NCBI GenBank assembly: GCA_964017235.1
Contig: OZ024938.1
Coordinates: 60,751,816 to 60,815,815 of the forward strand
Direction: 5' to 3'
DNA from: Sabellastarte sp. h YS-2021
Taxonomy: Eukaryota; Annelida; Polychaeta; Sabellida; Sabellidae
Length of the DNA: 64,000 nt
Of this stretch, positions 1 to 64,000 are shown one piece after another. The translations under genes were made by a program, and so were the position numbers. Below the pieces are notes generated by a model, which had not been told where the DNA came from, did no database searches, and saw only the letters and a list, made by a program, of their open reading frames with translations. Each line of letters begins with the position of its first letter. The stretch's first letter is position 1.

Positions 1-3000
1 GTGACATATTTTACAAAATATATATATGTTTTGTTGTTTTGATGAAGTATCAGCCATTAGAAAGCCTAAAATAATAACGTCTTCAAAAACCGGTTCCCAA
101 ATATTCTTTGCGGATTTAGTTTTTTCTACCAAAACGAAACGATATTCCGCATACCGGTAAACCGTTAACAACACTACGCCAGATAAGCGTATTCTGAGCA
201 CAGCCAATGCATATGCGTATTTGTTTTGATAAATATTACAACATACACAGACCCTTGTCAATATTTCCATTGAAATGCAGTTTTTCAAGTTACAGCTGCT
301 AGAATTATAATTCTCTGTGGAGTTCATTTATTGAATTGGGTAATGCAATTCAATTTTATCCAATGCAGGAATTAAACTTTCTTTAAAAGTTAATATATGT
401 ATGGATGAAATTTTTTGTTTAATTATGTATAGAGTGAAGTGACATGAGGAAAGCTAACATACGTCGGGGTTATAATATTATTGTTATAGTTTTCTACATA
501 AATATGTTTGCTGTGCTGGGATTTACGTACTGCTAAGAAAAGTACTTATATAACCTTTACAGGGCCATAGCATGAAGCTAACCAACCAAAAACACTTTTT
601 GATCATTTTACGTGAACATGCATTGATCAAGATTTAAATTAATGTTCTGTTGAAAATGCAAAATGTGACTTGTTTGAGGTCGCAGTATTATGGCCACATT
701 TATCCCACCTTGGCAGCCATAGTAACTGTGGACACTGCTGTAAAGCTGTAACATAATAACAAAGTTATTTGAATAGTAACTTTGAAAATGTTGTAATTTG
801 TGGACTTATTATGTGGAAAAGGTTTGGTTGTATATTGACAGAAATAATTCAAAATTGTTTTTTTGCACCAGAGGTGAGAAAATCAAATTGCATATTTTAT
901 TGTTTAAAGTTACCTAATTCTGCGTGCCATATTTGGCACTTTTAACACAAGCGACAGTCGCTGGGTGTATCTAAACTTCAATCCTAGATACGTGACCAGT
1001 AATAAGCTGGTCACAGATTGTTTGTCAGAGCCTTGTAAAGACAGTACCTGTGTCAGTGGAAGTGGCATTGCATAATTTTATTGCGTTAATACATGCTATC
1101 CAATGGACAATTGCTTTACCGGTCGGCACAACAAGAGCTGACTTCACTTAAAAACAAGGAGTTTATTTACTCTTGCCACTGATAGCAGGTATTAATTTTT
1201 ACATCACCCCCTTGTTTAACAATGATTAGAAGAAAAGTAAAAACCAGATTTATTTATTAATATATTCTTATATGCATTGACTGTTTAACAGGTATTTAGA
1301 CCCAGTGTTATAAATCAAAATTTTCAATGCCAGAAAGACCTTTCTTGAGCTTTATTGTGTAATTTTCAGCTGTCAGGTTTATATGGAGTATTGCAAATAA
1401 ATTCAACTGTTCTTTATTCAGATACTCACCTTTGACCTTTGAGTTTTAATTAGTTTCCTTTTGAAAATCATTTAACTGTAACATCAGGGGTTTTGTGATT
1501 ACAGCCATGCTGTGTCACAATAAAAATATGTAGTTGTAGTGTAGAAAGTATGAAGTTCAGTGCTGTACAGATGCTTAATGGTAGGTATTTTGACTGGTAT
1601 AGTCAATTTTAGTTATTATAATAATTTCAAACATTGAATGAAATAAGTTGATAGATGTTTCATGTATTGTTGATACTTCTGTAGAATTAATTATTTATAT
1701 TTTGTTGCAGGCAAAGTTTGGGTAGATTTTAAGTGGTATTTGTGAAACTATAAATGCAATGTATCAAATTTGCAAATGATACAAAATCTGCTATTTTGTA
1801 ATTTTTTTTCTGGATATATTCTGACAGAATCTTATGGATATCTAGCCTAATTGTACAATGCAAAAAGTGCACATATTTATTGACTGTTAGACCAGTGGTG
1901 TATAAGACATTAACACCCAGATATAAGACAGAAGCCCATCTTAAGGTTCCTTAGTGCCATATTTAGGATGTCCTGTCCAAATAAGACTTTCACCAAGTCC
2001 TTTTGTCTTTAGCGTAATATATGAGTACTGTATGACCCTGGCAAAAGTTTGTATTTTCAGAGGTCATCCCCCCCCCCTTTACTCCAGCATGCTGGCACTA
2101 TAATGAAGTCCAGTAAGTTTACAATTTAAATTGAACTGTTTAAGTCTGTGATGGATACCAATACAAAGACTTGGAGCAAATCCTTTTCCGAATTTCAGTG
2201 CCATATATTGCACATACATAACAAGAGCACTAATGGAGTGCCAATCTCTGCCAAGGCACATAATAAGAAAGTAAGTGGGAAATTCTAGAATGTTTCTTTA
2301 TCCAGATTGGCGATCCGGAGCACTGTCAAAATTTAATGGGTTTTGAGTTGGACAAAGACCCCTGTTTTACAGTTCTTAGAGTCACAATCAATTGATTTTA
2401 TTCAAATATCAGCATCACTGTTTGTTTAATTATGGGGTGAAAAAGATCCACATAGTACTTCAGTACCCACCCCCTCCCATCATGTGGGTTTCAATAGAAC
2501 AGAAACCCAACTAAGGACCTAAGCCCACATTTATTCACATTCTTACTCTTTAAAATTATATGGTCATAATCTTGGCATTTTCTCAGAAAAAAAAATTTCT
2601 AAGAATAAGAGAAATTTTTAAGAATATGATTTTTTAAATTCCTGGGCCCTTTTAGATTTCTTAAGGGTAGGACAAATTGGGTGCAATAGTTGTGTGGGAA
2701 TACAGGTAGCATTTGTATTTTACTTGTCAGGCAACGCGTAATTATTATTTGAGGAAAATGAATGATTCTCTTTCTTAGATTTTTTTTTTTTTTTATTGCC
2801 CAGGCATTGTCTACATGCCAAAAAAAATTTTTTTTTATAGTAATACAGAGACTTTTAGGGAATCTGGGCCCAGATGCTTTCTTTTACTTAAAGGAAATTC
2901 TCTGTCAGAGTTTCACTTCAGGGGTTCAGAATGATATTGTAAACAAATGAAAATCTACCACAAATAATGCTCTGAAGAGTTAAATAAAAAATCAGATAAG

Positions 3001-3956
3001 TTATTCTCATGTGTGTTTTTGTTTTATGTCAGCTGTTTGACTCAGTTTTTAAAAAGACTTTTGTTTCAGCAAACAAAATGGACAGTATATTGCCATGATC
3101 TTGTTGTTTTACATGATATATTGTTATGGTCTTGTTGCTTTTACATCTACTTAATCAACATCATCTCAGAATTATCTAGACAGATAATCTGTGGTTTGTA
3201 TTGTAACACCTGAAACAAAAGTACTACATATTTTCAGCCATCTTTGTTATATATGTGCTACATGTATAGGCTTATAGGCCACAACTGATGACTTCTTGTT
3301 TGTGGTATTATAGTGAAACTAATTGAAGGGATTTATCTGACATCTTGAATGCATCATGCCCTGGTTTTACTTCATCCTGCACAGGTACCAGCCGTGGATC
3401 TTGTAAAGTAGGTTATGTTAAATAGATTATTGTATAGATGCCAAAAGTCATGAACAGAGATTTATACAGTTGACACTGGTTGTATACAAGGTTTAAATAG
3501 TCAAAATGTCCTATTACCGGTATATTGTTATTTTTCATAAAAAAAAAAATCATTCTTGATTGGTTTATCCTGATATATCTGTCATGAGTGTATTTTCACA
3601 GTGACAACTTTATGTAAAGATGGGGTAATTTAATACAGTGTAATCTATCCCGTATCTCTATACACACACAAATTCCAGTAAGTGCTAACTATGACTCGCT
3701 TCCACTTATTGCTAATTAACTAAGAAACCGAATTCTTAATATGTCCATATCAGTCCCTGATTCCACTTCCTGAAGATTTCCACTTTCCAATAAGAGTTTG
3801 GGTGACCCACCACTGAAGTGAGAGAGGCAAGTGAGACCATTTGACATGCTCAAGAACTTAAGGTCACTAAGGCTGCTGCTTTCTTCCAAGGAACAATGCT
3901 GATATTAATTACATTTTCAGATGGACCAGAGCTGGGCAATACATCAGGAACAAGTA
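1..3956. other. Intergenic or intronic AT-rich DNA, no gene recognised
   Basis: I see no convincing coding exon, RNA gene or long repeat here on either strand. Open frames are at most 66 codons and look like chance frames in AT-rich DNA with T and A homopolymers (around 2780-2800, 2820-2837 and 3540-3550). The one supported item is the interspersed repeat at 1984-2180, listed separately. Confidence 0.6.
1984..2180 (+). repeat. Interspersed repeat, related to the end of the 2 kb tandem unit at 44-48 kb
   Basis: Starting at GACTTTCACCAAGTC and ending near ACCAATACAAAGACTT, this stretch matches 45811-46020 and 47825-48034 in the same orientation, with moderate divergence. Shared landmarks include GTTTGTATTTTCAGAG, a C-run followed by TTACTCCAG, and the closing ACCAATACAAAGACTT. 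The element has no visible terminal repeats, so its family is unknown. The copy here is the most diverged of the three. Confidence 0.65.
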
Positions 3957-4182
3957 GAGTAAGAAATCTAAAATTCGCCAGGAATCTAAAATTCGCCACC
4001 TCTAAAACCTTAGTTAATTTTATGAAGAAAATTATGTTTTTGTCTAAAAATTAGTATTTTTCAGTTCAAAAAGCCATAATTTACTATACATTCAACAAAT
4101 CTCACCACGATTCATTTATTTTATTAGTATTTTCACATGTGGCGAATTTCAGATATGTGGCGAATTTTAGATTTCTTACTCT
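3957..4182. mobile_element. 226 bp MITE with terminal inverted repeats and TA target sites
   Basis: The left end, GAGTAAGAAATCTAAAATTC, is mirrored by GAATTTTAGATTTCTTACTC at the right end. Both ends are flanked by TA (3955-3956 and 4183-4184), the target-site signature of Tc1/mariner-type cut-and-paste elements. Inside each end, the motif ATTCGCC occurs twice a few bases apart. There is no coding capacity. A second copy, right half only, lies at 37955-38048. Confidence 0.8.
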
Positions 4183-4928
4183 ATAGATGGCACAAAGAGT
4201 GTACAGACTATTTACCAGCATGACTTTCAGTATTATTACAGCCATGTGTGTGTGTCTTAGAATGACAAAAACAATTGGGCATATGTTAGTTCATTGTTAA
4301 AGTCTAATCAAGTCTGAAGATCAGTTAATTACCCCTGTTTAAGCACAGCAGTCCTGTTCAAATCTGAGTCCCTCATTATATGAATATTTACATGTGAATT
4401 GATTCATGTATCAGTTAGGGCTTCTCCTCTCTTTTGATCTGTGGTCATATCAAATAATGTTATGGTTGTTTCCATTTTTCAGAACTGGTTTTTGAAAGTG
4501 AATATTCAACGAAAACCCAGCATGTTTGATTTAGCAAAAATTTTAGATTTCACAATATGTACTTAACACATAAATATCGACAGCAATACTGTTTTTGAAG
4601 TGATTACAACAAAATGGCTAATATCTTGATAGGAATATTTATGGTAGTTGAGTGTTAGCACTAATATGGTGGTGGACTTCTGTTAAAATTATTAAAATTA
4701 CTGAAATCACATTAATTTTGTTCCACTAAGCTTCTAGAACTTTTTACATACTTCTGGTAACCAGGAAATATACCAATGTGTTTTTTTCTTGAACTTTCTC
4801 TAATCTCCAGCTATATAAAAAGGATAGAAAGCCTGACCACTGTGTTCAACTGAAGTGTGTTATGCACAGTAGTCTGTAAAAGTGATATTTTATTGTGTTA
4901 ATAAATCTTACATAATAAACAACTAGAC

Positions 4929-5715
4929 CTACACATTGGAGAAACTATGCAAATTTGTATCCATTGGAAAGACAACTCTCCAAAGCCAGTAAAACCATTG
5001 TTTGACCTTGAAGGAGGGGCCAAAGGTCAAAACTGAACACATCAGAAGATTCCTAGCCCATGATTTGCTATAAGTTGGTTTCACATTGCAAACCTCTAAG
5101 ACCAATGATAAGCGAGTTATAAGCACTTTTAAGTTTTGCTATCCTCATTTGACCTTGAAGGAGGGGCCCAAGGTCAAATCTGATCACATCAAAAGATTCC
5201 CAGCCCATGATTTCCTATGAGTTGTTTTCACATTGCAAACCTGTTGGACCAATAATAAGCAAGTTATAAGCACTTTTAAGTTTGGCTATCCTCGTTTGAC
5301 CTTAAAGGAGAGCTCCAAGGTCAAATCTGACCACATAAAAAGATTCCCAGCCCATGATTTCCTATAATTTGATTTTACATTGCAAACCTCTAGGACCAAT
5401 AATAAGCGTGTTATAAGAACATTTAAGTTTGGCTATACTCGTTTGACCTTGAAGGAAGGGTCAAACATCAAATCTGACCACATGAAAAGATTTCCAGCCC
5501 ATGATTTCACATTGCAAACATCTAGGGCCAATAATAAGCAAGTTATAAGCACTTTTAAGTTTGGGTATCCTCGTTTGACCTTGAAGGAGGGGTCAAATCT
5601 GACCACATCAGAAGATTCCCAGCCCATGATTTTGTATAGGTTGGTTTCACATTGCCAAGCTCTAGGACCAATAATAAGGGAGATATAGGCACTTTTAATG
5701 TCTGCTAGGTATCGT
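4929..5715. repeat. 147 bp tandem repeat array, about five units
   Basis: The landmark TTTGACCTT(G/A)AAGG starts at 5001, 5148, 5295, 5442 and 5574, giving spacings of 147, 147, 147 and 132 (the last unit lacks about 15 bases). Each unit also carries CCCAGCCCATGATTT, CACATTGCAAACCTCTAGGA and AATAATAAGCAAGTTATAAG. Since 147 is divisible by three, both strands keep open frames across units; the resulting repeated peptides are a by-product and not evidence of a gene. A diverged single unit in opposite orientation appears to lie at about 34420-34560. Confidence 0.85.
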
Positions 5716-5781
5716 ACTTTGGCACTCTGTGGATGAACTTGAATTAAGAGCTTTAAGGCCAAATATCTGTGAGGTTGTAGA

Positions 5782-5999
5782 TTTGTTTATATGTTGTTTT
5801 ACGTCATGTTCAACAGCCAGGGTCATATTGCCATAGGTAGTTTACAGGTGGAGGAAACCAGGGCATACTGCACTGTAAACCACCGGGCATTAGCAAGTAA
5901 TTACCAACTTTCCAACATGAAGCGCCCGGCCCGAGATTTGAACCGGCGGCCTCAGAGGTTGGAGGCGAGAACTCTAACCGCTACACCACCGAGCCCCCC
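5782..5999 (-). mobile_element. tRNA-derived SINE, family B
   Basis: Read on the minus strand, it begins with a tRNA-like head: a box A-like GGTGTAGCGGTTAG and a box B-like GGTTCAAATC. A body follows, ending near GACGTAAAACAAC. An exact 13 bp target-site duplication, GTGAGGTTGTAGA, flanks it at 5769-5781 and 6000-6012, which fixes both borders. The other copy of the family is at 7941-8181. Part of the body matches the body of SINE family A, whose tRNA head is different. Confidence 0.88.
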
Positions 6000-6338
6000 G
6001 TGAGGTTGTAGAGGACATGTATATCTGTTATACATAGCACCTATGAAGAGATTCAACCTTCTACCTATGAGAACCAGCCAGTAGAAAAAGGTAGATAAGT
6101 TTCAAAGAAATGCCCAGAGCGGCCATCTTGTTTTTCAGAATGAGGCTAATTACAGTACCAGAGAAGCTTACCTACCAATGAAGATATCCTACAAATTTCG
6201 TAAACCTAGCTGGTGTAGTTTTCCTCTGAGAGCGTTAACACCGAAAATCTCTCTATGCGCAGCGGCAGTGAATGCTAAACCAAAGTATCCCCCGGATGCC
6301 TCCAGTGGATACAATTAGCTATACAATTAAGTCCACGC

Positions 6339-6436
6339 CGACCAGTCCCTCCAAAAGCCAGAAAAAGACGTAATGGCAAGACCAGTCATAGTGCGGATTC
6401 GCCAGGTGGCGCACGCTACTTCCTTCGTATCTAGAC
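6339..6436. repeat. Left inverted terminal repeat of the DIRS1-type element
   Basis: This end reads GACCAGTCCCTCCAAAAGCC near its outer edge and GTATCTAGAC at its inner edge. The reverse complement of 10268-10374 matches it across the whole length with scattered differences. Landmarks in the same order on both are GACCAGTCC, GCCAGAAAAAGA, GACCAG, ATTCGCCA and CTAGAC. Inverted terminal repeats are the hallmark that separates DIRS1-like from Ngaro-like elements. Confidence 0.8.
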
Positions 6437-7037
6437 AACATGATATCACAGTATCGTTTGACGCATGTGCATTCAGACACATTTTGGAAATCTCTTGAGA
6501 AATTTTATAAAATACACACGTTAAAAGACTTTATTGTAAGAATATTTATATCATGGCATCTCCATGACAAAAACGGGATGAGTTTAGTCCCTCCCTAGTC
6601 GATTCCAACTCCACATTGATCCTTGGGGTGGTGAATGAGGAGAAACCATTAAAATGCACAGCTAGCAAGAATAAACATTCTTGTAACCTACAACTAGTCC
6701 CTCCCTAGTCAAGCCACCCTTTTTGGGCAGGTCGTCGAGAAATCTATCCCCTCAACAGTTAGCAAGTTTCTTCAAATTGACAAAGAATGCATAGTCTTCA
6801 CTGTGGTTCAAAATCTGCCTTTAGGGGCCAGACAAAACCAGTGTTGGAAAACTTGGGCCGTCCTAGGGGCCAGCTTCAGGGTCATGAGAATTGCTAAGGA
6901 AGGCTACACCCTTCCTTTCCAGAACCGTCCAACTTTGAACAGGCCTCCAATAATAAAAAGTGGCTATGTACATCCCCTCAGGAACGGCTACCTGATGGTG
7001 GTGTTGCATGCACTTATTCAAAGAATGCAGTGGAAAA

Positions 7038-7268
7038 TTTATTTATTTGGGGTTTTACGTCGCTTTCAACACTGTGCAGGTCATATCATGACGGGTAGTT
7101 GGAAGGGCAGAGCAAACCAGTACACACAGTTCGTCAGGATTCTGTAATATAAACTGCCGACCAACGGCAAGCAACTACCAGCTTTCCCACTTGAGGCTGT
7201 GCCGGGAACCGAACCTTGGCCTCAAAGGTGGGAGGCGAGAGTGTTACCACTCTGCCACTGTGGTCCCC
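7038..7268 (-). mobile_element. tRNA-derived SINE, family A, inside the DIRS fossil
   Basis: On the minus strand it has a tRNA-like head (box A-like GGCAGAGTGG, degenerate box B), a body and an AAAT-type tail (seen here as ATTTATTTATTT on the plus strand). A 12 bp target duplication, TGCAGTGGAAAA / TGCAGTAGAAAA, lies at 7026-7037 and 7269-7280. It interrupts the reverse transcriptase relic, so it landed after the DIRS element. The other copies are at 19838-20084 and 40774-41009. Confidence 0.88.
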
Positions 7269-7940
7269 TGCAGTAGAAAAGGTCGGCAATCCAACATCCC
7301 TGGCTTTCTTCAGCAGACTTTTCTTGGTTCCAAAACGTAACAGCAAATGGAGACCTATCCTAGGTCTGAGCTCACTGAATATCTGAAATCAGAGACCTTC
7401 AAAATGGAGATGCCAGAAAGCGTAGAGACTTCCTTGTAGAAAGGCCAATGGTTAATATCTATAGATTTTAAAGGTGCTTACTTCCAATCCCAAAACCAAC
7501 AAACCTGAAGTGAGGAAATATCTGTGTTTTCACGTTTAAGGTCAGTTCTACCAATTCAAAGCTCTACCGTTTAATCTGTCCAGTGCTCCTAAGGACTCAC
7601 AGCAGTAATCAAACTGATGGGTCAAAAGGGAACAAGAATCCACCAGTACCTAGACGATTTGTTGGTCAGAGCCACGTCCCACAAAACTTCTCTCCAGCAT
7701 ACCCTCACCTTCGTGGTTCTGTGCCAGGAATTAGGTTGGGTAGTAAACATGTAGAAGGCAGAACTGGAACCAAAACAGATTTTTGATTTCGTAGATTACC
7801 AGTATGACCTCGGACAGGGTAGTCAGACCCACTTTGGAACATTGGCAGACCCTATTATTAAAATTCAGGACTTTCTCACAGAGCCTTACAGTCGGGTCAG
7901 GCAACTTATGTCGCTCATAGACCTGTTGACAGCTTCAGAT

Positions 7941-8181
7941 TTAGATTTATTTTTTGTTTTACATTACGTTCAACAGCCAGGGTCATATCACGATGGATAG
8001 TTTACTAGTGGAGGAACCAGTGCATACTAGTTGGTCAAGATTCTGCACTGTAAACCGACGGGCATCGGCAAGTTACTATATGTACCAACTTCCCACATGT
8101 AGGGCCTGGGCTGAGATTTGAACCAGCGACCTCAGAGGTTGATGGCAAGCTCTCTAACCGCTACACCACCAGGCCCCCCAG
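7941..8181 (-). mobile_element. tRNA-derived SINE, family B, inside the DIRS fossil
   Basis: It has the same head and body as the copy at 5782-5999, with a box B-like GGTTCAAATCTC on the minus strand. Target duplications TTGACAGCTTCAGAT (7926-7940) and TTAACAGCTACAGAT (8182-8196) flank it, with two mismatches. The flanking DIRS protein relic continues across the insertion, which shows that the SINE came second. Confidence 0.88.
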
Positions 8182-10267
8182 TTAACAGCTACAGATAAGA
8201 AAGTCCACCTTGGTTGGCTCCACATGAGTCCCATCCAGTGGCACCTGAAAAATCATTGGAGGATCCCAGAATCATTAGACAAGGTGATCCTGATCCCAAG
8301 ATCTTTCAATTCACATTTAAAATGGTGACTCCAAGAGGCAAATGTCCCTCAAGGCCAGCAAATACACCCACACAGCCATGCTCTTCAGATCTTCACAGAT
8401 GCCTCAAGAGAAGACTGGTGCACTCACTTGGGAGATCTCTCCGTGCCTGGTCTTCTTGGCCCTAAGAGTTCCAGAACCTCTAACAAAATTGCACTCACAG
8501 CAACAGACAACACTACAGTGGTTGACTACATAACTAGGAAGGAAGCATGAGGTTGGGCCCACTGTGTGTCCAGGAGAATCCTGACCTGGTGCTCCAGGAA
8601 ACGGGTGACTCTCAAGGCCCAATACATTCTAGGTGGGCTGAATGTGGTAGCAGACAAGCATCCAGGCTGGGTCAGATCATTCAAACAGAATGATCTCTCT
8701 TTCAAGAGGTATTCCAGTTGATTATGCACCAGGTGGCACCATCCTCAAATAGACCTGTTTGCAACAAGGTTCAACAACAAGTTACCTAGTTACCTAAATT
8801 TGTGTCACCAGTTACAGACTCCCAACTCTGAACAGTAGATGCACACAGTCTGCCTTGGATGGACCTGGACCCGTATGCCTTTCCATCAGTAGCCAATCAA
8901 TGTGGTGGCAAAGCTAAAGGATTACCCGTGCAGGAGAATCATTCTGATTGCTCCAGGGTAGCCCAACTTGCCCTGGATCTGGGATCTAGTGGCCATGTCC
9001 AACCAGATCCCTCTGTTCCCTCCCAACCTACTGACTCATCCATTCAATCAGACTCCACACAGGAATCTGTTCAACCTAAATTTTCGTGCCTGGCTCCTAG
9101 AGCCTCAGTGATCAAGAAGCGAGGCTTCTCTCAGGCAGTGGCAGTACCAATTGGTTCCTGAAAGAGTCTCAACCAGATCAGTCTATGTAGCAAAGTGGGC
9201 CATTTTTTACAAGTGCCACAGTAATCAGGTTGATTTCAGGGCACCACCTATCAAATCCATAGCCAGCTGCTGCTTCTGTTGCAACACAGGACAGGAGTTC
9301 AGCCAAGAACTAGAGATAGCTACAGATAAATCATAGCAGACAAACTGTAAAATTTGCCTATATATGTCACACACCTCCTGGATAGTTTTTATAGAGATTT
9401 CTGTGGAGGCATTCCCTCCAGGAACCTTTCCTTGGTCTTGTACGAACTGGCAAAGACTCCTTTTGAACCCCTAAAGAGGCCTCCTTGAAGCACCTGACCT
9501 TCAAGACTGCCCTCCTGTTATCTCTGGGTTCTAGTAAACGCAGGAGTGTGTTCCCTGCTTTGTTACAGACTGATCAAAGGTGTCTCTATACCCCTTGCCC
9601 AGCTTTCTCTCGAAGGAGGATCCACAGTGTGGCCCCAGTGGTTATTCCGGCCCTGGCCCTAACTCTGGGCAAGTCACCCAAGGCTGATTGGTCACTTTGC
9701 CCAGTTAGAGCCCTGCACTACTACCTGGACAGGACCTCAGGCAGAACAAGAAACTGGTCTTTGTCTCCTTCAAGAAGGATTTCGACAAAGATATATCTCC
9801 TACCACTATCCCATCATGGATAAAGAAGACTGTGATCCTATGCTACGAGCTATCCCAAGGGGTCTTTACTGCTTCTAAGGCCTTCCCGTCAGAAGTCTCC
9901 TTAGAACAGTTATCAGCCTCTGGAAACCTCACAACACCTACATGCAGTTTTACTTGAAGTGTGTGGCCTGGGCCGATTAAGAGCTCTTTCATCTGGGTCT
10001 GGTGGTAGCTGCGCAACAGATCTACCACAAGTCCATCCACAAATAAGCAGCCTGTTACCTTACCCAAGGGTCTTCAAGGTGACAGTGGCCTGCTCAAGTC
10101 AACCAAGTCACCTGTTCATTCCAAAGAAGGCCTCTCCAGGGACTGAACTCGTACCTCTTTTCCGCCACCTCATAGGGGGTCTGTAAAGACGGGAGGGGGG
10201 GGGGGGTAAGGTCGGTTGGGAGGCCCTCCCAACCACCCCACTATCAGCTTACTAGGGATTTATCCAA

Positions 10268-10374
10268 GTCTAGGCAGGAAGCAACTTGCACATCATGGCG
10301 AATGCTCACCACAGCTGGTCCTGTCAGTGGAAACATAGGACATCTTTTTCTGGCGTTTGGCGGGACTGGTCAGG
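10268..10374. repeat. Right inverted terminal repeat of the DIRS1-type element
   Basis: It is the reverse complement of the left repeat at 6339-6436. It carries GTCTAG at its inner edge, GGCGAAT in the middle, then TCTTTTTCTGGCG and GGGACTGGTCAGG at its outer edge. It lies about 80 bp beyond a G-run at about 10193-10206, after the last recombinase-like sequence. Confidence 0.8.
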
Positions 10375-13300
10375 AAATAGTATTTGTGGTAAAAAAAAAT
10401 CAGTAAGCCAATGGTTCTATTTACCAAAGATATTAGCCAAGTCTTAAACTAAAATTTTGTCTTCTAATATATCCAACTTTAGCCCACGATTTGGCCAAGA
10501 TCTTTTGAAAATACAGTCCCCAATAACTCCTTTTGTTAAAATCTTCAATTTTCAGATAGACCTTTAATCCAGAACAACAGTCAATTTAATTATATATGAT
10601 TTGTGAGATTTCAGTCTTCAATTTCTTCAAGTTTTTAATTATAAAGGGAAATTTTAACTGGGAAAATCACACACTTTACCCCAATGTCTAAAATATCTTT
10701 TTTCACGATCTTTACTTGTAACTTGAATATTTAACTCTCTAATTAAATTTTATGTTGACAAATGTGAAGATAAGAAGCCTGCTAGTGACATCACACAATG
10801 CATACTCCCTAACTGCACAATTACATACAAGAATATCTCTGACAAAAATAATTAGTTATGTAGCTTTTAACAAAATGATCAGGATGATTTACGATCAACA
10901 GCTAAATAGCAATAATTTTTATAGACAGTTCTAAAACAATTACTTCCATATTTTCACAATGTTATTTAGATTATTACCAAAGTTAAACCAGTTCTTGTAA
11001 TATTTAAGCTAACTGTTGAACAGGACATAAAGCCATGACATTAACCTTGAGAACATTGACTGGTTGAGTATTGTGCTGACAGACACACACTTGGTCAAAC
11101 AAACATTAATAAATGTTTTATTTACATCAAAGACAAAGATCGGAATATAGAGGGTGATGTACATCAATAAATATATAATTCATCAGTGCATCTGACATTC
11201 AAAACTGAAGATAGTGTTTAAAATAAAGACTGAAGAAATTACATTTCAAATTACATTTGTTAGGCGAGATAAATATCTATTGACAGAGATCGCATATTTG
11301 CAAAGAAAATTTTTAAAAATGTGATGGCTGCACATCTTGTAACTGTTAACTGAGTAGTTTACATTGGAAGCCATTGCTATCAGGTAAAAAGATTTAAACG
11401 GGCAATAATGACTGAGGGTTCAGTGATAACAGTGTCTAGTTTCTTTTCACTTAAATTGTGAATCTTAGTTTAAATTACCATAACTTGTTGTCCAATTTTA
11501 ATGATTTGTTTTCACCATTTGAATTTTGAAATGACTTGTGCAAATCACAAAGCATTTTTACATTAAAACCACTGGATTTCAACTGGGTATCTCCCCAAGT
11601 GCAAAGATTCTGTAATTTCAAAAAGCTATAGCAATAGTATGTAGGAGGCAAACAAAATTCAGGTCAAAGCATAATGTATCTTTTCACATTGGGCCAGTTT
11701 TAATGTGACATAATTACAATTGCTGGTAACCAAGAAATAAATTTGTAAAATAGTGAATGAGAGTAGATGACCTACTTCCTATTATTTCGAGCGCATCTGG
11801 GTAAGACCTGCAGTAAGAGTGTATAATCTTACTCAAACACAACCTGACATCTGCTGTGTGGAGAGTGGGGCTGGAGTGCCCAGGTAATTTATAATTTCTG
11901 TCATTTACCTATGTAGGAAGCATCTCGTGGCTGAACTCCATCTTTTAACAGAATGTTCTGTGTAAATTTGGTATGGATGTGCGTGGGTGAAAGTTTTGAA
12001 TACTTCTGTACAGGGGTTCGCATGATATGGGTCAATTTTTCAAAGGTTTTTGAGTGCTATGTAAAATCTAAAATATATACAAATGTGATGTTTGGTAGAA
12101 ACATAGGAGAAAGTATTAGAATTAAGTTTATACAAGTAATTATGACATAGCTTATTTTTAACAGCTATAATTGGACAAAGTATTTGAAACACATCCACAT
12201 AAAATGTTCATGAAGTGAGTCGATTTGTTTGTTGAAAACAAATCTGTCTTTTTCCTTTTATCAAGATATAAATCTAAATTAGTATATTTATAAATCCATG
12301 AAAAAGTACAAGAAAGAAAAATATAGCTATATTAATGCTGAATAAAAATGTTAGCGCCTTAGAGGATGTTTACATCAAATTCGGCGCTATATAAGTGTTT
12401 CTTACTTACTTAAAATAGGGAATAAAATTCAAAATAAATATTTAAAATATTGAATTTAACAAATATCAAAATAACCTAAAGTAATATGTTGCTGTACAGC
12501 TATACAGGAAGGCAGCTTTTTGCTAATTTTATGTAAATTCCTAAAAAGTTTGACCCACTTCATGTATCGTCTCACTTCATGCTAACCTATGTAGTGTTTA
12601 CACATGCTTTCTCTATATGTTCTCATCTGTGTATGGAATACCAGATAAAGTTATTTATACAAGTAACATTGCTATCACTTGTTCTGGCTGTTGAAGGGAT
12701 ATAAAACTCCAACTTTGCCCTTTTGCTATCACCTGTTAAAAAAAGACATCCCATACTAAGATCGTCAATAAGGGATTTCCCTCATTAGTAATTGTCACAT
12801 CTCCTTTGTATTATAAGAAACAGAAGACATAAAACTATTTTTAGGATCATTACATGAGTTCTCTCTTACTTTGTGATCAGACTAATGGGCTAAAATAGTT
12901 GTAATAACCACACAACTGGGTGGAACTATCCCATAACTCAGGGAAAATATACAGTTTTCTTTTGATACTCTTTTTGTTGTAACAGATTTCTTATTTGATG
13001 GCATAAAGGTGAGCCTGGGAAACGCATGCAGTAAGAGTAAGACCTACTATGTACACACAACATAAGATCCTCAGTCGAACAGTGGCTAGTAAGTTTGGCA
13101 TCTAACCACAGGTTGTAGCGTCTTTGTGAATACCGCTCCCACAAGTGGCAATGCTAAGGATCTGTCCAAATATGACCTTGGCTGTTGACACAAACCCCTT
13201 TATACCAAACATTCCATTAAAACATGGAGTTCAACCAAATACAAATGATATGCTTCCAGCAGAGTAAATACCACACACCCCTCCCAGTTGTCGGGTTATT

Positions 13301-14257
13301 GCTTTCATATGAAGTAGGAAAGATACTATGTGCAGTTTTACCACATCCCCTCAACAGCCTGTTGTGATATGACTTCCACAGTGCATTGATAGTGACATGA
13401 AACCTAACTCAATGAAACTAACTGCAACAGGGTCAACTGCCAGGAATAATTAACTGTATAACAAACTTTATAAATAACAAACTTGTACACTGTCCATACA
13501 ACATTAAATTATGATACCTGTGCAAAATACTGTACATTCAATACCTATATTTATTACATGTATATAAATAGTACACATTCAAAAGAAGTTATGTTCACTT
13601 ATATGTGTAAAACCCTGATCACATTCTCTCCATTCAGATGTCCAAATAGCACCATTTAAGGAAAGATAATATAACATGTGAGTCCTTACAACATAGCCCT
13701 AAGTGTCCTTGCAACATAGCCCATCCTGTTTTAATTACGTGGTGTTACATCGTGTTAGAAGTATAATAAGCTACATTTCCCATTGTGAGGTTACTTGGCC
13801 ACACCTAATAAGAAAATTACAGACACTTTAAACCACAATTTGCCACTTTTCTGAGTGCCCTATTTAAAGTTGATTTGGAGAGATGTGAAAGCCCCATTAT
13901 AATAAACACACAGCTTATATTTTATAATTTAAAAACAACTAAAGCTGTTTCATAAAGTACAATATCACAAAAACAACTTGACCATCAAAAGAAGCAACCA
14001 TAAAGTTATCAACATTGGTAAGTGCAACAAACAATTAAAATTGTTATGTACAATACTCAGCTGTTTCCATGGATGCAACAGCTAGTGGAAATGATTAATA
14101 GTTAAAATTCAAACACAATGAGACAAATATAGTTCTTAAATGAAGTCAGTAGTGGTCCTTTCAGAAACTATGAAATCAGGTAAGAGGACCAGAAAATACT
14201 CCCACTTAATCAAGAATTCCAGAAAAAATAGGCAGCCAAAGTAGATATTTTAGCTAT
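10375..14257. other. AT-rich DNA, no gene recognised
   Basis: No exon-like open frame, RNA gene or long repeat is visible. Short open frames (60-68 codons) have no recognisable motif. The only supported item is the retroposon-tail-like sequence at 12349-12412. Confidence 0.55.
12349..12412 (+). repeat. Retroposon 3' tail-like fragment
   Basis: TTAGCGCCTTAGAGG is followed about 30 bases later by GGCGCTATATAAGTG and then a CTTACTTACTT microsatellite. A paired GCGC ... GCGCTATATAA motif just before a simple repeat is a common 3' end of invertebrate non-LTR retroposons and SINEs. A related motif in reverse orientation is at 28996-29066. The body of the element is missing here. Confidence 0.5.
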
Positions 14258-17200
14258 AACAAAAAGTACCAGTAATAGTTTTTCCTCTGCAGATTATGTA
14301 CCCCTGGAGTCCCTGTAATAACATCCTGTACGATGTGGACATCCCACCCTTGGGCAATTTCAGATATTTATGTTTTTTTTTAAATGGCCTCCATAATAAC
14401 TTATTTTGCCATATTTTTTATTTTGCTTTATACATATCTATTAGTTTAGGGCCAAATTTTTTTTTTTCCAGTCAATGAATTAAATAAAACAATTATTCAG
14501 CAATCAGATCAAATGTTGTGTGTAATTCCAAAAAAAAAATAAAATCCAATATGGCCGCCATACCCGTTTTCAAATTTTCAGGAAAGGTCTATATTATCTT
14601 GCTAGGTAGTGGAACTGTATGTATTTTGAAGTGTCTATCTAATATAGAGTGTTCTTTGACAAAACATATAAAAAAGTAATTACTAATATTTTAATCAAAG
14701 GCTATGACAAATTGAATTTTCAAGACATCAAGATAGTACTGGTCAAACTTTGGCTCTTAATTTTATTCTTTCAAAGATTATCATTTCAAAGCCCTTTCAC
14801 AATGGTACTTATTTTAACTTGTGACAGTTCAATACAAGCAAAGAAAAGAAACTGAGAAAAAAGTAAATTTATTAAAGTAACAGGGTGTCACAAAAAGGAT
14901 AAAACAGCAAGTGAACCTATTTCATTCAAAAGGACAGAAATAATATGCTATGCTCAAATAATTTCAAAGAAAGAATGTTAATCAGCTGAACCAATTTTAT
15001 ATTTGTCATTGCTACCATCAACATCATCATTCTGTCATGAGTTGATATTCACAGTTTTAGGGTCCAGCACATTTGTTGACTGGATTTACACATGCAGGAT
15101 TCTGTATGGCAAGGTTGCTTTGCTTTATCCACATTACATGGTTTTACACGCTGTTTCATTTTCATAGCTATACCGAATCAGTTTATTCTGTGGCCATAGG
15201 TAAATTTAAGGCAGAAAACTGGAACAAGTGATGCTCCCTCTTTCTTTCAACCATGCTTCCCTAGGTCCAACATTGGTAGAGAAAAATCTGCAATCAGTGC
15301 CACCATATAGCAACCTGCATGTGAGCTCTGGCAACATTTAGTGCAAAACCTTCAGATGATGGTGGTAAAGATGCCAGCTTTGGGTTGAACAATACAACTT
15401 TGATTACCAGAGCATTTTGAAGAACCTCTGCCATGGACCTGTAGGTATAGGTACTGAGGAAACGAACATCACCAAATATTACCAGAGAATATGTTACTGC
15501 TGCCCATCAGATCTGATCCATGATAGTTTTCTTGTTTCTGGACAGGAGCCTAGCATCATACTTTGCGATTAAGCAGTTGGTCAAACAGAAAATATTATAC
15601 TAGCAGAGACAGTTCTCTGATGGTTCACATGGGTGGTCACTTTTATGCTTTCATCATTATACCAACCAAGTGTGAGATATACACACACATTCTGTGGAGA
15701 TAATTGATTTCATGTATCCTGAAATTGTCGAAGGTTTCATCAGTCTTGCCAGTTTCAGGCAATGGCACTACTCATAATACTGCACAATCATTCACGAATA
15801 ATCCATCTGTAATGGCACTTTTATAAAGAGATTTTCACTTGGTGTTACTTCATTTGCACAAGTTTGGATATAGTTGGCTCTATGCTTTGTGGGAAGACAT
15901 AATTGGTAATCCTGGTAATAGTCCATAGGATAAAAGATTCTTTCTATTGAAATCTCTCAGGCTGTATTGTAGACCCTTTCCCTTCTAAGAACATCAGCCC
16001 AAGCATTTTTAAAATTCCATCTTCTGTTTCTGACCCAGCATCACCAACATTTACAGCCGATTAAGTGATGACCATACCAGTTTGAAGATTCAACAGAACA
16101 TTCTCTGCTTTTAGTCTCCATCAGGGGGTCAATGCAGACCTTTCAACGGAGCTTCTGACAATTATTGGCGTCATACTTCATTCTGGAATTTGATTTATCT
16201 TTATAAACAAATAGTGCTTGCTGATCTGAGGACTGCCTCAGCTGATTGAGTATTGTCTCTTTGATGAACCAGTCCATTACCAAAGTATACTGATTAATAT
16301 CAGATCTCATTGAGATTTTTTGATAAACAATTCCCCAATACTCATAAAAATTGAGGCAAAAGAGTTACAAGCTGGTCAGATATAAAATAACCCATGTCAA
16401 AAGCTGAGACTTTGATCATTAACCAAATCATAAAGACTAATGCACACAATGTTTTACTTGCCACTGATGACACAGATGATTTTCATCTTCTTTGTCATTT
16501 TGTGTTCACAAAAGCCATCACAGTTGACATGATGAGATCTACTTCTTGAGGTCAAAGCACAATTGATATTGATGAAAGTGTGAGAATATCTACACATATA
16601 GTAGGCAATCTTTTACATTTTCATTGATTAAGTGGATGTGACACTGAAGCAAAATATTGGAGGAACAAAACAGGCAGTGCTGAAAGTTCTTGTGGGCACC
16701 ATCACAATGCAGGTGGTGCAAGAAATATTTCTGAAGCAGTGGATGATGCTACAGTGGAAGCTGCTCATTTATGCTTGCATGTTATCCTTAATCTGACTGC
16801 AGGTCCATGACAGAGGCTCTTCTAAAGCCTTTATCATCATAGGTTGCATGTTGCATTGGTTCCACCCAAAGCTGGTATCTTAAGCACCAACATCTCGAGC
16901 CTTTACTCTAAATGTTGAAAGAGCTGATATGCAGGTGCCATAAGGAGGCACATATTCTTAACCACTGTTGGAGATCTAGAGAAAAATGGCCAGAAGAAAG
17001 ATTGAACATCACCAATTTCTTCATCTTCTAATGACACCATGGCACCCTAAGAAATTATGCATATGTGAAGATAATCATCCAAACTGCTCATGCCTAAAAC
17101 TGGTGACCATCAAGTCATGACCGAGGGTGATCATAATAACACCACTGACAAATATAAAATTTCCTTAGTTGATTAGCATTCTTTCTTTGAGATTATCAAA

Positions 17201-17889
17201 GAATAGACTTTGACTTGGATATCCATATATTATTTTTTTCCTTTTTAATTGAATATATGTGCACTTTTTTTTCTTTGATTATGACATCCTTCTACCTTAA
17301 TAAATTTACATTTTTTAGTTTCTTAGTTTCTTTTCTGTCACCGGCTAGAATAACTACCATTTTGAATGAGTTGTTGAATAAAGATCTTCTAAAGAATGAA
17401 ATTTTTAGCCAAAGTAGAAGTGTCACCTTCTGGTTTTTGAAAGAAAATTGATATGTCATGATCTTTGATTAAATATTATTAATTATTTTGTATCTTTTTG
17501 TTAAAGAACATCTTGGATTAGACACCTCACATTAAATCCACTTCCACTGCTAGGCAAGATATTATGGGCCTTTCCTAAAAATTTGAAAAAAGTATGGCAG
17601 CCATATTGAATTAAAATTTTTTCTTTGGTGACACCCACCATTTGATCTGATTACTGAATAATTGTTTTATTTAATTTATTGACTGACTAAAAAAGAAAAC
17701 TAATAGATAAGTATAGAGCAAAACCAAAAATATGGCAAAAAGTAGTTATTATGGTGGCCATTTTGAAAAACGTAAATATCTGTGAAATTGCCCAAGGGTG
17801 AGATGTCCACATCATACAGGATATTATTACAGGGACCCCAGGGGTACATAATCTGCAGAGAAAAAAAACTATTACTGGCACTTTTTGTT
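14258..17889. mobile_element. 3.6 kb inverted-repeat element with decayed transposase-like coding arms
   Basis: The outer ends AACAAAAAGTACCAGTAATAG (left) and CTATTACTGGCACTTTTTGTT (right) are reverse complements, and similarity continues inward for about 1.1-1.2 kb. Left-arm landmarks GATTATGTACCCCTGG, AATATGGCCGCCAT and GTTCTTTGACAAAA recur inverted near 17848, 17600 and 17500. The inner arms, read outward, hold relics of one protein: the left arm (minus, about 15520-15270) gives AEVLQNALVIKVVLFNPK and LPPSSEGFALNVARAHMQVA, and the right arm (plus, about 16570-17100) gives GNLLHF and GCDTEAKYWRNKTGS. A Cys cluster near 17060, CICEDNHPNCSC, looks like a CXC-type zinc motif. I recall GCDTT-plus-CXC proteins as frequent, repetitive and poorly named in marine invertebrates, so a DNA transposon origin is inferred, family unknown. 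Many stops and shifts interrupt both arms. Confidence 0.6.
16560..17120 (+). pseudogene. Relic of a GCDTT/CXC-type repeat protein, right arm
   Basis: In mixed plus-strand frames this reads DIDESVRIST, HIVGNLLHFH, SGCDTEAKYW, then EAAHLCLHVILNLTAGP, a proline-lysine stretch VPPKAGILST, and a closing PKKLCICEDNHPNCSCL. The order (catalytic-looking GCDT block, helical block, PP block, Cys cluster) matches what I remember of uncharacterised invertebrate repeat proteins. It is clearly non-functional here: several frame changes and stops, and no start. The left arm at about 15230-15540 (minus) holds the homologous middle block. Function is not assigned. Confidence 0.45.
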
Positions 17890-19837
17890 CAACCGCGGCA
17901 GCCAGACTATAACTAGAGATGTAGCTTCAGTCACAAGTCATTGTAGTGTGTTGCATGCATGGAAACAGCTCTATATAATAACACAACATGACTGACACAA
18001 AATTTTACCCTGTTAATATGACTATCAGTTTACAGCATTATTTTTTTTACAAATACTTTAGTTAAGATCAACATGCCACATTTTATGGTAAATAAAATAT
18101 TCTTTGGAATACCCCAGTTCCACTGTTGCGAGTGTGCCTCCCCAGCACACCAATTTTACAGTCGGAAGGCTGATTTTCTGAAAGGTTTCAGACTTGGTCC
18201 AGTCTCAGGCTGAGTCACTGGCTCAAATTTGGCCTTTTCGGCTCAGGTGAGGTTTTTTCTCGAATGATTTTCACAAAAGGGGGTCTCAGCTGAGACCAAG
18301 CTTATCAAATAACCACATTTTTGTGTGATTTGACCCTTTATTTCTACTCAAAATATTCTAGTGATGATACATATCACTTGTTAAATGCTATTTTGCAATG
18401 GAAAACCTTAAGTGGGAAGTTTTACGTATTTGTACCTTAGCTTCATCCAGTTCCAATTTTGAAGTGGAGAAAGAATTACAGCAGCCATATTTCAGCCTTT
18501 GTTTTGCTGCAAGTCTCAGTATTTGAGCCAGTGGCTTAACCAAAGCTGAGTTTTAGATCATTTTTGAGTGCAGTGCCCTGAGTACTTATGTCTGATCTTG
18601 TCCATCATACCTAAAACCTATTTTTTTGGTCGCTATAACCTATATTTATTACTACACAATATATCTTCCTGTACAAATGGAACCAAGTGACCATGACATG
18701 ATAGATTTTATGATCTCCATTAATCTTTGATGCTTTCCAAGAGTGAAATGTACTTGGTGTTCTAAGTAGGAAACACAACTCATCCTTTTGTTGTAATATG
18801 AAATGAGTTTTATTGGTAATTTATATTTTCCCCTCCTTTTCTTGCCATGATTGGTCATAACAGGTCGCCAAACTGCAAAATCAGCTAGGTATTTTAATTG
18901 CTCACATGAGTAAGTACTGGGATATTTTGAAAGCAATAATTGTATGAATTTCATTTCCACTCTATGAGTGAAAAGTATCAGTAAGTTAATATGAACAATT
19001 TGAAATGTCAAGTTTATTTCTCAGTGAAAATGTGAATCTATATGAAATATTAATAACTACAAATAACCTTATAATTAGGAAACAGTATGTACAGTGGTAT
19101 TTCATTAAGTCTGAAAGATTAGAAAGATTTTTTTCAGCTAAATTTTCTACATTACAGACAATTAAAAAAAACATGTACCTATGTTACGTGCCATAACCCT
19201 GTGTTGTTAAATATTAAGGCACCAAATTTGTAAAATTTCCAGGGGCCATATTCACAAATGGTCAGTCAAGTCTTCAGCTTAGCTTTGGCCTAAAATATCA
19301 CCAACTATAGCCTATGATTTGGCTATGACCTTTCCTGAATGCGACCCAAGATAATGAATTGCAAAGAGTGATCCAAGTACATCAGATTTGAAGACACTTT
19401 ATTATCCACAGTGTGCTGTATTTGACCCGTATAATGGGATATACGGAGCGGGATATATTTTATTATTCAACAGCGCCCTCTTACCATGGATAATCCACTT
19501 TTTCACTTATATCTGGGAAACTTTATAACCCACAAATATGTATTATATATCATTAGAAAGGTATTTTTATACCGCCTTTTTAGGTGGCTGTTGTACAAAA
19601 ATCCATGCAGAAATGGCTGAGAAATCGCCACTTAAACATCGAGGTTTTATAATCAATGGTGCCCCTGTATACATGAAAGGCTTTTTCACATTCCCTTTTT
19701 TAAATATGAATTTATTAAAAGTCTTAAAACATACAAAATGGTGGATTATAAAAGTAAACATCCCTCGTCACACATATACTGAAAAAAATATCACTCATGA
19801 AGATTAGTGATATAATACTCGTGCTACGCACTCTTTT
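17890..19837. other. No gene recognised
   Basis: The sequence contains a palindrome-like GTCTCAGCTGAGAC near 18283, a stretch GAGTCACTGGCTCAAATTT near 18212 that weakly resembles the last 30 bases of the window, and a paired CCCGTATAATGGGATATACGG near 19427. No exon, RNA gene or element border could be supported. Open frames of 60-119 codons at 18.6-19.8 kb occur on both strands over the same bases and carry no motif I recognise. Confidence 0.5.
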
Positions 19838-20084
19838 CAGGGGCCATGGTGGCAGAGTGGTAACACTCTCGCCTCCCACCTCTGAGGCCGGGGATCGATT
19901 CCCGGCACGGCCTCAAGTGGGAAAGCTGGTAGTTGCTTGCCGTTGGTCGGCAGTTTACAGTACAGAACCCTAGCGAACTGAATGTACTGGTTTCCTCTGC
20001 CCTTCCAACTACCCGTCGTGATATGACCTGTACAGTGTTGAAAGTGACGTAAAACCCCAAATAAATAAATAAATAAAATAAAAT
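19838..20084 (+). mobile_element. tRNA-derived SINE, family A, best copy
   Basis: The head GGGGCCATGGTGGCAGAGTG leads into a box B-like GGGATCGATTCCCGG, about the right distance for a split RNA polymerase III promoter. The body contains GCTGGTAGTTGCTTGCCG and CAACTACCCGTCGTGATATG, and the tail is AAATAAATAAATAAATAAAA. A 10 bp target duplication, GCACTCTTTT, lies at 19828-19837 and 20085-20094. It has the cleanest box B of the three family A copies in the window. Confidence 0.92.
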
Positions 20085-20355
20085 GCACTCTTTTAATATT
20101 GTTATCTTTATCTGTGATACATTTTTTTCTGTATATGTCATTCAGGAAGTTTTTCCTATTGTGTTTCCTTTGCTCTTCTTTACAAATTACAAAAGTTTCT
20201 AAGTAATACTCATTGAAGAGTAGACTAGAAGTAACTGATACTGGAGTACAAACATTTCTTAGAGAACACGGTTCCAAAACTAAATTCCAGTAATTTTTGG
20301 ACTAAAGGAAGTTTAGTTGATAGAGCACCTGTGTGTGAATATACAGCTGAAACTT

Positions 20356-20722
20356 GGGCCTGGTTTTACAAAGCTTCCTTAGAACCTCCTTAAATAAAGG
20401 AAGCTCATTTGTTTTCCTTTGGAAATGTTCCTTAAGATTCAGTTTCAAATGCCTCCTTTAACAATCTTACCAAAGGACATCCTTACAATTTATGTAGGGA
20501 GCAAATGTTCTTTAAAATTAGTCATTTAAACTATTTCTTAAAGGGCACTTCCTGAAATTCAAGGTAGGTCCTTTGCTTCCCTAAAATTTGAAATTTCAAG
20601 GTTTACTTTGAGAAAAGAAGCATTGAGAAGCTGAGGTTCAATAAGTGAGGGAAAAATTGAAGGAAATCGTCAAATTTAAGGTGACCTTTATCTTGAGGAG
20701 GCTTTTTGAAACTGGGCCTTTG
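20356..20722. mobile_element. MITE of about 365 bp with GGGCC(T/C) inverted ends
   Basis: The left end GGGCCTGGTTTTACAAAGCTTCC is mirrored by GGAGGCTTTTTGAAACTGGGCC at the right. The interior is full of short CTTCCTTA/TTAAGGA-type inverted motifs (for example CTTCCTTAGAACCTCCTTAA and AAGGACATCCTT), so a single strand could fold extensively. No target duplication is convincing and there is no coding capacity. Similar GGGCC...TTTCACAAA openings occur near 19243 and 62457. Confidence 0.65.
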
Positions 20723-20802
20723 ACTTAGCTGAGCAAATCTAGCAAATATGATGCTATTTTTTGTAAAGCTAAAACTTCTTTACAAATAAGGACTCTGACA
20801 CT

Positions 20803-21177
20803 TTAACCCCTGCGGCAGAGCTTGCACTTTACAATTTTCAAGAAAGCTGACCTGAAAGAAGAACTCGTAAAGGCATAAACGAATGGGTTGATGGTGCTGT
20901 TGCAATAGGTCAGCCAAAAGGTGGTGATGTAGAGCCACTCAGGCACAAGCTCTGGGCGAATTGCACTGATATCAAAGATCACATGGAAAGGGACCCAGCA
21001 GAGGAGATAGGAGAACAAGATGTAACTCAGCATCATAAAGGCTTTAAACTCCTTGTCTTCTTTGCGCTTGTGTCTTTCTGCAAGGACGAGGTGAACATCA
21101 TCAGATTTCTTCATGTTGGACTGGGTGCTAGTTTCTCCAGCTGTACTGCTTTGTTCTGCATTTCTGAATTTGCCTGC
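20803..21177 (-). CDS. GPCR exon 4: end of loop 3, TM6, TM7 and C-tail
   Basis: The acceptor TATTACAG opens at Ala351. A basic/acidic RHKRKEDKEFKAF lead-in to TM6 is typical of G-protein coupling. TM6 is about 394-420 (CWVPFH), TM7 430-453, and the C-tail is short, with CKLC that could be palmitoylated, ending CRRG and TAA at 20803-20805. I could not place a polyadenylation signal with confidence. Confidence 0.93.
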   Translation of the reverse strand, partial: AGKFRNAEQSSTAGETSTQSNMKKSDDVHLVLAERHKRKEDKEFKAFMMLSYILFSYLLCWVPFHVIFDISAIRPELVPEWLYITTFWLTYCNSTINPFVYAFTSSSFRSAFLKIVKCKLCRRG

Positions 21178-24100
21178 CTGTAATATAGAGGCAGAGAGTA
21201 GCATGCGACAGGATTGAATGGTAATGTATAGTATATAGAAAACTCATGGTTCTCAGTGGCTAAGGTAGTGACCAGTCAAATATTTAAATCTTTTGGCTTG
21301 AATATCTGTGGTTTTAACTTGAACTTATGGCAACATGTTGAATTCCCAGAGGGTTTGTTTGAGAAATCATCTTAGAATTAATATTAAACCCCATCCTAAC
21401 TTGAAATTCAGTGTTAATCCAGGTCAAAGGTCAAATCAAGGTCACACCATGACATTGTACACCTACACCCCCTAACCAATGTCCCTTCCAAGTCTCAACT
21501 TCCTACACCCTACGGTTTCCAAAACATAGCCCGGAAAATATTTTCAAACTCAAGGTCACTATGGCATGGTCAAGGGTCGAATTAAGGTCACACCATGACG
21601 CTGCGCACCTACACCTCCAACCAGTGTCCCTACCAAGTATCAACTTCCTACACCTTATGGTTTCTGAGATAGCACTTGGACAAACTTTTCCCGCCACCCA
21701 CCAGGCCATACGGACACCAGGAGTGAAAACAATACCCTGTCAGCCCTTAAGGGCTGTGGCGTTACAATTGTCTAAAAATTAAGACTTTTACTTAGGTATT
21801 GTTGATATACACTTATGCTTATCCATATATTTCAGCACTTAAAACTAATAACAAAAAAGTTTATTAAATTCCATAGGGATATATATCACCTATATTTCTA
21901 GTTTCTAAAATGCCACTGATTACTGTTGAAATTGAGCACCAACCCCTCATTGTTGGCAATGAGGTTTAAATATACGAGTGAACAAAACTTATTTAGTTTG
22001 GAAACATTGAATACAAAAAAATATTTCGTGTCACTACCATTTAAATTCTTTAGAATATTTGAAACAATATTGTTATGTTATATAAGTACTGGATATGATA
22101 TAATTTTAGCTTCCAAATATGATATGATATAATTTTAGCTTCCAAATACATAGCATGCAATATTTCAGATCCACTGAGCTATTCCTGTTACTTACCTGAG
22201 CTTCAAATACAGAAGTGTTGTCAGGCAGAATTGGCAGCTGTAGAGTGGGTAAGGTTTTCTTGCTAGAAGCCCTGTTACTGACAGTGGGGTTGTCTATTGG
22301 ACCTGGTACTTGCAGTGTATGACCGTTGGCATTCTCGGGTGGTGTGACTAATGTTTTAGGTGCCACAGATCTCTTCTTTGCCCTCATGATCATGTAGATT
22401 TTGTAGTAGCAGAATATGATGACTGCACATGGTGTGTGGTGTCCCACTACAGCTACAAAAATGACAAACTCTTTGTTCTTGGAGGGTTCCCATTTGCAGA
22501 CACCAGGTTCCGACCAACGGATTCTGTCCAAGATGCAAGGCGCCAGCCACACTGCCAGAACAGACAGCCTGAAAGATAGGCAAATGTGGCCTGTTACAAT
22601 TTCTCATTATTTGGGGGCACTGTAAACTACAAAGAGTGAACAAGGAACTAAATCAAGCACTTGCAAAGATGCCAACCTATCCAGTTTGTCACAGAATGTC
22701 ATTTTGTGGGAACTCTCTAAACTACCAAGTGTGTGTAAGAAACTAAGTCACCCACTGCCTATTTAACTACAGGATCAAGAAAGAACCCACAGTAATAAAA
22801 CAAGCAATCAGTGCCTGTAAATGGGCTCTGTGTCAGCTGACTGTGTGTTTTGAGTTTCAGAGTAGAAGTGAAAGAAGAAAATACAAGCTGTAACATTACT
22901 CTTAAGAATACTGAAACAAAACTTATGTTAAGGAATTGGCAAAAGTTACAGCACTGTAGAGTAGAACCAGACAAATGTTAGTCAGCATTCTTAAACAGAA
23001 TGAAGGGAAGACATGTGGGCACTACAGCACCTGGACACTCTATAACAGTTGCTGTAGTAGTACTTCATCCAATTGTGCCAACCATCTGAAGTAACATATT
23101 AGTAGGTTATGAAATGCTGACCTTGGAGAATAGATGTCTTAAGTACCTACTGGTCAATCTGTTTAATTAATATTGAATGCATTTGCCTGTTTACATGATA
23201 AAACTTGATTTAGTTTGAAAAGAATTATGTTCTTGTAAAATCACATAATTAATTATCACTATACTTATCTACTGTGTGAAGATATCACACAGGTGGTAAT
23301 TGTGAATGTGAAACAGAATCTTATAAGAAGTATAGTCTCCACTGTAGTATGTGTTATCATTATTATGATTGTAATTGTCTATGTTTAATAACTGAGTTCT
23401 TCACAGATGATGATAATTTTGAATTCAGTCCATATGAAATAAAGTTGAAGGTCTTTTCCAATGAATCTTTTATGTGGAATTCCCTGTTATTCAGTTTTTC
23501 CGGCTTCAGCAGCTATGGTAACATTAGAAGAGATGCTCTGGTCATACCACATGTGACAAATAAGATGGGCTCAAAACAACAACTAAAATTTTAGAATCTC
23601 AAACTCAAATGTATTACCTATACTTTAAACTCAATCTGGCAAGCTAAAATACTCTGTCTTAACAACAAAAAGAATATCAGCCTTTTATATGATAGAAGAC
23701 AATAGTTGGTTACTATCTGTCTGATATTCATTATCGTTGTCCAGTCAGCTATATACAGATGTTGTTCAATTTCAAACAATACACAAGGGCTGCTTACATC
23801 TTTGTAACTGTCACTTAACCTTTTGAGCATCAGAGCAATGGAGCATATGTTCATGTATTTGGTGTGCCACAATTATTTATTGTTATTATTATTAATATTA
23901 GTACTTTTGATCTTTATACCAAAGATACAAGATGCTTAAAATGTCAATAATATTTTCCTATTTCAGCCATTTTAATTTAAGTAAGTCCCCAAATGTTAAC
24001 TCCATCCACAGCCTGAGTTACCAAGTATTGCATATGCACCCTATTTTCTGGAAACTAATCTCCCAGTACATAATAAACTGTTTGATGTTGACTTTATTGT

Positions 24101-27100
24101 TGGTCTATACTTAATATATTATGATACTAATCCATTGCACTGGGCTGATTAAATGTTATCTTGACAAATTATAGAGTGAATGTCCTTCTTTGATCAAACC
24201 TGTTTTTGAACTTTCTGATGGAAACGGATAATGTCTGCCTAAATAAATGTGTACTTTAACAAGTTAGTACTTATTCAAGAGACCAGTTTGCCTTTGATAA
24301 CGTTTGATTTTAGATCTGGCATTTCTTTAAAACTACAAGAATTTTAAAATTGGTATAGACTACCATCCTCAAACAGATTTTTTTTAAGTATTACTATATG
24401 CTGGATCACTAATATCACCTATACATTTCTCTACTCTCTAATGCCTGTGATACAATATTTGGGTTTGTTTCCACTTCATCGGGGTAATAGCAAATTGATT
24501 GTCAATTTTCTTGGTAAATCAGCACAATTAAAACATGAAATCATTATTTTTGAAGATTATGTAAGAAGTTGCATTAAAACAAAATGTACCTGTTTGTTGT
24601 GGTGATGCTATAATTGGCTTAAGTTTGCACTTGTTGTGTTTTTCTGATTTCTACTGATTTAAGGAGCAGGTAGGTTGCACCACCACCATCACCACCGCAC
24701 ATTTTGACTTGTGGGTATGATAACTGCACGAACCCTTTCACAGAATTCATTCAGATTCGGCACACATATGTACTTGTGTCAGGAAAGGAACCCTATTTTA
24801 AGGTGACCTTAGACTCCCAATATTAAAGAACTTATGACCAACTTAAACTTAGAAATGAATGTCTGAGCCACTTTAAGCCTTGTAGCTCTCTATTCAAAAC
24901 GATATAGCTTTCTCAGTGGACTCAGGAAAGGCAGTGGCCCTGACATTATTAGACCTGTCAGCGGTGTTTGACACGATAGATCATTCCCTTTTATATGACT
25001 GCTTGCATGACTGGTTTGGTCTAGATGGTACTGTCTTTTTGTGGATCAAATGGTACCTTTCAAACCGAAAACAAAAAATTAAAATAGGTTTCTCTGAGTC
25101 GGTAATTCTCCCTTTCGGAGTCCCCCAAGGCTCCGTATTGGGTCCTCTCCTTTTTACCTTTTACACTAGTCCCCTCAGTCAAGTTATTTCTAAATTCAAC
25201 GTTACTCATCACCTATATGCTGACGACACCCAGATCTACTTAGCAGTTGACTCCAGGAACTTTGATTCTAGCATGGAAGAACGGACAGAGTGTCTCAAGT
25301 CAGTACAGGAGTGGTTGGTTGGTGTTAAGCTAAAACTGAACCCAGAAAAAACCGAATTTATCATCATAGGTCAAAAAGCCACCAGAGAGTCGCTTGCACC
25401 AAATTTCCCTGTCCCACTCCTCCAAAACAATATATCTCCATTGGTGGAAGTAAAGAATCTGGGTGTTACCTTTGACTCAGACAACTCTTTTGACAATCAT
25501 GTTGCCAAGGTTTGCCGAGCATGTTACTATCATCTTCGTGATTTGCGACAAATTCACGAATTCCTTAGTCACAAAACTGCAATACTTTTGGCAAATGCTA
25601 TGGTCAGTAGTCGTCTGGACTACTGTAACTCTTTACTGTATGGGGTAAGCAAGTCCAACATAGCTAAACTACAGAGAGTCCAGAATGCTCTTTGCCGCAT
25701 AATCTTCAGACTTGACAAAATGAGTCATGTTACACCCTTTCTAAAAAAACTCCACTGGCTTCCAATTCAACATCGTATCCTTTTTAAGTATAATCTCCTG
25801 GTATTCAAGGCTATCAATCTTTCACAGCCCCCATATCTCTCAGCTTTAATAAGATTGAGCAGTCTCACTCGCGGCAACATGCTATCTGTCTCCTCAACCC
25901 ACCCTAAGAAGCACATAGGCAGACGAGGCTTTGCAGTAGCTGCACCAGCTGAATGGAACAAGCTGCCACAAACTGTCAGATCTGATTACTCTCATTTTTT
26001 CTACAGTTTTTTACTCATGCTGTACTAGATATAAGTTTAGTATATGGGGTCATTATCTGTGGAAAATTGAAACTCTTTTGCATTGATTTTAAGGTAACAA
26101 TGAGGTATCAGAAAATACCCACAGTAATACATTTTATGCAATTTTATTCTACTGTAAGCCCTGTAGCTCTCAAAGTATGACACTCATCCAGCTCAAATTT
26201 CATCTGATACCATATTTATATGTTTTAATCATGCGGAAATTCACTGTTTCCAGTTTACATTTAAAGTGTGTCTGTGGTAGTAGACTTAGTGTAGTGTAGT
26301 TTAAGGCCCATCTGGCATAACTCCCAAATATTTGGTATGACATTTAATTTGCAGGAGCAGTTTGCAAACAGAGATCTGTATCTCATCTAAGGCTGGTCTT
26401 TAAGCAGTACGGAAGCTACTGGGGGACTGTGTTTGGGTACTTTAATGTTCCTTGTCATTCCACACTAAAATGGAGGGCTACCATCATTGTTCCCTCCCAG
26501 ACTGCCCCAGGACAAGCACTGCTCCTGTATGATAAGTGTTACTCAAGTATCTGCCATGGACCTGCAAGGACATAGACCAAGTCAGACAATCATTTAACCA
26601 GTATACCAACCAATACAGCTGCAGTCTCAATAAATACAACAACATATAGACCAATCAAATGGCACTCCTGTAAGCCACAACTAATCACATACTGCTGAGC
26701 CAAACCTAGTCTGGCAGGGAAAAGTGGAGATGGCCGAGAGGCAGTGCGACATGCCCAGCTTTGAAGCAACATTTCAAGAGACAGGATATTACGGTCAATG
26801 CTGCCACATTCAGAACTACAGTGACTGCCACACCAGCCACTCGTTTTCTCCTCTGCCACACTGTTTCCAGTGAACTGGATTATGACAATGATGACCCCAA
26901 TTCAGACCTAGGCTCATTAGCAGATGACACTCTACCAGTGCATAACCTGCCAAGAGACACATCCTCTCCCACCTCATCACAAGTAATGAAGAGGAGGGGG
27001 ACTTCACCCATTTGTGGTCATTAGTGGAAGTGGTGGCTAAGAGATCCAGCCCAACAGAAAAACAACACGCCGGGGATTGACAGACTTGCAGTACCAGGAG

Positions 27101-30100
27101 GCTATGAAGCTGGATGATACACACTTTGACCAGTTTCAAAATGAGTCCTTTTCCCTGGTAAGAGAGGGCAAGCAGATGAACTTAACGCCTACCCTCACAT
27201 CTTTTCCTTCACCAAACACAATAAACACCAGGTAGCTATGCGTTTCAACTCATGCCACCCCAGTGCATTTCAACAGTCAGTGCAGTCTGTACAGCAGCCA
27301 TCACAAACAATCCTTTAACCAGTGTACCAACTAATGCAGCTGCAGTCTCAGCAAATACAACAGCCAATGCAGCAGCAGTCTCAGCATATACAACAGCCAA
27401 TGCAGTAGTAGTCTCAACAAATACAACAACATCAGCAGTCTCAGCAGTCTTTAAATACTTCATCAGTATCCCCACTTCTCAGGTGTTTTGATGAAAAGTC
27501 TAGTGACTGCAGTTTCCAGACAGACACCCTACCAAGTGTTGGGTGGCATCCATGGTAGGCCATTCAAACATAGACAGCTGCTCTGCCCTACCACTGTCTA
27601 GACCCAGTGGCAATGCCACCTCCCCAGTAGCTATTTCTACATCAGCTACCATGACAAGTACCTCAGATAACAGTGTTCAGTGACTTTACAATTACCACGC
27701 AAGAACAGAGCATGTTCATATGTTATTTAAAGAGACATTGAAAGAAGATTGAAAAAACTGGAAAAAAGACAGAAAGGGATGGAAAATATAGAAATAATCC
27801 CAACCCCCCAAAAAGACACACTTGTTGTAGTGTATTAAAAATAATGAAAAACCTTGACAAAGGTTTGGCCTTACAGGGGAAATGCTTGGGGGTTACAACC
27901 CTGCTCTGCTATGAAGGGTAAGTAAGTGCAAACAAAATGTTAAGAAATATACCATACATACTAGTACAATGCTTTGTAACCCAACACTAGGAAGGGTTTA
28001 ATCACAGGGATAGTTGGCAAGTTATATCAGGGAAAGCCAGAATGTCTTGGATTTGATGCTAACATCAGATTTTGAAGGTAAACAGTTACAGTTATTTTAC
28101 TGGGGCATATTGCATGGATTATTTGGTGGGTGGGCCACAAGTGCATTGTATGCTGGATGGCTGCAATAGGTTCTGGCACTGGGATGCCTAGCTAGATGGT
28201 AACAATATATTCACGAAGCTGGCATCAGCTGAAGATGACTTCTCCTGGATTTGATCCATTGGTGCCCATGTCAGCCCCCATGAACTTGTAATCACCTTTT
28301 ATCAGGGCTAATGGCATGTGGCATCTTTCATCTTTCTCTGAACACCCTCTCTAAATCTAGCCATCCCTGCGGTCTATTTGAAGCCACTACAATCTCAACT
28401 TGATACTCAATTCTGATGGCCTGGCGTACCCCAGAGATTATCTTTATGATGATACTCCTAGCCAGCTGGAAATTGTACTAATGTTACGGATATGTTACTC
28501 TAGAGGTCAAATGTCTGAGGGTCACAACTAACTCGAGGCCACCGCTGAAAGGGTTTCTGAAGAAGGTTTGCATTCGTTGAATTCTGGGTTGAATTCTTTG
28601 CAATATTTCTCAGAAGAGTTCAGATGTTATTCTCAGGAAGTTAATATATGCAATTGTGTCCCACTGCTCAAGTTCAGGCATCAGTTTGTTAAAGTGGTCC
28701 ACTAGGTCAGTTGCCTGGCAGTCTCTGAATCCTCCACGGTCTGTATTCATCCATGATGCATCAGCATTCATCCGGGAGCCAGACAAGCTTTGGATGTTCC
28801 AGGATGGCCAGGAATGACCCTGTACATGTCCCTGATTCTGGAGCAATACTCTCTATACACGAGTGAAATGGGACCAGTTTTAAATAGGTACTATGGGGAC
28901 ATATTCAGGGATATTTGGCTGCATTTAGGTAAATCCATGGACTTCCATGGATATCCAGGAGCAAACTCTCACATTGGCCCCAAGTTTTACCCAATATTTA
29001 ATAATAATAATAGTAGGATTTATATAGCGCAAAATTGATACAAATCCTCTAATGCGCTTGAGTCCAAGAAGGGAGAGTCCTGTCCTATTTGGTAGTGGTC
29101 CTGCTTGAAAATAGACTAAGTACTAGAGCAGTGTGTTGATGTATTTGGCAGCCTAGAGATTAGATTGGTAAAGTTTAAAAGAGCTAAAAAGCCACCTAAA
29201 CTCAGTAGCAAGTCTCCCAGACCCCAAGAAATGCCCCACTTCCAGTATGTTCCCAATATATTCATGGACCATCCTCTGAAGTGGAACTTCCCATTATAAT
29301 TGAGATGTATTAAATCTGACTAGCTTCAGTTGTACTACACATAATTTTAATATGTGCTCATTGTCTGTGAACAATGTGAGATTTGTAACATTAAGTTTAG
29401 AGTAATCTTAATCCCGCAAAAATGTACACTGTGACATATTTTTATTTACCTTGTTACAACTTTTTCTTATGTAGTTTCACTGTCACGATAGTGTGTGAAC
29501 AACCTCAATTTTGTTGTATTTGTGTGTTATCTTGTATGTTACTGTACATCTGGAATCAGCTAGGATGTTTTTGGGCCATTTGTATTCTAAAATCGGGAGA
29601 GAAAAAATCTCAATACACCTGTTTCACTGTAAATGACCATCTGGGAGTGCCCCTAAATACAATATCTAGGGAGATCTCCCTCCCTAAACATCAACATGGG
29701 GGCCCAGGCTATTTTTCCATGGTTATCTGTAGCTGCTGCCCTGGGGCTAAAGGTCACATGTTTCAGCTGAAGGTCACCCATATTGGCATGACGGTCACTC
29801 AGGATAAAACACTGGTTAATTGGGCTCATGCTTGTTGAGGGCATCAGATGGCCATTCTAATCACACTAATCCTTCCTTTTTTTCTTTATTTGTTTTTGTC
29901 TTTATCTGTGACAACTAAAGTACATAAGAATAGTTTTTTGATTGATCCAGACATTTCAGAAAGAAATTTAGGGTTTCTACAACTACAGATGCATGAACCC
30001 TGAACTGTTCCATGAGATGGCCAAGAATTTGCCGGGGTAGGCTGCAGAAGGCTACAACATGGTAATGCACCCACTTGGAAGCTGGACAGATGCTGGTTAG

Positions 30101-33100
30101 GGTTTGATATTTTTCACGACTGTAACCAATCCACTTCTGCCCCTACTCACAAATATTCCAGTCTCAAACTTCCCGAGACCTACTCAGACCCAAATTTACA
30201 CAATCTTAGGTTGTCTGACACTTCCTGGTACTGTTTATACCAGGGTCGCTAAGTGTTAGTACAAGGATGTCGGGCCTTAGTCCCAGATCCATCCCATGCA
30301 AAAAAAAGAAATCAGCTATTGCAGTCGGAGGAAATCGGTTATTAGTCCCAGGAAGTCTAAGGAAGTCTCAGACCAGTCTGAGACCCAGTGGGCATGTCCC
30401 AGACGGGATCGGTGTTGAATCGTATCACAATCGTGGCTTAATCGCCTCTTAGTCGGGGAACAATTGTGAGTGGTTGGAGAAGGTCTAAGGCTTCCAGATT
30501 TTATTGCCTCATTATTCATGTTTTTCACAGGACCAATTGGGGTTTAATCCTTTGGTGGAACAGGGGCATTACGTACACGATATAACATTGTTTTAATGTA
30601 TTACAATAGAAGGGTCAAGAGAAAATCAAAGTCATAACATGGGGAACTGTGTCCTAGGAAAGTCCAAGTTTTAAAGTTATGGATATTTATCAAACCATTG
30701 GGGTATTTTCTTCTCGGGTTTCTTTTACAGTGGCTTTTTCTTTCTATGTGGGTTTTTTCTATAATCGATTGCCAGACACCATATAACTCCTTCCTGTCAT
30801 CAACAGAATAGCATGAAATCAAGAAATAAACATCAAAGAAGTTTGGCTACTGTCATTAACAGTTGTGGACTGTGGAAAAATTGGAGAAAGATACACTGAT
30901 CTAAATTTGTATGCCATAATGTTTCTCTTTTGAATTATTTAATTTAAAAAATTAATGGATTCTGTCATTGTTTTTCCATAGCAAGCAGTTGATAAAATTT
31001 ACTGAATCTTTTTTGGAGTTTAAACTGTCTTTCAATTTAATTTTGTTAAACTGAAAAAAAGATCAATCCTATCAAACCAAGGTATCAACAAAATATGCAA
31101 TCTTCAGTTTGTTTGAACATGAAACCTAACTTGATACACACACAAAGGAGTCTAATTCCCTATGAGGTTGTTTCAGTCTGCCACCTCAAAAACAGGTAGA
31201 GCACTCTGGTAGGGGAGTGCACAGAGGCAGATATAAGGCATGGGGTATGGGAGGGGGCGTGGACTGTAAAAAAACTCCTCATGACAAAGGTTTCACACTC
31301 TGAAAGGGGCTCATGCACCCCCCACTAGATCTGCATCCGTTATTAAGGAAATCCAAGACAACTTGCTGGTGGAAGAAACGCAGGAGGAAAAATGCTAGGG
31401 TGGACAGTTTGACTCAGGATGGCCAAAATGCCAGTCAAATGATCAAAGATACCTTAACGCTATTTTACAGCAACATAAAAAATTACCAAAAAAATCAGTG
31501 GGTTGTGGTTAGAAAATAAATTATATTTCATGGTTTTAACTATTTCTTGATGTAAGTAAAATGAGGCTCTTTTTCACAAATTATTATTATTGTGAATAAT
31601 TATTGTGAGAAAACACTCATCCTGTCAGACACTTGGTCTTGACCACACTTCAATCCGGAACTCATTGATTACCTATGGGTACTAAGTCGTTTACTTCAAG
31701 CAGACCGTGGACAGCCTCCCCAGAAAAGGAAGAGATAGAAGTTTATACAATCACCAGCAAAAAGTCATTTACTAATGTATACAGAGGTTAAATAAAAATA
31801 TTTAAGAAAAAAAACTTGTTGGATGGCATTGGGCAAAACATTAGGCTAAAATGACACTTTAATTTCTATGACAAAGTGTTTCACAATTATAGTTCTATAG
31901 TACCTTTGTGTTGATTTCAATGGCAAAATATGTAATTTTTTTATGTTATATGCAAAGTTTTTTTTCAATAATAGTGCTTATATAATTGACTTTGTATTAA
32001 AATAGTATTTCTATACCGTATTCTCTAAAGATATTATAAGACCCGCATAAGTATCTCCAATGATTTGACAAGACTGGCATTTTGTCCTCCCTGCCCCAAA
32101 CCGACTAGCATTTGTCTGTTGATATTTTCTCCACTGGCATTTTGTCCATGCACTGTAATTCAGAGTTACATAATGAGGCCTTTTTGATGTCAGTTTTGAC
32201 AGTGCAGTTGGCTTGCAGATAAGTGCTACATTTCCAAGGATTTACCAACTGTAGCATGAATTGTACCAGTAGACCCTTCATTTGTGGATCCCACCAAAGT
32301 AATCAATAAGTCTGACAACTACAGGTGAGACAAGGTGACAAGAAAGTGAATAATATATAGACTTATGTCAACAAAAATAAAATGCAGTGTTAAATAACAG
32401 TATAATATAGATAGCAATACTCAGTTAAAGGCTGTGGTTTCCCTGCTCATGATTTGTGTTCATAAATCCATTTTCTGTTTGATGCTCTTCCAGATTCCCC
32501 TCAGCAGATTTTAATTAGTTATCTCGTTCACCAGATTAAACACAAGAGATGCTTCATTTTGGTCCCCTAATTAAGACAGTTATTATTTGGTGTCATTCCA
32601 AATACGTTGACAGTGATTTGAACTGTGCTTCTAATTGGTGTTTTTTTTCTTAGGCTCTAACACTCATACATAGACACACTGTTACCAACACAAGGAGGTA
32701 ATGTTTTAGGTTGTGTTTGTCTATTTGTCTGTGTTTAAGATAATTCCAGAAGTACTAATTGGATCTTTCTAAAATGTTTTCTTCCAAATTTTCAAAATTA
32801 CCAATTTTTACTTAAATTTATGGCAGCCATTTTCATATTCATACACAATTGTTCACTCTGTCCAACAGTCTGCAGGAATAAGCACATTCCTTCTCTTTAA
32901 GATATGTGTACAGAAAAATAATAATAATATTGATTTTCTACTTGAAAGTGAGGACAATTGAGATCCACCAGGACACAGAGCTCTCATATTTACGTTTTAT
33001 GGTAAGATAGAAATCACAAAGTGGTGCCAATAATTTGGTGACAATTCTGGCAGACTTTACTTACCAGACCACAGCAATCATGGTGGCGCACTTCTTCATG

Positions 33101-35950
33101 GTGTTGTGAGATCTGTAGTGCAAACTCCAGCCAACAGACCAGTACCTGCATGTTAAAAGCAGTTACTTGACATCTACTATCTACCAAAAACTATAACCAG
33201 TGTAAAATATTTTCTTATTTTGGTTTTTACATTAAGTGGTATAATAGTACTATTAGAATTACAATAATCCTGGCCAAACTTCTGTGTCTTGCATTTGACC
33301 CAGACCTGTAGAATTTCAATACCATCAGACTAACTACTCTGACAGGACAAGTCCATTTTCCTGACCCTACCAGTCTGTTGGCAGTAGAAATGATAGTTAG
33401 GAGATGGCAAGATTGTAGCCACGCCATTTCATCATTTTGGCATAACTTGGGGCCAGACTCCCCAACCTATATATTCTTAACACAAATTTCACAAACAGTA
33501 GCCTTTCAGTCCCTCAGTAATACAATTTAGGAAGCATCTTAAGAGCCTCCACTTCAACAGAAGCTCCAATTGTGCAAACATCTACTTCCTCCACAAACTG
33601 ACCACGGCCATAATTTCCACATAGAATCATAAGGCCCATTCATACTATAAGCCGTGTGGCAGGATGTAAGAGTGGCTTTAGGAAGTATACTAAGAGCCAT
33701 CTCTTTAACTCCCAGTTTTCCCACTTGTTATCTTCTCCTTGTTTATATCCACAAGGTTTATTACTGACCAAGAATGTCAATAGATTATCACTTTCTCTTA
33801 CTTCTTTGTTAGTGTTTAGTGCATTAACTTCCCCTACATCAGAAGATATTGCATCTGCAAAGCAGTAGATTACACTATATAAAATGCATTTATAGTTCTA
33901 ATCACTTGTTAGTCTGCATGACAACCATACTGCACCACACACAAACAATAATTTTATAAACAATACTCATTGTCAAACCATTTCCAGATGTCAAAGTAAA
34001 AACTTAGTTTCAAGAACATATTAGGTCATTTGTGTCATTAACAGCAACAACAACTGCTTTAATGTCAATGCAACCTTTAGAAAAGTGTGACTTTTCATCA
34101 ATACTTACAAAAAAACCAAGAAGGACAATACAAATGATTAGATAACAAGATGTATTTCTTAAACCCCCAAAATATTACAAAAATCTATTGCAAAAGCATA
34201 AAATAATTCACAAGCTGTTTATTATCACGATACAGAGTAAAGAATGCACAAGCACCCTAAAAGTCCATATGTTTTTTAAATTATCTCCTACCAGTGGAAG
34301 AAGGCCATGGTTGGGAGATTATAAAACATCTTCTGTATGTGCATCTGTGTGTGCGTGCGTCCGTTCATCACATTTTTACATAAACCTTAATATCTCATTC
34401 ATTAATTTTATAAAGATGTCTTCATGGCTCTATGGGGTCCCGAATGTGAAAACAATTTATAGCATATCATGGCCTCAGACTCTTTTCCAATCGCTGACTT
34501 TGATCTTTGACCCCTTCTTCAATGTCAAGTGGGGTCATCTTACTACTAAGGCCTTATACCTGGACCCTTAGTTCTCCAATGGTACTGATCCTTAGGTTAA
34601 GCTTCTCTTACATCCCATCGTACGTATATATACACGTAAGTGTGCTGCAAATATTGTTAAAAAATATGAACGTAGCCTGGCAGTGGGGTAGCAGAGATTT
34701 CTACGTGCAAACAAGGAATATTTTTCTGACAAGAGTGTCAGTACTTGAACATCAAAGAACAGACTGCGGCTAGCTACAGACCCCACAGTGGGTTAATATG
34801 GATATAAGGTACACACGAGTGTATAATATGGCATGTGCAAACCCTGCAAGTGAATGGGGAGATCTTGCAACACTTGCAAGGGAAATGCACATGCACAAGT
34901 CTCTCGTTAGTTACCCTTGAGAAATGGCTGCATTTATGGCCATTCTGCGTGCACGCAGAGAAAATGTGCATGTCAATTTTCATTGCTGGGTCTGTGCGAC
35001 CTTGAAATTCTGTTATAAAATCGCAGGTGTAGCTTGTGTCCCTTGCAAATCATGCCATTTTTCTCTGTAACCAGGACGTACGTGCACATACGATGGGATA
35101 TAAGAGGGACTTTAGAGATAATCACTGCGGTAGTAGTCTTGTTTTTAACAAAGTGTTCTGCATAAACTATGCTTTATTAAACCATATGTCCATTCTGATG
35201 GTCACCAATATTTATCAAGTTTTACTTTTACAATGCTTAAATAGCTTCATCACATGACATCAAGACAGATGGAGGTAACTAAAATAGGTACCTAAAGTCA
35301 TAATCTTACATGTAAAACTAATCATATAGTGAACAAGATAAATAATCAGCTTACCTGTCCACTGAGATCACCATCAAAGTAAAGACTGAGGAAAATGTCA
35401 TGCCATAGTCAAAGAAGATCCATACCCCACACATAACTTCCCCAAAAGGCCAGTAGCCTAGCATGATATCAAAAGAGTAGAAGGACATTGCAGTGAGTGC
35501 CACCAGAAAATCTGTCATTCCCAGGTTGATGATGTAGTAGGTGAATGTATTCCTTAGTTTTCTATCAACAAAAGGAGATATAATGACCAAGAGGTTCCCT
35601 ACTATAGTCACAACTGTAAAAAGCAGGAGCACTGAGCCAATTATAATATTACCAGTCCTTGGGCCATCTGAACTTTGAACATCAAGAGTCTCTGATGCCG
35701 TAACATCATCCTTTTCTGTCAATGCTGATATGGTTTCAATCAAAGAGGTAATGGACAGCTCCGTGGCAGTGGTCAGTTCATCTTCACCAGTACCAATATA
35801 GCTAGTTTGAATGTCTGTTGTATGGGGATAGAAGCCTATATCACCTGGTGTAGTGACATTTTCAGTTGTCTGCATTACACTGGAATGACCACTGGTCAAT
35901 GAGTCAGTGGTGAAATAAAACCATGACCCAGTGAAAGATGGTTTGGTCAT
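20803..35950 (-). CDS. Class A aminergic-like G-protein-coupled receptor (four coding exons, 474 aa)
   Basis: A seven-helix plasma-membrane receptor. Coding exons 35355-35950, 33065-33145, 22196-22568 and 20803-21177 join with consensus GT-AG sites and compatible phases (596+81+373+375 = 1425 nt). The ATG is chosen because an in-frame TGA lies 15 codons upstream (35996-35998). Seen: a Ser/Thr-rich N-terminus of about 98 residues with one N-glycosylation site (N31), N119 (1.50), D147 (2.50), C174 and C250 for the extracellular disulfide, D181 (3.32, the amine-binding Asp) followed by Y182, DRY 198-200, P272 (5.50), CWVPF 410-414, W438 and Y441 (7.40, 7.43), NPFVY 447-451, and Cys residues in helix 8. 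Loop 3 is about 105 residues. D3.32-Y3.33 and NSTINP recall muscarinic/histamine-H3 relatives, but there is no Ser/Thr at 5.42 or 5.46, and 6.51-6.52 is Phe-His. The ligand is therefore unassigned. Confidence 0.9.
21178..22195 (-). other. GPCR intron 3
   Basis: 1,018 bp with GTAAGT and TATTACAG ends. It holds the two-unit repeat at 21420-21780 and a short perfect tandem duplication of about 29 bp at 22092-22148 (unit GATATGATATAATTTTAGCT plus CCAAATA), just inside the donor side. Confidence 0.85.
21420..21780. repeat. Two-unit tandem repeat, about 156 bp period
   Basis: AAGGTCACACCATGAC starts at 21438 and again at 21594. Both are followed by CACCTACACC, CCAATGT or CCAGTGTCCC, and CAACTTCCTACACC. 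The right end contains the palindrome CAGCCCTTAAGGGCTG. A diverged relative in opposite orientation is at 43551-43860 (GGTGTAGGAGGTTGATACTT and GATATTGGTTAGG). Confidence 0.65.
22196..22568 (-). CDS. GPCR exon 3: TM4, ECL2, TM5 and most of loop 3
   Basis: The acceptor CTATCTTTCAG is followed by the last base of Trp226, then LSVLAVWLAPCIL (TM4, with W233 and P236), the ECL2 Cys250, and TM5 from about 259 to 284 with P272 and Y280 (5.58). The rest is a Ser/Thr/Pro-rich cytoplasmic stretch ending at Gln350. The donor is CAG|GTAAGT in phase 0. Residues 264-271 read VAVVGHHT, giving V266 at 5.42 and G268 at 5.46, where monoamine receptors usually carry Ser/Thr. Confidence 0.92.
24880..26028 (+). 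mobile_element. 5'-truncated LINE, reverse transcriptase and C-terminal part of ORF2
   Basis: One open frame of 370 codons from 24916 (readable a few codons further upstream as IQNDIAFS) covers most of a non-LTR reverse transcriptase. Seen: motif A LLDLSAVFDTIDH, motif B GVPQGSVLGPLLF, catalytic YADD (residues 101-104), then a thumb/C-terminal part with LHWLPIQHRILFK and FAVAAPAEWNKLP. This wording is typical of the Jockey/CR1/L2 group. The endonuclease and early RT are missing, as expected of 5' truncation, and the final family-typical Lys-Thr-Tyr-Leu-Phe tail is replaced by SFLLMLY and a stop. No other break lies within the frame, so the copy is fairly young. It lies antisense to the receptor inside intron 2. 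A GC-richer coding stretch sets it off from the surrounding intron. Confidence 0.93.
26598..27480 (+). repeat. Low-complexity CAG/CAA-rich repeat, two related stretches
   Basis: A unit near CCAACTAATGCAGCTGCAGTCTC opens a run of CAG, CAA and CAACAGCC repeats at 27318-27470. A related segment, CCAACCAATACAGCTGCAGT, is at 26606. One plus frame gives a Gln-rich peptide (MQLQSQQIQQPMQQQSQ), and other frames give Ala/Thr-rich ones. Upstream at about 27095-27190, DDTHFDQFQNESFSLVREGK is open. It could be the remains of a Gag-like or host low-complexity coding region, but I cannot identify it. Confidence 0.5.
28996..29066 (-). repeat. Retroposon 3' tail-like fragment with (TAA)n
   Basis: AATAATAATAATAGTAGGATTTATATAGCGC is followed by AATGCGCTT some 30 bases on. 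Read on the minus strand this is GCGC...GCGCTATATAAAT with a TTA-repeat tail, as in the fragment at 12349-12412. No body is recognised. Confidence 0.5.
30102..30571 (+). mobile_element. Truncated inverted-repeat element, relative of 48828-49440
   Basis: It aligns to the reverse complement of the element at 48.8-49.4 kb over nearly its whole length. Shared landmarks are TTTGATATTTT, CGACTGTAACC, ATTTACACAATC, CTTAGTCCCAGA, GAAATCAGCTATTGC, CAGACC(A/G)GTCTGAGACCCAGT, TTATTCATGTTTTT and CTTTGGTGGAACAGGGGCAT. The right terminal repeat is present; the left one is missing. Internal CAGACCAGTCTGAGAC is self-complementary. Confidence 0.75.
32690..32760 (+). repeat. Fragment of a widespread 'AAGGAGGTAATGTTTT' repeat
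   Basis: CACAAGGAGGTAATGTTTTAGGTTGTGTTTGTCTATTTGTCTGTG resembles the left end of the element at 57851-58105 (CCAAGGAGGTATTATTTTC ... TTTGTCTGTTTG). Only one end is visible, and it is diverged. Confidence 0.35.
33065..33145 (-). CDS. GPCR exon 2: intracellular loop 2 and start of TM4
   Basis: An 81 nt mini-exon between an acceptor ACATGCAG and a donor TG|GTAAGT. It completes Arg199 and encodes YWSVGWSLHYRSHNTMKKC, then the first turns of TM4 ending in a split Trp226 codon. Its short open frame would be missed by length filters. It was found by matching the phase left by exon 1 and the family pattern after DRY. Confidence 0.9.
34315..34565 (+). repeat. Fragment of a GGGAGATTATAAAA-type repeat with one ~147 bp-like unit
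   Basis: GGTTGGGAGATTATAAAACATC followed by a TGTGTGTGCGTGCGTCCG run matches the left end of the element at 40536 (GGAGGGAGATTATAAAATGCATC and GTGTGTGCGTGGGTGCGTG). The following bases, around GATCTTTGACCCCTTCTTCAATG, look like a diverged, inverted unit of the 147 bp array at 4.9-5.7 kb. The resemblance is clearest in translation: IFDPFFNVKWG here against TFGPSFKVKQW there. Confidence 0.5.
34602..35110. mobile_element. MITE of about 510 bp with CTTCTCTTA(C/T)ATCCCATCGTA ends
   Basis: The left end CTTCTCTTACATCCCATCGTACGT is mirrored by ACGTGCACATACGATGGGATATAAGAGGGAC at the right. The interior carries ACTTGCAAGGGAAATGCACATGCAC and similar GCAAG/CTTGC motifs, with no coding capacity. It sits in GPCR intron 1, ending about 245 bp from exon 1. 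The short flanks do not show a clear target duplication. Confidence 0.65.
35355..35950 (-). CDS. GPCR exon 1: N-terminus to TM3
   Basis: It encodes residues 1-198 plus two bases of Arg199. TM1 is about 101-125, TM2 138-160 and TM3 171-196. The donor is CAG|GTAAGC. The intron falls in phase 2 inside the Arg codon of the DRY motif, a junction known from several class A receptor genes. No signal peptide is visible; the ectodomain is acidic and Thr-rich, with the N31 sequon ENVT. Confidence 0.92.
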
Positions 35951-36059
35951 ATTCTGGTCTGTTGTCTGTCTGAATTGGTTTCCTTGGCAGATTTTTCAGG
36001 TATACTTTTTTCCCTCGATTTTAGAAAGTCCCGGTGGCTCAGTGGCTATCTGACGTGAC
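35951..36059 (-). other. Probable 5' UTR of the GPCR, possible upstream intron
   Basis: Upstream of the ATG the frame is closed by TGA at 35996-35998, so this stretch is untranslated if transcribed. On the minus strand TTGTTATTTTAG at about 36060-36071 resembles a splice acceptor, which would start a 5' UTR exon at 36059. The promoter cannot be located from sequence alone. Confidence 0.4.
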
Positions 36060-36855
36060 CTAAAATAACAAAATACAACAGACTATACCATGGCATAAAA
36101 ATCTGACTTTACTTATTGACAGTTTATATGAATATAAATCTCCCTTTTTAACATATTTGGTAACCTTCTTTACAATTATATTACAAACTTACTTTATTAT
36201 ATTACAAACTTACTTTATATTACAAAGTAAATTGCATTTATGTAATATTTTATAAATTCGTGAATTTTGTAAATTTGTAACGTCAATGTTACCTATTCCA
36301 GATTTAAATATACATGTATTCATATCTAGTACCATTTGTCAAAATTTTATATTTTGATTTTGTAATTAATATTCTGTTATACCTACTCACTTAAAAAATT
36401 CATTCAGAATAAAATATGTCAGTAGAACAGTAGATTACATCCATCTACACTGCCTTCAAATCTGCCTTCAAAGCTTTGACCCTTCCAGTAGTTACACAGA
36501 AGCTTACCAATGTGATCCACCCTTAAAGACACCTTTATTTATCAGTGACTTGTCAGTGACTGCACTCATGTATCCAGTAATAGGCTGAATCTTCCTATTA
36601 CCCGACACAAGAGGTCAGTGCTAATTGACTTTATGAGTAGCATCTTGACAGCTAAGCAGCCTCCTCTTTAACCGATGAGATAGTAATTGAGTCCCTTTTT
36701 TCAGTAATTATCAGCAGATTAGTGTCCTTTCTAGGAGAGAAATATCTGTTTATGATATTCAAACGGTCAAATGGCATTGTTAAAACATAACAATAGTAGC
36801 CGTGGAATTCAGTGTCCTACTTTCATGTTACCTGCACAGTATAGAATAACAAGTA

Positions 36856-37664
36856 CAGTAGAACCTCGATTATCCGGCCTTCTATTATCCGAATCTCCGG
36901 ATTAACCGAACCGAAATCATGTCTCCCTACATATAATGCATGGTGAAGCGTGAGCGATAATACAAGATTTTACACAGTCTCGGAAACGATGAATTGCAGT
37001 GCTTTGTAAAACGTACCATTCACAGAGACGCCTAACTTCTTTCATCTTTATCACCATTGTTACAATAGGGGAGGGATTAATTCAATTACACAACCCCGCT
37101 TCACAACTTCTTTGATAATGCGCCAATCAATGAAAGCGTGTTCGATTGGCTTTCGCAATTCATAATCTCCCGGAGTAGGTTCGCAGACTGACAACGTGTA
37201 TCAAAAGAAAAGACGTCAACAATGCATTACCAACCAAACCCACATATCACTGAAGGCGTGTTCGCTTTGGGTTTTACAATAAATAATCTCCCGGACTTTT
37301 TCAAATGACAAAATGCATAACGATGTTTATATAAAACTAAAACGTCCACAATGCATGTACCAACCGAACACAACCGTTTCAAATCCGCGTAATATTTTAA
37401 ATAAAAATGAAAATATTCACAGACATGGAGCAAATAAATGACAATTTTAGGCTCAGTTATATAATATTACACAAATATATTAAACTATATCTTCAAATAC
37501 CACCGACGTCTATATTTAGTGCATAAATCAATGTTTCTTCAATTATCGCCCACTCGGTAACCTATAGACGGTGAATTTCGGTTTCCTTCATCTATCCGAA
37601 CCCCCCCGATTATCCGGCCGGATTGTATGTCTCCCACTGGGTTCGGATAATCGAGGTTCTACTG
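36856..37664. mobile_element. Tigger/pogo-like non-autonomous DNA element, 809 bp
   Basis: The left end CAGTAGAACCTCGATTATCCG and right end CGGATAATCGAGGTTCTACTG are perfect inverted repeats over about 20 bases, with a TA on each side (36854-36855, 37665-37666). CAGT-GAACCTCG-TTATCCG ends are characteristic of the pogo/Tigger branch of the Tc1/mariner superfamily. Inside is a diverged direct repeat of about 121 bp: GCGTGTTCGATTGGC near 37136 and GCGTGTTCGCTTTGG near 37257, each followed by AATCTCCCGGA and CAATGCAT(G)TACCAACC. No transposase is encoded, so movement would have depended on another copy. Confidence 0.9.
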
Positions 37665-37954
37665 TATAACGATTTTATCATGCATGTTATTAACTGAGCA
37701 GATTATGCGTCACAATTGTGCAAGAAATTAGCCGAAACAATTGTTAACAATAAGATATTTCATGGCATGGAAATTATCTTGCATTTTGAGTTTTAAGATT
37801 ATCTTAAAAGGTGATATCATCCTTAAGTAAATGTGTAGATGCCTATAAATGATGTAGAATCTTAAATAAATATTCATATTCATTTTCGACAATAAGCTGC
37901 ACACAATGGCCCCAGTTTTATCTTGTAATGTCACAAGAGTAAAGCTGACATTCA

Positions 37955-38048
37955 ACATTCAACAAATCTCGCCTCAATTCATTTATTTTATTAGTCTTTC
38001 CACATGTGGCGAATTTCAGATATGTGGCGAATTTTAGATTTCTTACTC
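37955..38048 (+). mobile_element. Right half of the MITE seen whole at 3957-4182
   Basis: ACATTCAACAAATCTC ... CCACATGTGGCGAATTTCAGATATGTGGCGAATTTTAGATTTCTTACTC matches the right part of the 3957-4182 element with only a few differences, followed by TA at 38049-38050. The left half is absent. Confidence 0.75.
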
Positions 38049-38050
38049 TA

Positions 38051-40186
38051 TCGGTACAATATAAAAGAGAGACTGTGTGAGATTTTTTAGATGTAGCCTA
38101 TGTATAAAAAAGATACAATCATCAATAGTATTTATTCGTCAATAGTCAATGAAAGATTGAGATAGCTTTTGTGGGTATGTCTTGGAAAGGGTAGCTATGT
38201 CTTCTTTGTTGTAATGTAGTTTCAAAAATTGGTACTTTAAGTCGGAGTGTCACTGAAAATGTGTAAATTAGTAAAACTTTATGTATATAAAATCATTTTT
38301 GTGTTAATTCTAAATCAACACCACAGAATCCACAGCATCTGATAGAGTAATTTGAGCACCTGGTAATGAGCCCAATTAAGCTGCCTTTGTAAGGCTGGGG
38401 CACAAACTTATTAACCTCTGACAAGGAGTAATCTGTAAATGACAAAAAGCTCCAAAAGTTCTGGACAAATTTTCCGGAAATATTGACAATGGCACAAGTG
38501 AAAGGTATTGAATTTTGGATCCAAAAATTTTAGAGGGATTTCTATCATTGCGCCAGTAAGACATTTTGGGCCTTAGAGGAGATCTTCTGTCCGTGTGTGC
38601 TTTTCTAGTTTAGCAAACTTTCTTTAAAATGGAGATTTACTCCAATTAAATTTTTTTGTTGGGTGACCCTATGTCTTAATTAGAAATAAATCATTCTAAT
38701 AACATAACTATTCACCACAAAAGGGACTAATCATAAGTATTGTTGTACGTAAAATTCATTCATACTTAAATCATTGCCTTGGATTTTGTTGTCTTACACT
38801 TAGATCCTAATTTCACCATGGCAAGGCTTCTTTCTGAATGTTTACCTACTGTGGCATTCCACATATTCCTCAAGGTGACAACAGGAAGACTAGTCAGCAG
38901 TCTCATCAGCCAACAACAAAAAAGTTCAAAAAGAAAACAATTTTCTGATATATATAGAACTCATTTTTACACATCTGCATCATGATATGCATCCAAGGTA
39001 AACAAAACCGTCACAGACAAGAACAATAAATGAGATTACCCATTTAATGAGATAGAGAGATGATAAATAATATCACCACAAGGAAGTAATATTTGTCTCA
39101 TTATTATTTCTATTATAAAACTGCTTTTTTTTCAAGTCAGGTTGACAACATAGTGTTGGAAAGGCATAGCTTAAGGACATTGAGATGTAACGTAATACCT
39201 ACATGGTTTCAAAAGCAACATTTAACCATACATCCTCAGGCCAGATGCCAGTGGGAACGTTACAATCCTTAGCAGTTATAGTCATATTGGGGCAAGTTTA
39301 AGTACTCTGAACATGTTGACATGACCTGGACTTGAACACACAATATCAGGGTTGAGAATCAAGTGATAATATAGACAAGAATTGAAAACCACAGTGATGG
39401 GCAATAGCAAACATTCTGTAGAGTGAAGACCCCTATTTTACTCTATCACGAATCTTTCTCAAGTTTTAAAATATAGCTATTGTTTCATAATGTTTGATTA
39501 AGTTAGACAACTATTAAAACAAGGCTGAAAGGGACTTCGGTCTACTGGCATGAGCGGCCGCAAAGCCATTAACGACACGAATTGTGTACTGAAGCGGTCA
39601 CCCATCCAAGTACTAACGTAACCCACTGTTGATTAACTTCGGTGAAGAGACAGGCACTCATCATGCTACGCCACAATTCATGAAAGTCCGAAGACAAAAA
39701 AGAAATTAAAGAAAGCGCGAGCCTTGCTAGAGCTCACGCTTAATAAAAAATTTTGCATTGGAAATCGGACATTTACACACAGAAAAAAGGAGAAAATATG
39801 TGGAATAAACATAATTGGTGAATTGGTCTAATTACTTGATAAACAGTATTATGGCATCATATGATCTATGGATAATTGAGGGAACATACGTTGATATAGA
39901 TAATAATAATAACAATTAAGGTTCAGTTCTATATTTCTACTGGCTTTCTTGTAAGTATAGTTATTACAGAAATTACAGTTATTACAGAAATTATGCTCAT
40001 TACATCAATCATATTGTCATTACAGAGATAATTTTGCTTTCAGCAATCTATCTACATGAGATCACCTCAGCTCTAAACTTTTGTAGACCCTGTGGCATTA
40101 CCTTTCTTGAAATTGGAGATTTCCTTAGAAGACTTTCATGCAGAGTAAAACTTAATACACAAATAAATTTGGTTTTGACGTGGCTT
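38051..40186. other. No gene recognised except a 5S-derived fragment
   Basis: AT-rich DNA with an AAATTACAGTTATTACAGAAATTA short repeat near 39968. Open frames up to 68 codons (38779) lack recognisable motifs. The 5S rRNA-related stretch at 39590-39676 is the only supported feature. Confidence 0.5.
39590..39676 (-). pseudogene. 5S rRNA-derived fragment (5S pseudogene or 5S-headed SINE relic)
   Basis: On the minus strand GTTAGTACTTGGATGGGTGACCGC matches the highly conserved internal promoter (box C) part of animal 5S rRNA. Further 5', CACCGAAGTTAATCAACAG corresponds to the A-box region (GAAGTTAAGCAAC in animals). The 5' third and the 3' end no longer pair as in 5S rRNA, so it is not a working gene. 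5S-headed SINEs (SINE3 type) are known in animals; no tail or target duplication is seen here to prove that origin. Confidence 0.7.
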
Positions 40187-40463
40187 GTAACAACTTATTT
40201 TGTATCAACGACTTAATTTGTATTACCTGACTTATTTTGTAGCAATTTTTGACTAATTTTGTATTACCGACTTATTTTGTAGTAAAATTGCCTATTTTGT
40301 ATTACTTGGCCGACGTACTTTGTACCAACAGTTGACTTAATATCTTACAAAATGGTGCGCAGAATTTTGACAAGATTTCAGGGTGATACAAAATAAGTCG
40401 AAAATACTAAATAAGCTGCTCTATAGACAACTTGTTTTGTATCAGTGACTTATTTGGTATTAT
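40187..40463 (+). repeat. ACTTATTTTGTAT-module repeat, copy 1
   Basis: It begins AACAACTTATTTTGTATCAACG and ends GACAACTTGTTTTGTATCAGTG plus ACTTATTTGGTATTA, so its two ends are direct repeats of about 37 bp. Further modules lie inside in both orientations (for example TGATACAAAATAAGTCG inverted). A conserved centre, TTACAAAATGGTGCGCAGAATTTTGAC, carries no such module. Copies in reverse orientation are at 44316-44564 and 46330-46578. Confidence 0.8.
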
Positions 40464-40773
40464 CAGGTTATAAAACTCCAAAATGTATAAGGAATTGTGT
40501 ATTTAAAACTGTGGAACTCTTTGTTCATTCATTATTATCTCCCGCCGGGCTTTAGTCCAGGAGGGAGATTATAAAATGCATCATGTGTGTGCGTGGGTGC
40601 GTGTGTGTGCATTAGTGTGCCATACAGATTTCTCCAAAACTACTACAGCTAGAAATTTTTTGTCCATTAATTGTCCTAATGAATTTTCATGCCCTTGGAA
40701 ATTTTGTTGGTTTTGTGGACTTAAGCCTAAAGATAAACAAGTAACAGCAATTTTAGCTACTTTGAGTAAAGGA

Positions 40774-41009
40774 TTCATTTATTTATTTGGAGTTTTACGT
40801 CGCTTTCAACACTGTACAGGTCATATCACGACGGGTAGTTGGAAGGGCAGAGGAAACCAGTACATAGAGTTCGCTAGGGTTCTGTACTGTAAACTGCCGA
40901 CCAACGGCAAGCAACTACCAGCTTTCCCACTTCAGGCCATGACGGGGATCGAACCCCGGCCTCAGAGGTGGGAGGCGAGAGTGCTACCACTTTGCCACCA
41001 TGGCCCCCC
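40774..41009 (-). mobile_element. tRNA-derived SINE, family A
   Basis: On the minus strand it has a head GGGGCCATGGTGGCAAAGTG, box B-like GGGTTCGATCCCCG, body and ATTTATTTATTT-complement tail. An exact 13 bp target duplication, TTTGAGTAAAGGA, lies at 40761-40773 and 41010-41022. It interrupts a tandem unit of the surrounding element, so it is the younger insertion. Confidence 0.92.
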
Positions 41010-42049
41010 TTTGAGTAAAGGAATCATAACTCCAAAACTATTGCAGTTAGAGGTTTTTCTTCAAATATGTTGTTTAGCAGTTTGTCCTTGGCTATAAGAT
41101 GGTACATAGTTTGGGGTTCCATTGCATGCCACAAGCGAGTAATCGCTATTATCTTATTTGAAGCAAAATAATGACAGAAGTAAATGTCAACTATCTTCAA
41201 AAGTATTAAAGTTAAGCAAATCTTTTCAATATGTTATTCATGAAGTTTTTGATAAGCTATCACATAGTGAAGTTTCAGATCTGTTGCACATTGGATAGCG
41301 GAGTAATAGCTACTTTGAAATTCTTCTTGTTGAGTAAATCCATTGTAACTCCAAAACTATTGCAGTTAGAGTTTTTCCTAAGAAATGTTGTTCAGCTACT
41401 TTGTTCTTAACTACCAGATGGCACATAGTTTGGACCTCCATTGCATATAATAAATGAGTAATAACTATTTTCTCATTTGTAGCTAAATCACAGAAGAACT
41501 AAATGTCAAATATCTTTAAAAGTTTTATAGTTAGGTCAATCTTTTCAAATATATTATTCATTGAGAATTTGATCACTGATCTTATACTACTTTTATATTA
41601 TTGTATCCACCTGAGCTATACTCATTTTGCCAATTTGTAACTCACTTGTAACTAAAAAGTATTCAACTCATAGATTTTTTATCAAATATGTTGTTCAGCT
41701 ACTTTTTGATGTTCTGTGTCATGGCAAATTTTCAGAGCTATAGCTCCACAGCTAACTGAGTAATATTTGTTTTACTATTTTGCTAATGAGTAAATCACTT
41801 GTAACTTCAAAAGTATAAAATTTAGAGGCTTTTAATCAAATATGTTGTTCATCTGCTTTTTGATGGTCTGTGTCATGATGAATTGTCAGAGCTGTAGCTA
41901 TAATGTTAACTGAGTAATGACTACTTTGACATTTTCTAAGTCACTTTTAAGTTCACGAGTATTCAGTTTAGAGGTTTGTTATAAAATATGTCATCCTTAG
42001 GGTGCCAAGGAATACTTCTCTAGGACATCTGAAATTTTTTTGACTTTTT

Positions 42050-42440
42050 CTGAATTTCAGCCACCATCTTGAATTTTGCAGAAATGGAAAATATCATTTA
42101 TCTCAAAAACTGTAAGAGATAGAGCGATTTCAGGCAAATTTTGTACCCTGAAGGTACTAAGTACTACTCCACTAGCACCTCTGAAAAATTTAGACTTTTC
42201 CAATTTTCGGCTGCCATCTTGAATTTTGGCAGAAATGGAAAATGTCATTTATCTCAAAAGCCGTAAGAGATAGAGCGATTTCAGGCAAATTTTGTACCCT
42301 GAGGGTACTAAGTTCTACTCCATTAGCACCTCTAAAAAATTTTAACTTTTCCGATTTTCGGCCGCCATCTTGAATTTTGACGGAAATGAAAAATATTGTT
42401 TAACTTGAAAACCATAAGAGACAGAGCTATTTCGGGCAAA
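42050..42440. repeat. 150 bp tandem repeat, about 2.5 units
   Basis: GCC(A/G)CCATCTTGAATTTT starts at about 42060, 42210 and 42361, spacing 150 and 151. Each unit has AGAGATAGAGCGATTTCAGG and TACCCTGA(A/G)GGTACTAAGT. Units agree better with each other than those at 40.6-42.0 kb, which suggests later expansion or conversion at this end of the host element. Confidence 0.8.
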
Positions 42441-42491
42441 GTTTTTATGGTTAGACTACCTCCATTTCTCCTTTATATCCGGCGGGAGATA

Positions 42492-44010
42492 AATGCCGTG
42501 GCAGTGGCCTTATTTTACGTTACATTAAAACTTTTGCATATATTAAACTAAACCATAGATCATAAGTTAGAAAATACATCCAAATTGTTGTAGTTTTCAA
42601 ATATTTCCCTTTTGTTAGCCATTCCATGAAAGACCATATAATTTTCCTTGGATGCGTAGCCATTCCTATTGCAAAGTGAAGATCCTTGGACATCTCAAAA
42701 ATGCCTGGCTAGAATTATGTGAAACTGAGTTTGATTGGTTTACCACCATAAGAATATTTTAGAAATAATGTTAATAAACGACTTTTTTGGCATATTATGA
42801 TTTTGTCACAATGATATAGTGTATCATTTTGGGATTTGTAAAGTTGCATTTAATTAACCAGTGTCATTGAAAATTATAAGAATATTACAGCACGGATTAA
42901 AACAATATTTCCTAAATATTCAGAAAGGTGCATGAATATTTTGTTTGTTTTTTTGATAAAAGTATAGTAATTGTAACACAACTGTACAATAGGAACTTGA
43001 ATAGTTTTATTATCAAGGACAATGACTTATTCTATGATCATTTTGTGGTTGAATTTGTTTGTGTACAATTTAAAACTTGACATTATATTTTTATCCTTTT
43101 CATTTAATTTTCATGATGATTTTGTGGAACAAAGCCTTCTTACAATGGTAATTAGCAAATAAAAATTGGAACAATTGTACTTATCTCTGAAATTTTAGTA
43201 CTTGCAAAGACTTTGCTTATTAAAATGATACACAGTTATTCTTGTTTTCTTTCTGATAGATACAAAAATGCTTAATGCTACCAATGGATAAACACATTTG
43301 CCACCTTCTCTATATTCTACTGAATAATGCTGAGCTGACATGTGATTACCATTTGCCTGTTGTCTATAGAATTGGACATTTTGCATAATTTGGGATATAT
43401 GTAGTATTTATACTGTGCAGGTATTGTTGTCACCCATGCTGTCAGGTTGGGCATTTGGGTGATCTCTCGGCCAAGCGGGTGGGCTGGTTCAGTATTACCT
43501 TGTCCCTGCTGTATGTCATAAACCACAACAGTAGGATGTTGCACCTTGATAGAGACATTGAGACACTGAGAGACACTGGTTAGGGGGTGAAGGTGTGCAA
43601 CATCACAGTATGCCCTTGATTTGACCTTTGACTTTGCCCTAATTAATTTGATCTTTAAAATCTTATCCGGAGCATATCTTTCAAACTGTAAGGTGTAGGA
43701 GGTTGATACTTGGTAGGGATATTGGTTAGGAAGTGTAGGTTAGCAATGTGCTCTCAAGCATGTTGACCTTTCACCTTGTCATAGCAATGCTGACCTTTAT
43801 AGTCTTTAGAAAGTTGACACTTCACATGAACATTGGCAGGGGGACAGGTGTAAGTGTACATTTTAACATCTAATCTCATGTAGTTCGTTGATTTTTCCCA
43901 AGGTTGTGGGATCTGGGCATCTCTGATGCTATTTTTTTAAACACAACATGTTTGTTGCTACCAGTTGCAGCATTTTAACCTTTTTTATGCTAGTGTTTCT
44001 ACTAATAAAC
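42492..44010. other. No gene recognised; one diverged repeat at its right end
   Basis: Nothing coding is visible. 43551-43860 contains GGTGTAGGAGGTTGATACTTGG, GATATTGGTTAGG and repeated TTTGACCTTTGAC blocks. Read in reverse, this is a diverged relative of the tandem repeat in GPCR intron 3 (21420-21780). Confidence 0.5.
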
Positions 44011-46024
44011 CAAATTTGAGCTCTCTATATGTAAAGTTTATCTGATTCAACAAGGCCATTCATACTTCAATAAATAAATAAATCTTCCAGTCCAAGATTT
44101 AACACCAAACTCAAATTCATTTACGGATACAGATATAATTTTCAAGATACTAGTGGCTAGTCTAATCAAGTATATCTCTGTGAAATGTCAGTGCTAAAAA
44201 TAAGAATTACTATTAGGCAAATGGTAAATGGACTACAAGATTGAATATGGTAAGGATTTAATTCCTTTGAGTCCATCTTTTGATGGAGACAAGACACTAT
44301 AAAAGGTGAATTGAAATTACTACAAAATAAGTCAGTGATACAAAACAAGTTGTCTATAGTGCAGCTTATTTTGTATTATCAACTTATTTTGTATCACCCT
44401 GAAACCTTGTCAAAATTCTGCGCACCGTTTTGTAAGATATTAAGTGAACTGCCGATAGTCGGTCAAGTAATACCAAATAAGGCAGTTTTACTACAAAATA
44501 AGTCAGTGATACAAAATAAGTCAGGTAATACTAAATAAGTCGCTGATACAAATTAAGTTGTTACATAAAGTTGCTAAATCATTTGATATTAATCCTCTGA
44601 ACATGGGATACTAGTATTTTCCATTTCACACATAATTTTCACAATAACAGGATGTTGTTAATTTACCTGGGAATCATCAAAAAGCTGAATAATCAGTGGT
44701 GAACTTACCAAATTGTATGTCAAATATTCGAGTTATTCCAGAAATTCCACAGGGTCTTACTTTTAACAGAATTATAAAACAATTTGACATCTCCAACTGT
44801 ACCAAATCTTGTCAGTATTGACCAAATTAACCCCAAAACCAGACACAAGTATATTCTGGTTCAGTACACCACTTGAAGTACCCTCTAATCAAAGGACTGG
44901 GTGGATACTCTTGTGGCCTTTTATGTGCTTTATTAAAGGGCAACAAAAATATAAAGACAGTTAGCCTTGCTGACAAAAATAAATAATAGAACTCGCCAAC
45001 ATATCACAAGATCTAATTTGTCAAAGAATGGCCTGTTTGTTTTTGCTAGTTCAGGGAGTGTTATCGTACTATAAATGTGGATTCTTGAATTCTGCACATT
45101 GTAATGCATATATCAAACATAAATTTTGGCTTCTTGTAACTGTGTAGAGACATTCAGTAGAAAATGAACAGGTAATTCAGTTGATAAGAGTTGGGTTTTG
45201 CTTCCCTTTAAAATTCAGTCATTTGGCAAGCAGGAGAGTTTACTCTTTAGGGTTATAAAATCGGCAGCAACTGATTAGGGACTATAAATGTTGTTTTTTT
45301 TTAGTATATTTCTAACTAGTGCTGTTGTCAATGCATATTTTCATCCAAAGAAATCCACATTATTAACCATAAATCAAATACAATTAAGGATTTTTTCTTG
45401 ACATTGTTCAGAGCCACTGCGGGCAGCAATATTATTTATATTTTGCTTTGGAAGAGGACATTACGGCTTCTAACTGAGGAACACTCATGATTGTGTCATC
45501 ATAAAATGTCCATATTGACTTTTTGGTTATAATTTTATTCACATAAGGCACTTTTGTCAGCCATCTGTTTGTGTCCATAACATCATCATCATTAGTGTAA
45601 CCATTTTGTTGTTGCTGCAAAAAAGTTCTCATCATTAAAGAAATGAGGTTTGAGTTTTGACATGTTACATTGAAGGAGGACATCATGATTTTATGAAGGA
45701 CCACTCATAACTGTGTGTTCATATGATCCTTGAATAAATCTTTTGTTCACAATATAATGCAAACACTTCGGCTTTATCAGTACCAGTTACCAGCATGTAT
45801 ATAAAACTATAGACTTTCACCAAGTCGTTTGGCCTTTTGTGTAATACATGGGTACTGTATGACTTCTGGAGAAACAGCCATCCCTGACAAAAAGTTTGTA
45901 TTTTCAGAGATTATCCCCCCGTTACTCCAGAATGATAGAGGTACAATGAACTCCTGTAAGTTTCCAATTGAAATGTAACTGTTTAATTCAATGATGAATA
46001 CCAATACAAAGACTTATAGTAAGT
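44011..46024 (+). repeat. 2,014 bp tandem duplication, unit 1
   Basis: The sequence from CAAATTTGAGCTCTC at 44011 to TTATAGTAAGT at 46024 is repeated immediately at 46025-48038. I compared the lines by eye and found essentially complete identity; one difference is ACAGGATGTTG (44651) against ACAGGATGCTG (46665). No gene is recognised inside. Contents are one ACTTATTTTGTAT-module repeat and, at the right end, a copy of the 1984-2180 repeat. The open frames (60-90 codons) are simply doubled with the unit. Confidence 0.93.
44316..44564 (-). repeat. ACTTATTTTGTAT-module repeat, copy 2
   Basis: The reverse complement matches copy 1 at 40187-40463 along its length, including the centre TTACAAAACGGTGCGCAGAATTTTGAC. 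Its right end carries TTAGTATTACCTGACTTATTTTGTATCACTGACTTATTTTGTAGT in complement. It has been doubled with the 2 kb unit (copy at 46330-46578). Confidence 0.8.
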
Positions 46025-48038
46025 CAAATTTGAGCTCTCTATATGTAAAGTTTATCTGATTCAACAAGGCCATTCATACTTCAATAAATAAATAAATCTT
46101 CCAGTCCAAGATTTAACACCAAACTCAAATTCATTTACGGATACAGATATAATTTTCAAGATACTAGTGGCTAGTCTAATCAAGTATATCTCTGTGAAAT
46201 GTCAGTGCTAAAAATAAGAATTACTATTAGGCAAATGGTAAATGGACTACAAGATTGAATATGGTAAGGATTTAATTCCTTTGAGTCCATCTTTTGATGG
46301 AGACAAGACACTATAAAAGGTGAATTGAAATTACTACAAAATAAGTCAGTGATACAAAACAAGTTGTCTATAGTGCAGCTTATTTTGTATTATCAACTTA
46401 TTTTGTATCACCCTGAAACCTTGTCAAAATTCTGCGCACCGTTTTGTAAGATATTAAGTGAACTGCCGATAGTCGGTCAAGTAATACCAAATAAGGCAGT
46501 TTTACTACAAAATAAGTCAGTGATACAAAATAAGTCAGGTAATACTAAATAAGTCGCTGATACAAATTAAGTTGTTACATAAAGTTGCTAAATCATTTGA
46601 TATTAATCCTCTGAACATGGGATACTAGTATTTTCCATTTCACACATAATTTTCACAATAACAGGATGCTGTTAATTTACCTGGGAATCATCAAAAAGCT
46701 GAATAATCAGTGGTGAACTTACCAAATTGTATGTCAAATATTCGAGTTATTCCAGAAATTCCACAGGGTCTTACTTTTAACAGAATTATAAAACAATTTG
46801 ACATCTCCAACTGTACCAAATCTTGTCAGTATTGACCAAATTAACCCCAAAACCAGACACAAGTATATTCTGGTTCAGTACACCACTTGAAGTACCCTCT
46901 AATCAAAGGACTGGGTGGATACTCTTGTGGCCTTTTATGTGCTTTATTAAAGGGCAACAAAAATATAAAGACAGTTAGCCTTGCTGACAAAAATAAATAA
47001 TAGAACTCGCCAACATATCACAAGATCTAATTTGTCAAAGAATGGCCTGTTTGTTTTTGCTAGTTCAGGGAGTGTTATCGTACTATAAATGTGGATTCTT
47101 GAATTCTGCACATTGTAATGCATATATCAAACATAAATTTTGGCTTCTTGTAACTGTGTAGAGACATTCAGTAGAAAATGAACAGGTAATTCAGTTGATA
47201 AGAGTTGGGTTTTGCTTCCCTTTAAAATTCAGTCATTTGGCAAGCAGGAGAGTTTACTCTTTAGGGTTATAAAATCGGCAGCAACTGATTAGGGACTATA
47301 AATGTTGTTTTTTTTTAGTATATTTCTAACTAGTGCTGTTGTCAATGCATATTTTCATCCAAAGAAATCCACATTATTAACCATAAATCAAATACAATTA
47401 AGGATTTTTTCTTGACATTGTTCAGAGCCACTGCGGGCAGCAATATTATTTATATTTTGCTTTGGAAGAGGACATTACGGCTTCTAACTGAGGAACACTC
47501 ATGATTGTGTCATCATAAAATGTCCATATTGACTTTTTGGTTATAATTTTATTCACATAAGGCACTTTTGTCAGCCATCTGTTTGTGTCCATAACATCAT
47601 CATCATTAGTGTAACCATTTTGTTGTTGCTGCAAAAAAGTTCTCATCATTAAAGAAATGAGGTTTGAGTTTTGACATGTTACATTGAAGGAGGACATCAT
47701 GATTTTATGAAGGACCACTCATAACTGTGTGTTCATATGATCCTTGAATAAATCTTTTGTTCACAATATAATGCAAACACTTCGGCTTTATCAGTACCAG
47801 TTACCAGCATGTATATAAAACTATAGACTTTCACCAAGTCGTTTGGCCTTTTGTGTAATACATGGGTACTGTATGACTTCTGGAGAAACAGCCATCCCTG
47901 ACAAAAAGTTTGTATTTTCAGAGATTATCCCCCCGTTACTCCAGAATGATAGAGGTACAATGAACTCCTGTAAGTTTCCAATTGAAATGTAACTGTTTAA
48001 TTCAATGATGAATACCAATACAAAGACTTATAGTAAGT
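46025..48038 (+). repeat. 2,014 bp tandem duplication, unit 2
   Basis: Second, nearly identical copy of 44011-46024. The join shows a single shared C and no long homology: unit 1 ends GTAAGT, and unit 2 opens CAAATTTG. After unit 2 the sequence continues GTAAGTCTAATG. This looks like a recent simple tandem duplication, or an assembly artefact from two haplotypes. Confidence 0.93.
46330..46578 (-). repeat. ACTTATTTTGTAT-module repeat, copy 3
   Basis: Copy of 44316-44564 created by the tandem duplication, not by an independent insertion, since its whole 2 kb context is duplicated with it. Confidence 0.85.
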
Positions 48039-48827
48039 CTAATGAAACAATAATATTTTATAAACAATAGTAATACTGTACACAGCTAAGATCTTAGCAT
48101 TACATAAATGGCCACCAGTTATGTTGACACTTAATTTTTCATTTATAACTTCCTATCTATTTTCTACCTTTTAAGTTTCTATTACTTTTTCGTACACAGG
48201 AGTGTGTATGGATGAAAAAGTACAAAACAAATATATACAATAACTGTTTTACGAGAAAAACAGAGGAATGAACAGAGAACTTTGCAAGGAACATCAGAAC
48301 TTATAATAATGGAAGTAATTACATATCTACACGAATTGCATTTTGCTACTTCAAGTTTAAGAAGTTGTAAAATATTGCATAAACACCTCACTCAACTATT
48401 GTGAAACTGATACTATTCTCTATTTTTTTTATATAAAAATACATAGATCCTTGAGATTACATGAAAAACTAGAACCTGGTGAATTGTTAATTTTATGAAA
48501 ATCTTACTGTTGTACAGACAAGGTGGGAAACATGTAAGGTTCCTATTGCATCTCATAATTTGACCTGCTACCTTTATATATTCACACACATAGAAGACTC
48601 AAAAACCATTGATTGCCATATTTAGTGTTAGTTGTTATAATACTGTTAGCTGATGCTTCATTGAGAAATTTGTTTGACCTCTTGAACAATTGCACAGTAG
48701 TGGGACTTATCTTCGCAGATTTGCGATAGTTCCATCGTCATGCGGGGATAGTTTTTCAAGAGAAAAAGTTAGGAATTCACAAAACAAAAGTTAGGAATGT
48801 TCAGTTTCATCATTTCTTACTTGAAAT
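48039..48827. other. No gene recognised
   Basis: AT-rich. Open frames of at most 69 codons have no motif. No element ends were found. Confidence 0.5.
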
Positions 48828-49440
48828 CTAATGCCCCTGTTCCACCAAAGGATTAAGCCCTGATTGGTCCTTGGACACTTAATCCTTGAGAGTCTGTGAA
48901 AAAAACATGAATAATGGACGGGGAAATGTAATCTGCATCCAGTTCTGCGATTGTCCTCAGGAAGCCTCAGACAAGTCACGTTTGTGATATGATTCAGCAT
49001 CGATCCTGTTGCGGATATACTGACTGGGTCTCAGACCGGTCTGAGGCCACCTCAGGCCTCCTGGGACTACTGACAGATTTCCTCAAACAGCAATAGCTGA
49101 TTTCTGTTTTTCTTTTTGCATGATGGGTCGGGGATGGTTCTGGGACTAAGGGTAACGCGTCCTGGCATTAAGAGTCCAAGGACGCCTCAGACAACACAGG
49201 ATTGTGTAATTTAGGTCTGAGGAGGCCTCAGGAAGCCTGAGACTGTTGAATTTGTGGGTAGGGGGGGGGAGTGGATCGGTTACAGTCGTAGAAAATATCA
49301 AACATGTTTGGTTTTTATACAGACCACAACAGATCCAAAGAGACTCAAGCAGACTGTCCAGAACTCTGAATCCAATCACCAAAAAACCTTAATCGTGAGC
49401 CTTAGTCTTGTGGTGGAACAGTCGCATAAGTTAGAAATGA
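48828..49440. mobile_element. 0.6 kb element with terminal inverted repeats
   Basis: CTAATGCCCCTGTTCCACCAAAGGATTAAGCC at the left pairs with GGCTCA-region sequence GCCTTAGTCTTGTGGTGGAACAGTCGCATAAG at the right. The middle is rich in palindromes such as CTCAGACCGGTCTGAGGC and GGAGGCCTCAGGAAGCCTGAG. No coding frame. A partial copy in opposite orientation lies at 30102-30571 in GPCR intron 2. Superfamily unknown; no clear target duplication. Confidence 0.7.
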
Positions 49441-50093
49441 TCTAAGTATTGTTGTAGAATACGGCTCCAGGTGTAGTACTGCTATTCAAGAAGACACTTC
49501 TAAAAAATCCTTCTAAAAATTCTAGATCCAGAATTAGTTGTGGATTATTCCAACAACTAAATCAGCTCAAAGATCTATTTCGAAAATTTGATGTAAATTT
49601 CAGCTGTAGGTGTTTTCATAATATTGCTAACGTTCAAAAAGTACAAAGAGAATCCAACAAGGACATAACCCAACCCCACCAGATCCCCCACCCCCATCGG
49701 CGGGGGTAGTAATCTTAGAACTGGACTATAAGCCAGCCGAATTCACACAAAATACATAAAACATCTTGAATATTAAGGGAAAGTAAAGGTGTATGGTTTC
49801 ATTTATTCTTAACATATTGCAGTACCATGTGGACTGTTCCCAAAAAGCAGCAGAGAGGTAATAGCATCATTATTCAATAAAGATATAATGACAGGATTTA
49901 GGGATTTTAGTTTAACAAAAATGACACTTTGATGGTATTTATCAGATATATGGGTGTTGTTTATATATGAAATTAAAGCTTCTGTTGGGATTTAGTTAAT
50001 GGTATCACATTAGGAGTTTCTGGCAACACATTTGGCTCAAGTTTAAGAATTACATTTACCAAAATAGTTATAAAGATGACGTCAAATTCAACA
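49441..50093. other. No gene recognised
   Basis: A short CACCCCCATCGGCGGGGGT inverted pair near 49690 is the only structure noticed. No exon or element ends were found. Confidence 0.45.
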
Positions 50094-51170
50094 AATAGAT
50101 AGATAGATAGATATTTTATTTTTGTGTCACATGTTATACATTAACAACATACAATTACACAAATTACATTAATACAGACATCCAGCCTATGAAGGCTTAT
50201 GAGACACAGTTAAAAATTTATTTAGTTTTCAGTAGGAGTATATATTTCAAAAATTACAACTGAGGATATATTTTGCAGTTAAATTTACAATAGTTGGGTG
50301 ACTGAGTAGAATTTCTAACTTAGAACTATCATTAAGCGTTAAAAAATGTTTCTCAGTTTTACAAACTTCTAACATAATTTTTTTTCTTTCTGAATAAAAC
50401 CCTGCACAATACAATAAAACATGTAATTCATCATCTATTGAGCCACAATTACATCTTTGACAAAGAGGTTTATCTTTGGGAATATTTCTGTACCTGCCAC
50501 TGTCTACTTTTATTTTGTTGAAGGTGGAACTGCGTAATTTTGCAATAACAGATCTGTAGTTTCTATTTTTACAACTAGAAATATAGCTCTTTTCTTCTAA
50601 AGTAAATGTTGACTCAAATTTGTTATAATGTTCTAACCTTGTCATTATGTCTGCATTTTTAGATAGGTTTACTTTAAATGTTATATCTAAATGTTTTTTA
50701 ATATTTTCAAGTATATAGTTTAATGGTAAGTTGATTTCATTTTCAGTTTCAAAAATTTGTGACATATTTGCCTAACTGAAAAGAGATTGAACACTTCTTT
50801 TCCACTGAGTTTTGTCTAAACTGAATATTTGTTTAGGTAATCTGTTGTCAGGAAGGTTAATAATGTGGTACCAGAACCTAACCATCTCAAGCTTTTGACG
50901 TATGTTGGGTGGGGTCCAGCCAAGTTCAAAATATAAAAATGGGATAGGTGTTTGTTTTCCCACACCCAGAATTGTTCTCATTGCCTTGTGTTGTATAATA
51001 TCACACTTGTTATACAGAGGGCCACCCCATATACCTGCACCGTAGTCCATAATCTTGCAAACTGTGGCTTCATATACCTCCTTATAGACTTTTGGTTGAA
51101 ATCCATTGACAGAATAGTGCTTATGAACCAAACTACCTAGAGAACGACAAATATATGTCAATCAAATCAG
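50094..51170 (-). mobile_element. LINE 3' fragment: RT thumb, C-terminal zinc motif and (TCTA)n tail
   Basis: Minus-strand frame 51161-50247 reads as the C-terminal part of a non-LTR retrotransposon ORF2. Thumb-like sequence MDYGAGIWGG and FELGWTPPNIRQKLEM is followed by a CQRCNCG ... DDELHVLLYC motif, the CCHC-like finger typical of the end of many LINE ORF2 proteins. The frame ends ILSCNF at 50247. A single in-frame TAG at 50772-50774 splits it, and an in-frame TGA at 51162-51164 closes it upstream, where the copy appears 5'-truncated. The 3' UTR ends in a TCTATCTATCTATCTA microsatellite (50096-50112), a usual LINE tail. The exact clade (Nimb, I or RTE-like) is uncertain. Confidence 0.8.
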
Positions 51171-51574
51171 ACAAGTAGTTTTCAAAGGAGAGACACATTT
51201 TTTTTGTATATGGTAAGTTACTATAGTTTTTCTGTGTTGCACAGTTGGGACACTTTTAACTCAGACACATAAAGGCTATTCACTCTTGATAAAATAACTG
51301 TACTACCCATTTTCCAATAATATACAGGTGCTTATGTAATATAAATGACCAAACAACCCTGCTTTTGATGTTATTTCTATGTTATTCCCGAGGTACAAAT
51401 ACTGAGATGTCAGCCAGTGCTGATACCCAACAACATCACTGAAATATTTGTACCCTTATGCAAAGTAATATTCTAGCTATTTTTATGTCATGTCTTTGTT
51501 TAACATAACAAAGTATTATTATAAAACATCAGTGAATTCAGGAAATCATAAAAAATACTTTTACCTTTGATTTA

Positions 51575-51833
51575 TGTGGATGAAATGCGTATGTAATAGC
51601 AGATGAATTCAGTTGAAGGGGAGGTAGGAAATTCGAACACATGGAACGTCACCTTTAGCCCTGGTTTTGGGACGACCTACAAAAAAGACAATATAATATG
51701 CAAATTAACTTCCTGTGGGGTGATACTGAGAAATTCTGGCAGTAGACAATCTCCCGCCAAATTTACTTTAAAGCCTCCAGCAACATGTTTTACAATCAGT
51801 TGTGGGGTTGAAAGCCAGAAATTCATACAATTG
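51575..51833 (+). repeat. Ngaro split direct repeat A1
   Basis: 259 bp from TGTGGATGAAATGCG to CATACAATTG, repeated as A2 at 57057-57315 with a single difference (AGATGAATTC against AGACGAATTC). The left border of the element is set by where the match begins. Confidence 0.95.
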
Positions 51834-51913
51834 TTGAATGTGGAGCTGCCAAGCCGTTGTTATAAAATAAACAGACAAATACGTGGCAGAGTCGAGATTC
51901 AGCCATTTAGGAT

Positions 51914-52911
51914 ATGGCATCAAAGAATAAATCTACGAAGAAACAAGGGGACAAAAAGAATGCGAGTAAAACAACCGATGATATACAACTCGAGGCGAGT
52001 GTGGGAAATGAAGAAAGAAATACGTCCATTGCACAGAAGTTAGATCTCTTGCTGGAGGTTGTGAATGGACTAAACACCAGGATACAAGAACAAGACGAGA
52101 GATTGCAGAAGCAAGAGTGAGTTTGAGGGACGTCTCAGCCTTACCTTCCGCACACAGTTCACCAAAGGCGAAGACAACCCCAGATCGTGTACCGTCATTT
52201 GAAGAACTTAAGAACGATTCGAAGGTGCAAGCCGAAGTAGATAGGAGGTTGCAGGCATACCACAATGCTTCACGAGTAGACTACACGGGTAAGTCAAATA
52301 CTGCTATTAAGTCGGGAAGGTTTAGGGCTGGGGTAGCTCGTATCAAAAACCCAATTAGTTGGCCACAAGACTTCTGCTCTGTCAATACAGGCTCCAAACA
52401 ACCTACGTACGATGAAATGTCTCTAGAACAGTGGGTACAAGGAATAATGCATTGTATTTTAGAACAATCTGAGAATAAAATTAGGGAGAATATGATGATT
52501 TATTTCACCTTTCTTATGCAAGATGCAATTGAATTATCAGCTTCCACGGCGCGTAAAGCTCATGCTGCAGTATTGCAGGAATTAGAGCGGGGCAAGGTCG
52601 ATTGGGAAAATCTAGAAGCGATTGAAAAAATCAAAAATAGGCATACACAAAGAATTGTACAGGTGAACAAAGGTACTAGTGGACCTGGAATTCAAACTCA
52701 ATGTTGTCAGCATTTTAACAAAGGTCAATGTAGATTCGACAATGAGCACATGTCAAACAATACGTTGTACCAACACCATTGCTCGTACTGTTGGAAAGAA
52801 ACACAAAAGAAATACGACCACCCAATGTGTAGATGCTTAAGGATAAAAAATGCGCAAGGGGGGCAAAAGAACGAAGTCGTGAAGCCAAAACAGACAGAGC
52901 AGAAGGTTTAG
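51914..52911 (+). other. Ngaro Gag-like region
   Basis: The first part encodes a Lys/Glu-rich segment with a likely coiled coil (LDLLLEVVNGLNTRIQEQDE). The remainder is a mostly helical, charged protein ending in a Cys/His cluster: CQHFNKGQCRF, then HHCSYCWKE, then HPMCRC. Such a finger cluster at the end of ORF1 is characteristic of DIRS/Ngaro Gag proteins and is presumed to bind the element's RNA. As a virus-like fossil it is described only by its parts. Confidence 0.8.
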
Positions 52912-53080
52912 CATTCTAAAACAACTACCTAGTAAAAATGTCGAGGAACAAAAATGTTACAGAAGTTCCTGTGACTATGAAAACGGTACAAGTGTAAAGA
53001 AAAAATGTATTACAAACAGTAATGATGAAATATGCATATACATTGTTGATAAAAAGCATACTAGTTATTGTGAATGTAAT

Positions 53081-55573
53081 ATGTTTAATATTAAGGGCAA
53101 CAACTGCCTGGAATTTAAAAATGATGCATTCTATGACAGTAACATGAAAAATGGTCATACCAGGAGCATTGAGTGTATAATATGTAGTAACAACACAAAC
53201 ACGAGTGATAGTACACGAGCAGATAATGATGTATCGTTTAGTTTGCTGAATACCTGTACTGAAGGTACTGATATTATATATACTAACAAATGTTCAAATT
53301 GTACTACTGTACAAAGTGCATATTGGTGCCAGGTAAGTGCTAGAAGCAACTTTAACTTGGCATTTCTAGATCTTGCAGCGAATAACTATACTAACAAAAG
53401 TTGGGAAATTAGTACCTTCCATATGGGTGAAAGCATTAAAAAGACAGGAGATACAAACATAAAAAATTTAAGTGAAGATATGTTACATGAAACGAATGAA
53501 TCAAAGATCAAATGGTTGTTAGATTATCAACGTGATGAGCTTCTGGCTAGTAAATCCCACAACTATGCTAGTCAAGAAAAAAGCACTTGGTATTTAGCAA
53601 ACAGCATTGATTTATTGCACAGACATTCTTTTAGTTCAAACAGCATTGATTTATTGCACATACATTCTTTTAGTTCACACAGTTTTAGTTCAACTGTCAC
53701 AACAGATAACATATCACAAGTGATATGCAACTATAGCAGGGGGAGGGAGGTCGAATACAACCAAATGTTGGAAAGTAAAAATGTCACAGGTGTTACGAAT
53801 AAAAACAGTACTCTTGGGGAGAAGAGTGACATGATAGGCAGACAATTTGGCTACATCCCCTTTACCATTAAAAAATACATTAGTTTACCTACTAATAAAG
53901 GCATTCCATTCAAAAATAATAGTCAATGGCTACAAACAATGCATGAAGCTGTATTAAAGTACAAGGTGCCCAATTATCAGGGAGCAAGAATCCCGGTTCC
54001 ATCTGATTTGAATATACGCGCTTGGAGAAGACTGTTAGAGAACTATGATCTTCCTATCATTGCAGAATATTTAGAATTTGGGTTCCCTGTAAATATAGAT
54101 TGGAATATTTTTACAGGTAATAAACAAATTAAAAACCACTCCTCAGCGTTCATGAGAGCTACAGGGGTAGACAAATATTTTGAGACAGAAACAAATGCAG
54201 CAGCAATGATAGGGCCACTGGAGAACGCACCATTTGAAAATATGAATTACTCACCGTTGTTAACTAGAGACAAACCAGATGGGGGAGTTCGGGTGATAGT
54301 CGATTTATCCTGGCCAGAAGGTAATAATGTCAATAGTTGTATCCCTGATGGAGAATTCGATGAAATCGATTTTGTCCTAAAATACCCTAGCATAGATTTA
54401 GTTTTAGAAAAAATTCGACAGTCAAAGTCACAAGCTATATTATATAAGGTGGATCTACAAAGAGCGTATAGAAATTTAAGAATAGATCCACTAGCATATC
54501 CACTGTTTGGTTTGCAATGGAAGAACGCCACTTACGTGGACGTTAGTATAGCGTTCGGTCTGAAAATCGGGGCCGCGGCGTGTCAGATGTGTACCGACGT
54601 TCTAGCGCATGCGCTACGCACACAAGGGGCGTGGGTGATGAACTATTTGGACGATTACGTAGGGGTATCTACAACTGATAAAGCTAATTCAGAATTTTTA
54701 TCTTTAGTAAATCTATTGAAGCAAGTGGGACTGCCAATAAATGAAACCAAAGTCGAGCCCCCAAGTACAAGGATTACTTGTCTAGGTGTATTAATAGACA
54801 CACAGGCAGGGATAATAGCTATCCCTGATGAAAAAATGGTTCAAATAAGAAAATTATGCAAGGAATGGTCAACAAAAGAGTATACTAACAAGAAACAAAT
54901 ACAAAGTCTGATAGGAAAATTAATATATTTACACAGATGTGTCAAGCCAACTAGACTTTTCATAAATCGCATGTTGGCAACACTCAGAAATGCCCCAGTA
55001 AAAGGTCAATTTAAAATACCAGCAGCCTTTTATAAAGATGTACAGTGGTTTAACAAATTCTTAGACCACTTTAATGGGTCAGTAAAAATACATGAAAATC
55101 ACAAGGTGGATCATCAATTTTTTGTAGATGCATCTCTGCAGCAAGTAGGGGCTATCTGGAATAAAGAAGTTTATTCATGTAGTATCCCTAGTAGGTTAAA
55201 AAATTTGGTGTCCATAGTTCAACTAGAGGCAGCTAACTTAACTATGGCCTGCAAGCTATGGGGGAGTAAATGGAAAAATACTAGGGTAATCGTCTGGTGC
55301 GATAACCTTGCAGTAGTCCAAGCATGCCAATCACATAGAATAAGAGATAACTGGCTGATGGCTTGTTGTAGAACGTTGTGGTTTACTGCAGCTATTAATA
55401 ACATTGAAATTTCAGTTAGACATATATATGGTAGTGCAAATGTTAAAGCAGATATGTTATCTCGTTGGGACATATATAAAAATAGTAATGCTATAGAGGC
55501 AAAATTCTTGAAGAATTGTTGCAATTGGAATCATGTTAACAGTGAAATGCTATGGCCTAACTTTCAATTATAA
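53081..55573 (+). other. Ngaro reverse transcriptase-RNase H region
   Basis: An 830-codon open frame. Residues about 300-640 are the reverse transcriptase: GGVRVIVDLSWPEG, the first catalytic Asp in YKVDLQRAYRNLR (about 458), and YLDDYVGVS (524-525). Residues about 675-795 are RNase H with FFVDAS, an EAAN Glu, WCDNLAVVQ and ANVKADMLSR as the likely active-site Asp/Glu set. The wording (INRMLATLRNAP, GLPINETKV) fits Ngaro-like RTs. About 300 residues precede the RT: two CxxC pairs (32/35 and 71/74), then a Ser/Asn-rich part with an internal repeat (NSIDLLHRHSFSS / NSIDLLHIHSFSS). I do not recognise this N-terminal region. Confidence 0.92.
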
Positions 55574-55675
55574 CCGACAGCAGTATTTGACTATTAACTC
55601 TTATTAAGAAGTGTAAATTAAAAATTAAGGATAGATATTGCTCTCCTACATTGTATATTTACAGGAAGTGCTGCA

Positions 55676-56644
55676 TTGGTAGCATTACAACAGCAGGCTT
55701 TTGCGAGGATACAGGCAGCCTTGAGACCTAGGACTGCTTCTGCATATTCCGCGGGGTTCCGTCAATTTCTGGCCTTTACAGTGAAGATGTGCCTTGATCA
55801 ACCTCATGAAGAGGCAGTACTGCTGTTGTACTTGGAATATCTGGCGCAGCAAGGACTCAAAAGTAACTCTACAAGAAATCAAGTGTCGATTTTGAAACAT
55901 TACTTTGCATTACTGAAGTGGCCCACACAAGTGTTTAACTCTAGAAACATTCAAATGTTAATAAAGTCTGTGCAAAGGAACTCTGTCATAGCTGTAAAGT
56001 TAAAGGGAGTAATTGATTTGAAAATGTTGAAGAAATTGATTAGAAAAACTCGAACTTATACCAATGGTGAAATATTTGCAGCAGTTTTCACAGTAGCGTT
56101 CTTTGGTTTCTTCAGACTGTCTACTCTGTTACCAAACAAAAGTACTGAATTTGATGGAACTAGGTTTCCTGTGCAAAATGATCTGGTGTTTGGCCCTCCA
56201 GGAGTACATATGATAGTAACGTGCAGTAAAACCATGCAAAATTCAAATGAAATGCAAGTGGTTCAGTTGCCAAAGCTCATAGCCCAGGAATTTTGTCCAG
56301 TAATGGCCTTGAAAAAATTATTAAAAATAGTACCACAAGGAAAAAATCTCCCAGTTTTCCAGATTATTACAAAACGAGGTTGGATGGTGCTAACAGCCCC
56401 TAGGGTAAGGTCATTTCTGAAACTTGTAATAACGTCCATGGGTTTGAACCCAAGTACATACACAGCTCATGCGTTTAGACGCAGTGGGGCTTCACTTGCA
56501 TTTGATAATAATATTGAGTTGAGTAAAATAAAGCAACATGGATCCTGGAAGTCAGAAGCCATATGGACCTACCTACGCTCTACCCCTAAAGCAGCTAGTG
56601 CTGTTCCCCGTACCTTTCAACAACTAATGCTCAATACACTATAA
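55676..56644 (+). other. Ngaro tyrosine recombinase
   Basis: About 320 residues. It has an N-terminal SAM-like DNA-binding part (SAYSAGFRQFLAFT ... STRNQVSILKHYFALL) and a C-terminal catalytic domain. The expected set is visible: Arg at about 147 (FFRLSTL), His-x-x-Arg at 265/268 (AHAFRRSGAS), His at 288 (KQHGSW) and the Tyr nucleophile at about 299 (AIWTYL). In YR retroelements this enzyme is thought to join a circular DNA intermediate to the genome, replacing integrase. It starts about 100 bp after the RT-RNase H frame and ends 15 bp before B1. Confidence 0.92.
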
Positions 56645-56659
56645 ACATGTTGGGAGTTT

Positions 56660-57058
56660 GGCTAGTTATGTCATTTATTTTTAAAGATAAAAGAGTATGA
56701 CATAGTTGGTTATTCAAGTAAAAAGACATTGTGGTATGAATTTTATTTTATTTTATAACAGTTTTAAATACGCTTTTTCACAAGCTAGAAAACTATGGTG
56801 TATATAGATTAACATAGTAGTAATGGTTGTCAATGGTTGTGAAACTAGCCTGATATCTTATTATTAGAAATTTAATAAAACAGATTGCTAGTAAATACTT
56901 GAGATAACTGGAGTAGTTTAACATATATGTGTTAACCAGACTAAAATTTGTTAACTAATATGCTAATATGTAAAAAGAAGTTTAATAAACTCCAAACTAT
57001 ATATAGTTATATATTATGCATTAGTTTCTTTCATCTGTGTACTCTCATCCTGCAACTG
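56660..57058 (+). repeat. Ngaro split direct repeat B1
   Basis: 399 bp from GGCTAGTTATGTCATTT to CATCCTGCAACTG, identical by eye to B2 at 57375-57773. It abuts A2 directly, sharing two bases. It contains AATAAA-type signals near 56875 and 56982 that could serve as polyadenylation sites. Confidence 0.95.
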
Positions 57059-57315
57059 TGGATGAAATGCGTATGTAATAGCAGACGAATTCAGTTGAAG
57101 GGGAGGTAGGAAATTCGAACACATGGAACGTCACCTTTAGCCCTGGTTTTGGGACGACCTACAAAAAAGACAATATAATATGCAAATTAACTTCCTGTGG
57201 GGTGATACTGAGAAATTCTGGCAGTAGACAATCTCCCGCCAAATTTACTTTAAAGCCTCCAGCAACATGTTTTACAATCAGTTGTGGGGTTGAAAGCCAG
57301 AAATTCATACAATTG
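57057..57315 (+). repeat. Ngaro split direct repeat A2
   Basis: Second copy of A1, placed between the two B repeats. This is the diagnostic B1-A2-B2 order for Ngaro-like elements and presumably lets a complete circular copy be rebuilt from a transcript that starts in A1 and ends in B1. Confidence 0.95.
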
Positions 57316-57374
57316 CCCACCCTCCCTCCCCTGTTAAAAGTAACAGTAAGGGTAGATAGAAAGTAATTTACAAC

Positions 57375-57773
57375 GGCTAGTTATGTCATTTATTTTTAAA
57401 GATAAAAGAGTATGACATAGTTGGTTATTCAAGTAAAAAGACATTGTGGTATGAATTTTATTTTATTTTATAACAGTTTTAAATACGCTTTTTCACAAGC
57501 TAGAAAACTATGGTGTATATAGATTAACATAGTAGTAATGGTTGTCAATGGTTGTGAAACTAGCCTGATATCTTATTATTAGAAATTTAATAAAACAGAT
57601 TGCTAGTAAATACTTGAGATAACTGGAGTAGTTTAACATATATGTGTTAACCAGACTAAAATTTGTTAACTAATATGCTAATATGTAAAAAGAAGTTTAA
57701 TAAACTCCAAACTATATATAGTTATATATTATGCATTAGTTTCTTTCATCTGTGTACTCTCATCCTGCAACTG
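57375..57773 (+). repeat. Ngaro split direct repeat B2
   Basis: Identical to B1. Its last shared bases CTG at 57771-57773 mark the right border, followed by unrelated ACAATGGCATG. The 59 bp between A2 and B2 contain a C-rich CCCACCCTCCCTCCCC stretch not found at A1. Confidence 0.95.
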
Positions 57774-57850
57774 ACAATGGCATGTCTTTTACCAGTGTAC
57801 TAGTCAAAAATAGAAAGCTATTATAAAACAACCCCATGAGTGCATGTTTA

Positions 57851-58105
57851 TTACCTCCGCCAAGGAGGTATTATTTTCATGACCATTTGTCTGTTTGTTT
57901 TCTATTTGTTGAGGAGGATTACACAGACATTACTCTTCGGATCTTCCTGGGGAAAAATCAGAAGATGTGTCTTTGTCCAACTTAGATTACATTAAATTTT
58001 GGAAGTGAGACAGATCACCATCTGGATACAAAAAAAAATAATAATCCGAATTTTTCCAATTACTTATTATTATATGTCTTGGTGGAGGTATGCACTCTCC
58101 GAGGT
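57851..58105. mobile_element. 'ACCTCCGCCAAGGAGGT' repeat, a widespread invertebrate element
   Basis: The left end TTACCTCCGCCAAGGAGGT is itself a palindrome followed by TATTATTTTC and a TTTGTCTGTTTG run. The right end has TTGGTGGAGGTATGCACTCTCCGAG. This opening and closing pair, around GGATTAC...CAGAC and ...TTAAATTTTGG, is a repeat I know from many aquatic invertebrates and fish. It is presumed a non-autonomous Tc1/mariner-type element. No coding frame. Confidence 0.6.
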
Positions 58106-60591
58106 CTGTTGTTTTTCACAAGTTCACAAAGAGGCATTTTATACAGGATACTTTTCAGTGAATGATTTTACACGAATCTTCACATATCATAAGGGTAAGC
58201 ATGTAATCTATTTATTTGTTTGTTTTATATTTACACTGTATGGTTTTAAAAATGTCCAGGGTTCACAACACTGGTGTGCAAGTTATGAAAGATTCCCTGT
58301 TTCTGAATAGAATTTATAACCTCAGTGTTTCTAGCCTACATTTCATTAAATTTTTGTGGTCATTTAGAAATGGTCTTTGAGGAGGCAAAACATGGACCAA
58401 TCCATCACATCAGTGGTTTCATATCAATAAATCTATTTTTCTTCCTTCTATTGACAGAAATAATGATGGATCCCCAAAAAATGTTTCCTGTGAAAATATT
58501 TTTCTCACTAAAAACTGCCAGCCTGCCAGCTATGTTGTAATTTTGTTCAAAAGGTTCTTTTACCACTGAATTAGATTTAGAGAAATGAGAATTTTTTTCA
58601 TATTTTCACATCTCTTTTAGCAATTTATAATATTTTAAAATAACAATCTTACATGGTACATATGGTACATAGTATTGCTCAAATATATAACGTCACAGTA
58701 AATATAATAAGATTGGTCAGAGCAACAAACCAAAGAACCAAACTTTAGGAGAGAGTACTTGGAGAGTATAGTCCATCCATCAGAGAAAAGACACCTAAAA
58801 AAAACTCCGATCTAATGATCAATTGGTTTCTGTTTCAAACATTTCTGTTTATATTCCATTTCTGTTATAGCAGCTTCGCCAATTAAAATTGCCTTTGCTT
58901 TCCCACAAAACCAATAAAAGTCAATGTCAGAGTTAGTTTTACATCCTGTTCAAAATTAACAGTCAAAGTTGTATTGGGACAGGCCCACAGTATTGTCACT
59001 TGCAAGAGCTGAACAGGGCAAGAGGTGACTTGCTAACCACTAAGAAACTGAGGAGATCCCCAGCTTATATAAAAATGCAAGATGCTGGTTTGTCGCAACA
59101 CCTTGTGAATAGAATAACTTTCATCATGTGGTCAGGTCAAAGGTCAGTGTCTAGTTGACAATATCAGGTGAAGACATATCTCTTTAGAAAAGCCTCCGCC
59201 CTGTTTCCTAGTCAGTCAACCCCCACCCATGCTCAGATTCCATTTTGATTGTTTCTCATCAAGGCAGCATTTTTAAAATGGTCATACAATTGCTATAAGA
59301 TATCAAGAATAGTGAAAACAGGCCATGCAGAGGCTATATACTCTACCTTCAGTATTAATGTCTCTGATGTTCAGTTTAACATAAATTTCAAAATAAGCAT
59401 TAATAAAAGCACTGTTTGCATGTATTATTTCAATGCAGGGAAACCTTTCAAAAAGAAAGAAAAAAAAGAATTCCAGCTTCTCTAACATAATGACATGTAC
59501 TACTGCAAGTGAATATTCTTCTAAGATGCACACTTCACCTGCAAGATGACAAAGGGTACATAGTTAATGGGTGAGAAGTCCCAGGGTGTAAATTATGTAT
59601 AATCCATTTGGAGGTGATATCATTTCTTAAGATGTATGAGGCTATTTCCCCTTTTCAACAGAGCAGTATTATCCTTGGTCAACACTTCTTCAACATTTAT
59701 ATTATGACTTAATTTGAAACTGCAGTCCTGTATTCTCAAATAGGCAATATAAATGGCAATAGCATGTAGGAGTGTTTTAATCAAAAACAGTTATTTCAAC
59801 ATGTGTCTTAATTTGGCTGAGATAATATACTCAGCAGATAGGCTTCAGAATAGGAAAATAGGTTATTTTGACTTGAATATCTAGCCCGCAAAGCCTTAAA
59901 CCTCGCACATCACAGCCAAGAAGGGAAAATATAGGTGGTCCCAAAGGGATGATCAGCTTATCCTAGATGTTTCACTGGGGGCTTACAGGATCACACAAAA
60001 AGCAAACCAAACCAGCTAAAACCGTAGAAAGCCCAGCCTCACGCTGAGATTCCCTAGAAGTTACTCCAACTTAAAAAGAGTGCCTAGATCTTGCTCTGCA
60101 AGCTTTGCTTTTTAAGCTGCAGTAGTGGTAAAATATTGTAATTACTAGAGTAAAAGGAATGGATTGTGTTAATTTGAGCACATTTTTAATTATTCATTTC
60201 ATAAATACGGGTGTTCACTTAAGAACTCACAAAAAGTAAAATTATAAAGATAATGTCAAAAAATAATTATAATCAGAAGAAAAATTACTAAAAGTGGATG
60301 AAAATTACAAAAACAAAAATAATCTTCTCCCAAGTAATGTATAATAATTCTTATGTTTCATATAAATGTTAAATATTGTATTTTGTCTTGCTCATTTTGT
60401 TATTTCTTAGTCTTTATTTTGTTCTCAAACTATGCTTTAACAGTTAGCATTCTTTTGTAGAACATATATATGATGGTATTTTATTTATACAATATATTCA
60501 TATTATTTTATTTAATAACTCATATTTATTCAGTTTCTGTCACAAACATCACATTGACTGGATGACAAAACAAGAGCAGCACAAGTGTTTT
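58106..60591. other. No gene recognised; one possible LINE tail
   Basis: AT-rich with no exon, RNA gene or element ends I can support. The short LINE-like C-terminal stretch at 59165-59247 is listed separately. Open frames of up to 103 codons (57999-58310) partly overlap the repeat to the left and carry no motif. Confidence 0.45.
59165..59247 (+). mobile_element. Possible LINE ORF2 C-terminal remnant
   Basis: A plus frame reads QVKTYLFRKASALF and then a stop. 'K-T-Y/H-L-F-R-K-A-F' is the usual last block of L2/CR1/Jockey-type ORF2 proteins, and it is the block missing from the LINE at 24.9-26.0 kb. The rest of the element is not readable, so confidence is low. Confidence 0.35.
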
Positions 60592-62202
60592 TGTTGCAGC
60601 CCAACTTAGGAGTCAGCCTGTCTTAAGATGGGCTTATAGCCCAACTTAGGATCCTAAGTTGGGTAGTCTATCTTAAGATGGGCTCAGCCCATCTTAAGAT
60701 GGGCTAGAACCCATTAGCCAAATTTGGGATAAGCAAACTCAAGAATGATTTTAAACTTTAATTTAATATTAACCAAATAGTTTAATATTAATTTTGTATG
60801 TAACACTCCATGAGTTGTTGTAATCATGAAATTGAATATAACAGTAATCGTTTATTTCAACACTGAAATTTCAATTACGCAGTACATGTTTGTGTAATAT
60901 TATTTAAAACTTATTGTGCCTATCCTGTGTAAAGATTTGCCAAGAGATACTAGCCCAACTTATAATTTGTACAGGTAGGTTTTATTTTTGGAATTGAAAT
61001 CATATTATTTAGTTATTGTTCTGCTGGTACTTTTATCTTTTTTGCTTACCTCAGTATATCATGATAAGATTAGCCTTAATTCATTTATTGTTCCAAGACT
61101 CTGTCTCAGTTAATTTGACAATGGGAGGGTCATTAGGTCATAAGGTATATATTGTTCAACCACTCCTTTCAACTGATTTGTTTCACATCAAGGGAGTAAT
61201 TAGGCAATTGGATTAGATTGTGATTAATCTATTGTTTAAACCCTCTTTTAAGTTGATTTGTTTTACTATGTGTATGACTTGGTAACTGGATTATTCTTAG
61301 TTTTTACCCTCTTTTCTAACATTCTTTTGAACTTGATTTGTTTCAATCCTGGCTGAGTGACAAGCTCTCAATAAGGCATTGTTATAAGACTCTTTTAAGG
61401 TGTTTTACGAGTGAGAGTTTACCTGTTTATAAACAAGACTATTAATTTAACCATAATCTTTTAATGTTTAAATGCTAAGTGCTTTGGCATTTATCCATAT
61501 AATCAAATAGAAAAGTCTAGTTTTATGTACATATCGGTGAGTCTTTTTGGCCAAATTAACTTGTTTGATTTAATTATGTTCCCCACTTAATTAGTGTAGT
61601 TTAAACAGGTAATTTTATAATTCTTTGTTAAATTTTATAATCAGACTCATCCATAAAATCATCCTATATATCTGTGTTTTCCCCTTTAAAGGTTTGATAG
61701 AATAAAACCTCATTATAGTTAGAGATAACTTTGATGTTGATTTGTTTCACTTTATGATTTGGGGTTTTCCCTATTATGTACACCCCAAGTTAAACAAATT
61801 AACATCAATAGAATGTTGAAACAATAGGCACAAATCCAATTAAAAAATCATCCCAATGAAAGACAAATAAATCAACATCAAAGGAATATTTTAATGCCTC
61901 TCAGGGCTCAGGAAACACAATTAATTTTACTTTCCTGCAATTAAAAATTGTTTCTTGGAGCCAGATAAATGTTACATATTTACATAAAATACAAGAAAAA
62001 TATGCAGACAAACTAAAAATTCTGTACAAGGCTCAGTTAGGTTAATCAGTATTAATGTAATGGTTTTCTTGCATTTGCACATGCTTTTAAATAGTTTATT
62101 ATATTTAGCATAAAAATCATTCTTAAATTTTATTATCTTAAGTTGGGCTGAAATGTTCTAGCCCATCTTAAGATGGGATGACACCTAAGTTGGGCTCCAA
62201 CA
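60592..62202. mobile_element. 1.6 kb element with AGCCCAACTTAGG inverted ends and internal palindromes
   Basis: TGTTGCAGCCCAACTTAGGA (60592) is mirrored by ACACCTAAGTTGGGCTCCAACA (ending 62202), and pairing continues to TCTTAAGA, about 35 bp in all. The left end is followed by extra copies: CCCAACTTAGGATCCTAAGTTGGG and GCCCATCTTAAGATGGGC are near-perfect palindromes within 120 bp. The interior is AT-rich and non-coding, with a loose repeat of TTGATTTGTTT(C/T)A near 61172, 61253, 61333 and 61737. Superfamily unknown; no convincing target duplication. Confidence 0.65.
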
Positions 62203-62481
62203 TTTGTTTTTTTAAATCTCATATGCATGCCAAATTATTTGCTTTTTTTCATTGCATATCTTTGTATTGATGAATAATTATACTAGAAAACTTTCAATGT
62301 TACCATAGCTATATAAAAAGTGTTTTCCTTTCCTATCTAATAATATAAACAATGCAAGCATTACTTAATATATATACTTAATATCTCAACTCTACTGGTT
62401 GGGAAACTATGTTGTGCTGTAGAGTTTTAAAACCGTGCATAAATACAATACACCTGGGCTGATTTCACAAAAGGTCTTAGC

Positions 62482-63867
62482 CCGGTGTAAACTCTGAAAG
62501 TATACCTCCTCTTCATTTTATACCCGGGTAGATTCTGGGGGACCCATGGTAAATTCTGGTGGCCTCCAAGAATATACCCCGCCCTCCCAGATTACCGCTG
62601 GGGTAGATTTTGGGAGGCCTCCCAGAATATACCCCATTTACTTAGTTAATACAGGTAACTGATCGATTATGTGACTAAGTATTAAGCTTTTCAAAATTTG
62701 TCACTGAGAAATGAATTCATGTAACGTTTACATGATTTGCACAACTATTTATGCAAATAATATGTCATTGAAAGTGTGTGATTTCATATTCAATATATGA
62801 ATTAGTAATAGTTGAGCCAAGTTATTAGTTAAAAATTAGTTAATAGTGAAGTGATCGGGTATTAGCATTAGTAATTCTGATTTTTCAACAGAGACCCTGT
62901 TAGGCTGTTAAATTGATGGGACCTAATTTTATGTACACTGAGGCTCAGTTTCAGCTAATCTCAAATTATGAAGGAATAACAGGACTTTTGATATACACTG
63001 AGGCCTGTTTCAACTAATACCAATTTATGAAAACAAAGACTACCTAGGCTTTTGATGTACACTGAGGCCCAGCTTCAACTAATCCCAATTTATGACATCA
63101 AAAGAATAAATAGACTTTTGATGTACACTTGGACCCAGCTTCAACTAATCCCAATCAATCAAATCAAGATTCAAAAGGATAACTACACTTGTTGTCTGTA
63201 TGATAGGGCACTTTATCCACAAATCTTAATTGGTGAATTTAAAGGAATAACTAGAATAGCTGATTGCTCTCACAAAAAGATCATTGATGTGAATCTGGCA
63301 TAAATACTTTTAAATATTAATTAAATAAACTGTTATCAGTGTGAGGCTTGCTTAGAAGTGTATATAAGCACATCATTTTACCCTAGTACTATCACTTGTC
63401 ATAATTCAAAAATGGATGATAAATGTATGCAGATCATTTGAAATATTTCAGCTCTATAAGTAGTGTGATAAAACAGATAAATGTTTACTATACATAGAGT
63501 ATACACAAGTATATTACACAAAGTGTAGCATACAGTCTAAAAAGACCTATAATTCAATTTAAAATAATGTGCATAAAGATTCTGAGTATTATATTTTGTG
63601 CAAACCCCAAAAATAAAACCATGTCACCATATACAGAACACAAAACTGTGTGAAGGTTAAGTTCACAATTAAAAGTGTCATTAAAATTCCTTTTATTAAT
63701 GTTTTAATACTCTCTAATCAAAAGAGGGGGGGGGGGTAGATTCTGGTGGTGTTCATAATCTACCCCCGGGGTATACTTTGGAATCTACCCCAGGGTAGAT
63801 TCTGGGCCCTCCCAGAATCTACCTGGGTATAAAATGAAGGGGGGTATAATCTGGGGGCTTACACCGG
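62482..63867. mobile_element. 1.39 kb element with long CCGGTGTAA... inverted ends
   Basis: CCGGTGTAAACTCTGAAAGTATACC at 62482 pairs with GGGGTATAATCTGGGGGCTTACACCGG ending at 63867. Complementarity continues through CTTCATTTTATACCC and GGTAGATTCTGGG, then more loosely for about 160 bp. Both ends are packed with GGTAGATTCTGGG/CCCAGAATCTACC motifs in both orientations, so each end can itself fold. The interior holds a 60-66 bp tandem repeat at 62926-63170 and no coding frame. Confidence 0.75.
62926..63170 (+). repeat. 60-66 bp tandem repeat, four units
   Basis: ATGTACACTGAGG(C) or close variants start at 62931, 62991, 63055 and 63121, each followed by CAGTTTCAGCTAATC or CAGCTTCAACTAATCCCAAT and TTTATGA. 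It lies inside the inverted-repeat element. The open frame at 63052-63303 is a by-product. Confidence 0.75.
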
Positions 63868-64000
63868 TCCTACACTTAAAGTTAATACGTTTGTCTCAAA
63901 TGCTGGGAACACTTTAGTTGCGCCCATGGGCTCAGGCTTTATAGGTTTCACCAGGGGTCTCAGTATCCATCAGCTTTGGATCAGTCACTGGCTCAAATGT
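63868..64000. other. End of window, nothing recognised
   Basis: The last 30 bases, ending CAGTCACTGGCTCAAATGT, weakly resemble GAGTCACTGGCTCAAATTT near 18212, which may be an edge of a further repeat cut by the window. Confidence 0.3.

Follow-up and report, generated by a model that had tools for sequence, protein, structure and literature searches.

To our knowledge, the manner in which tyrosine-recombinase retrotransposons rebuild their ends and integrate by means of split direct repeats is still largely a paper model. Ngaro-like elements (order DIRS) are characterized, in the portions of the literature that describe them, by repeats in the order A1-ORFs-B1-A2-B2 and by a methyltransferase-free coding region that runs from Gag through RT-RNase H to a tyrosine recombinase (YR) (PMC9210276, PMC4157794, PMC8547959). 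A comparable organization is found within a 64,000-nucleotide stretch of the genome of the annelid Sabellastarte sp. (hereafter the window), and on structural grounds the element residing there is classed as a Ngaro-type tyrosine-recombinase retrotransposon. The element itself is an ordinary Ngaro; what is mechanistically informative is the integration pattern. Ngaro relatives often lack the A-x-B module exactly (x being the spacer between A and B), and a left-right asymmetry at the chromosome joints hints at the mode of copying. The genome offers at least five families of Ngaro, copies by the dozen, readable empty sites and reciprocal incomplete forms, and the predictions of the model thereby become countable, namely crossover polarity, permuted copies and unit number.

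The repeats were first found by an unguided scan and then compared base by base. The scan returned two direct repeats, one of 259 nt (51575/57057) and one of 300 nt by gap-free extension (56660/57375), which exceed chance expectation by far. All features lie on the forward strand in the order A1...B1-A2-x-B2, with ends resolved to the single base, and the split-repeat order given in the initial annotation is thereby upheld. Repeat A1 (257 nt, 51577-51833) begins TGGATG and differs from A2 (257 nt, 57059-57315) solely at position 51604, while B1 (399 nt, 56660-57058), which ends CAACTG, is identical throughout to B2 (399 nt, 57375-57773). This agrees with the one difference and the identity noted earlier and, together with close relatives of up to 98-99% identity, supports the proposal of a recent insertion. 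The earlier description overlooked the single-copy spacer x of 59 nt between A2 and B2 (57316-57374), which starts CCCACCCTCCCTCCCC and thus carries G-runs on the opposite strand. Based on the empty sites of L013, L023 and L024, the TG immediately left of the element (51575-51576) is taken to belong to the target, and the terminal TG of B2 is assigned to the element by the end readings. An origin of the repeats in assembly duplication is rejected, since the same anatomy recurs in six other close copies at other loci.

A B|A joint able to connect both ends of the element recurs internally at B1|A2. The inverted arms TCATCC and GGATGA, read by eye, flank TGCAACTGT at this junction (57045-57065), and TGCAACTGT with its arms is likely the candidate core site of the recombinase. 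The exchange point is placed after CAACTG; the junction reads CAAC/TGTGG in all seven complete copies of the element's own family (F1) and AACTG/T in families F2 and T3-T5. Noncoding repeat B is the slowest-evolving long part of the element among the family copies compared. A conserved RNA structure in B is unsupported (4 of 90 predicted pairs doubly changed among five sequences; covariation term -0.32), and 51400-57900 contains no Rfam match at E up to 1. A coding frame in repeat A (ATG 51601) was considered and dropped, as the frame is lost in several other copies.

Three coding regions separate A1 from B1. ORF1 (51914-52911) is termed Gag-like by position and, given its Cys/His-rich end, by eye only; its remainder had no Pfam match (52012-52908). 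It opens with the ATG at 51914, is broken after 68 codons and has its remainder in the frame that spans 52012-52911, whereas 9 of 13 ORF-bearing family copies possess an uninterrupted ORF1 of 335 codons. Thus, the Gag-like region proposed initially is present but interrupted in this copy, and "largely whole" is a fair description of the element apart from that break. ORF2 (52883-55573; 896 codons) is open and encodes the RT-RNase H (Pfam RVT_1, E 2.3e-10; RNase H motifs read by eye), and 48 bases separate its end from ORF3 (55622-56644; 340 codons), the likewise open YR frame. The YR matches phage-integrase N-terminal domains at E 4e-4 and 8e-4, both below the Pfam cut-offs, and its residues 244-324 match a PHROG integrase (E 2.4e-5); the catalytic R, HxxR and Y were identified by eye. 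Both enzymes named in the initial annotation are therefore borne out by open frames and profile matches. A single-sequence structure model of the YR was of no use (mean pLDDT 35.6), sequence searches of the PDB gave weak matches to other proteins only, and no relatives were found in viral contigs. Open ORFs in other copies, together with very short terminal branches, make it plausible that the family is still moving in this species, as had been suggested.

The family name given earlier is supported by split direct repeats whose internal members lie downstream of the YR, by the order of Gag-like, RT-RNase H and YR regions on one strand, and by a search for the DIRS-type methyltransferase. The Dam profile, which is described as detecting this domain in the part of PMC3783388 that treats it, gave no match in ORF2 (PF05869, E up to 1); it also gave none genome-wide among 82 candidates scored, so that its sensitivity in this host is unproven and the same search supplied no DIRS outgroups. 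The presence of RT sets the element apart from the YR-only Cryptons, and DUF3504 is absent among the Pfam matches to the YR (E up to 1), as is stated for DIRS and Ngaro recombinases in the relevant section of PMC3212892. PAT elements share the split direct repeats; however, they are placed in the methyltransferase-bearing DIRS group in the pertinent part of PMC4157794, and that domain was not found here with the Dam profile of unproven sensitivity. DIRS1 differs in having a methyltransferase and inverted terminal repeats with an internal complementary region, whereas the element here has direct repeats; no inverted pair within 50900-58500 exceeds 43 nt (72%), and the pair of that length does not join the element ends.

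The integration pattern is probably best explained, at a probability of roughly 60%, by recombinase-mediated integration through one joint of an essentially single-stranded cDNA, with alternative joining of the repeats giving rise to short forms. A search of the genome for further copies and empty sites, a step proposed in the initial annotation, located copies in at least five Ngaro families (F1, F2, T3, T4 and T5) and three readable empty sites. Across the five families, four integrated forms with common ends are distinguished by how many A-x-B modules they contain and by whether the ORF block is present: the complete form A1-ORFs-B1-A2-x-B2 (at least 20 copies), a form with two A-x-B units (at least 2), an ORF-only form A1-ORFs-B1, the commonest class counted (at least 32; 6 in F1 and 26 in F2/T3-T5), and a solo A-x-B form (at least 11). 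These counts are lower bounds from the best 40 candidates per search, and the many listed clusters that had no A1 are not among them. For incomplete copies outside F1, the presence of the ORF block was inferred from the A1-B1 distance, often with an adjacent YR match. The F1 counts omit L027-L029 and L036 (rearranged or fragments) and the divergent L030-L035. For F2 and T3-T5, 85 of the clusters listed had a best identity of at least 90% (F2 19, T5 19, T4 23, T3 24), and 46 of these were counted (F2 16, T5 13, T4 11, T3 6). The 39 left out comprise a single B without a listed A1 (F2 1, T5 3, T4 10, T3 12), B-A-x-B without a listed A1 (T4 2, T3 1) and fragments or rearranged or ambiguous clusters (F2 2, T5 3, T3 5). 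In one omitted T5 cluster, C14:84608562, A continues into part of x, and this may be a solo form with an insert.

The same incomplete forms could be made after integration by homologous recombination, in the manner of solo LTRs, an explanation that is a serious contender though somewhat short of even odds. Recombination of A1 with A2 would leave a solo A-x-B, that of B1 with B2 would leave A1-ORFs-B1, and unequal exchange between B1 and B2 would generate two units; these products are exactly those observed, two-unit arrays included. The predominance of ORF-only copies is expected from the short B-B distance (715 to 1219 bp), and F2 conforms to this prediction with at least 1 solo against at least 9 ORF-only copies among the matches listed. 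In F1, however, solo and ORF-only copies are equal among the matches listed (at least 6 of each) despite the 5.5 kb between A1 and A2. In F1 trees, the incomplete forms are interleaved with complete ones, so that the short forms arose repeatedly and a single amplifying subfamily of them is rejected for this family. Terminal branches are alike (medians 0.0053 for complete copies, n=7, and 0.0054 for ORF-only copies, n=6), with ORF-only copies holding the two shortest; in these small numbers, the ORF-only copies thus show no greater age than the complete ones, which does not favor recombination after integration. That explanation also leaves unaddressed the polarity of the joints and the absence of permuted copies.

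Permuted copies (A-x-B-A-ORFs-B) bear on a further model, in which integration proceeds from a double-stranded circle bearing two B|A joints; the recombinase could also split this circle, and the ORF circle and A-x-B circle so formed would integrate each on its own. Such a circle would yield both incomplete forms in one step, and DIRS1 is usually modelled with a circular intermediate, according to part of PMC3266345. Because the two joints are identical across the whole of B and A, the model predicts permutation in about half of the complete copies, but among the matches listed none of 22 is permuted. Likewise, if the crossover region spanned several bases, these would be expected to segregate either way, and the end readings show otherwise. 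The circle model is weakened by both counts and seems quite improbable, although it would be saved by some means of marking one of the joints.

At all three empty sites, TGG...CAACTG has been inserted between two target bases with nothing lost. The joined flanks of L013 match at 100% in 40 of 40 cases among the matches listed, and the target dinucleotide of L024 is TG in 7 of 7 paralogues compared. L023 is the sole empty site informative on polarity: the empty target reads GAAG-TT-AAGC in 7 of 7 paralogues compared and the filled site GAAG-TT-[TGG...CAAC-TG]-AAGC, so that the target supplies the dinucleotide on the left and the element the TG at its right end. Among 53 copies with both ends readable, a set that takes in every counted F2 copy (16) and 20 of the 26 A1-bearing T3-T5 copies counted but omits L025 (a left B-end remnant) and L026 (a disturbed left end), the right end is TG in 52, the exception being the L102/L103 copy with AA. 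The left dinucleotide varies: 24 of the 53 copies have TG there, an excess over the window's TG frequency of 0.069 (P 1.5e-14), and among the 29 copies with another left dinucleotide, the right end is still TG in 28. A blunt or near-blunt exchange after CAACTG, at targets matched by TG, would by itself also produce this fixed polarity with nothing single-stranded, and the clean insertion at the three empty sites fits it. Tyrosine recombinases are nevertheless described, in the parts of the sources that deal with cleavage, as making staggered cuts (5-7 nt for Tn1549, PMC5871717; 6-8 bp apart in general, PMC3212892), and the inverted arms of the joint, read by eye, enclose 9 bases in F1 and 7 in T3; a blunt exchange is accordingly rather unlikely.

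Under one-joint integration, transcription would start within A1 and stop within B2 (B contains AATAAA), and the RNA would for that reason lack the outer end on either side. Restoring and joining these ends might then fall to the internal B1|A2 stretch, acting as a template or splint, after which the recombinase would carry out the exchange between the lone B2|A1 joint and the chromosome, favoring sites that follow a TG. The integrating cDNA is envisaged as essentially single-stranded, or duplex at the B2|A1 joint only, because the polarity of exchange is fixed and no use of B1|A2 is observed; the absence of permuted copies and the strict end polarity similarly point to integration of essentially one strand. 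Linear single-stranded cDNA intermediates are reported for DIRS elements, according to the title of Malicki 2020 as cited in PMC9210276. Wrong joining during replication could produce the short forms, A1 with B1 giving the ORF-only form and A2 with B2 the solo A-x-B. In a more specific and doubtful version, the cDNA would be single-stranded save for one joint, where a B|A splint derived from the internal B1-A2 holds both ends and the recombinase exchanges the continuous strand only. The crossover bases would therefore follow the right end, B1|A2 would go unused as an integration joint, and cases in which the splint pairs A1 with B1, or A2 with B2, would lead to many ORF-only and solo A-x-B insertions. 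If so, the element would carry in its second A-B copy a splint of its own, and more than half of the counted ORF-bearing insertions would have discarded it.

Among known systems, DIRS1-like elements share with this one an RT-RNase H and YR, the absence of a target-site duplication, and a short joint common to element and target, which is 3 bp in DIRS1 in the part of PMC3266345 concerned. In contrast to Ngaro-like elements as described, the element here has a 59-nt A2-B2 spacer with a C-rich start, and more than half of the counted ORF-bearing copies are without A2-x-B2. Xenopus Ngaro copies carry a hydrolase ORF, whereas the ORF list contains no long ORF downstream of the YR here. The nearest parallel for the solo form is the Ngaro of Cafeteria, in which isolated A-B units are scattered through the genome, as reported in the portion of Hackl 2021 (PMC8547959) devoted to them. 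Here, unlike in Cafeteria, the solo units are accompanied by the reciprocal ORF-only form and by two-unit arrays, with base-resolved ends and three empty sites.

The Ngaro-type element at 51577-57773 of the window (C19:60751816-60815815, in a searched genome of 1.79 Gb and 647 contigs), whose bounds assume an exchange point after CAACTG, has the order A1-ORF1-ORF2-ORF3-B1-A2-x-B2, where A and B are split direct repeats. These repeats, recognised in the initial annotation, are real: base-by-base comparison finds a single difference between A1 and A2, at position 51604, and none between B1 and B2 over 399 nt. ORF2 (RT-RNase H) is open over 896 codons and ORF3, which encodes the tyrosine recombinase (YR), over 340 codons. 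The earlier reading of a recent, largely whole Ngaro was correct, apart from the broken ORF1; it is an ordinary, recent Ngaro. Among the 13 ORF-bearing copies of its close family, F1, ORF1 is open over 335 codons in nine, the YR over 340 codons in 11 and ORF2 over at least 880 codons in six. In 12 of the 13 F1 copies read, the spacer x (59 nt at 57316-57374, between A2 and B2) opens with CCCACCCTCCCTCCCC, the match being shifted by one base in L009, where it starts later; the opposite strand shows four G-runs. A C-rich start of x is found in F1, in a second family, F2, and at locus L030.

More information resides in the surrounding Ngaro population than in the window copy alone. Two DNA searches of the genome returned at least 41 and at least 43 matches, and 19 close copies including the window element were classified from fetched DNA as F1: seven complete (window, L009-L014), six ORF-only, with the order A1-ORFs-B1 (L015-L020), and six solo, with the order A-x-B (L021-L026, the left end of L026 being disturbed). 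A YR search, in which the best 119 of 21306 loose candidates were scored, revealed additional families whose amino-acid identity is 51-63%. Of them, four (F2, T3, T4 and T5) were subjected to unit searches and then classified by script at an identity of at least 90%, the ORF block being inferred from the A1-B1 distance and, for many copies, from an adjoining YR match. This distance is mostly 4.4-5.4 kb; one complete copy has 6.1 kb, and three ORF-only copies reach 8-11 kb, the latter probably owing to inserts. For F1, F2, T5, T4 and T3, respectively, there are at least 20 complete one-unit copies with a matched A1 (7+5+2+4+2, with inserts in B2 of one F2 copy and B1 of one T4 copy), at least 32 ORF-only copies with a matched A1 (6+9+10+4+3, one T3 copy having a truncated B) and at least 11 solo copies (6+1+0+3+1, some with inserts or truncation). 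At least two complete copies contain two units, one from F2 on C19, whose two units match each other at 99.9% across 994 nt, and one from T5 on C7. All of these counts are lower bounds, with the best 40 candidates scored per search and 39 of the 85 clusters from the F2 and T3-T5 classification left out.

In F1 trees of A1-ORFs-B1 and of A-x-B (13 rows each), incomplete copies are interleaved with complete ones, a pattern that indicates repeated origin of the incomplete forms; the solo copy L021, 99.7% identical to the window copy, is its sister. Terminal branches of ORF-only copies (0.0009, 0.0013, 0.0034, 0.0073, 0.0077 and 0.17) resemble those of complete copies (0.0022-0.013), and so, in this small sample from F1 only, incomplete copies show no sign of greater age.

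Several copies depart from these forms. At 1001-2616 of L027, a B-A-x-B(partial) on the reverse strand stands head-to-head with a forward A(partial)-x-B, 18 bases away, an arrangement that resembles a fold-back copy. Two solo-type copies (L025 1720-1746 and C14:22116639-22116994) still carry, left of A, the final 25-27 bases of B; L025 also has about 20 bases of its right flank repeated on the left side. At C1:113366995-113368019 and C3:12643271-12644934, B is followed by a second B without its first bases, with no A-x between. Elsewhere in the window, a long forward-strand ORF with an RT domain (24886-26028; Pfam RVT_1, E 2.9e-21) looks by eye like a non-LTR element, and a reverse-strand ORF containing the start of a rhodopsin-like receptor (35354-35995; Pfam 7tm_1, E 2.4e-20) is probably one host-gene exon.

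The check for empty sites, proposed at the outset, established clean insertion at L013, L023 and L024, with no target bases lost. Empty paralogues of the solo L023 read GAAG-TT-AAGC (7 of 7 fetched among at least 41 rows), and the filled site reads GAAG-TT-[element ending in TG]-AAGC; thus, the left dinucleotide belongs to the target and the right-end TG to the element. L024 (7 of 7 fetched copies have TG at the joint, from at least 38 rows besides L024) and L013 (TG in all 40 of the matches listed, each 100% identical) fit this assignment but are uninformative because the target itself has TG. The repeat hosting L023, which may resemble 5S rRNA, has no Rfam match at the gathering score. The L013 target, with at least 40 copies showing full identity across 200 bases, is probably a recently active repeat family.

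Both ends can be read in 53 copies from the five families (L025 and L026 excluded). The right end is TG in 52. Left TG occurs in 24 (P 1.5e-14 against 0.069, the TG frequency in the window), and among the remaining 29 copies, 28 have TG at the right. The sole other right end belongs to L103, paired with L102, which has TT at the left and AA at the right. The joint AACTG/T is shared by all five families; the right end of one T4 copy (L119) reads AGCTG.

Double-stranded YR exchange in which the crossover spans several bases creates mismatched joints, which can segregate either way. A heteroduplex of 5-7 nt is described for Tn1549 (PMC5871717). In the Ngaro copies, one end polarity alone is seen among the 53, save L102/L103. 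A blunt exchange would account for this polarity. A circle formed from a complete element would contain two B/A joints that share the full length of both repeats without a difference; use of the inner joint for integration would yield A-x-B-A-ORFs-B. This permuted order, whose absence blunt exchange leaves unexplained, is seen in none of the listed copies of complete or two-unit form (0 of 22), an outcome with a chance of 2 to the power -22 were both joints equal. Both the fixed polarity and the missing order would be explained if the integrating molecule had only one usable duplex joint on a cDNA that is otherwise single-stranded, and we infer that such a molecule may be the substrate. Linear single-stranded cDNA is attributed to DIRS elements by a title cited in PMC9210276.

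Repeat B is itself unusually conserved. Relative to L014 and L019, the two most divergent F1 copies, the window element differs at 14% and 29-35% of fourfold sites (RT-RNase H and YR), 8% and 12% of A1, and 1.5% and 5.3% of B1, respectively. Noncoding B has therefore changed about 6-10 times more slowly than the fourfold sites, a ratio larger still when taken against dS. The noncoding 5′ UTR and ORF2-ORF3 gap (7.5% and 10.7% in L014; 24% and 27% in L019) lie somewhat under the fourfold sites and far over B, which points to a constraint particular to B and, to a smaller degree, A. The window copy and F2, with YRs at about 60% identity, share conserved blocks in A (AATGCGTATGTA and TCAGTTG, among others) and in B (including TCACAAGCTA, TTAATAAACTCCAAA, which contains AATAAA, and TCCTGCAAC). 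Repeat B may combine an RNA 3′-end signal with a recombinase arm; a covariation check gave no support for RNA structure in B.

Ngaro elements are defined in PMC9210276, PMC4157794, PMC8547959, PMC6681497 and PMC3783388, and solo AB repeats are already known in Cafeteria (PMC8547959). Copies without 3′ or 5′ repeats are mentioned for Xenopus, fungi and a VIPER consensus, and may include the ORF-only form. The literature passages and listings covered contain no statement of this reciprocal form as a class, of two-unit arrays, of a fixed polarity or of permuted copies being absent. Among the rows covered of the DIRS1 table in PMC3266345, the trinucleotides at the start and the end are not always the same, one of the two then agreeing with the joint, and this mismatch may represent the same effect as the right-end TG polarity described here.
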